Shown here in pieces: positions 1 to 44,863 of a stretch of DNA of 44,863 nt. Each line of letters starts with the position of its first letter. Position 1 is the first letter of the stretch. Both the position numbers and the translations under genes were made by a program. Source of the stretch: Acholeplasmataceae bacterium (lineage in GTDB: Bacteria > Bacillota_I > Bacilli_A > ML615J-28 > CAG-313); contig DUPC01000049.1 of the NCBI GenBank assembly GCA_012838545.1, positions 1-44,863 of the forward strand, in the 5' to 3' direction. Below the pieces are notes generated by a model, which worked only from the letters and a program-made list of their open reading frames with translations, made no database searches and had not been told where the DNA came from.

Positions 1-1
1 G

Positions 2-1021
2 AGCAACGATGAGTTGTTCAATTACCTTACTACCCACAAAATCGCCTGTCCTGCTTGCGGAGGTACAGAGTTTACCCCTGTCCGTCAATTCAATATGATG
101 TTTAAAACAAATCAAGGCGTAATTGAAGATGCCAAAAACACCATCTATTTGCGTCCGGAAACCGCCCAAGGAATTTTTGTCAATTTCAAGAATGTCCAAA
201 GAACTACCCGGAAAAAAGTTCCTTTTGGGATTGGACAAATCGGTAAGAGTTTCCGTAACGAAATAACTCCGGGAAACTTCATTTTCCGCACCCGCGAGTT
301 TGAACAAATGGAACTGGAATTTTTCTGCAAACCCGGTACCGACAATGAATGGTTCGATTATTGGAATCAATTTTGTTTGGATTTCTTGCATGAATTGGGT
401 TTACGCCCGGAATTGATTAGGACCAGAAAACATCGTCCGGAAGAACTATCCCATTATTCGAAAGCAACAACGGATATTGAATTCGCTTTCTTGTTCGGTT
501 GGGGCGAACTTTGGGGTATTGCCAACCGCACTGATTTTGATTTACGAGTTCATCAAGAACATTCGAAAGAAAAACTCGAATATCTTGATCCGGAAACCAA
601 CGAAAAATACTTGCCTTATGTTATCGAGCCGAGTGTAGGCGTGGAACGCTTATTGCTTGCCCTTTTGACCAGCGCTTATGATGAAGAAGTGCTTGAAAGC
701 GGCGAAACCAGAGAAGTCTTACGCTTAGTTCCGCATTTAGCTCCTTATAAGTTTGCGGTATTGCCGCTTGTCAATAAATTAAATGAACCCGCTTTTGCCT
801 TGTATCAAAAGTTAATGCCACTGGGAATGGCGACTTTTGATACCAGCGGTAACATCGGTCGCAGATACCGTCGCCAAGACGCGATTGGTACCCCATATTG
901 CATCACTTTTGATTTCCAAACGCTTGAAGATAATACCGTGACGGTTCGCCATCGCGACTCCATGGCTCAAGATCGCGTATCAATCGACGATTTACCACAA
1001 TATTTTTACCAAAAATGGTAA
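2..1021 (+). CDS. glyS: glycyl-tRNA synthetase (dimeric GlyQS type), C-terminal part, 5' truncated by window edge
   Basis: Frame is open to the window start ([21 protein letters not shown]...); class II motifs [25 protein letters not shown] and [17 protein letters not shown] typical of glycyl-tRNA synthetase. Confidence 0.95.
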
Positions 1022-1085
1022 AAAAGAAGTAAAAACAAGTCGGTCCGCGTATATTTATTTAGAATGATTTAGTAAAGGAGGGCAT

Positions 1086-2855
1086 ATGATACCAAGAAAC
1101 ATTATCAATAAGGTTATCAACGAGACTGATATTGTCGAAGTAATATCCGAATATGTTCAATTGCAACCCCGTGGTAAAAGCATGTTTGGATTATGCCCCT
1201 TCCATGACGATCAAAACCCATCAATGTCGGTTTCGCGCGAAATCAAAATGTTCAATTGTTTTAGTTGCAACACTAAAGGCAATGTCATCGATTTTGTGGC
1301 AAAGTACGAAAACATCAATGTTGATAAAGCTACCTTAAAACTCGCCAAAAGATTGGGAATGAATATCCAATATCGCCAATCGGCTGAGGATATCAGAAAC
1401 GAAAAACGCTATCAAATCATGGAAGAAGCAACTCGTTTTTATGAATTCTATTTGCGCAACAGCAAAGAAGGACAAGTTGCTTTAGAATATCTTGCCAAAC
1501 GCGGAATAACCGATGAAATGATAAAACGTTTTCGAATCGGACTAGCTCCAAGCGAAATCAACTATTTGCATTTTGCCCTCAATGAGAAACAAGTTGATTT
1601 CCTTGACCAGGTAGAACTTGGCCTAGTACGGGAAAACAAGGAAACGGGGCCCTATGATTTATTCCGCTCCCGAATCATGTTTCCGCTTTCGGATGCTTAT
1701 GGAAGGGTAGTCGGGTTTAGCGGCCGGATTTATTTAGCTGGCGACAACAATGCGAAATATATCAATTCCCCGGAATCAAGTTTTTTCCATAAATCCAATC
1801 TGCTTTACAATTTGCATCAGGCAACCGTTCATGCCAAACGGATTGATAAGATTTATTTGTTTGAAGGTTTCATGGACGTGCTTGCTGCGGATTTAGCCGG
1901 AATAAAAAATGCCGTTGCCACAATGGGTACGGCCCTAACCAAAGAACATGTCAATACTTTAATAAGCATAACCAAAAATATCGTTCTTTGTTTTGACGGC
2001 GACCAAGCGGGTATTATGGCTTCCAAACGGGCAGCAGAACTGTTTGTTCCGACCAAAGTCTTGCCTCAGGTTGTGGTATTGCCGGAAGGTCTTGACCCCG
2101 ATGACTATCGCAAAAAATACGGCGATCTTGCTTTAAGCGAATACTTAAATACGGCCAGCGTCAATATTTATGAATTCCTTTTCCAAGATGCCAAGCGCGA
2201 TTTGGTCCTTGATGACTTAAACAGCGTGGAAAAATTTAGGAATGCCGTATTTGGATTTATCCGAATGTCCCGCTCCCAAACCGTCAAGGATTTCTTCTTA
2301 AAAAAGATGTCCGAAACATTGGGTATAAGCTTGGATTCTTTAGCCAAAGATTTTGGCTTTATGAAAGAAGACATTACCCCCGTACCTAGCACAAAACCGG
2401 TTTATTTTTCTAAAACGAAAAGTAAATTTTCCAAAGGGGTAATAAACGCCTACGAATTAATCATTTATCGGGCAATGCTTTCGGTAACTGATTATTTCCA
2501 GATTATTATGGATTTGAGCATAGTTCATCCCCGACCGGATTATCTTAAATATCATAATTTTTTAGAATATATGAGTAAATTTATCACAGACGGTGTCTTC
2601 GAAGAGGAACGGTTTGTTGAAAAAATTAAAGACGACGAGATATTGCATGGAGTTTATCAAGATGTTATGACAAAACCGCACCCGGACTATGATAAACCCA
2701 AGTATCTGGAAGATTGCATAGAAAAGGTTCGGGAAAATGCGGAAAGAGATTTGCGAATGTTTATGATACGTACCTTAGAAAACGATCATGATTTATACGA
2801 TTTATTGCTTAAACAAAAGCGTGAGAATACTACGTTTGAAAATGAGGTGGAATAA
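1086..2855 (+). CDS. dnaG: DNA primase
   Basis: CHC2 zinc finger (CPFHDDQNPSMSVSREIKMFNCFSC), TOPRIM motifs (YLFEGFMDVLA, CFDGDQAG); SD aaaggaggg upstream; followed by rpoD as in Firmicutes. Confidence 0.97.
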   Translation: MIPRNIINKVINETDIVEVISEYVQLQPRGKSMFGLCPFHDDQNPSMSVSREIKMFNCFSCNTKGNVIDFVAKYENINVDKATLKLAKRLGMNIQYRQSAEDIRNEKRYQIMEEATRFYEFYLRNSKEGQVALEYLAKRGITDEMIKRFRIGLAPSEINYLHFALNEKQVDFLDQVELGLVRENKETGPYDLFRSRIMFPLSDAYGRVVGFSGRIYLAGDNNAKYINSPESSFFHKSNLLYNLHQATVHAKRIDKIYLFEGFMDVLAADLAGIKNAVATMGTALTKEHVNTLISITKNIVLCFDGDQAGIMASKRAAELFVPTKVLPQVVVLPEGLDPDDYRKKYGDLALSEYLNTASVNIYEFLFQDAKRDLVLDDLNSVEKFRNAVFGFIRMSRSQTVKDFFLKKMSETLGISLDSLAKDFGFMKEDITPVPSTKPVYFSKTKSKFSKGVINAYELIIYRAMLSVTDYFQIIMDLSIVHPRPDYLKYHNFLEYMSKFITDGVFEEERFVEKIKDDEILHGVYQDVMTKPHPDYDKPKYLEDCIEKVRENAERDLRMFMIRTLENDHDLYDLLLKQKRENTTFENEVE

Positions 2856-4112
2856 TTGGAAGAATTGTATAAGCCGGAATTAGAACTTTTGCTTGAATAT
2901 GCCCAAGAAAAAGGATATGTTCCGCTAAGCAAAATAAATGAGGTGTTTAATAACCCATCGGAAGAATTATTAGACGATGTGGTTAAATACCTCGAAAATG
3001 CGAACATCGAAGTTACCCGGGATAGTGAGGATGTTCCAAATGAAGAGGAATTGCTCATCGAGAAAGTCGATGATGAATTTGAAGCATTCATTGAAAGCGA
3101 AATAGACGATGAATTTGAGGATTTGACTAGTGCCGTGGAAAGCGAAATCAAAGTAGCCGATTTTGACGAAATAGTTTCGCTTTCGTATAATGCGGATGAC
3201 CCGGTCAAGATGTATTTACGCGACATCGGACAAATTGAATTGCTCAGTGTTATCCAAGAAATCGAACTTGCGCGCACCGTTCAGGAAGGCGTTGCCAGCC
3301 AACAAAAGCTTGAATCGTTTCAAAAAGCGGGTAAGACATTATCGCCTGAGGAACTCCGGGATTTAAACAACAAGGTTGAAAAAGGAATTCAGGCACGTGA
3401 TATCTTGATTGAGTCCAATTTGCGACTTGTCGTTTCGATTGCCAAACGCTACCTAAATCGCGGACTACCTTTCCTTGATTTAATTCAAGAGGGCAATATG
3501 GGCTTGATTAAAGCGGTATACAAGTTTGACCCAACCAAAGGGTTTAAGTTTTCCACTTATGCCACCTGGTGGATTCGTCAATCTATCACCAGAGCGATTG
3601 CCGATCAAGGAAGAACCATACGGATTCCGGTACACATGGTGGAAACCATCAATAAATTGATGCGTATTACCCGGAAACTAACGCAAGAAAAACGCCGCGA
3701 ACCAACTCCGGAAGAGATTGCTGCGGAAATGAAAATCTCGGTCGAAAAAGTACAACAAATTCAAAAGATCGCCCAAGAGCCGATTTCGATTGACTCGACG
3801 GTGGGTGAAGAAGAAGATTCCAGCCTTGCAGATTTTATTTCAGACCAAAACACGAAAAATCCGCTTGAATTTACCGAAGAAAGAGCATTCCGCGAGGAAA
3901 TCGAAGCAGTGCTTCAGACCCTAACGCCACGGGAAGAAAAAGTAATTCGTTTGCGTTACGGTTTGGATGATAACCGGTCTCGTACTTTGGAAGAAGTCGG
4001 TCGGGAATTCGGGGTAACCAGAGAAAGAATTCGACAAATTGAAGCTAAAGCGATTCGTCGCCTACGTCACCCAACCAGATTAAAACGTTTATTGCAACAT
4101 CGCAATAAATAA
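2856..4112 (+). CDS. rpoD: RNA polymerase primary sigma factor (sigma70/SigA), copy 1
   Basis: Region 2 ([58 protein letters not shown]) and region 4.2 ([30 protein letters not shown]); TTG start directly after the dnaG stop. Confidence 0.95.
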
Positions 4113-4146
4113 TCCTTAACTTTTTATTATTTTAAGGGGGTAACAA

Positions 4147-5412
4147 TTGGAAGATTTATATAAAAATGAGATTGGTATGTTGTTGGCATATGCCTCCGAA
4201 AAAGGATATGTTCCAATTAAAAAAATAATTGAAGTGATGGATAATCATCCCGAAGAAGCCCTCGATGAAGTTGTCAAATATTTAGAAATAAACGGGATTG
4301 AAATCACCCGTCCTACGGATGTGGTATCCTCCAAAGACGAAACTGATGAAGCAAGCGCGATTGACGATGAAGATTTTGAAGACTTTTTGAATGATTTGCA
4401 AAAGGAAGACGTTGAATTGGAAGAATTTGTGGAACAAGTGGAAACAGAAATTCAAATTTCCGATTTTACCGAATATATTGTTTCTTCATTTCGCATCGAT
4501 GACCCTGTAAAGCAGTATCTGCACGAAATCGGCCAAATCGATTTGTTGACGGTAACTGAAGAAATCAATTTATCGCGAACGGTTCAGGAGGGATTGGTCG
4601 CTCAAGAAAAGTTCGATTGTTATAAAAGCGGTCAGATTAAACTTTCTCCTAACGAAGTACGGTTGTTGGAACGCAAAATCCAAGATGGGAACTTAGCCAG
4701 GGATCACTTAATCGAAGCTAACCTGCGGTTAGTTGTTTCGATTGCAAAAAGATTTATCAATCGAGGACTTCATTTCTTGGATTTGATTCAAGAAGGCAAT
4801 ATGGGTTTAATGAAAGCCGTTTATAAATATGACGGAACCAGGGGATTTCGTTTTTCCACCTATGCCACTTGGTGGATTCGCCAGGCGATTTCCCGAGCGT
4901 TAGCTGACCAAGCCAGGACCATTCGCTTGCCGGTTCATATGGTAGAAACAATCAACCGAATCAACCGCACGATTAAACGCCTAACCCAAGAACTTAAACG
5001 CGACCCCACTTTGAAAGAAATTGCTGAAGAAGTAAAGATGCCGTTCGAAAAGGTACAGGAAATAATGCGCATAACGCAAGAACCGGTTTCCATTGATGCT
5101 TCAATTGGCGATGACGAAGATAATACATTAATCGATTTTATCCCGGATGACGGGCTCAATCCTCTCCAATTCACCGAAAAACAAGCTTTCCGGGAAGAAG
5201 TAAACAATATTTTACAGACTTTAACTCCAAGGGAAGAGACGGTAATTCGGATGCGTTTAGGTTTTGACGATAACAGAGCCAAAACATTAGAAGAAGTCGG
5301 TCGGGAATTAGGGGTAACGCGCGAACGCATTCGACAAATTGAAACCAAGGCCATTCGCCGGCTCCGTCATCCCTCGCGCATTAAAAGGTTGTTGGAGTAT
5401 AAAAAAAGGTAA
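4147..5412 (+). CDS. Second primary-type sigma70 factor (RpoD paralogue), copy 2
   Basis: Full-length colinear similarity to copy 1, including N-terminal region 1.1-like domain ([23 protein letters not shown]), region 2 and region 4.2; TTG start with SD aaggggg. Confidence 0.93.
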
Positions 5413-5415
5413 AGC

Positions 5416-6081
5416 ATGGATTCGAAACGCCTAAAATTAGTCAGTTCCTTTTTACGGGAAGATGATGTTTTTGCAGATGTTGGCTGCGATCACGGCTTAT
5501 TGGGCCAATACGCCTATGAAAAAGGGATTAGAAAAATTCAGTTGATTGACAACAAAGAAGGTCCCCTTAGTCAGGCCAAAGCAAATCTAGCGCCCTTAAT
5601 CGATAAATGCACAATCACTTTTACTTTAGCCGATGGCTTAAGTTCGCTTATGCCGGACATAAATGTTATTGCGATTTGCGGTATTGGGGGAAATTTGCTG
5701 GTTGAGATTTTGGAGCGCGATTTGGAAAAAGCCAAATCGTTAGCTCGTCTGATTTTGCAACCCAACACCCATATCCCTAATGTCAGAGCATTTTTATCGC
5801 ACCAGGGATTTGTTATTCTTGATGAAGCTATCATTAAGGAAAAACGGAAAATCTATGAAATAATTGTTGCGCGTTTTCAGGATTTTACCCCAAAATTGTC
5901 GGTGGAAGATTGCTATTTCGGACCGATTTTACGTTTGAAACCTTCCCCTGTGTTTGTGGAAAAGCATCGGAAACGACTAAATCAAATTACCAAGATTCTG
6001 AATAAACCGTTATCGCAAAAACGTTACCATGATTTAAATCAAGAAAAATTAATGTTATTATCGGAAATCAATCGCTGTTAG
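5416..6081 (+). CDS. trmK: tRNA (adenine(22)-N1)-methyltransferase, TrmK family
   Basis: Rossmann motif (DVGCDHGLLGQYA), AICGIGGNLLVEIL, LILQPNTHIPNVRAFL; sits after rpoD and before a Nif3 gene as in B. subtilis (yqfN-yqfO). Confidence 0.88.
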   Translation: MDSKRLKLVSSFLREDDVFADVGCDHGLLGQYAYEKGIRKIQLIDNKEGPLSQAKANLAPLIDKCTITFTLADGLSSLMPDINVIAICGIGGNLLVEILERDLEKAKSLARLILQPNTHIPNVRAFLSHQGFVILDEAIIKEKRKIYEIIVARFQDFTPKLSVEDCYFGPILRLKPSPVFVEKHRKRLNQITKILNKPLSQKRYHDLNQEKLMLLSEINRC

Positions 6082-6090
6082 GAGAAAAAA

Positions 6091-6876
6091 ATGGAAGTTA
6101 AAGAACTGCTTGAATATTTGTTAAAACTTTTCCCGCTTGATTTGGCCATGGATTTTGACCATGGCAAGTTGGGCTTACAGATTGGTTCAATAAATAATCC
6201 CATCAAAAAAGTAATTTTGACCCTTGATGTGACCGAAGAAGTCATTGAAGAAGCAAATCAAAAAGGTGCCAATGTCATAATCAGTCACCATCCCTTTATT
6301 TTTGAACCGCTCCTTCAAATCAATTACGATTCCCCGCTCGGTAAAAAAATAAAAAAGTTGATAACAAATGATTTGAATGTCATCAACTTGCACACCAATC
6401 TGGATGTTGCTTCAGGCGGAATGAACGACTTTTTGGCTCAGCGTTTAGGGTTGAAAGATATTGAACCTGCGGATATAATTAGTTCAAACCAAGTGCTTCG
6501 AACTGGTTTGATTGAACCGATTGCCTTGGAATTATTTGTCAAAAGCGTTCAAAAAGCCTTTAACGAAGAAGTGGTACGCTATGCGGGAAACCCTAACCAA
6601 GTTATTACCAAAGTCGGAATCGTCGGTGGATCAGGTTCCACGGAGATTAGCGAAGCATTAGCTTTGGGCTGTGATTGTTTTATTACCGGCGAAATCAAAC
6701 ATCATTCGGCGTTGTTGTCTAAGGAAACAAATATTTCCTTAATTGAAGTCAGCCATTCGGTAGAAGCACTGTATTTGAACCATTTAAAAGAAAAACTAAA
6801 CAAAGCTTTTCCTGATTTAACGATTGAAACAACAGAAACAACCGTCAATCCTTTTCGGTTTATCTACCCAAAATAA
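6091..6876 (+). CDS. Nif3-like dinuclear metal centre protein (short YqfO type)
   Basis: ISHHPFIFEPL, NLHTNLDVASGGMNDFLAQRLGL and TGEIKHHSALLSKE motifs of the Nif3/YqfO family. Confidence 0.9.
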   Translation: MEVKELLEYLLKLFPLDLAMDFDHGKLGLQIGSINNPIKKVILTLDVTEEVIEEANQKGANVIISHHPFIFEPLLQINYDSPLGKKIKKLITNDLNVINLHTNLDVASGGMNDFLAQRLGLKDIEPADIISSNQVLRTGLIEPIALELFVKSVQKAFNEEVVRYAGNPNQVITKVGIVGGSGSTEISEALALGCDCFITGEIKHHSALLSKETNISLIEVSHSVEALYLNHLKEKLNKAFPDLTIETTETTVNPFRFIYPK

Positions 6877-6883
6877 ACAACAA

Positions 6884-6908
6884 ACCCCTCTTGTGAGGGG
6901 GTTTTGGG
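6884..6908 (+). terminator. Rho-independent terminator after the Nif3 gene
   Basis: Hairpin aacccctc-ttgt-gagggggtt followed by a T-rich tail. Confidence 0.7.
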
Positions 6909-6980
6909 TATAAAAAAAGCACAGAAAAGGTCTGCGCTAATTTCACTGCTCCTAATTAAGGAGACGGTTATATGAGGTTG

Positions 6981-7148
6981 TTACTTTTCGATAATTGCAT
7001 CTACTGGGCAAACTTCTTGGCAAGCACCACAATCGATGCAAGCATTTTCATCGATAACATAGATGGTGCCTTCGCTAATGCAATCAACTGGGCATTCCGC
7101 AGCACAAGAACCGCAAGCGATACAAATATCAGTTATTAGTCTTGGCAT
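6981..7148 (-). CDS. 2[4Fe-4S] ferredoxin
   Basis: 55 aa [55 protein letters not shown] with two CxxCxxCxxxCP clusters; the ORF-track start is further upstream, but SD AGGAGGTC precedes the ATG at 7148. Confidence 0.95.
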
Positions 7149-7315
7149 ATCTAGACCTCCTAAAATTTTATTACACTTCATTTTACAAAAAAAATCGGAA
7201 AATGACAAGCAAAACAAGAATAATTTTTTTGGAGTTGATAGGCAAATAATTTATATCGATTTAATTGCCAATTTAATGGCTTTTTAGTATAATATTTCAG
7301 AAGGAGTTGAAAACA

Positions 7316-7537
7316 ATGGTACAATGGTGGATAATGTTAATTGCAATTATCGTTGCTTTATTAGTGGGAGCAGTAGTCGGTTTTTTTGTTACCCGTTATT
7401 TCTTTAACCGTACATTGGAAAAAAACCCTCCAATCAACCGGGATATGATTCGCGCTATGTACATGCAAATGGGACGTAAACCGTCGGAAAAAGATATCAC
7501 ACGGGTGATTGAGGCAATGAATCAATATAAAAAGTAA
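7316..7537 (+). CDS. YneF family (UPF0154) small membrane protein
   Basis: N-terminal TM helix then FNRTLEKNPPINRDMIRAMYMQMGRKPSEKDITRVI, typical of YneF; start moved from 7307 to the ATG at 7316 because aaggag lies at 7301-7306. Confidence 0.88.
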   Translation: MVQWWIMLIAIIVALLVGAVVGFFVTRYFFNRTLEKNPPINRDMIRAMYMQMGRKPSEKDITRVIEAMNQYKK

Positions 7538-7539
7538 CA

Positions 7540-7573
7540 AAAAAATGTCCAATTAGAGATTGGGCATTTTTGA
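7540..7573. terminator. Bidirectional terminator between convergent yneF-like gene and plsY
   Basis: aaaaaaatgtccaat-tagag-attgggcattttt hairpin with A-run on one side and T-run on the other. Confidence 0.65.
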
Positions 7574-7576
7574 CTT

Positions 7577-8239
7577 TTATAAGAGTTTTTCCCGGTCGGT
7601 AATTTTCGACTCGGTTTTTGAAAGCAATCGTTTAATATTATGGCGGTGACTGATTATGATTATGATGGTAACAATAAAAAGAAAACCGATTAACCAATAA
7701 TCAAATCTTCCGTTTGTAAACAGGGGTCCGGAATAGACTTTTCGGTTGGGAATAATAATAGATAAAATTAAGCAAGCGAAGGCTGAAAATAGTGAACCTA
7801 GGGACACATACTTGGTCGATACAACGATGATAATAAAGATACATAAACCAATGAGAAAAATTAACGGTTGATAGACCAAAATGATTCCCGCGGTACAAGC
7901 AACCCCTTTACCGCCATGAAATTGGGCAAATACCGGGAATAGGTGGCCTAGAATGGCGATTGCTCCGTAAACAAGAGGATGAACTAAATTGTGTTCTTGA
8001 AATGAAATGATGTTAAAGCGAAACAACGCAATAATTAACCCGGCTTTCAGCATATCTAAAGCAAAGACTATTATTCCCCATTTTATTCCTAAAACTCTTA
8101 CGGCATTTGTTGCCCCCATGTTGCGACTGCCGTGTTCGCGGATATCGATTCCTATTACAAGTTTGCCAATTATCAAAGCGAAGGGAATCGAACCCAATAA
8201 ATATGCGATTATCATCAATAAAATCTCCACGTCGTACAC
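7577..8239 (-). CDS. plsY: Glycerol-3-phosphate acyltransferase PlsY
   Basis: LLGSIPFALIIGKLVIGIDIREHGSRNMGATNAVRVLG and GHLFPVFAQFHGGKGVACTAG motifs. Confidence 0.95.
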   Translation of the reverse strand: MYDVEILLMIIAYLLGSIPFALIIGKLVIGIDIREHGSRNMGATNAVRVLGIKWGIIVFALDMLKAGLIIALFRFNIISFQEHNLVHPLVYGAIAILGHLFPVFAQFHGGKGVACTAGIILVYQPLIFLIGLCIFIIIVVSTKYVSLGSLFSAFACLILSIIIPNRKVYSGPLFTNGRFDYWLIGFLFIVTIIIIISHRHNIKRLLSKTESKITDREKLL

Positions 8240-8257
8240 CTCACATAATCGTTAACA

Positions 8258-8286
8258 TTATACTCTTTTTTGAGCCAAAATGCAAT
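8258..8286 (-). promoter_or_regulatory. Candidate sigma70 promoter for plsY
   Basis: On the minus strand TTGCAT-17 nt-TATAAT ahead of the plsY start. Confidence 0.5.
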
Positions 8287-8464
8287 AAATAAACAAGGTT
8301 TTGTCGTGTGGTTGTTTTTCGAAAATAAATATTACGCATTTTTTTTATTTGCTTTTTTTTGACATTTATGGTATAATAAATATAAAAAGAGTGCTTTTTA
8401 TTGGGTTATCTTGATTTTTTGGGGCTTTTTTATTTTATATTGAAATTGGAAAGAAGGTGAAATT

Positions 8465-10411
8465 TTGGCAAAAAAGACTAATACCAATACATATGATGAG
8501 AAATCAATACAGGTCCTGGAGGGTTTAGAAGCAGTACGCAAACGTCCCGGGATGTACATTGGCTCGACCGATGCGCGAGGGCTCCATCATTTGGTTTGGG
8601 AAATAGTAGACAACGCAATTGATGAAGCATTGGCCGGCTTTGGCTCGTACATAAGCGTTAAGATTCATACCGACAACAGCATCGAGGTTCAAGATAATGG
8701 TCGCGGTATTCCGATTGGTATGCATAAAACCGGTAAACCGACTCCTCAGGTTATTTTTAACTCTTTGCATTCGGGCGGAAAATTTGATGAATCGGGAGGC
8801 TATAAGGTTTCAGGCGGTTTACATGGTGTTGGATCGAGCGTAGTAAATGCTTTAAGCGAATATTTGGAAGTTACGATACATCGTGACGGAAAAATCTATT
8901 ACCAACGTTATTTAAACGGCGGTAAAATAATTGAGAAACCAAAAATCCGGGGCGAAACTAAACGAACCGGAACCACCGTTAAGTTTAAACCGGACCGAGC
9001 CATTTTTTCTTCCACAATTTTTGATTATAAAACGATTGCTACCCGTTTAAAAGAATCGGCTTATTTAATCAAGGGTTTAAAAATTGAATTGTTCGATTTA
9101 AGGACCAATGATAAAGATGAATTCTGTTTTAAAAACGGTATTGTGGAATTTGTTAAGAGCTTAACCGTATCTAAAACTGTTATTCATGAACCGACCTTTT
9201 TCACTGGTGAAGCCAGCGGGATTTACGTTGAAGCTTCAATTCAATATTGCGAAAAAACTTATAATGAAATTATTTTGTCATTTGTCAATAATATCCGCAC
9301 CCGCGATGGGGGAACCCATGAAACCGGTTTTCGCGTGGGAATTACCAAAGCCTTTAATGATCATGCTCGGATGATTGGTGCTTTAAAAGATAAAGATGAT
9401 AATTTGGATGGCGCTGATATTCGAGAGGGGATTACTGCTGTCATTTCGGTTCGGATTCCCGAAAAGATTCTGCAATTTGAGGGACAAACCAAAAATAAAT
9501 TGGGCACAGCGGAAGCCAGAACGGCTGTTGAATCAATAGTATATGAACAAACGCGCTTTTTCTTAGCGGAAAAAGGTGAAATATCGAATATATTAATTCA
9601 GAATACCCTTCGTGCATCCCGCGCCAGAGAAGCGGCCCGTAAAGCTCGCGAAGAAGCACGAATGGTAAGACAAAAAATTTCCAAACCGTTTAACCTTTTG
9701 GGTAAACTTGTTCCGGCGCAAAACCGCGATCCCAAAACCAATGAATTGTTTTTGGTCGAAGGTGAATCGGCGGGCGGTTCTGCTAAACTCGGTCGCGACC
9801 GCACATTCCAAGCTATTTTACCGTTGAGAGGTAAAGTAATCAATACCGAAAAAGCTAAAATTGATGAAATCCTCAAAAACGAAGAAATCCTTTCGATAAT
9901 TAATGCGGTAGGAGCAGGCTTTGGTTCCGATTTTGATATTGCAAAATCAAATTACAACAAGATTATAATTATGACTGATGCGGATACTGACGGAGCTCAT
10001 ATCCAAGTGCTTTTGTTAACCTTCTTTTTCCGTTATATGACCCCTTTAATTGAGCATGGTAAAGTTTTCATTGCTACGCCACCCCTCTATAAAGTGACTA
10101 TCAAAGGCGAAATGTATTACGCTTGGAGCGACGAAGAATTGCGTGACTTAATTTCCAATCAAAAGAATGTCATTATTCAGCGCTATAAAGGTTTAGGTGA
10201 AATGAATGCCGAACAATTATGGGAAACAACCATGGACCCAAAACGCCGTACGCTTATTCAAGTTAAAATTGAAGATATCTCGGATGCCGAAAACCGAATC
10301 GCTGTTTTAATGGGTGATGAAGTTGAACCAAGAAGAGAATGGATAGAAAACAATGTTGTTTTCGATAATGACGATAACTTTATTTTGGAGGATGTAACAA
10401 TCGATGAATAG
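8465..10411 (+). CDS. parE: DNA topoisomerase IV subunit B
   Basis: [59 protein letters not shown] and [10 protein letters not shown]; called ParE over GyrB from N-terminal similarity and direct parC linkage; TTG start. Confidence 0.9.
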
Positions 10412-12878
10412 AAACAAGTTATCCGCCAAAATCGAAAAATTTGTCACCGAAACGATTTTGGAAGAGAATATCGAGAATATCGTCGGAGAACGTTTTGGTC
10501 GCTATTCCAAATATGTCATCCAAGATCGTGCCTTACCGGATGTCAGAGACGGTTTAAAACCGGTTCAACGGCGCATTCTATATGCTTTATATCGCCTAGG
10601 CATGTTTGCCAATAAGCCTTATAAAAAATCTGCCCGGGTTGTAGGTGATGTCATCGGTAAATTCCATCCCCACGGTGATACCGCTGTTTACGATGCCTTA
10701 ATCCGGATGTCGCAAGACTTTAAGATGTTATTGCCTTTAATTGATGTTCATGGCAACAACGGCAGTATTGACGGCGATCCACCAGCCGCAATGCGTTATA
10801 CCGAGTGTCGGCTGTCAAAACATGCGGAGTTGTTGCTTCAAGACATCAATAAAAGAACAGTTGGTTTGATTCCTAATTTCGACGACGAAGAATTGGAACC
10901 GATTGTTCTGCCCTCCAAATTTCCGAATATCTTGGTAAACGGAGCAACCGGTATTTCCGCTGGTTATGCTACCGATATTCCTCCGCACAATCCCGATGAG
11001 ATTATTGATGCAGTGCTTTATCGGATAAATAACCCTAAAGCCACTTTAGATAATTTGTTGGAAATTGTGAAGGGACCCGACTTTCCGACTGGGGCTATCG
11101 TTCATGGTATCGAGGGCATTCGCAACGCTTATGAGACGGGGCGTGGAAAAATAATCGTCAGGGCCAAAACGGAAATTGATACCAAGAAAACCGAGCATAA
11201 AATAATCATTACCGAGATACCTTACGAAGTCAATAAAGCCAATTTAATCCGTAAGATGAACGATATGATTATTTCCCGGAACGTTGACGGAGTAAGAGCG
11301 ATTCGCGATGAAACCGACCGCCAAGGCTTACGAATTGTCGTCGATGTACGCAAAGATACCAATCCGGAATACATCTTGGATTTCCTATATAAAACAACTG
11401 AATTGCAATCAAATTATAATTTTAATATGGTTGTCATTAACAAGGGTCGTCCAATGCAAATGGGCATCTTGGAGATGATCGATGCCTATATAGCTCACCA
11501 GAAAGAAGTTATTACTAATCGCAGTAACTTCGAACTCGCCAAAGCCGAAAAACGCGCTCATATCGTTGAAGGCTTAATCCAAATGGTTTCGATATTGGAT
11601 GCGGTGATTAGGACGATACGCAATTCGCAAAACAAACGCGATGCGAAAGAAAACATCATGATAAATTACGGTTTCACCGAAATCCAGGCAGAAGCCATTG
11701 TCATGTTGCAATTATATCGTTTAACGAATACTGACATATTTTCCTTGAAAACCGAAGCCAATGAACTTGCACAACAAATCAAGAATTTGAAAAATATCTT
11801 GTCCAGCGAAAAAGTACTTCTAAAATCGATTTGCGAAGAACTAAAAAATGTTAAAGCTTTAATTTCGCAACCGCGTCGTACGCAAATCGAAGAAGAAGTT
11901 AGCACGATAAAAGTCGAACAACGCGAATTGATTTCCAAAGAAGATGTCATGTTGATTATTACCCACCACGGCTATCTCAAACGTTTGTCGAAAAAAGCGT
12001 ATTACTCCACCACTGAGCCTACACGTCTCAAGGAAGGAGATGTCATTTCCGGAATTTATGAAGTAGCCACGACCGACACGCTTTTGCAATTTACCAATTT
12101 GGGTAATTATGTATATCTTCCGATTCATAAAATACCGGAAGTCAAACATCGCGATTTTGGCTACCATGTCAGCACTCTTATCAGCATGGAAGCCAATGAA
12201 AAAATCCTTTATTCAGTGCCTGTTTCCGACTTTAGTGAGGATAAATACATTTTGATTGCCACCAAACTAGGGCTTATCAAACGTATTTCCTTAAGCAAAC
12301 TCGATGTTAACCGCTATTCGAAAGTCCTCAAGGCAACGAAATTGCGCGATGGCGATGAAGTTGTCAGCGCTGATTGTTGCACTGGTGATGATTATGAAGT
12401 CGTAATTGCGACCAAAGACGGTTACATGAATCGTTATGATGCTTCGGAAATTAGTATTTTGGAACCTGCTTCTTTTGGTGTTAAGGCGATTGAACTCAAA
12501 AGCAGACCTGACGATTATGTCGTTTCTGCCAAATACATCAAAGAAAAAGATATTATCATTTTGTTGACTAACCGCGGTAATATCAAACGGATGCGTCCGG
12601 AAGAAATTACCAAGGGAAAGAAAAACCATGTTGGTAAGATGTATTTAAAGATTGTACGTTCCAACATGCATGAAGCTGTTACGATGGATGTCATTCACCA
12701 TAAAAATGCCAATTCCGATTTAGAAAGTTATATCTATTGCGAGGAAGGTTATGTACCAATCGACTATACGATTCTAAGAATTGCAATCGCCGAAAATGGT
12801 CGGAAAATGGTGCCGAGCGACAAAGGCAAACCGCTCGATATCGTTATTCAGCGTAACAATTTTGACATAGAGTTATAA
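10404..12878 (+). CDS. parC: DNA topoisomerase IV subunit A
   Basis: [79 protein letters not shown]; overlaps the parE stop. Confidence 0.92.
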
Positions 12879-12916
12879 AAAATTTTCTGGCCAACATATA
12901 AACATATTGTTTTTTC

Positions 12917-12945
12917 TTGAATATGAAGGGCAATTATGATATAAT
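12917..12945 (+). promoter_or_regulatory. Candidate sigma70 promoter for the S1-der-gpsA operon
   Basis: TTGAAT (12917-12922), 17-nt spacer, TATAAT (12940-12945). Confidence 0.6.
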
Positions 12946-13014
12946 AACTCACGGTATATTTTTTTTTGAACGGACATTTTTAATTTTTTTAAAGAACGAA
13001 AGGGGTTCAACATC

Positions 13015-14469
13015 ATGGACAAATTTGCCTATTACGTAGGACAAGAAGTAACAGGTATCATTAACAATGTTACCAAAACCGCAATCTATCTAATTCTTGA
13101 ATCAGAACTAAGTCAAACTGCTGAAGAAGAACAGGCGACAGAAGAAAAGGGCGGACGCAAAGCCGTAATCTATGTTAACGACATAGAAGGTTTCCAAGAA
13201 AACCAAAATTTACGCGATGTTTATCATGAAGGAGAAGAGTTCAAAGCCCTAGTTAAGCAAATAGGCAAAGACAGGCGCACGGAAGAACCACTTTATATCT
13301 TGTCGACCAAACTTTATGCGCAACGCGAACAATTCACGCAATTTGAGCAGTTACGTGATTCTAGCGAGATAATTAAAGCGACAATCAAAAAGGTGCACAG
13401 CAAAGGCGCAGATGTCTATTATAACGATGTACGTCTTTTCTTGCCGATTCGCAATATCGATTTAAACGAAGCAGCGCTTCGCAAAATGATAAATGAGGAA
13501 ATCGATGTTGTGGTTACAGCCGTAAACCGCGAACGCTTGCTAATTGTAGCTTCCAATAATTTGGCTGAACAAATTAAATATCAACGGGCCAAGGAACAAG
13601 CGCTTGCCAGTTTAGAAGTGGGAATGATTGTCCAAGGCCAAGTAACAAAAATCTTAGATTTTGGAGCCATTGTCAATTTAGGAACTGTTTCCGGATTGCT
13701 TCATCAAAGCGAATTGGCACATAAAAGAATAGCCAAAATAACCGATATTGTCAATGTGGGTGATGAAATAACGGTAAAAATCATTAAACTCCATGAAGAT
13801 CGTATCGGATTATCGATTAAAGCCCTTCAACCTCATCCGTGGGATGTTTTGAAATCCCAATACAATGTGGGTGATGTTTTTGAAGGAACTGTGACAAAAG
13901 TAATTCCTCACGGTTTATTAATTGCTTTAACCGAAGATTACAGCGGTTTAATGCCACGCAACGAATACTCTTGGAATATCAACGAACGTTTAGACGGTCA
14001 AGTCCAAGAAGGCGAAAAGATCAAAGTTAAAATTATGGCAATCGACGATGAACGCCGTCGTATCAGTTTGTCACACCGTGAAACAGTGGAAAATGCTTGG
14101 AACAAAATTAAACTTCGCAGAAATGATGTTATTACCGTAACCTTTGTCGGTTGCGAGGAAAAAGGCGCCAAAGTCGCCTATGGCGATGTCTTTGGTTTTA
14201 TGCCGATTAGCGAAGTTACTTCCACAAGAAGAATCATGCGTGCTGATGAGGTATTTAAAGAAGGCGATTTAATTGATGTCGTTGTTTTAGATGTTGACCC
14301 ACAACGCGCCAAACTCGTTGTAAGCGCCAAAGCTAATGAAGACGCTAAAGAAAAAGAAACATTCGAAAAATACTTTAAAGATCAAGCCAATAAAATGCCG
14401 ACCAATACACTTGGCGATATGCTTGGCGATGCTTTAAAGAAATTTGAAAAGACGAAAAAAGGGAAATAA
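13015..14469 (+). CDS. S1 RNA-binding domain protein (RpsA/YpfD-like)
   Basis: Repeated S1 motifs (GMIVQGQVTKILDFGAIVNLGTVSGLLHQSEL, GDVFEGTVTKVIPHGLLIALTEDYSGLMPRNE); immediately upstream of der-gpsA, as ypfD is near engA-gpsA in B. subtilis. Confidence 0.85.
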   Translation: MDKFAYYVGQEVTGIINNVTKTAIYLILESELSQTAEEEQATEEKGGRKAVIYVNDIEGFQENQNLRDVYHEGEEFKALVKQIGKDRRTEEPLYILSTKLYAQREQFTQFEQLRDSSEIIKATIKKVHSKGADVYYNDVRLFLPIRNIDLNEAALRKMINEEIDVVVTAVNRERLLIVASNNLAEQIKYQRAKEQALASLEVGMIVQGQVTKILDFGAIVNLGTVSGLLHQSELAHKRIAKITDIVNVGDEITVKIIKLHEDRIGLSIKALQPHPWDVLKSQYNVGDVFEGTVTKVIPHGLLIALTEDYSGLMPRNEYSWNINERLDGQVQEGEKIKVKIMAIDDERRRISLSHRETVENAWNKIKLRRNDVITVTFVGCEEKGAKVAYGDVFGFMPISEVTSTRRIMRADEVFKEGDLIDVVVLDVDPQRAKLVVSAKANEDAKEKETFEKYFKDQANKMPTNTLGDMLGDALKKFEKTKKGK

Positions 14470-14472
14470 GCA

Positions 14473-15783
14473 ATGAATCGGGGAATCGTCGCTATCGTAG
14501 GTCGCCCCAATGTGGGTAAATCAAGCTTATTTAACCGGCTGATTCAAAATAAACTTGCGATAACAGATGATCAACCGGGAATTACCCGAGACCGCTTATA
14601 TGGTAAATGTGAGTGGTTGGATCAAGAATTTCATATCATAGACACGGGAGGTATTGAATTAAAAAACCTCCCGTTTATGGAAGAGATTCGTGCTCAAGCA
14701 AGTTTAGCTATTGATGAAGCAGATGTTATTCTTTTTGTGGTTGATGGCCGAGTAGGTGTCACTAATCAAGATATGGACATCATGAATCTCTTATACAAAA
14801 GCAAAAAACCAATAATCGTTGTTGCCAATAAAATCGACAATGTTGATTTGCTGGTTAATGTGTACGAATTTTATAATTTGGGCGTCGAAGAAGTCTATCC
14901 GGTAAGCGCTTTGCACGGAATCGGAATCGGAGACGTTTTGGATCGTTTGGTTCAAATTTTGCCTTATAAAAAGCAAAAAGAAGCCTCCGATGCGATTTCG
15001 TTTGCGATTATTGGCCAACCCAATGTTGGCAAAAGTTCCCTTACCAATGCCATTTTGGGGACCGAGCGGGTAATTGTCAGCACTATTCCGGGAACCACTC
15101 GGGATGCCATTGATACACCATTTGTTCGCGATGGTCGCAACTTCATAGTCATTGATACGGCAGGGATTCGCAAACAAGGGAAAATTTATGAGAATGCAGA
15201 AAAGTACAGCGTTCTGAGGGCATTAAAGGCCATTGAAAGAAGCGATGTTGTTTTGTTGGTATTGGATGGTACTGAGCCTATCGAAGAACAGGATAAACGC
15301 ATCTCTGGGTATGCCCTTGAAGAAAACAAAGCGGTTGTAATTATCGTCAATAAGTGGGACATTGTAGAAAAAGACGATAAGACGATGCAAAAGATGACGG
15401 AAAAGATTCGCAATCATTTTCTCTTTCTTTCCTTTGCACCGGTTATCTTTGTTTCTGCATTAACCAAACAACGGATTCATTTGTTGTTTGAAGCGATTTT
15501 GGCAGTTTATGAAAACTATCAGCGTCGCGTTCCAACCAATGTCTTAAATGAGATTATCATGGAAGCAACTTTAATGAATCAAGCCCCAGATTTTAATGGG
15601 GGAAGAATCCGAATTTATTATGCGACCCAAGTAAATACAGCGCCGCCAACATTTGTCTTATTTGTTAACAATCCCGGTTTTATGCATTTTTCGTATCAGC
15701 GTTATATCGAAAACAAGCTGCGGGAAGCATTTATTTTTGAGGGAACACCGATTAAAATTATCCTAAGAAAGCGGGAAGATTAA
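14473..15783 (+). CDS. der: Ribosome biogenesis GTPase Der (EngA)
   Basis: Two G domains (GRPNVGKSSLFNRL and GQPNVGKSSLTNAILG), NKID and NKWD motifs. Confidence 0.97.
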   Translation: MNRGIVAIVGRPNVGKSSLFNRLIQNKLAITDDQPGITRDRLYGKCEWLDQEFHIIDTGGIELKNLPFMEEIRAQASLAIDEADVILFVVDGRVGVTNQDMDIMNLLYKSKKPIIVVANKIDNVDLLVNVYEFYNLGVEEVYPVSALHGIGIGDVLDRLVQILPYKKQKEASDAISFAIIGQPNVGKSSLTNAILGTERVIVSTIPGTTRDAIDTPFVRDGRNFIVIDTAGIRKQGKIYENAEKYSVLRALKAIERSDVVLLVLDGTEPIEEQDKRISGYALEENKAVVIIVNKWDIVEKDDKTMQKMTEKIRNHFLFLSFAPVIFVSALTKQRIHLLFEAILAVYENYQRRVPTNVLNEIIMEATLMNQAPDFNGGRIRIYYATQVNTAPPTFVLFVNNPGFMHFSYQRYIENKLREAFIFEGTPIKIILRKRED

Positions 15784-16811
15784 TGAGAATAACGATTATG
15801 GGTGCCGGCAGTTGGGGAACTGCTCTTGCCAAGCTCTTGGCAGACAATCAACATAAAGTTTTACTTTATGATCGAGCGCAAAATACCATTGATGAGATTA
15901 ATACCCAACACAGCAACCTTACGAAATTACCGAATAGTTTTTTACCGGAAACTGTCAAAGCAACCACTGATTTGGTTGAAGCGGTTTCCTTTTCCGACAT
16001 CATCGTGATTTCCGTACCGACCAAAGTTATTCGGGGTGTCTTAGGAGAAATTGCCCAAGTTATCAAAACCCCAAAACTTATTGTCAACACCAGCAAAGGT
16101 TTAGAACCCGAAACCCATAAAAGGGTTTCCGAAGTAACCAATGAAGAAATACCGGAAAACCTCCTAAAAGGTTTTGTCGCCTTGACGGGACCGAGTCATG
16201 CGGAGGAGGTAATAATCGGTTTACCGACTCTTGTTTGCAGCGCCAGCGAAAATATTGAAGATGCCAAATTAATTCAAACCCTCTTCAGTAACACCAGCTA
16301 TTTTCGGGTTTATACTTTAACCGATTTAGCCGGCGCGGAACTCGGAGGAGCGTTAAAAAATATTTACGCTATTGCTTCAGGGATGCTTGATGGTATCGGT
16401 TATGGCGATAACGCCCGTGCTGCTTTAATCGCTCGGGCTTTAGTGGAAATGCGTAAACTCGCCATCGCTTTAGGAGCTCAGGAAGAAACCTTATACGGTT
16501 TAACCGGTTTAGGCGATTTGGTGGTAACAACCAGTTCCCGTCATTCCCGCAATTTCCAAGCGGGGGTTAAATTAACCCAAGGCAAGAATTTGAATGAAAC
16601 TATCAATTCCATTCCGATGGTTGTCGAAGGGTTTAGAACTACCTTGGCAGCTTATGAAGCGGCTCGGGAATTGCAAATCGAAACACCGATTATTGATGCA
16701 GTATATAATGTGATTTATTTGCGTCAGGAAGTACAAACGGTGGTAAAGGAATTAATGATGCGTTCCCTAAAAGACGAGTTTATTCCTTTTAAAATGACAA
16801 AAGAAAACTAA
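15783..16811 (+). CDS. gpsA: NAD(P)H-dependent glycerol-3-phosphate dehydrogenase
   Basis: GAGSWGTALAKLLADN, ALTGPSHAEEV, AELGGALKNIYAIASGMLDGIGYGDNARAALIARAL. Confidence 0.96.
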   Translation: MRITIMGAGSWGTALAKLLADNQHKVLLYDRAQNTIDEINTQHSNLTKLPNSFLPETVKATTDLVEAVSFSDIIVISVPTKVIRGVLGEIAQVIKTPKLIVNTSKGLEPETHKRVSEVTNEEIPENLLKGFVALTGPSHAEEVIIGLPTLVCSASENIEDAKLIQTLFSNTSYFRVYTLTDLAGAELGGALKNIYAIASGMLDGIGYGDNARAALIARALVEMRKLAIALGAQEETLYGLTGLGDLVVTTSSRHSRNFQAGVKLTQGKNLNETINSIPMVVEGFRTTLAAYEAARELQIETPIIDAVYNVIYLRQEVQTVVKELMMRSLKDEFIPFKMTKEN

Positions 16812-16835
16812 CATTCCTTTCTAAATTCTTTTGCA

Positions 16836-16866
16836 GGACTTCACTACGGTGAGGTTTTTTTTTATT
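16836..16866 (+). terminator. Rho-independent terminator after gpsA
   Basis: acttcac-tac-ggtgaggttttttttt hairpin plus T-run. Confidence 0.7.
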
Positions 16867-16971
16867 TGGGCTGGTAGACAAAAACTGTCAATATTATTTT
16901 AATAATTATTTACCAAGAAAAAAATCAATTTATTTGTTATATTTGTGAAGAATAAAAATGGAGGTTAAACG

Positions 16972-18897
16972 GTGAAGAAAAGAATTTTAGTTATTTTTAC
17001 TTTGATTTTAGGTTTATTTTTGATTACCTCTTGTTTGAGTCCTCGAGATGAAGTTAAAACCTTTGACGATTATGGTTTATTGAGCGTAAAATCTTTAGAC
17101 CAATTGAAAAAATTGACAAAACCTTCCACAAATTCCGGATGGTGGAGATGGTGGGATTCGAATAAGGAAAAAGCAAGCAACGACTCGCTTGATGGTCCCG
17201 GTGCACCAGAAGCCGAAGGTTCAAGCGGAACCAGCAAAACCAATGTCCAGGTAGAAGGAGTCGATGAATCTGATGTCGTCAAAAACGACGACCGTTACAT
17301 TTACATTGTTAACTACGTCGGTTTAACGATTGTTGATACCGAAACCGAAGAAGTTTATCATCACAATTTTCCAAATTTTAGTCCTAATGAAATCTTCTTA
17401 TATGAAAACTATTTGGTAATGCTCGGAACAGTCTGGGAAGATACCGGAATTTTTTACCCGACGGAAAAAATTGCTGCCGATGTTGAATTTGGCCGTGGTT
17501 GTTTCTATCAATATTATTTCTTTAAAACCATTGTGCTCGATGTGGCTAATCCGGAAAAACCAGAAACAATTCGGGAATTTACTGCCGATGGCAGCTACTA
17601 CCTCCAAGGCCGAATGATTGATAATACGCTTTATTTGGTTTTGCAAAAAAATAACATTTATTTAAGCAAAGAGAATAAAGTTGTATTGCCTTCTTATAGC
17701 GATTCGGCTGAAAGTGTAACCAACAAACCAATAACGCTCGATCAAATTAAAATAATTGGCGGAGACGATTATTACTATTGTTATACTTTATTGGTTTCCT
17801 TTAATGTCGACGAAAAAAGTGCCCCGGATGTCAATGCCTATCTTGGTTATTTCAGCCTTGTTTATTCGTCCGAAAATAATCTCTATGCCACGCGGCTCGC
17901 TTACTTTAACCGAAGAAACGGGGAAAAAGACGGTTATATCAACAATGATTCCCTTAATAATGTTTATTATTATCCTGATTGGCATACGATAATTTACCGC
18001 TTCAACTATCAAAATGGTAAAATGGTTTATCAAGGCAAAGGAATGGTTAAAGGGGAATTGCATAATCAGTTTAGCATGGATGAATATGAAGGGGTATTGC
18101 GGGTGGCGCATACCTATAAGAATTACCTCACCCAAAGTTGGGAATTGAAATCCGAAAGTTTCGTCTCGACCTTTTCGGTTAAAGATGAAAAGGAATTTGA
18201 GTTCCTAGCAAGTGTAGGCGGCATGGGAATCGACGAATTGATTTACAGCGTCCGTTTTGATGGACCGCTTGGGTATATCGTGACCTTCAAAACCATTGAT
18301 CCGCTGTACGTTGTCGACTTAACAAATCCTGAAAAACCAATTGTTAAGAGCGAACTAAAATCTCCGGGCGTCAGCGATTATCTCCACATGATTAATGATA
18401 AATTATTATTGGGCGTAGGCCGGTCGACGGAAGAGACATCCTATGGAGCAACGATAACCAAGGGTGTAAAGGTTTCTCTCTTTGACGTAAGCAATCCGAA
18501 CGAAACCAAAGAAGTGGATATTCTCTTTATGGAAGGACAATACTCTTACACCGAACTTCAATATAACCATAAAGCGCTTCTAACTCTACCGTCAGAACAA
18601 ATCTATGCATTACCGGTTTATTGTTACTATGCAGATTATTCCGAATATCGGCAAGGCATGTATGTCTTTGATGTCGATGTTGATACGCAAAAACTAAACT
18701 ATCGGGGTTTAATATCTCATTTTGACTATTCAAAACCGAACGAACCATACTACTATTATTATTCAAATGTGATTGTTCGCGGTGTCGTTATAGATTATAA
18801 AATCTACACGATTTCCCAATCTTTTGTTGCAATTAACCTACTGGATGACAATTTGACCCATGTTAAATATCTTCATTTAACCACTGACGAAAAGTAA
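16972..18897 (+). CDS. Secreted beta-propeller domain lipoprotein
   Basis: Lipobox-like signal peptide (MKKRILVIFTLILGLFLITSCLS), VQVEGVDESDVVKNDDRYIYIVN typical of the secreted beta-propeller (Beta_propel) family. Confidence 0.75.
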   Translation: MKKRILVIFTLILGLFLITSCLSPRDEVKTFDDYGLLSVKSLDQLKKLTKPSTNSGWWRWWDSNKEKASNDSLDGPGAPEAEGSSGTSKTNVQVEGVDESDVVKNDDRYIYIVNYVGLTIVDTETEEVYHHNFPNFSPNEIFLYENYLVMLGTVWEDTGIFYPTEKIAADVEFGRGCFYQYYFFKTIVLDVANPEKPETIREFTADGSYYLQGRMIDNTLYLVLQKNNIYLSKENKVVLPSYSDSAESVTNKPITLDQIKIIGGDDYYYCYTLLVSFNVDEKSAPDVNAYLGYFSLVYSSENNLYATRLAYFNRRNGEKDGYINNDSLNNVYYYPDWHTIIYRFNYQNGKMVYQGKGMVKGELHNQFSMDEYEGVLRVAHTYKNYLTQSWELKSESFVSTFSVKDEKEFEFLASVGGMGIDELIYSVRFDGPLGYIVTFKTIDPLYVVDLTNPEKPIVKSELKSPGVSDYLHMINDKLLLGVGRSTEETSYGATITKGVKVSLFDVSNPNETKEVDILFMEGQYSYTELQYNHKALLTLPSEQIYALPVYCYYADYSEYRQGMYVFDVDVDTQKLNYRGLISHFDYSKPNEPYYYYYSNVIVRGVVIDYKIYTISQSFVAINLLDDNLTHVKYLHLTTDEK

Positions 18898-18995
18898 CCT
18901 TCAATATTTATAATAATAAATTGTTCCTCCCTGGATCCTCTTTTATGATATAATTATATAGTTGATAATTATGATATCTAAAAGAGGGTGATAAA

Positions 18996-19508
18996 ATGGC
19001 GAAAGAAAAAGCACTTATTGAAGCAATGAAACAAGGCAGCGAAGAAGCTTTCGAAGAAATTTATTATCGCTATCAACATCTTGTGTATTTCGTTATTTAC
19101 GACATTTTGAAGAACAGAAGTTCCAGCGAAGAAGTAATGCAGGACACCTTTTTAAAGATGTATCAAAATATTCATACTTTTGACGGACGCTATTTCCAAG
19201 CATGGTTATTGAAAATTGCCAAAAATCTTGCCATCAATCGTTATAAACAAGAACCCAAAATGGTGGAATTGGCGGATTATTCAGCGGTTGATCAAGCCGA
19301 TCAACAAAATAACACTTTGGAAATGATGCGCGAATTGGAAAGTATTTTATCCCCCAATGAATATCAAGTCGTTATTTTGACGATAGTTTACAATATGAAA
19401 CAAAAAGATATTGCCCAATATCTAGACAAACCTATGGGCACGGTTTCTTGGCTTTACAGTCAAGGAATCAAGAAGTTAAGAAAACATTATCAGAAAGGAG
19501 AAAGATAA
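18996..19508 (+). CDS. ECF-type RNA polymerase sigma factor
   Basis: sigma2 (FEEIYYRYQHLVYFVIYDILKNRSSSEEVMQDTFLKMYQNI) and sigma4 (SPNEYQVVILTIVYNMKQKDIAQYLDKPMGTVSWLYSQGIKKLRKH). Confidence 0.9.
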   Translation: MAKEKALIEAMKQGSEEAFEEIYYRYQHLVYFVIYDILKNRSSSEEVMQDTFLKMYQNIHTFDGRYFQAWLLKIAKNLAINRYKQEPKMVELADYSAVDQADQQNNTLEMMRELESILSPNEYQVVILTIVYNMKQKDIAQYLDKPMGTVSWLYSQGIKKLRKHYQKGER

Positions 19509-19509
19509 G

Positions 19510-20175
19510 GTGCGATTGAAAAAAATTAAAAAAACCATTAAAGACAATTGGAAATTGGGCACCCCCAATGTTCTGGACCAATTAAAACAAAAACTTAGCT
19601 TTTCTCCTGTTAAAACCGTTAAAAAAGGACGACAACTTAAATGGAAGTTTTCTGTTACCTTTGCTTCCTTATTATTCTGTTTAGTTCTTGGAAGTTTATT
19701 ATTAAGGGAATTTGCTTTTCCTAAAAATAAAAACAGCGACATTATAGGAAACGAAGACGGCGGAATCAACGACCAAGATTCTAAATGGAAAAGCGATTCT
19801 GAATTAGATGAAGATCTATCGTATGACACAATCATTAGATATCAGATAGACGGTACCGATTTAACTCAATTGGAAAGCGAAAACGATGAAGTTATCGAAT
19901 TACTCGAAAACTTGCCGGTAAAGTCGATTACTCCGGATTCAATTGCCTTTGAAAATAATGATTCAGCGCCTAAATATGAGCGGGTTTGTATTTACTTAGA
20001 GTTTCCGAATCGAAATTTCAAAATCGTAAATATTAAGGACAAATATTTCTTAATCACTTCCGACAATTTTGAAAAGGAATATTTCGAAGTGACTGATGCT
20101 TCCACGCTTGAAGAGTTTTTAACGAAAAAAAACAAAAACCTTGGTTCGAACAATAACACCAACCAAAATCCATAA
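19510..20175 (+). CDS. Single-pass membrane protein, probable cognate anti-sigma factor
   Basis: Directly follows the ECF sigma gene; cytoplasmic N-terminus, one TM helix (FSVTFASLLFCLVLGSLLL), extracytoplasmic C-terminus; GTG start. Confidence 0.55.
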   Translation: MRLKKIKKTIKDNWKLGTPNVLDQLKQKLSFSPVKTVKKGRQLKWKFSVTFASLLFCLVLGSLLLREFAFPKNKNSDIIGNEDGGINDQDSKWKSDSELDEDLSYDTIIRYQIDGTDLTQLESENDEVIELLENLPVKSITPDSIAFENNDSAPKYERVCIYLEFPNRNFKIVNIKDKYFLITSDNFEKEYFEVTDASTLEEFLTKKNKNLGSNNNTNQNP

Positions 20176-20185
20176 TTTAGGCACC

Positions 20186-20229
20186 AATCCACCTTGTTAT
20201 TCATAAAGTAATAGCGAGGTGGATTTTTT
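20186..20229 (+). terminator. 16-bp hairpin plus T-run; terminator-like and containing the SD of the next gene
   Basis: AATCCACCTTGTTATT (20186-20201) pairs with AATAGCGAGGTGGATT (20210-20225), 8-nt loop, 16 of 16 pairs including 2 G-U, then TTTT before the ATG at 20230. Confidence 0.75.
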
Positions 20230-20466
20230 ATGAATTTCAATAAAGTCTTGCAATTTTTGGCCGATAACAATATCCAACCCGCGGAGTTATTTGCGCTTGT
20301 GGAAAGAGTGCGCACCATGGATTTAACGGACGAAGAAGCGATTAGGAGTGTGATTCGCGAAGTGGCCAAAGTTGCCAATCGTCCGATTGATAAGGCGCAA
20401 GAAAACCGAATTGTCAAAGATATCATGAAAAATGGCATTAATGATAATCTCTTCAACTTATTGTAA
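20230..20466 (+). CDS. SpoVIF-like small protein (stage VI sporulation protein F family)
   Basis: 78 aa with LTDEEAIRSVIREVAKVANRPIDKAQENRIVKDIMKNG, which resembles the SpoVIF family pattern from memory; no search run. Confidence 0.6.
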   Translation: MNFNKVLQFLADNNIQPAELFALVERVRTMDLTDEEAIRSVIREVAKVANRPIDKAQENRIVKDIMKNGINDNLFNLL

Positions 20467-20509
20467 AAAGAGAAAAAATGGGGAAAACACCCCTTTTTCT
20501 TATTTTTTA
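20467..20509 (+). terminator. Rho-independent terminator after the SpoVIF-like gene
   Basis: aaaaaatgggg-aaaaca-cccctttttctt hairpin followed by T-rich sequence. Confidence 0.65.
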
Positions 20510-20578
20510 GAGGATTTTATTTTTTTTCTTTTTGAAGGTTTTTTCTTTGGGGGAAAACGAGCGATTTTATTATTATTT

Positions 20579-20607
20579 TTGACATCTTACCCTTACTGTG
20601 ATATAAT
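20579..20607 (+). promoter_or_regulatory. Consensus sigma70 promoter for the CNNM/HlyC-family gene
   Basis: TTGACA (20579-20584), 17-nt spacer, TATAAT (20602-20607). Confidence 0.8.
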
Positions 20608-20634
20608 CATATGTAAAAGGAAGGTGTTGTTACC

Positions 20635-22083
20635 TTGAGTCCCCTCAGGTATAATTTTTTTACTAAATCAGCTCGTCTGGCGGAAATTGCGCTTGAAGCA
20701 AGCGAAGAAGGCCCCAGTCAGCTGAGTCAAACAACAATTAATTCAAATGCATTTATTATCTTATCAATCGTTCTTTTAATTCTTTTGCTTTTTTCCGCCT
20801 TTTTCTCCTCCAGCGAAACCTCGTTTTCGGCGGTAAATATTATTCGCTTAAAGAATTATGTTGAAGAAAAAAAACGGGGCGCGAAGAAAGCGTTGTGGAT
20901 TGCGGAACATTTTGACCGAACCCTTACGACATGCTTGGTTGGAAATAATTTTGTTAATATTGGCGCCACCACTGTTGGTGCTTATCTTATTACTCAATTA
21001 ATCAAAAATCCGACTGTCGCCAATATTGTAACAACATTTGTCATGACCATTATTGTTTTGATTTTTGGCGAAATTATTCCCAAAAGTTATGCCAAAGAAC
21101 ATCCGGAAGAAATGACTTTATTTTTATCGGGCTTCATGTACTTTTTAATCAAAATTTCATACCCATTTGTTGTGTTTTTCCTTTGGCTTAAAAAAGCCTT
21201 TGTGAGAAAACAAGAAATGCTTCCGACCGTAACCGAATCGGAATTGGAAACAATTATCGAAACGATGGAGGATCAAGGCGTTATCAACAGTATGGATGCA
21301 GATTTATTGCAAGGTGTTATCGATATCGGGGAACGAACCGTAAATGATATCATGACACCGCGTGTCGATGTAATCGGCGTGGAAATCAATATGACACCCG
21401 AGGAAATTAAAGATTTATTCTTTAAATATAAATACTCGCGTATGCCGGTTTATAAAGAAGACCGTGACCATATTATCGGTATTCTTACCGAACGCGATTT
21501 CTTTACCGCTTATATTAAAAAGCAAAAAAATGATTTGCGCACTTTGGTCAGCACACCGCTTTACGTATCCAAAGAGTTAAAGGTCGATGATTTGATACGC
21601 AAAATGCAAGCCGCAAAAAAACACTTCGCCATCGTTTCCGATGAATATGGCGGAACCAGCGGAATTGTGACGCTTGAAGATGCTCTCGAGGAATTATTTG
21701 GAGAAATCTACGACGAACATGACGATGATGAAGACCAAGTTCAACATTTGGTTAAACTAGACGATTATACTTACACGGTATCGGCCGATTTATTGGTAGA
21801 AGAACTTGCGGATACATTGGAACTGGGAAAAGTTCCTGAAACAACCTATCCAACCGTAGGGGGCTTTTTGTATGGCTTGGTTGAAGAATTGCCATATGAA
21901 GGTCAAGTGGTCGATTATCCAAGTTATATTTATGAAAATGACGAAAACGGACTGATTGTTGAAACCCCGATTACATTACGGTTTACCCTTTTATCGGTAG
22001 TGGAAAGAAGGATTTTTAAAGCTCGTTTAGAAATTATCAATTCAAAAAATCAAGAATATAAAGAACAAAAGAATCAAGATTAA
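20635..22083 (+). CDS. Hemolysin C/CNNM-CorC family membrane protein (DUF21 + CBS pair + CorC_HlyC)
   Basis: FSAFFSSSETSFSAVNIIRLKNYVEEK, VNDIMTPRVDVIGVE, SDEYGGTSGIVTLEDALEELFGEIYDEHD; TTG start with aaggaaggtg SD. Confidence 0.9.
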   Translation: MSPLRYNFFTKSARLAEIALEASEEGPSQLSQTTINSNAFIILSIVLLILLLFSAFFSSSETSFSAVNIIRLKNYVEEKKRGAKKALWIAEHFDRTLTTCLVGNNFVNIGATTVGAYLITQLIKNPTVANIVTTFVMTIIVLIFGEIIPKSYAKEHPEEMTLFLSGFMYFLIKISYPFVVFFLWLKKAFVRKQEMLPTVTESELETIIETMEDQGVINSMDADLLQGVIDIGERTVNDIMTPRVDVIGVEINMTPEEIKDLFFKYKYSRMPVYKEDRDHIIGILTERDFFTAYIKKQKNDLRTLVSTPLYVSKELKVDDLIRKMQAAKKHFAIVSDEYGGTSGIVTLEDALEELFGEIYDEHDDDEDQVQHLVKLDDYTYTVSADLLVEELADTLELGKVPETTYPTVGGFLYGLVEELPYEGQVVDYPSYIYENDENGLIVETPITLRFTLLSVVERRIFKARLEIINSKNQEYKEQKNQD

Positions 22084-22136
22084 AAGGGCAGGCGTTTTAG
22101 ACTGCCCTCTTAAATATTTTAGAAATGGAGGAAGCT

Positions 22137-23522
22137 ATGAAAACAATTACTCAAGATCAAGCGCGAGAAATATTAACGCTTGCGCTATCAACTGGTGGCG
22201 AGTTTGCAGAAGTGTTCATGGAAGACACTTTATACGATACAATTGAAATGACTTCCGGTAATGTTACCCGCTCGACGACATCTCATGTCAAAGGCGCTGC
22301 TTTACGGATTCTCAAAGATGGTATGGAAGTCAACGGAAGTATCTCCGATGCCACATTTGACAAACTCACAAGCCTTGCCCAAAAATTAGCCAGCACCTTT
22401 ACGGAAAAGAAAATAACGGAAATTGAATCATTCAAAGAAGTAAAAGTCGGCGGACAGGTCAAAATTAACAAAAATAACACCAACGTCGATCCAATTAAAT
22501 TATTATTGGATGCATCGAATGCAGCGAAAGAATTTGACAAAGAAATCGTTCAAGTAATCGGCAACTTCTGGCGCCGTCACCAAAACATCCACGTTTTCGC
22601 AAGCGACGGCACATGGGCTTTTGATGAAAGATGTCAAACCCGTTTGGCCATGTCAGCGGTTGCAAGCGATGGCAAAAACATGCAAACGATTAGCGATTCC
22701 TTTGGCCGTAACCAAGGTTTGGAAATGTTCGAAGGTTTTGATCCTGTGGCCTTTGGTCGCGATATCGCTTCCAGCGCTGTCACGATGTTGCATGCAGAAG
22801 AAATGGTTGGAGGCGAAATGCCGGTGGTCATTCACAATTCCTTTGGTGGGGTTATTCTTCATGAAGCTTGTGGTCACTCCTTGGAAGCAACTTCGGTGGC
22901 AAAAGGTTTAAGCGTATTTTGCGGAAAACTCGGCCAACAAATTGCCAACCCTATTGTTACAGCGGTTGATAGCGGTTTAGACGAAAATGCTTGGGGTTCA
23001 ATTAACGTTGACGACGAAGGTACCCCTGCCAAACGCAATGTCTTAATCGAAAACGGAATATTGAAATCATATCTTGTGGACAAACGCAATGCGAAAAAAA
23101 TGAACCATCCGATTACCGGTTCATCGAGAAGAGAATCCTACAAATACCAAACAACTTCGCGGATGACCAATACGTACTTCTTGAACGGAACCAGAACATT
23201 TGAAGAAATAATCGCGGCTACCAAGAAAGGCCTTTTCGCAAAACGCATGGGTGGCGGTTCTGTCAATCCAGCCACAGGCGAATTTAATTTTGCGGTTATG
23301 GAAGGTTACTTAATTGAAGACGGCAAAATCACCAAACCAGTTCGCGGTGCGACCTTAGTCGGTTCCGGTAAGGATGTTCTATTACGCATCGATATGATTG
23401 CAAACAACTTAAGCCATGGCCATGGTATGTGCGGATCATTAAGCGGTTCCATCCCAACCAATGTCGGTCAACCAACGATTCGCGTGTCCCATTTGACCGT
23501 CGGTGGCAAAGGAGGCATGTAA
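22137..23522 (+). CDS. tldD: TldD family metalloprotease-like protein
   Basis: GGVILHEACGHSLEATSV (HExxxH) and SRRESYKYQTTSRMTNTYF motifs; SD ggagg supports the ATG at 22137 rather than 22125. Confidence 0.9.
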   Translation: MKTITQDQAREILTLALSTGGEFAEVFMEDTLYDTIEMTSGNVTRSTTSHVKGAALRILKDGMEVNGSISDATFDKLTSLAQKLASTFTEKKITEIESFKEVKVGGQVKINKNNTNVDPIKLLLDASNAAKEFDKEIVQVIGNFWRRHQNIHVFASDGTWAFDERCQTRLAMSAVASDGKNMQTISDSFGRNQGLEMFEGFDPVAFGRDIASSAVTMLHAEEMVGGEMPVVIHNSFGGVILHEACGHSLEATSVAKGLSVFCGKLGQQIANPIVTAVDSGLDENAWGSINVDDEGTPAKRNVLIENGILKSYLVDKRNAKKMNHPITGSSRRESYKYQTTSRMTNTYFLNGTRTFEEIIAATKKGLFAKRMGGGSVNPATGEFNFAVMEGYLIEDGKITKPVRGATLVGSGKDVLLRIDMIANNLSHGHGMCGSLSGSIPTNVGQPTIRVSHLTVGGKGGM

Positions 23523-23523
23523 A

Positions 23524-24849
23524 ATGAAATATGCGGAAATAATTGCCAAAGGTAAAGCATTAGGCTTAACCGACCTTGAAATTTACCTTCAAACGAGTAA
23601 TGGCATGAACATGCGTTTATTTGAAGGAACTCTTGATACTTACAATGAAAAATCGTATTTCGGGATTGCCATTCGCGGTTTATTTGAAGACAAAATGGGT
23701 TTTGCTTATGCCGAAACGCTCGACAATATTGATGAACTGCTTGAAAAAGTAATCCAAAATGCCAAAAACTTAAATTCATCCGAAAAAGAAATTATTTATG
23801 ACGGGTCAGGAACATACCAATCCGTAAAAGAAGAAGTAGCCGATTTCCAAAAGTATTCGAATCAAGATAAGATTCAAATGCTTCAAAAATTGGAAAAATC
23901 GATTCTTGACAGTGACGAAAGGATAAAAAAAGTTTCTTATTGCAACTATCAAGAAAATGCGGTTGTTACCCAAATCATCAATTCCAAAGGGGTAAACTTA
24001 ACCCGTAACCTTTCTTATTCGACGGTGTTTGCGGGGGCGGTAGCGGAAGAAAACGGCGAAACAGCTGTCGGTTTTTCCGACGACATCGGTTATGAATTTG
24101 AAAATTTGGAACTCGAACGCATTCGCAAAGAAGTAGTTGAAGATGCAACTGGTACATTGGGGGCCGGAACCATTGAAACCGGCACTTATCCGGTAGTCTT
24201 CCGCCGTTCGGTGGCAACCGAATTGCTTCAGGCTTTCTCCGGTCTTTTCTCAGGCGAAGCCGCCAAGAGAAACCTTACGCTTCTTAAAGGCAAAGAAGGC
24301 GAAAAAGTTTTTGGTGACAACATTACGATTTATGATGATCCATTTGTTGAAAACGCCATCGTCAAGATTCCGTTTGACGATGAGGGGGTTCCATGTTTTA
24401 CCAAAACCCTCGTGGAAAACGGCGCGTTCAAGATGTTTTTGCATAACTTGGCAACGGCAGACTTTTTCAAAACCTCATCAACAGGAAATGGTTTCAAAAA
24501 CTCTGTCGCATCCAGCGTTAGAGTTGGTCCAACCAACCTTTACTTAAAACCGGGGGAAAAATCATTTGACGATTTAATAAAATCCCTGGATTCCGGAATC
24601 TATGTAACGGAAATTAACGGATTGCACTCCGGGGCTAACCCAATTTCCGGTGCTTTCAATGTTCAAGGAACCGGTTATTATGTAAAAGACGGCAAAATCG
24701 ATCGGCCAATCACCCTTTTTGTCATTTCGGGTAATTTTCTTGAAATGCTAAATGAAGTCGAATTAATTGCCAACGATTTGGAAAAACGCTTTATCGGCGT
24801 CGCATCACCTGCCATCAAAGTACGCAGATTAAAAATCTCAGGCAAATAA
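23524..24849 (+). CDS. TldE/PmbA family protein
   Basis: Pairs with tldD; SGLFSGEAAKRNLTLLKGKEGEKVFGDNITIYDDP, NPISGAFNVQGTGYYVKDGK; start placed at the ATG at 23524 after aaaggaggc. Confidence 0.88.
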   Translation: MKYAEIIAKGKALGLTDLEIYLQTSNGMNMRLFEGTLDTYNEKSYFGIAIRGLFEDKMGFAYAETLDNIDELLEKVIQNAKNLNSSEKEIIYDGSGTYQSVKEEVADFQKYSNQDKIQMLQKLEKSILDSDERIKKVSYCNYQENAVVTQIINSKGVNLTRNLSYSTVFAGAVAEENGETAVGFSDDIGYEFENLELERIRKEVVEDATGTLGAGTIETGTYPVVFRRSVATELLQAFSGLFSGEAAKRNLTLLKGKEGEKVFGDNITIYDDPFVENAIVKIPFDDEGVPCFTKTLVENGAFKMFLHNLATADFFKTSSTGNGFKNSVASSVRVGPTNLYLKPGEKSFDDLIKSLDSGIYVTEINGLHSGANPISGAFNVQGTGYYVKDGKIDRPITLFVISGNFLEMLNEVELIANDLEKRFIGVASPAIKVRRLKISGK

Positions 24850-24869
24850 ACTTAAAACAAATCCCATAA

Positions 24870-24903
24870 GAAAAGCTAGCGGTTTTTTCGCCGCTAGCTT
24901 TCA
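24870..24903. terminator. Hairpin terminator between convergent genes
   Basis: aaaagctagcgg-ttttttcg-ccgctagctt; perfect GCTAGCGG/CCGCTAGC stem. Confidence 0.7.
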
Positions 24904-25397
24904 TTATGCAAAAATTCTTTGAATTCGCTTTCGTTTAATAACTGGATGCCGTAGACATTCGTTTCAGGTCCCACAAATACCATCTCGTTTTCATTGATGT
25001 ATTTGACTTTCTTTTTGGCATCCGGGGTTAACACGACGATTTTTTTCGTTTGTTCGTCAGTTTGATAATTCATGAATTTGCCAATACCGGGAAGGTATTT
25101 TTTTATTGGCTGGACTTTACCTGGTGTATTGCCGGCGCCATACCTTAATTCCCAGGTTGTTTTGGCATTGATAATTATTTCTGCATATTTCGGAATGACG
25201 ATAACCTTGACATGGTATGTTACCCCATCGCGTTCAAAGGCGAAATCGTAAGGCAAACCCCGGTTTTCGATTGGAGACGAATCCCCTATCCATTGCTTGA
25301 TTTTTCTTGCCTTGGTTCTTTTCATAATCAAAGGCTGACAAAATTGATAGGTTAAAAGAATTGCACCAAGCGCAAAAAGAATCAGCAGTAATTCCAT
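24894..25397 (-). CDS. Conserved-looking hypothetical protein with N-terminal TM helix
   Basis: 167 aa, hydrophobic N-terminus MELLLILFALGAILLTYQF then a soluble domain; no family recognised. Confidence 0.6.
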   Translation of the reverse strand: MELLLILFALGAILLTYQFCQPLIMKRTKARKIKQWIGDSSPIENRGLPYDFAFERDGVTYHVKVIVIPKYAEIIINAKTTWELRYGAGNTPGKVQPIKKYLPGIGKFMNYQTDEQTKKIVVLTPDAKKKVKYINENEMVFVGPETNVYGIQLLNESEFKEFLHNES

Positions 25398-25406
25398 AAC
25401 AAACTC

Positions 25407-25955
25407 CTAATAAAATTGTTCATTGGTAATGTATTTGTGCAACAAAACTCCCAATAAAGTGGTTAGGACAATCGATGGGCCCATGAAAGAAAGATTGTAA
25501 ATGATAAAGGAGAAAAACCAAACTTGGTTTTTGTACTCATCCGGTGTGTATTCAGAAAAGAAGAAGACTCCGGACAATCCATGCATAACCCATCTGATTA
25601 TTCCTACGCCCACAAAAGCCAGGATAAAGTAAAGCATTTTTTCTTTTCGTTTATGGATTAGTCCCGACAATCCCAAAGCACCAAAGGCTAGGAAATAATC
25701 AAAGATAAAGGACCCCCAGTGAAAAGAGTAACCGTCAATAATGTAATTGACAATCGCGAAAGTGATACCCCCGGCTATTCCCCAACCTACACCCCGGCGA
25801 ATACCGATGATAATCAAAGGCAACATCGTAATCCAAATGCTTCCTCCATATGGCAAAAAGTTGAGAAAACCTAAGGATTTTTTAATAAATTCGAGCACTA
25901 CGGCCATCGCTACCAGGATAGCCGTTTCGGATAAAGACAATATTTGTTTTTTCAT
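25407..25955 (-). CDS. thiT: Thiamine ECF transporter S component ThiT
   Basis: Six-helix protein with LPYGGSIWITMLPLIIIGIRRGVGWGIAGG, IIDGYSFHWGSFIFDYFLAFGALGLSG; preceded by a TPP riboswitch. Confidence 0.92.
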   Translation of the reverse strand: MKKQILSLSETAILVAMAVVLEFIKKSLGFLNFLPYGGSIWITMLPLIIIGIRRGVGWGIAGGITFAIVNYIIDGYSFHWGSFIFDYFLAFGALGLSGLIHKRKEKMLYFILAFVGVGIIRWVMHGLSGVFFFSEYTPDEYKNQVWFFSFIIYNLSFMGPSIVLTTLLGVLLHKYITNEQFY

Positions 25956-25987
25956 TTCATTTCCTTTCCCAATAACAGGAAATATTT

Positions 25988-26072
25988 TTCCCTACGCTAG
26001 CATTACCTAGATCAGGTTAATGGGTCGTTATTTTAAAAAAATAACCTCTCAGCCATAATAGCTCCCCGTTAT
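25988..26072 (-). promoter_or_regulatory. TPP riboswitch (THI element) upstream of thiT
   Basis: Minus strand: ACGGGGAGCTATTATGGCTGAGAGG...ACGACCCATTAACCTGATCTAGGTAATGCTAGCGTAGGGA, the classic thi-box core. Confidence 0.96.
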
Positions 26073-26091
26073 TGTCTATTTTTCTAACTGT

Positions 26092-26121
26092 ATTATACCA
26101 AAATTTTTCATTATTTTTCAA
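26092..26121 (-). promoter_or_regulatory. Candidate sigma70 promoter for the TPP riboswitch/thiT transcript
   Basis: Minus strand TTGAAA-18 nt-TATAAT with TGn extended -10. Confidence 0.6.
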
Positions 26122-26319
26122 GAAATATGCAAAAGGGTGAAAAAAACACAATTTAAAGTTTGAAAAAAATTTTTTATTTTTAGTCCGAAAAAAGGTTTTC
26201 TTTAAAAACCAAGAAAAAAATGCCAAGTCAGGTAACACTTACACTGATTTGCCCCAAAAAAAGGGACAAAAAGGAGGAAAAAGCGTTTTTCTATCAAGAA
26301 AATACGCTATTTCATTAAC

Positions 26320-26348
26320 TTGACTTTAATTATTTTTTTCCGTATAAT
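26320..26348 (+). promoter_or_regulatory. Candidate sigma70 promoter for nrdD
   Basis: TTGACT (26320-26325), 17-nt spacer, TATAAT (26343-26348). Confidence 0.7.
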
Positions 26349-26432
26349 ACTATCGTTATCTATTCCTTATTTTGTCAATCATTGTCGAAAAAGGGAATCA
26401 ATATACGTTAAAACTAGAAAGAAGGATACACC

Positions 26433-28751
26433 ATGGTAAAACACATCATTAAACGCGATGGTCGAAGACGCAAATTTGACCCTTTAAAAATCCAAGCTGC
26501 GATCTATAAAGCTCAGTTAGCTTGTGATCAAGATGATCCCGAAGCGGTTAGAATCATAACCCAACGGGTCATCGACGTTATCAATAACCGCTATGAAGGT
26601 AAAACACCTTCCGTGGAAGAAGTTCAAGACATTATCGAAAAAGTATTAATTGAATCCGGGGAAGCGGATATCGCCAAAGCTTATATTGTTTATCGGGCGG
26701 AACGAACCAAAGTTCGCGAACGCAAGATGAATTTAATGCAAGCTCTCCACGATATCACTTTTAAGCACTCGAAGGATGCCGATGCGAAAAGAGAAAATGC
26801 CAATATCAATGCAGATACCGCAATGGGTATGATGCTTAAATACGGCAGCGAATCGGCCAAACGTTTTTACTTAAACGATCTAATCAAACCCGAGTATGCC
26901 AATGCCCATCAAAGCGGCGATATTCACATCCATGATTTGGATTTTTACGCTTTAACAATGACTTGTTGTCAAGTCGATTTGATTAAATTGTTTGAAGGCG
27001 GTTTTTCCACCGGCAACGGCTACTTAAGAGAACCAAACGGTATTCGCAGTTACGCTTCGCTTGCCTGTATCGCCATTCAAGCTAATCAAAACGATCAACA
27101 TGGCGGTCAAAGCGTACCTAACTTTGATTATGCGATGGCTATCGGGGTTCGGAAAACCTACCGCAAAACCCTAATTAAAAACGTGAAAATAGTCCTTGCT
27201 TTAACTAAAGGACAAGACATCGATGATCAACAAATAAAAAATATGCTTACGGAATTGGAAAACCATCATGGTACCCAGATGACCATGGGCAACCAATTTT
27301 TGCAAGAAAAGTTCTATCAAGCCCTTTTGGCCAAGTTTGGCACATTTACCGGACATGCTTATGAACAGGTTTTGAAAACCACTTTTGCGGAAACAAAGGA
27401 TGCCACTTATCAAGCGATGGAAGCTTTAATTCACAATCTTAATACCATGCACTCCCGGGCGGGAGCGCAGGTACCATTCAGTTCCCTAAATTACGGAACC
27501 GACACTTCTCCGGAAGGGAGAATGGTCATTGATTGTTTATTGGACGCTACCATAAGAGGTTTAGGAAATGGCGAGACACCGATTTTCCCAATTCAAATAT
27601 TCAAAGTAAAGGAAGGCATCAGCTATAATCCGGAAGACGTCAATTATGATTTGTTTAAAAAAGCCCTTGTTTGTTCATCAAAAAGGCTTTTCCCGAACTT
27701 TTCCTTTTTGGATGCTCCGTTTAATCTCCAATACTATCGGCCGGGCGATTATACTAGTGAAGCAACTTACATGGGGTGCCGGACTAGGGTTATCGGAAAC
27801 GTCTACAATCCTTCCAAAGAAATTGTTACTGGTCGGGGTAATTTGAGTTTTACTTCAATCAATTTGCCGCGTTTAGCTCTAAAAGCGAAAAACATTGATG
27901 AGTTTTATCAAGGTTTAAATAAAATGATGGATTTGGTCTTTGCTCAATTGTTGGAGCGCTTTGACATCCAATCCCATAAAAAAGTTTTCAATTTTCCATT
28001 TTTGATGGGTCAAGGCATTTGGCTTGATTCCGACAAATTGAAACCGGAAGACGAAATAAGCGAAGTCATCAAACACGGCACTTTAACGGTCGGATTCATT
28101 GGTTTGGCGGAAACCCTGATGGCTTTAACCGGTAAACATCACGGAGAAAGCGAAGAAGCGCAAAAATTGGGGGTAGAAATTATTTCCTTTATGCGCGAAC
28201 GCTGCGACCAAATGTCCAAAAAGTATAAACTCAATTTCACCTTGATTGCCACACCAGCTGAAGGTTTGGCGGGTCGGTTTGTGAAAATGGACAAAGAAAT
28301 TTTTGGCTTAATCCCTAGAATCACCGAACACGAATACTATACCAATTCGTTCCATGTTCCGGTCGATTACCCAATCAGTATTTACGATAAAATCAAAATT
28401 GAAGCGCCATATCACGCTTTGACGAATGCGGGACACATTTCTTATGTGGAAGTTGACGGCGACATTGCGAAAAACATCGATGCTTTTGAACAAATCATTC
28501 GGACCATGAAAGAAGCGGGAATTGGTTATGGATCCGTCAATCACCCGATTGACCGTGATCCGATTTGTGGCTATAACGGTATTATCGATAACGTTTGCCC
28601 AGGCTGTGGCAGAGAAGAAGGGGACATCAAGTTCGAACGAATCCGCCGCATCACCGGTTATTTGGTAGGAACTCTTGATCGCTTTAACGATGCCAAACGC
28701 GATGAAGTCAATCACCGCGTCAAACATACCTTAATTCAGTATGAAGATTAG
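26433..28751 (+). CDS. nrdD: Anaerobic (class III) ribonucleoside-triphosphate reductase
   Basis: N-terminal ATP-cone (KRDGRRRKFDPLKIQAAIYKA), C-terminal Zn site CGYNGIIDNVCPGCGREEG and glycyl-radical loop RRITGYLVGTLDRFNDAKRDEV. Confidence 0.96.
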   Translation: MVKHIIKRDGRRRKFDPLKIQAAIYKAQLACDQDDPEAVRIITQRVIDVINNRYEGKTPSVEEVQDIIEKVLIESGEADIAKAYIVYRAERTKVRERKMNLMQALHDITFKHSKDADAKRENANINADTAMGMMLKYGSESAKRFYLNDLIKPEYANAHQSGDIHIHDLDFYALTMTCCQVDLIKLFEGGFSTGNGYLREPNGIRSYASLACIAIQANQNDQHGGQSVPNFDYAMAIGVRKTYRKTLIKNVKIVLALTKGQDIDDQQIKNMLTELENHHGTQMTMGNQFLQEKFYQALLAKFGTFTGHAYEQVLKTTFAETKDATYQAMEALIHNLNTMHSRAGAQVPFSSLNYGTDTSPEGRMVIDCLLDATIRGLGNGETPIFPIQIFKVKEGISYNPEDVNYDLFKKALVCSSKRLFPNFSFLDAPFNLQYYRPGDYTSEATYMGCRTRVIGNVYNPSKEIVTGRGNLSFTSINLPRLALKAKNIDEFYQGLNKMMDLVFAQLLERFDIQSHKKVFNFPFLMGQGIWLDSDKLKPEDEISEVIKHGTLTVGFIGLAETLMALTGKHHGESEEAQKLGVEIISFMRERCDQMSKKYKLNFTLIATPAEGLAGRFVKMDKEIFGLIPRITEHEYYTNSFHVPVDYPISIYDKIKIEAPYHALTNAGHISYVEVDGDIAKNIDAFEQIIRTMKEAGIGYGSVNHPIDRDPICGYNGIIDNVCPGCGREEGDIKFERIRRITGYLVGTLDRFNDAKRDEVNHRVKHTLIQYED

Positions 28752-29247
28752 AATTGCCGGAGTTATCAAAGAATCGATTGTCGATGGTCCGGGCATTCGC
28801 TTTGTCGTTTTTACTCAAGGGTGTCCTTTCAATTGTCCCGGTTGTCACAATACAAATACCCACGATTTTTTGGGGGGAAAACTGATTGACATCAAAACGA
28901 TTATTGAAGATATCAAGCGTCAGAAAATGTTAAGAGGTTTAACTATTAGCGGCGGCGAACCGTTAATGCAAACCGAGGCCTGTTTAGAAATCGTTAAAGG
29001 GGTGAAACCTTTTCTAACCGATATCATCGTGTATACAGGGTTTACTTGGGAAGAAATTTGCAACCAACTCCCTACAAATCCCCAATTAACAGAATTATTG
29101 CATCAAATCGATTATTTGATTGAAGGCCGTTACTTGGAAACCGAACGGGATTTAAGTCTAAAATATCGGGGCAGCCGAAACCAAAGAATCATTGATGTTG
29201 CCAAAACTTTGGAAATCGGTAAAATCTTTATAAAGGATTTTGATTAA
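28741..29247 (+). CDS. nrdG: Anaerobic ribonucleotide reductase activating protein (radical SAM)
   Basis: GPGIRFVVFTQGCPFNCPGCHNTNTHDF (CxxxCxxC) and TISGGEPLMQ; overlaps the nrdD stop. Confidence 0.95.
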   Translation: MKIRIAGVIKESIVDGPGIRFVVFTQGCPFNCPGCHNTNTHDFLGGKLIDIKTIIEDIKRQKMLRGLTISGGEPLMQTEACLEIVKGVKPFLTDIIVYTGFTWEEICNQLPTNPQLTELLHQIDYLIEGRYLETERDLSLKYRGSRNQRIIDVAKTLEIGKIFIKDFD

Positions 29248-29255
29248 GCCTATAC

Positions 29256-29292
29256 TAAAGATTCCTTAAAGCAATTTAGGGAATCTTTTTTC
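29256..29292 (+). terminator. Rho-independent terminator after nrdG
   Basis: aaagattccttaaa-gcaa-tttagggaatctttttt hairpin plus T-run. Confidence 0.75.
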
Positions 29293-29350
29293 TTTGGGTT
29301 ATGACACAAAGAAAGGTCGCTTTTCATACATTATGTTGAGGGGAGAAACG

Positions 29351-29647
29351 ATGTACATTTTAATTGGAGAAGACAATCAGAAGATGAAAAAGTTTATGAA
29401 ATCTTTAAACGATTATGCCAATCTTATCAGTATGCCTTGCGAACTTGCCAATGTTCCTAAAGGTTCGATTGTATTGATTCCGTTTAGCCGGGTTTTGGAT
29501 AACGGGGTAATTGAAGGAACGAAAATATTTATTGAGGAAATTTTGATTTCGCCGAAAGTAAAAAAAATCATTTTTGGGAATAGTTATAACCAAAAAATGT
29601 TGGAAAAATTGTGTTTCGCTTACCATATTGAATGTCAATTTAAATAG
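29351..29647 (+). CDS. Hypothetical protein (98 aa)
   Basis: ATG at 29351 preceded by gagggga SD; MYILIGEDNQKMKKFMKSLNDYANLISMPCEL...; no family recognised. Confidence 0.55.
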   Translation: MYILIGEDNQKMKKFMKSLNDYANLISMPCELANVPKGSIVLIPFSRVLDNGVIEGTKIFIEEILISPKVKKIIFGNSYNQKMLEKLCFAYHIECQFK

Positions 29648-29661
29648 GAAAGGGGAAGCTT

Positions 29662-30438
29662 ATGAAAATAATAACCGCTTTGGTGACGCCGTTTAATCCG
29701 GATTTATCAATCAATTATCCTATGGTCGATAGGTTAATCCAAAAACAGATTGATGAAGGTGCGGATGGTATTGTCATTGGAGGAACCACAGGGGAAGCGC
29801 ATCTATTGGATAACCAGGAAATGTTTGATTTATATCACTATGTGGTAAAGTATGCCAAAAAAATCCCAATTTATTTGGGGGTTGGCAATTCCTCAACCAG
29901 TCAAACGATTAAACTGATTAAGAGATTCCATAACTTAGATGTTGCAGGGTTTTTAGTGGTGGTTCCTTATTATGTCTTACCTCCCCAAAAAGGCATCGTA
30001 AAGCACTTTCAAATGATTAATGAGGTAAGTCTCAAACCGATTATCCTTTATCATATTCCTAAACGCACCGGAATTACTATGAAAATTGAAAGTCTGCAAG
30101 AGCTAAAAGATTGTGCCAAAATTACCATGATAAAAGACGCCAGCCTTGACAAATGTCGCTTGGTTAATATTAAAAAAACTTTGCCTATGAAAGTATATAT
30201 AGGGGATGATTCGTTGTTTTTATGGGGAATTAAGCAACAAATGGAGGGGATTATCAGTGTTATCAGCAATTCACACCTGACTCTCATGAAACAATGTCTT
30301 GAAAGCAAGAAAAAATGGAAAGATTTCCGTTTGGCTTTATCTTTACTAAAGGGCCAACCCAACCCGATTGGAATCAAAAAATTGCTTAAACAAATGGGGT
30401 ATTCGGTTGGGGCCGTTCGATTGCCCTTAAGCGAATAA
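29662..30438 (+). CDS. dapA: Dihydrodipicolinate synthase family protein
   Basis: ALVTPFNPDLSINY, GGTTGEAHLL, YHIPKRTGI, MIKDASLDKCRL, NPIGIKKLLKQMG...VRLPL; short at 258 aa but colinear. Confidence 0.88.
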   Translation: MKIITALVTPFNPDLSINYPMVDRLIQKQIDEGADGIVIGGTTGEAHLLDNQEMFDLYHYVVKYAKKIPIYLGVGNSSTSQTIKLIKRFHNLDVAGFLVVVPYYVLPPQKGIVKHFQMINEVSLKPIILYHIPKRTGITMKIESLQELKDCAKITMIKDASLDKCRLVNIKKTLPMKVYIGDDSLFLWGIKQQMEGIISVISNSHLTLMKQCLESKKKWKDFRLALSLLKGQPNPIGIKKLLKQMGYSVGAVRLPLSE

Positions 30439-30458
30439 AAACCTAAATTATGGTTGGC

Positions 30459-30514
30459 AAAACAGTAAATTTAGCAGAGTAATAATATTTACTTGTGTAA
30501 ATTTACTGTTTTTT
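30459..30514 (+). terminator. Long two-tier hairpin terminator after dapA
   Basis: AAAACAGTAAATTTA (30459-30473) pairs perfectly with TAAATTTACTGTTTT (30498-30512), inner AGTAA/TTACT stem, then T-run. Confidence 0.8.
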
Positions 30515-30582
30515 CTTTGTTTTTAAGGTATAATAATAGTAAATAATTTGACTTATTTTGTCATTGAAAAGCGAGGAATATT

Positions 30583-30894
30583 ATGAAAGATGCATTAGAT
30601 ATTTTGATAGCAGTCTTAATTTTAGGATTAGTTGTTTACATGGTATATACGGAACGAGAAAAGAAAGTAAAAACCGACATATTTATCGATATAGCGCTCG
30701 CAGTTATTGTTGTCGGAGTGGCAATAATTAACCTTATCGCCACCAAATTCAGTTTTTCTGCGATAGTAACCTACCTTTATTTAATTATCGTAATTTTTGA
30801 AGTCTACAACATTTACCTATTTGTTAAACGCCATCGCACCAAACAAATCACCAAAAACGAAGAAAATCAGACGAAGGAAACCCATGATGAATAA
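30583..30894 (+). CDS. Small hypothetical membrane protein
   Basis: 103 aa with about three hydrophobic segments; candidate -10 tataataat upstream; ends overlapping the lepA start. Confidence 0.55.
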
Positions 30895-32707
30895 AGAACA
30901 AATTCTCAACCGCCAAAAACATATTCGCAATTTTTCAATAATCGCTCATATCGACCATGGCAAATCGACTTTGGCCGACCGGATCTTGGAATTCACGGGG
31001 GCCCTTGAATCCCGCGAAATGAAAGAGCAAATTCTTGACGATATGGATTTAGAGCGGGAACGGGGAATTACGATCAAGTTGAATGCGGTGGAATTGGTCT
31101 ATCGGGCGAACGATCAGGAAGAATATATTTTACATTTAATCGACACCCCCGGACACGTCGATTTTACTTATGAAGTGTCCCGGAGTCTTGCAGCCTGCGA
31201 AGGGGCTGTTTTGGTTGTCGATGCGGCACAAGGGATTGAAGCTCAAACCTTGGCAAATGTTTATTTAGCATTGGATCATGACTTGGAAATTATTCCCTTA
31301 ATCAATAAAATAGATTTGCCTGCTGCCGACCCCGAACAAGTAAAACACGATATTGAAGAAGAGATTGGCCTGGATGCCAAGGATGCCATCCTTGCCTCCG
31401 CAAAAGAAGGCATTGGCATCAAAGAACTCTTGGAGTCGATTGTCAAAAAAGTTCCTGCTCCCCAAGGGGATCCTACGGGACCAGTCAAAGCGTTGATTTT
31501 TGACTCTTATTATGATCCTTACCGCGGAGTAATTCCTTCGATTCGCGTTTTTGAGGGAACGATAAAAAAAGGCGACCACATTAAAATGATGGCCACCAAT
31601 ACGGTTTATGAAGTAACCGAAGTCGGGGTCATGACGCCTAAAGAGAAAAAGACCCCTTTTTTAACCGCCGGGGACGTTGGTTACTTGGTTGCCGCTATCA
31701 AAGATGTTTCCCATGTTCATGTCGGGGACACCATTACCTTGATTGAAAATGAAGCCGCTGAACCACTCCCGGGGTATCGCAAACTAAAGTCTATGGTGTT
31801 TTGCGGGATCTATCCGGTTGAATCCAACCGTTATATGGAACTGAAAGATGCCTTGGAAAAATTGCGTTTAAATGACGCCGCGCTTAGTTATGAGCCGGAA
31901 ACTTCTCAAGCACTAGGTCACGGTTTTCGTTGCGGGTTCCTTGGCTTGCTCCATATGGATGTCATCCAAGAGCGGATAGAACGCGAATTCAAAATTGAAA
32001 TTATCGCCACGGCCCCCAGCGTCGTTTATCACGTCCATTTAACGAACGGAGAAATGATGCCAATCGACAATCCGAGCCTTTTACCGGAAGCGGTAAAAAT
32101 AAAGCATATCGAAGAACCGTACATCAAAGCAACGATTATGGTGCCGTCAGGCTATATTGGTCCGGTTATGGAATTATGTCAGGCTAAACGGGGTACTTTC
32201 TTGGACATGCATTACCTCGACGAAAAACGGGTAATGATGCATTATGACTTGCCGTTGGCTGAAGTTGTCTATGATTTTTTCGATAAACTAAAATCCATGA
32301 CGCGAGGTTACGCTTCGCTCGATTATGTTTTGAGCACTTACAAACCAAGCGAATTGGTTAAGATGGACATCTTGTTGAACGGTGAAAAAGTCGATGCTTT
32401 AACTGTTATTACCCATCGCGATTTTGCTTATCAAAGAGGCCGGTCCCTGGTGGTAAAACTGCGGCGGTTAATTCCGCGTCAAATGTTTGAAATACCGGTT
32501 CAAGCAGCTATCGGTGGCAAAATCATCGCCAGAGAGAATATTGCAGCGCTTAGAAAAGATGTATTGGCAAAATGCTACGGCGGCGATGTCTCCCGTAAGA
32601 AAAAGTTACTGGAAAAACAAAAGGAAGGAAAGAAGCGTATGAAACAAGTGGGTTCGGTAGAAATCCCGCAATCCGCGTTTCTGGCCATATTGCAACTCGA
32701 TGACTGA
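30884..32707 (+). CDS. lepA: Elongation factor 4 (LepA)
   Basis: [59 protein letters not shown]; start trimmed to the MMNKEQ methionine at 30884 or 30887. Confidence 0.97.
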
Positions 32708-33842
32708 TTTAGGCCTTTATCTTCATATTCCCTTTTGTCGGGCGATTTGTTCGTATTGCGACTTTTATAAAATGCAAGCAAAAACGCCAAGAATTCGCCA
32801 GTATGTCGATTATATAATTAAAGAAATTGACCTGCAGGAAAAAAGGTTTTTAAACGCAAATGAACCGTTTAAACCCACAACTTTATACATCGGAGGGGGT
32901 ACCCCCTCATTTATTCCCTTAAGTGACTTTAAGCGCTTGTTGGAGCGGCTGAATCAATGGTTTTCGCTTGAGACATTAAAAGAGTTTACCATCGAAGCCA
33001 ATCCGGAAGATTTAACAAGTGAATTTATCGATTTATGCAAACATCACCATGTTTCGCGTTTAAGCATTGGCGTCCAAAGTTTTAATCCGCTGGCCCATCA
33101 AGTCTTAAAACGCAAAAGTGTTTTTTCGGATCTTGCGAAACAGATTGACATGTTGAAAAAAGCTGGTTTTACTAACTTCAATTTGGATTTGATGTTCGGT
33201 ATTCCCGGCATGGATCTTGAATCGGTAAAAGAAGATTTGGAATTGTTTTTATCGCTTGAGCCAACCCACATGTCGTGCTATTCCCTTATTCTGGAAGAAC
33301 GGACCCTTCTGTATCACCAATACTTAAATGATCAATTTAAGCCGATTGACGAAGACCTAGAAGCGAACATTTATCAACTAATCAAAGAAACATTAACCTG
33401 CCATGGTTTTAACCACTATGAGACAAGCAACTTTGCCCGTGCCGGTTATGAATCGCTTCATAATCTCATATATTGGAATAACGAAAGATATTTAGGAATT
33501 GGGGCAGGCAGCAGTTCATATCTGAACGATGTTCGGTGGAAAACCGTAAGCAATTTGGATCAATATTTCGCCCTCTTAGACCAAGGCATAATCGGTCGCG
33601 AGGAGGAAGTAAAATTATCCAAACCGGATCAGATGAAAGAAGAAGTAATGTTGGGTCTTAGGAAAACTAAGGGAATTTCGCTTGAGGTTTTTCGCTCCAA
33701 ATACGGCGAGGAATTTCTTAGGATCTTTCCTCAAAGCAAAGACTTAATAGAACAAGGTTACTTACGCATCGAAAACGATTACCTGATGCTCAACCCAGAA
33801 TACCACTTCCTAGCTAATTATGTCTTGAGGAAATTGATTTAA
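32700..33842 (+). CDS. hemW: HemW-like radical SAM protein (coproporphyrinogen III oxidase-like, heme chaperone family)
   Basis: [57 protein letters not shown]; follows lepA as in B. subtilis. Confidence 0.9.
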
Positions 33843-33848
33843 AGGTGG

Positions 33849-34406
33849 TTGGGGGAATTGTTTCAAAAGGTTAACCTTCCCGTAAATCGGAAATTGTTGT
33901 TTTCGCTTATTGTCTTCCTTTTGGGAGGTTTAATAAGCGGCTTTTTGGCAACCTCGGAATATCGGACAATCCCCCTTGCGATTAAAACGATTGACAAATC
34001 GCGTTTAAAAGTTTTTTTCCTTACCTTTAGTCAACATTATTGGTTAATTGTCGCCCTTTGGTTTATGGGTTTAATCCCATTGGGCTTTTTGGGCAGTTAC
34101 GCGCTTCTTTTTGGAAAAGGTTTCATCCTAGGGGTAACCTTAGGGTTTATCCTCAAAGCTGAAGCCCTATTTGGGGCATATTCCTTCTTTAAACTGCTTC
34201 TTTGGCAATTTATCCTTTTAATTCCGTTAACGCTTTATATCGCTTATTTTTCGGTCCTAATAAGTTTTTATCGACTGAAGTTCACAAATGAAAAAGCAGA
34301 AATTAATTTAAACAGTTATCTAAACCGTTTATTGCTGGCCAGTATCGTAATCGTTATTTACAGTTTTATCATGGCTTTATCCGTTAAACAAATAATTACC
34401 CCTTAA
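33849..34406 (+). CDS. spoIIM: Stage II sporulation protein M family membrane protein
   Basis: Polytopic protein with SpoIIM-type features (FLLGGLISGFLAT..., GLIPLGFLGSYALLFGKGFILGVTLGFILK) directly upstream of xerD-deoB, matching the B. subtilis spoIIM locus. Confidence 0.8.
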   Translation: MGELFQKVNLPVNRKLLFSLIVFLLGGLISGFLATSEYRTIPLAIKTIDKSRLKVFFLTFSQHYWLIVALWFMGLIPLGFLGSYALLFGKGFILGVTLGFILKAEALFGAYSFFKLLLWQFILLIPLTLYIAYFSVLISFYRLKFTNEKAEINLNSYLNRLLLASIVIVIYSFIMALSVKQIITP

Positions 34407-34422
34407 GAAAGGTGGTTTTTCT

Positions 34423-35340
34423 ATGACTGAGTATTATCAAAATTTACTTCGAGAATGGCGCTATTATTTACAAAGCGAAAAAATGATGAGACCCAACACG
34501 ACCGATTCTTATCTCAGCGACGTTTCCTTTTATTTAGATTTCATCAACAAAAAACTAATTGACGATGTCAATTTAATTAAAGCAGACGACATCACTTTGT
34601 TCATCGGACAGTTGAAGAAAAAAGGATATACTTCAAGTTCGATAAGTCGCTATCTTTCCAGTATAAAATCCTTCCACAAGTTTTTGTATTTGGAACGCCT
34701 GGTGAAAACCAATGTGGCTTCCCTGGTGGCTTGTCCCAAAGTAGACAAAAAATTACCGGTTGTATTATCAATCGAAGAAGTTGCTGCGCTTTTGGACTAC
34801 CTGGGAAAGGATAGCGTTTATCAAGAAAGGAACCTGGCCATGATGGAGTTATTGTATGCAACGGGGCTACGCGTATCCGAACTGCTTTCCTTGAAGTTGA
34901 GCAATTTGCATTTAACCAGCAAAATTATTAAATTGGTGGGAAAAGGCCAAAAAGAACGCATTGTTCCGGTCAATGATTATGCCATAAAATTGTTGAGGGA
35001 ATATATTATCAATACCAGACCAAAATTAATTAAGACTTTAAAAGATCCTGGCTTTTTGTTTTTGAATAATCGCGGACAAGCAATGACCAGACAAGGTTTC
35101 TTTAAAATCCTTCGGATTGCATGTCGAGAAGCGGGAATCACCAAAGAAGTGTCACCTCATACTTTGCGTCATTCTTTTGCGACGCATTTATTGGAAGCTG
35201 GGACCGATTTAAGGTTGATACAAGAATTATTGGGGCACGAAGATATTGCGACCACGCAAATCTATACCCATTTGAATATGAAAAAAATTAAAGAAATTTA
35301 CCAGGAAGCGCATCCGCGCGAAAGGAGAAAAAATGAATAA
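34423..35340 (+). CDS. xerD: Tyrosine recombinase XerD
   Basis: ELLYATGLRVSELLSLKLSNL, HTLRHSFATHLLEAGTDLRLIQELLGHEDIATTQIYTHLN; 305 aa. Confidence 0.92.
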   Translation: MTEYYQNLLREWRYYLQSEKMMRPNTTDSYLSDVSFYLDFINKKLIDDVNLIKADDITLFIGQLKKKGYTSSSISRYLSSIKSFHKFLYLERLVKTNVASLVACPKVDKKLPVVLSIEEVAALLDYLGKDSVYQERNLAMMELLYATGLRVSELLSLKLSNLHLTSKIIKLVGKGQKERIVPVNDYAIKLLREYIINTRPKLIKTLKDPGFLFLNNRGQAMTRQGFFKILRIACREAGITKEVSPHTLRHSFATHLLEAGTDLRLIQELLGHEDIATTQIYTHLNMKKIKEIYQEAHPRERRKNE

Positions 35341-36514
35341 TTTTCCATATCGAAGGATTTTTGTGATAGTTGCGGATTCATTGGGAGTCGGTGCTTTGCC
35401 GGATGCAGAAAAGTACGACGATGCCGGTGCCAATACTTTGGGACATATTGCCCAATATGCAACATCATTTAAGATTCCCGTTTTAGAGTCGCTCGGCATT
35501 GGCCACATCTGTCCCAGCGATCGCATTAAAAAGGTAACTCCCCCAAAAGCTACTGTTACGAAGTTGCAGGAAATCAGTGTCGGCAAAGACACTTTGACCG
35601 GACATTTCGAACTAATGGGCTTGGAAGTACTGACCCCTTTCCCTTCCTTTACGGAAACTGGTTTCCCGCAGGAGTTAATTGACAAACTTTCTTCTTTCTG
35701 CAAACGCCCCGTTATCGGCAACATCAGCGCCAGCGGCACCGAAATTATCAAAGAACTCGGGGAAGAACAAATGCGAACCGGTGCGTTAATCGTTTATACT
35801 TCCGCTGATTCGGTTTTGCAAATCGCTGCGCATGAAGAAATAATACCTTTACCGGAATTATATTCCATTTGCGAATATGCTAGAAAGATTACGATGGAAA
35901 ATCCGAAATGGATGGTTGGTCGGATTATCGCCCGTCCTTATGTCGGAACCAATGCCTCGAATTTCACCAGGACAACTAATCGCCATGATTATGCGGTTAA
36001 GCCGTTTGCGAAAACGACGATGGATTATTTGAAAGAAGCCGGCTTTGATGTCATTGCCATCGGAAAAATAAACGATATTTTTGATGGCGAAGGCATTACC
36101 GAATTTTATCGTACCAAAAGCAATCGCCACGGCATGGAAACGACTATTGCAATGCTTGAAAAAGACTTTACCGGTTTGTGTTTTACCAATCTTGTCGATT
36201 TCGATGCCTTATACGGACATCGCCGTGATGTTGATGGCTATGCGAAAGCGATCGAAGAATTTGACGCTCAACTTGGCACATTTATTTCCAAGATGGAGGA
36301 CGATTGCTTGTTGATGGTGGTAGCCGACCACGGGAACGATCCGATTCACCAGGGAACCGACCATACGCGCGAATATGTTCCGCTTTTAATTTATGCCAAT
36401 AATTGGCAACCGGAAGTTTTGCCAACCCAAAAAAGCTTAGGCTGCGTTGCACAAACAATTGCGGATAACTTTAAAATTCAAAAGCCGAAAATCGGAACCA
36501 GCCTTTTAAAGTGA
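35333..36514 (+). CDS. deoB: Phosphopentomutase
   Basis: RIFVIVADSLGVGALPDAEKYDDAGANTLGHIA, DTLTGHFELMGL, VADHGNDPIHQGTDHTREYVPLL. Confidence 0.97.
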   Translation: MNNFPYRRIFVIVADSLGVGALPDAEKYDDAGANTLGHIAQYATSFKIPVLESLGIGHICPSDRIKKVTPPKATVTKLQEISVGKDTLTGHFELMGLEVLTPFPSFTETGFPQELIDKLSSFCKRPVIGNISASGTEIIKELGEEQMRTGALIVYTSADSVLQIAAHEEIIPLPELYSICEYARKITMENPKWMVGRIIARPYVGTNASNFTRTTNRHDYAVKPFAKTTMDYLKEAGFDVIAIGKINDIFDGEGITEFYRTKSNRHGMETTIAMLEKDFTGLCFTNLVDFDALYGHRRDVDGYAKAIEEFDAQLGTFISKMEDDCLLMVVADHGNDPIHQGTDHTREYVPLLIYANNWQPEVLPTQKSLGCVAQTIADNFKIQKPKIGTSLLK

Positions 36515-36542
36515 AAAAGAAAGAAGAAGAGGTGAGATTTCG

Positions 36543-37460
36543 ATGCGTAGGCGATTGAGTATGAAATACGATGATAAAACCAATTTGGTTGTTTATCATT
36601 GGTGTTATTCAGAAACCGAACCTAAAGCCGTAATTCATTTGTCACACGGGATGGCAGAACATATTTTGCGGTACGACAACTTCGCTTCCTACTTAGCGGA
36701 TCAAGGTTTCTACGTAGTTGGGCATGACCATATTGCCCATGGAGAAAGCGCTGATAATCCTAGCGAAATAGGTATTATCCGCGAAAGCGACTTTATGAAA
36801 GCAATTATCAATGGAATGAAACTTGTATATGATGAAACTTTAGAGATTTATCCGGATCTACCCCGTTTCCTCTTTTCTCACAGTATGGGGGCGATGGCTG
36901 CCGAAAGGTATATTGAGTTATTTCCGAATGATTTCCAAAAAGTAGTTTTATCCGGTGCCGATATTGGCTCGTCAAGGTATTGGTTTTTGAAAATATTAAC
37001 CAAGATTATGATGTGGTTCCAAGAACCTACCGCTACTTCACAAATGCTTCATCGCTTGACCTTAGGTGCTTTTGACAAAAGGTTTCAAAATGATTATCCA
37101 AGGCACGGTTGGTTATCGACCGACAAAATGACGGTAATTGCTTATGACAATAATCCCTTGTGTGGAATGAAATTCCCCATCAACTATTTTCATTCTTTAG
37201 CCAAAATGCTCCTTAAGGCAAATTGTAAGAAGGAACTAAAGAAAATTTCGAAAGAAGTGGAAATTCTTTTAATCAGCGGGGAACAAGACCCAGTCACAAA
37301 TAAGGGCAAAGCCCTCCAAAAACGTTTGAAACGTTATCGCCGCTTTAAAATTGAAACAAACGGCATTATCTATCCTAAAGCCCGTCATGAATGTTTGAAC
37401 GAAGAAGCTTTCATCCAAAAGCAAGTTTATCAAGACCTCATTACATTCTTTCAAAACTAG
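36543..37460 (+). CDS. Alpha/beta hydrolase, monoacylglycerol lipase/lysophospholipase-like
   Basis: IHLSHGMAEHILRYDNFASYLADQGFYVVGHDHIAHGES, LFSHSMGAMAAERYI nucleophile elbow, ARHECLNE catalytic His. Confidence 0.9.
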   Translation: MRRRLSMKYDDKTNLVVYHWCYSETEPKAVIHLSHGMAEHILRYDNFASYLADQGFYVVGHDHIAHGESADNPSEIGIIRESDFMKAIINGMKLVYDETLEIYPDLPRFLFSHSMGAMAAERYIELFPNDFQKVVLSGADIGSSRYWFLKILTKIMMWFQEPTATSQMLHRLTLGAFDKRFQNDYPRHGWLSTDKMTVIAYDNNPLCGMKFPINYFHSLAKMLLKANCKKELKKISKEVEILLISGEQDPVTNKGKALQKRLKRYRRFKIETNGIIYPKARHECLNEEAFIQKQVYQDLITFFQN

Positions 37461-37475
37461 ATCAACCTGAGATTA

Positions 37476-37502
37476 AACACCACGATTGTGGTGTTTTTAT
37501 TT
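37476..37502 (+). terminator. Rho-independent terminator after the hydrolase gene
   Basis: AAACACCAC-GATT-GTGGTGTTT followed by TTATTTT. Confidence 0.8.
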
Positions 37503-38320
37503 TAGCGAAACCCAAAACAGGGCCATTTTAACTCTTTGTCCTCGATGAAGGTAATTAAACGTTTATCGCAAAAAAACTCGGAATTTGGCTGTTTTTGGGC
37601 TCTGTTGGTTAAAATAGAATTAAGTAGTAATTTAGGAATTGGATTATCTGAGTTCGAAAGTATTAGGCAAATAACCCAAGAAAGAAACCTAAAACCAGTG
37701 TTTTCACAACCCTTCTGTGCGCGTTTGAAAAAATATTTTGTGGGTAATTACCCATTCGAACGCTTATAGAGGGGTTTTGGATTTAGAGGTTAAAAGCTCA
37801 TTTTTTAAAAAAGCTTTAATAATACTTGATTATCAAAAGCTAATTCGAGAATCACCCCCATTTTTTTTAGAAGTGCTTAACTTGGGTAAAACAAAAATTT
37901 GGCCAACTAATCCGGTAACCATTTTTTGAATCATAAAAAAAATAATATATTCAAAAATTGACTCTTGGAAAAACCCTAAAGGGGATATAAATAAAACGAG
38001 TTATATTCGGTTACGAAAACGTAAGAGATCTATCCAACTAAAAAATACTTTCTAAAAGTTTATATAAAGCAAAACCAAACCGTTTCAGAAAAGCCTGAAA
38101 AGAATTATCAAGCTAAAAATAATTCGAGCGCTTCTAGATTGGTAATTTATCTCATAAAGGGAACTAAGAAAAAAATTGATAGTTTTAAGGTGGGGAAAAG
38201 TAAACCCATTTAGAATCTTTATAAGCAAATCAAATAACCATTTCTATTTATTTTTCTGCATTTATTATAATTATCAACACTTATTAAAAAGTTGATTTTA
38301 TCGGCTTATTACCTTTATAA

Positions 38321-38393
38321 ATAGAAAGTTAACATAATATATATTATAGGAAGTTACATGTATATAGTGAATTACCGAATATAGGAAGTTAAA
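38321..38393 (-). repeat. Three directly repeated Xer-arm-like motifs (TAACTTYCTAT) around the dif candidate
   Basis: Plus strand ATAGAAAGTTA (38321-38331), ATAGGAAGTTA (38346-38356), ATAGGAAGTTA (38381-38391). Confidence 0.7.
38327..38354 (-). other. Candidate chromosomal dif site (XerC/XerD dimer-resolution site)
   Basis: Minus strand ACTTCCTATAA-TATATA-TTATGTTAACT, 11-6-11 Xer architecture; 26 of 28 positions match the B. subtilis dif sequence ACTTCCTAGAATATATATTATGTAAACT recalled from the literature; lies at the gene-orientation switch. Confidence 0.9.
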
Positions 38394-38664
38394 CATATTC
38401 TTTTCCGTTGAATTAGGTAGTTTATTGCAGGATTTTGCCTAATTGTGTCGAATAAACTAATTCATTTTTCCTTATCTGACTATGTTTATTTGGGCTTCTT
38501 TTGTCGACTCTTTGGATGTAATGAAACCAAAAAAACCACGTTATTCCTCATTTCTTCAGTTTATTGAATAAGATTTCATTTTGATTAACAAGGTGCCTAA
38601 TTAGGCCAATTTTTAAGGTTAAATCCCAAAATTGGATAGGTGTTCTTCTTCAATCAGAAATAAT

Positions 38665-38695
38665 AAAAAAAGCCCATTGTCAGGACTTTTGAAAG
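38665..38695 (-). terminator. Rho-independent terminator for the minus-strand PHP gene unit
   Basis: Minus strand AAAGTCC-tgacaat-GGGCTTTTTTT. Confidence 0.65.
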
Positions 38696-38699
38696 GTAA

Positions 38700-39530
38700 T
38701 TATACATTGTTTTCTTTTTCGTTTGCTGTAGGAAGGGTTATTCGCGTGGAATATTTGATGCCAATAGCTTCTGCCATTTGGTAAGCGGTCAGAGTTGCTT
38801 GATCATGGAGATGTTCAACCAAGTGGCAATCATCGTTGATTATTACTTTGGCTCCTTTACTTCTTACCAAGCGCCAAAATTCCAATCGGGGATAACGATA
38901 AACAATTTCCCCTTCGGGATTTAGGAAGGACCGTTTACGTATTCCGTTGGCATTCATTTCAAGATAAACATCATTGGCGATGCAGGCATCGATTATCTGT
39001 TCCGCAATTTTAATCGCATAAGCGTTCCAGTCAGGATTATTGAATAAATAAATATCCGGATGCGCAAGGATAGTAAACCAACCGGTGTTAAGGGCTTTGG
39101 TGACGGTTTGCGCATAAACATCCAACCGGGCAGGAGTCATCTTGTCGTAGACACTAAAAAATCTTCCCTGCGTTAATGGTAAGTAGTGCTGTCCCAAAAT
39201 CAAGTAATCAACCTCATTAAGCATTTGGGGATAAAGCTCGTGCATGGCCTCAAAGTATTCAGCCTCTAAAGCCGAGTATAAAACAATTTTCCCTTGATAT
39301 TTCTTTTTCGCACGCGCAAGGGAGGGTAAGTAAATTGTTCGATATTCCTCTTTAGTCATCCTCCGGGTAACCAACTTCTTCTCAATCTCATCAATTAACG
39401 GCACATGATCGGATATTCCGATTTCTTTATATCCCAGTTCGATTGCTCGGTCTACATAATCGTCAATGTCGCCAATCGCATGTCGACAAAGCCAAATATG
39501 CGTATGATAGTTGCTGTCAATATTTAGCAT
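38700..39530 (-). CDS. PHP-domain phosphoesterase (histidinol-phosphatase-like)
   Basis: NYHTHIWLCRHAIGDIDDYVDRAIELGYKEIGISDH, LEAEYF, LGQHYLP, LAHPDIY, INDDCHLVEHL. Confidence 0.85.
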   Translation of the reverse strand: MLNIDSNYHTHIWLCRHAIGDIDDYVDRAIELGYKEIGISDHVPLIDEIEKKLVTRRMTKEEYRTIYLPSLARAKKKYQGKIVLYSALEAEYFEAMHELYPQMLNEVDYLILGQHYLPLTQGRFFSVYDKMTPARLDVYAQTVTKALNTGWFTILAHPDIYLFNNPDWNAYAIKIAEQIIDACIANDVYLEMNANGIRKRSFLNPEGEIVYRYPRLEFWRLVRSKGAKVIINDDCHLVEHLHDQATLTAYQMAEAIGIKYSTRITLPTANEKENNV

Positions 39531-40603
39531 TAGCGTAATAACCTCGATATGTCTTTCTCTTCTGTTTCGATTTTAACCCATCTGGCGCTCCGGCCGGTGC
39601 CTAGTGGGCGGATGCGATTATCGCATTTCAATTTTTTTAAAACTCGATTGATTGTGGAATCGCTGATGTTGGGATGATAGTTTTTGATATCCGCTTTGGT
39701 GAAAATATCGGGCAGTTTTTCAATCGTTTGTTCGACATGGTCGACTTTAAGTAAATTTTCATCATATTGGTAATTGATTAGGAAGTTTTCCAAATTAATA
39801 TAAGATTCTTCGATTATTTTAAACAAGATACGGTTTAAGCCAAAGACTTGCATAAAACCTTCGTAATAGTTCAAACTCGCAACATTAACTTCGTTTTGAA
39901 TATCCATTTGATATTTAAAAAAGATTTCAAAGAAACTCAGGTAGTAAAAGCAATGAATACCGCTTCTCAGAATCATGTAATATAAAGCCAAAAAGCGCAT
40001 TAATTCATTGCCTTTGGTGAACGGTTTAATATTGGCCATTTCTACAAAGACAATTGACGAAAGAAATATTGGTTCAAATTGCTTTTTTTCGATCATCAAA
40101 TAATAATCATCCAGAACAGTGTCAAACAATACGCGACGGCTCTTTAACGGAATACGAGTTTTTCCTTTTTTAGTGAAGTTGATTTTTTTTCCTTTGGAAT
40201 CAACCGGAACCAAATTTTCCATATCAAAGGAGGCGTAATTTCGGCCGAATATTTTATTGACCATGGAAAGTAAATCGCTCGAATTAAAAGGATATTCTTG
40301 GGCTTGGGTTTGAATACTGGTTAAAACAGTTTTTATTTTTGCTACAACTTTTTCGTCGGCTGTGCGGGGTTCGGAATTTTTGGTAACAATTAAACGCATC
40401 CGATTGTCATTAATGTTTAAACCAATTAATTGAGCTAAAAAATAAGTATCCGTTTCCAAGGTCTTCTCTTTAATCAATTCTAGATTGTTGCATAAAATGG
40501 AACAGTATTGTTCATTTTTGCCCAGAAATCGATAAACCCTTAACATGGATAATAATAAATCAGCAGGCAAAATGTATTGTTTAACATTTTCTAAATGACT
40601 CAT
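39530..40603 (-). CDS. Fic-fold-like protein with C-terminal winged helix and degenerate Fic motif
   Basis: FVEMANIKPFTKGNELMRFLALYYMI aligns with the Fic core HPFx[D/E]GNGR but lacks the His; C-terminal FTKADIKNYHPNISDSTINRVLKKLKCDNRIRPLGTGRSARWVK looks like a wHTH. Confidence 0.55.
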   Translation of the reverse strand: MSHLENVKQYILPADLLLSMLRVYRFLGKNEQYCSILCNNLELIKEKTLETDTYFLAQLIGLNINDNRMRLIVTKNSEPRTADEKVVAKIKTVLTSIQTQAQEYPFNSSDLLSMVNKIFGRNYASFDMENLVPVDSKGKKINFTKKGKTRIPLKSRRVLFDTVLDDYYLMIEKKQFEPIFLSSIVFVEMANIKPFTKGNELMRFLALYYMILRSGIHCFYYLSFFEIFFKYQMDIQNEVNVASLNYYEGFMQVFGLNRILFKIIEESYINLENFLINYQYDENLLKVDHVEQTIEKLPDIFTKADIKNYHPNISDSTINRVLKKLKCDNRIRPLGTGRSARWVKIETEEKDISRLLR

Positions 40604-40637
40604 CTTCTTACTCGCTTTCTATTATTTTGAAAAGCCC

Positions 40638-41522
40638 TTAGAGGCCATGAGGAAAGAATTTATTTTTTAAAACCAGCGGATAAACACCTATCGCAAAGAA
40701 GGTAATAAAAAAATAACGCAATAAGGAAAAAATCAACTTATCTGGGAAGACCAGTTTTAATCCTTCCTTTATTCCTAAGACAATTCCTAGTGCTAAAATC
40801 ATTCGCAGAATCTTCTTCCATAACGGAACTTCCAAGGAGAAGCCGATAAAGGTTTTTTCAATAGCTAGTCCGCTAACAAAACCAAGTAATAATCCATAAA
40901 CCTTAAAAAGGTCTTGGTGAGGTGTTAATATTAGGAAGGGAATTAAACCTATCGCAGCAACCAGATACATCCAAAATGGCGATATTTTTTTTATTGCCAA
41001 AAATGAATACAGAAAAATAATAAATATTGAGGTCAACACTCCCAAAATTACTCCTGCTATCACATCGACGGGGAAATGAACCCCAAGGTAGACCCGCGAA
41101 AGGGGAACAATTACGATTAAGACAATACAGACAATCGTTAACCACTTCTTCTTCGCTATCTTAGAAAGAGTGGAATAAAGGCTAGCGCTATTTTGGCTGT
41201 GTCCGCTCGGAAATGATGAACCGGTGGCATTTGTTGAACCAACGGAACCTTTTATCAAGTGTTCTTTTTCTGGGTATTCGAAAGGTCTTTTGGCTTTAAC
41301 CATTCCTTTTAAAACACCATTGAAAGCCCCAGAGAACAAAACGATAAAACCAATTTTTTCGCCTTTTTCTTTGTTTAGGCAAAAATAGAAAAGGCCGATA
41401 ACGGCTATTAATAATATTTCACCGCCGAATTGTGTAAACACTAAAAAAAGTTTGGTTAGAAAGTCATTGCTGATTTGGTGCAACCCTTCCAGCAATCCCC
41501 ATTCCCAGGTAAAACGATACAT
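40638..41522 (-). CDS. PAP2-family membrane phosphatase
   Basis: KAKRPFEYPE, SSFPSGHSQNSASLY, SRVYLGVHFPVDVIAG (the three PAP2 motifs). Confidence 0.9.
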   Translation of the reverse strand: MYRFTWEWGLLEGLHQISNDFLTKLFLVFTQFGGEILLIAVIGLFYFCLNKEKGEKIGFIVLFSGAFNGVLKGMVKAKRPFEYPEKEHLIKGSVGSTNATGSSFPSGHSQNSASLYSTLSKIAKKKWLTIVCIVLIVIVPLSRVYLGVHFPVDVIAGVILGVLTSIFIIFLYSFLAIKKISPFWMYLVAAIGLIPFLILTPHQDLFKVYGLLLGFVSGLAIEKTFIGFSLEVPLWKKILRMILALGIVLGIKEGLKLVFPDKLIFSLLRYFFITFFAIGVYPLVLKNKFFPHGL

Positions 41523-41531
41523 AATGCACTC

Positions 41532-42302
41532 CTAATAGATTCGATATTTGTGTATTGGTTCGCGTTTTAAGATTTTTTCTTCTGTTGCTAAAACACGCAA
41601 TTGTTTTACTTCATGGATAGATAAACTGCGAACAGCTCCTTCCGGCAAATTCTCAATGGTAATATTCCCAAAGCGTACTCTGGTCAAGCGTTTGACCGGA
41701 TAGCCGATGGCTTCAAACATTTCTTTTACTTGATGGTTTTGTCCCTCGGTTAAAATTATGCGCACAAGTGAAGACTGATTGCGTTTGTCAATGCTTTCTA
41801 TTTCACATAGGGCCGGCAAGTATTCGGCTATATTGGTTTTTAAACCTTTTTCCAGTTTAGCCAGCACCATGTCATTGATAATACCTTTGACGCGTACCAA
41901 ATATTCTTTTTGGATGCCGCTGTTTGGACCAATCATTAAATTAGTGAAATCTCCGTCATTGGTAATTAAAATGATGCCTTTGGTATCGTAATCTAATCTA
42001 CCCACCGGGTAAAGACGATATTGTTTTAATTCCGGCGGCAGGATATCGATGATGGTTTTTCGTCCCCGATCATCCGAAACGCTGGAAATAACTCCGCGAG
42101 GTTTATTCAAACAATAGTAGCGTTTTTCTTCGGTTTCTAGTTGCACGCTGTCAACTTCGACGGTATCCTTAGGACCTACAAGGTATCCCATTTCGGTTAT
42201 AACTTGTCCGTTCACTTTGACACGTCCGGCTTTAATCAGTTCTTCGGCCTTTCTTCGAGAAGTGACTCCCGAATGAGCTATGCGTTTTTGTAATCTTTCC
42301 AT
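41532..42302 (-). CDS. rluB: Pseudouridine synthase RluB-type
   Basis: S4 domain (RLQKRIAHSGVTSRRKAEELIKAGRVKVNG), LYPVGRLDYDTKGIILITNDG; near spmA/spmB as in B. subtilis. Confidence 0.92.
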   Translation of the reverse strand: MERLQKRIAHSGVTSRRKAEELIKAGRVKVNGQVITEMGYLVGPKDTVEVDSVQLETEEKRYYCLNKPRGVISSVSDDRGRKTIIDILPPELKQYRLYPVGRLDYDTKGIILITNDGDFTNLMIGPNSGIQKEYLVRVKGIINDMVLAKLEKGLKTNIAEYLPALCEIESIDKRNQSSLVRIILTEGQNHQVKEMFEAIGYPVKRLTRVRFGNITIENLPEGAVRSLSIHEVKQLRVLATEEKILKREPIHKYRIY

Positions 42303-42406
42303 AATTTCACCTTATATACTTCTAATATATATTATACTAAATTTTTCCCCTTTTTACCAATTATTAAACAAAAAAATCGCTTTCTCAAAAACCCCCATTT
42401 TTGGTC

Positions 42407-42898
42407 TTAAAGAAAAACGATTCCGATTAAAGTTGCAAATAAAAAGGTGATCAAATCTGCAAGCAATCCTGCTTTCAAAGTATAACGGATTTTGGTTATT
42501 TTTACCGATCCAAAGTAGACCGCTACGATATAAAAAGTCGTGTCGCTGGACCCTTGAATCAAAGCGGAAATTTGCGCTATTTGGGAATCGACTCCATATT
42601 TTTGAATAATATTGGTCATGACGATTAATGAAGAGTTTGCCGAGAGGGGGCGAAAAAGAATTTGCACAAGCAATTCCGGCGCCAAAAAAGTGGTTGTGAA
42701 AAGGGTGGCCAAAAGCTTCATCAAGCCCGATTTTAAAAACACATTCAAGGCAAAGAACAACACAAAGAAAGTTGGAAAAAGTTTATAACTAGCTTTTAAA
42801 CCTTCTTCCACTCCTGTTTCAAACGAGCTAAAACAATTGGTTTTATTGATTATACCCAAGCAAATAACCAGAATAATAAAAACCACTAAAATAATCAT
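42407..42898 (-). CDS. spmB: Spore maturation protein B
   Basis: Polytopic nucleoside-recognition (Gate) type protein; GVEEGLKASYKLFPTFFVLFFALNVFLKSG, QGSSDTTFYIVAVYFGSV; pairs with spmA. Confidence 0.85.
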   Translation of the reverse strand: MIILVVFIILVICLGIINKTNCFSSFETGVEEGLKASYKLFPTFFVLFFALNVFLKSGLMKLLATLFTTTFLAPELLVQILFRPLSANSSLIVMTNIIQKYGVDSQIAQISALIQGSSDTTFYIVAVYFGSVKITKIRYTLKAGLLADLITFLFATLIGIVFL

Positions 42899-43494
42899 TT
42901 AATGTTCCTCTGAGAAAAAAAGTAAAATAATCGGTCGCAAGTAATGGCTATTATAGTAGCAAAGGCACTGGTAATACTCATGAGAAGGATTAACTTAAAG
43001 GAGTCGTTTGCACCAAATAACGCCCGAAGGCCAAAAAGGGAACTCGGAAAAATGGTTAAGGAACTGGCATTCAGCAAAACAAAGGTGGTCATGGAACGCG
43101 TTGAAGTGTCAGGAACCAAATTAGTTTTTTGCAACTCCTCCATGGCTTTTAACCCTAAAGGTGTGGAAGCTGTTCCTAAGCCTAAGAGATTACATACCAC
43201 ATTCCCCGCAATCAATTCCAACGCTTTACAGTCTCTGGGCAATTCCGGAAATAATAGACCCAAAGGTTTAATTAGGATCAGGGAAACTCGCTTAACCAAA
43301 CCAGAATCGATGGCAATCCGAATGATACCGCTCCAAAAAATCAGCATTGTAGCGATTTTTAAATAAATATCGATTGACTCTTTGGCACTGCTTAACATTA
43401 CATTTCCTAAAGTATTAAGGTTACCGGTTGAAACGCTGATTAAAATTCCTAAAAAAAGCAAAACCAACCAAATCCGGTTAATCATCGGAATCAC
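42895..43494 (-). CDS. spmA: Spore maturation protein A
   Basis: IWLVLLFLGILISVSTGN, GNVVCNLLGLGTASTPLGLKAMEELQ; overlaps spmB. Confidence 0.88.
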   Translation of the reverse strand: MIPMINRIWLVLLFLGILISVSTGNLNTLGNVMLSSAKESIDIYLKIATMLIFWSGIIRIAIDSGLVKRVSLILIKPLGLLFPELPRDCKALELIAGNVVCNLLGLGTASTPLGLKAMEELQKTNLVPDTSTRSMTTFVLLNASSLTIFPSSLFGLRALFGANDSFKLILLMSITSAFATIIAITCDRLFYFFSQRNIK

Positions 43495-44554
43495 CTTCAG
43501 TTTCTAAAAAGAGTTCATATTCTTTTTGCTTTACTTTAATTATCAAATAAAATTTATTTTCCCGTAAACCAAGTTTCATATCAAACACTTCTTCTGCTGT
43601 TAAAGGAAAATACACAGGTTTATTTAATGTCTTTCCCGTTAATAGGTGAAAAGTACTCATTTGAAAAGTAAAGGGCGAGATAATTTTGGTTAAATGGTAG
43701 TTTTCAAATGCTTCTTTTGCCAGCTTTTTATGGAGTTCCCAATCGCCGTGTGCATCAAAAGTAACTACAATCAATTCCATTTCGTCTTGTTGGAAAACCG
43801 TAACTAAGGTACGTCCCGCTTTTTTGGTGTATCCTGTTTTCCCGCCGATTACATCAGGTTCTTCTTGAATTAAACGGTGCTTATTAAAAAAGACATAACT
43901 TTTACCGTCCACCGTAACAAACCGGTGGACTTTGGTTTTAGTGATTTTCCTAAACGTTTGGTTTTCCATCGCATAGGCCATCAACAAGGCCATGTCATAA
44001 GCGGAGGAATAATTGCATTCCCCTTCATCAAGGCCGGTAGGGTTGTTGAACAACGAGTTCCTCATCCCGATTTCTTGTGCCAGTTCATTCATGGCAATGA
44101 TAAAATCTTCCTCTACTCCGCTATAGGCTTTGGCAACTACGAGACTGGCATCGTTTCCCGATTGCAACATCATCCCATACAATAAATCCCGAATTTGGAT
44201 TATTTCTCCCACTTCCAAATATATCCTCGATCCTGTTGCTTTGAGGATGGCAGAATCGACTACCACGTAGTGGTCTAGGTCCATTAATTTGATAGCAGTA
44301 ATGGTGGAAAGGATTTTGGAGATGCTGGCGGGGAGGAGACGTTTATTGATGTTTTTTTCGAATAAAACCCTTCTGGAACTTCTTTCCATCACAATCGCGC
44401 TTTGAGCATTTACATCCTTAACCAAAGTCTTATGCGTGGAAACTGTTTCTTCCAAAGGAAGTTTAAAGGAAACAATCAAAATCAAACCCCCAACAGCAAT
44501 TAAACTAATTAAAATTTCCAATTTTCGCGAAGCCAAAAAATAACGCAAGACCAA
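43478..44554 (-). CDS. dacB: D-alanyl-D-alanine carboxypeptidase (DacB/DacF-type, peptidase S11)
   Basis: LLPASISKILSTITAIKLMD (SxxK), QSGNDASLVVAKA (SxN), VIGGKTGYTKKAGRTLVT (KTG); upstream of spmA-spmB as dacB is in B. subtilis. Confidence 0.88.
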   Translation of the reverse strand: MVLRYFLASRKLEILISLIAVGGLILIVSFKLPLEETVSTHKTLVKDVNAQSAIVMERSSRRVLFEKNINKRLLPASISKILSTITAIKLMDLDHYVVVDSAILKATGSRIYLEVGEIIQIRDLLYGMMLQSGNDASLVVAKAYSGVEEDFIIAMNELAQEIGMRNSLFNNPTGLDEGECNYSSAYDMALLMAYAMENQTFRKITKTKVHRFVTVDGKSYVFFNKHRLIQEEPDVIGGKTGYTKKAGRTLVTVFQQDEMELIVVTFDAHGDWELHKKLAKEAFENYHLTKIISPFTFQMSTFHLLTGKTLNKPVYFPLTAEEVFDMKLGLRENKFYLIIKVKQKEYELFLETEGDSDD

Positions 44555-44585
44555 TCACCTTTAACATTTTATTCAACCAAAAACA

Positions 44586-44605
44586 AAAAAAGCACCCAGG
44601 GGTGC
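44586..44605 (-). terminator. Minus-strand terminator upstream of the dacB-like gene
   Basis: Minus strand GCACCC-ct-GGGTGC followed by TTTTTTT. Confidence 0.65.
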
Positions 44606-44711
44606 ATGATAAAAGATTTCTAATTATTTTTTAAATCCTAAAAAAACAGGGTAATTTTAATTTTCTTTTTTAGAAGTTTATGCGCTTTACCATTTATTTT
44701 GGTGTTTCATT

Positions 44712-44783
44712 AAAAAAAATAAAAAATCCTTTCTATGTTTTTAATTTGACTGGCAATCAAAATTACACATAGAAAGGATTCTC
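44712..44783 (-). ncRNA. Possible small hairpin RNA or strong minus-strand terminator
   Basis: Perfect 14-bp inverted repeat AATCCTTTCTATGT (44725-44738) / ACATAGAAAGGATT (44767-44780); T-rich tail on the minus-strand 3' side; TATAAT (44790-44795, minus) just upstream. Confidence 0.4.
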
Positions 44784-44863
44784 AAGAGAATTATAACATA
44801 GAAAAGGAAAAAGCAAGTTAATTGAATTGCTTTTGGAGTTCTAATTCTTTTTAGTATTTAGAC

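Follow-up and report, generated by a model that had tools for sequence, protein, structure and literature searches.

The 28-mer ACTTCCTATAATATATATTATGTTAACT, on the minus strand at positions 38327-38354 of the window (the whole stretch analysed, 44,863 nucleotides from an Acholeplasmataceae bacterium), is almost certainly, as judged from the comparative analysis, the chromosomal dif site of an uncultured member of the tenericute-type Bacilli, with XerC and XerD predicted to act on its arms in the FtsK-dependent splitting of dimers. Sites of this kind are where accidentally joined chromosome copies separate at the end of replication, and the dif itself is an ordinary, expected site of the known XerCD type. 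What is new here is the flanking element, not the core: the best explanation overall, which is very probably correct, is a dif core accompanied by a selected flank on the XerD side that carries candidate DnaA boxes.

The dif core and the replication terminus

The initial annotation had placed a minus-strand 28-mer with 11/6/11 architecture in a large convergent gap, and its position and arms were confirmed exactly. The XerC and XerD arms are presumably as listed, the assignment being taken from established knowledge of XerCD/dif systems.

38327..38354, minus strand: dif, 28 bp (11 + 6 + 11), two differences from B. subtilis dif
38344-38354, minus strand: XerC arm, ACTTCCTATAA
38338-38343, minus strand: centre, TATATA
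38327-38337, minus strand: XerD arm, TTATGTTAACT
36543..37460, plus strand: lysophospholipase-like alpha/beta hydrolase, last left gene before dif
37475..37496, plus strand: terminator-like hairpin 3' of the left convergent gene
38668..38690, minus strand: terminator-like hairpin 3' of the right convergent gene
38700..39530, minus strand: PHP-domain (HisJ-like) gene, right convergent neighbour
38380..38398, minus strand: partial second copy of the end of the dif XerC arm, 35 bp from the dif arm, with exact ACTTCCTATA at 38380-38389

The two arms are inverted-complementary at 7 of 11 positions. A distance of two positions from B. subtilis dif had been claimed, and the sequence printed verbatim in PMC3025954 gives exactly that number (positions 9 and 24, 26/28 identical).

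The organism's own draft genome comprises 65 contigs and 1.71 Mb at 96% completeness, and about 8e-5 chance matches to the 28-mer at up to three mismatches would be expected in it. A whole-genome search at this threshold had been proposed with the expectation of one match, and one was found, the dif itself, rather than several; none of 100 shuffles of the window contained the 28-mer. A search of the same type found dif in single copy in 34 of 60 relatives, with no matches to a reversed control pattern in the relatives' genomes, and there is one copy per chromosome in the draft genome and in the closed relatives. The exact 25-mer core of the site is found mostly in records of uncultured Bacilli, Acholeplasmatales, Anaeroplasmataceae and Izemoplasma, and in Bacillaceae as well.

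The convergent gap spans 37461-38699, with the terminator-like hairpins at either end, as the description of a large convergent gap had implied. Left of dif nearly all long ORFs lie on the plus strand, right of it all of them lie on the minus strand, and GC skew changes sign at the site (left side about +0.05, right side about -0.07). The cumulative skew, for which an extremum near the site had been predicted, has its within-window maximum at 39110, about 0.8 kb from dif; the peak is broad, and the best two-segment change point falls at 40390. The draft genome is too fragmented to order, and the distance from dif to dnaA was taken from five closed or near-closed relatives, where it amounts to 48.0% (G056), 52.7% (G053), 50.3% (G052), 47.8% (G129) and 47.8% (G108) of the contig, or 48-53% of the chromosome. 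The site is thus intergenic and at the skew shift point in the window, and opposite oriC in the closed relatives, and the earlier proposal that it marks the replication terminus holds. The stretch separating dif from the last left gene (37461-38326) is longer than in several relatives, and contains no ORF of at least 80 aa, no Rfam match and no clear repeat. An RNA element was considered for the gap as a whole and rejected, there being no Rfam match at E<=0.5.

The 28-mer could also be read as the remnant attachment site of a mobile element that integrates at dif (IMEX), or as a decoy; the partial second copy 35 bp away and the left part of the 1.2-kb gap, longer than in several relatives, speak for this. 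However, the genome holds only one full copy, and across the organism's own family the dif sequence is identical or nearly so and its gene neighbours are the same. With no flanking duplicate of the full dif and no mobile gene adjoining the site in the window, the mobile-element reading was rejected as very improbable. The partial copy may be a mere remnant or an additional, weak Xer site. No counterpart was seen in the dif-anchored alignment of relatives, and its interpretation as a conserved XerD-loading site was discarded for this lack of conservation.

Recombinases and the position of xerD

Two Phage_integrase proteins are encoded in the genome, and both score above the corresponding NCBIfam equivalog cut-offs, on which the XerC and XerD calls are based. 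The presumptive XerC is encoded on another contig (C34), and XerD is encoded in the window, with deoB lying between it and dif in most relatives.

34423..35340, plus strand: xerD (TIGR02225, 337.6 bits, cut-off 329.6), on the XerD-arm side, 3 kb from dif and pointing at it
35333..36514, plus strand: deoB (phosphopentomutase)

Tyrosine-recombinase motifs and catalytic residues are retained in both proteins (in XerD, R150, K174, HxxR at 246-249, H272 and Y281), and an FtsK-gamma domain is also encoded (PF09397, 51.7 bits). The initial identification of the 28-mer as dif is therefore well supported by the single genomic match, the skew shift and the presence of Xer and FtsK-gamma genes.

From one side hemW, xerD, deoB and the hydrolase gene aim at dif, and from the other the PHP-domain gene and its neighbours, an arrangement that is found across the organism's own family and, with local changes, in most of the next. 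At 35 of the 47 assessable loci (those whose sequence continues far enough past the XerD arm), xerD is found 1-6 kb from dif, always on the XerD-arm side and always aimed at dif. By family, the linkage is present at 9/9 loci in f1, 11/12 in f2, 5/5 in f10, 6/6 in f21, 1/1 each in f7, f9 and f11, and 1/2 in f4; none of the assessable loci in f12, f13, f20 and f22 has xerD near dif. Both this linkage and the extension of the site described below were outside what the initial annotation could see.

In B. subtilis, the CodV/RipX (XerC/XerD) system likewise combines a 28-bp site, two recombinases, a SpoIIIE/FtsK-type translocase and a terminus location; unlike in the present case, neither an xerD gene 3 kb from dif nor DnaA-box-like repeats in an XerD-side flank are described for it in the excerpts of PMC3025954 and PMC13220808. 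The placement of a recombinase gene beside its site is shared with XerS/difSL of streptococci and XerH/difH of epsilon-proteobacteria, and published reviews (PMC5357621, PMC2731167) describe such linkage as a feature of these single-recombinase systems. Those systems, however, have one recombinase and atypical sites, and a module of that type was rejected here on the strength of two Xer genes and a canonical 28-mer.

A conserved flank on the XerD side

As judged by conservation, the dif site extends beyond its 28 bp by about 60 bp on the XerD-arm side. Positions in this flank are numbered from the end of the XerD arm.

38263..38326, minus strand: conserved XerD-side flank of dif, +1 to +64
38271..38279, minus strand: DnaA-box-like nonamer TGTTGATAA (TTATCAACA on the plus strand), +48..+56, one mismatch to TGTGGATAA
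38281..38289, minus strand: degenerate repeat TTTTAATAA, +38..+46, at the place of the main box in relatives, three mismatches; probably a decayed box

Conservation was expressed as excess identity, the pairwise likeness beyond that expected from composition among loci anchored on dif. In the organism's own family this is 0.24 at +1..+34, 0.09 at +35..+64 and 0.01 at +65..+104, with 0.07-0.09 upstream of dif. The corresponding values are 0.14, 0.07 and 0.00 in f2 (upstream 0.00-0.03) and 0.30, 0.31 and 0.14 in f10 (upstream 0.09-0.15). In f21, f13 and f22 the upstream, XerC side is conserved too, and the asymmetry is accordingly not universal. A 46-bp stretch of the flank is single-copy in the genome. 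The sequence of the inner block (+1..+34) is conserved inside a family but varies from one family to another.

Unseeded motif discovery on the +1..+120 stretches returned aTGTGGATAA, locked near +38. The near-exact nonamers (TGTGGATAA) start chiefly at +39, then at +48 and +58. With up to one mismatch, TGTGGATAA occurs at +30..+68 in 31 of 131 loci, against a mean of 2.0 and a maximum of 5 in shuffles; the loci were chosen by dif alone, and their rows are phylogenetically non-independent, so that 31/131 is not to be read as a simple probability. At the same 131 loci, the opposite strand yields none, the XerC side two and the +110..+148 interval none. Roughly three quarters of the dif-anchored loci, including Bacillus relatives and a group with AATTATTCATCT in its upstream flank, have no near-exact box. 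In a class-wide pattern search, the element follows dif in f10, f13, f20, f21 and f22. The motif is present in families in which xerD is not linked to dif, and it therefore does not hitchhike with neighbouring genes.

The conserved flank of about 60 bp, with one to three same-strand DnaA-box-like nonamers (+39, +48, +58), can with good confidence be regarded as a selected element. The improbable alternative is a plain dif, whose flank owes its likeness to shared ancestry or AT-rich composition and is without function. In model systems the 28-bp dif alone suffices, the window has only a weak box, and most Bacillaceae rows of the alignment lack one, all of which would suit a plain site. Against this, the excess identity in f1 and f2 ends at about +65 while the remainder of the gap has diverged to expectation, the loci with the nonamer far outnumber those in shuffles, and the motif is kept across differing gene neighbourhoods.

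Other elements were observed around dif in other lineages, and every lineage seems, from the alignments, to have its own dif flank. Bacillaceae sites (L066, L098, L104, L121, L130, L132, L137 and L141) have in common a TTGAGAT/TTGAGAC-like element on the XerC side, at about -30..-20. In another group of uncultured Bacilli (L092, L101, L106, L144 and similar loci), AATTATTCATCT lies on the XerC side at -30..-18 of dif. At L171, in G052 (f12), dif is followed by a short hairpin and then, about 23 bp from the site, by an inverted XerD half-site, AAGTTAACATAATGAAGT.

A possible role of DnaA at the terminus

Read on the opposite strand, TGTGGATAA is the DnaA box TTATCCACA. DnaA is the replication-start protein, and a site for it at the opposite end of the chromosome is unexpected. 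Tandem nonamers matching TTATCCACA, as at oriC, are present in the clade; in the window, one copy departs from the match at a single position and the box in tandem with it is degenerate. Tandem boxes with 8-11 bp spacing also occur at the dnaA loci, the organism's own dnaA locus (L185) reading TGTTGATAATGTGGAAAA, and the window box TGTTGATAA is the same variant that adjoins TTTTCCACA there. The box variants found most often at dif, TGTGGAAAA, TGTGGATAA and TGTTGATAA, are likewise the most frequent ones around dnaA of these lineages, a likeness partly forced by the selection of both sets at up to one mismatch to one consensus, and drawn from dnaA loci that include coding sequence. A reading of the flank as KOPS was rejected, because TTATCCACA, the sequence on the strand that points at dif, is not rich in G.

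On this evidence, it is a little short of an even chance that DnaA binds the dif flank. The alternative, which is unlikely though weightier than a plain dif, is that a dedicated terminus protein (an RTP/Tus-like fork barrier, an SMC unloader or a Xer accessory factor) binds there and that the resemblance to DnaA boxes is coincidental. The position lock, strand polarity and spacing of about 10 bp would suit any cooperative binder, and the inner block has a conserved sequence of its own that is not accounted for by DnaA. The box also lies on the side of XerD, a recombinase reported to unload SMC at the B. subtilis terminus (cited in PMC12322038). However, the motif that emerged from the unseeded search is the DnaA nonamer, in the same commonest variants as at the dnaA loci of the same lineages, and no candidate protein was identified.

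If DnaA is the ligand, we infer that the flank would be a DnaA-dependent accessory element at dif. XerC and XerD would bind the two arms, and DnaA, or another protein that recognises this sequence, would bind the flank beside XerD; FtsK would bring two dif copies together at the septum, and strand exchange by XerC/XerD would split the dimer. DnaA bound in the flank could license or position Xer recombination, or influence Xer synapsis. Alternatively, once the terminus has been duplicated the flank might titrate or convert DnaA, which would tie the end of one round to control of the next. Either role is less probable than DnaA binding itself. A tentative extension, less probable again than binding, is that in a broad set of families of tenericute-type Bacilli dif may sit at the centre of a larger terminus module. 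DnaA on tandem boxes, at a distance of about 38 bp from the XerD arm, would there link the initiator physically to dimer resolution, or replication of the terminus would serve as a signal that resets DnaA for the next round.

Plasmid cer and psi offer a familiar case of host proteins binding accessory DNA next to a Xer site, but they act on plasmids via ArgR, PepA and ArcA, and neither proteins nor sites of that kind were identified here. Non-coding clusters of DnaA boxes away from oriC that control DnaA activity are represented by datA, DARS1 and DARS2 in E. coli (PMC4585315); unlike the present flank, these are larger, work with other proteins and are not at dif, and all they have in common with it is the idea of remote DnaA boxes. 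Among the titles and abstracts listed from a library that covers a minority of subscription papers, there was no report of DnaA boxes at dif.

The dif site gives this uncultured lineage a fixed terminus on an unordered draft genome, and the conserved association of xerD with dif means that linkage between recombinase gene and site is not confined to single-recombinase systems. If the flank does bind DnaA, the start and the end of the replication cycle would be marked by the same protein, and the control of initiation would be readable at the terminus.
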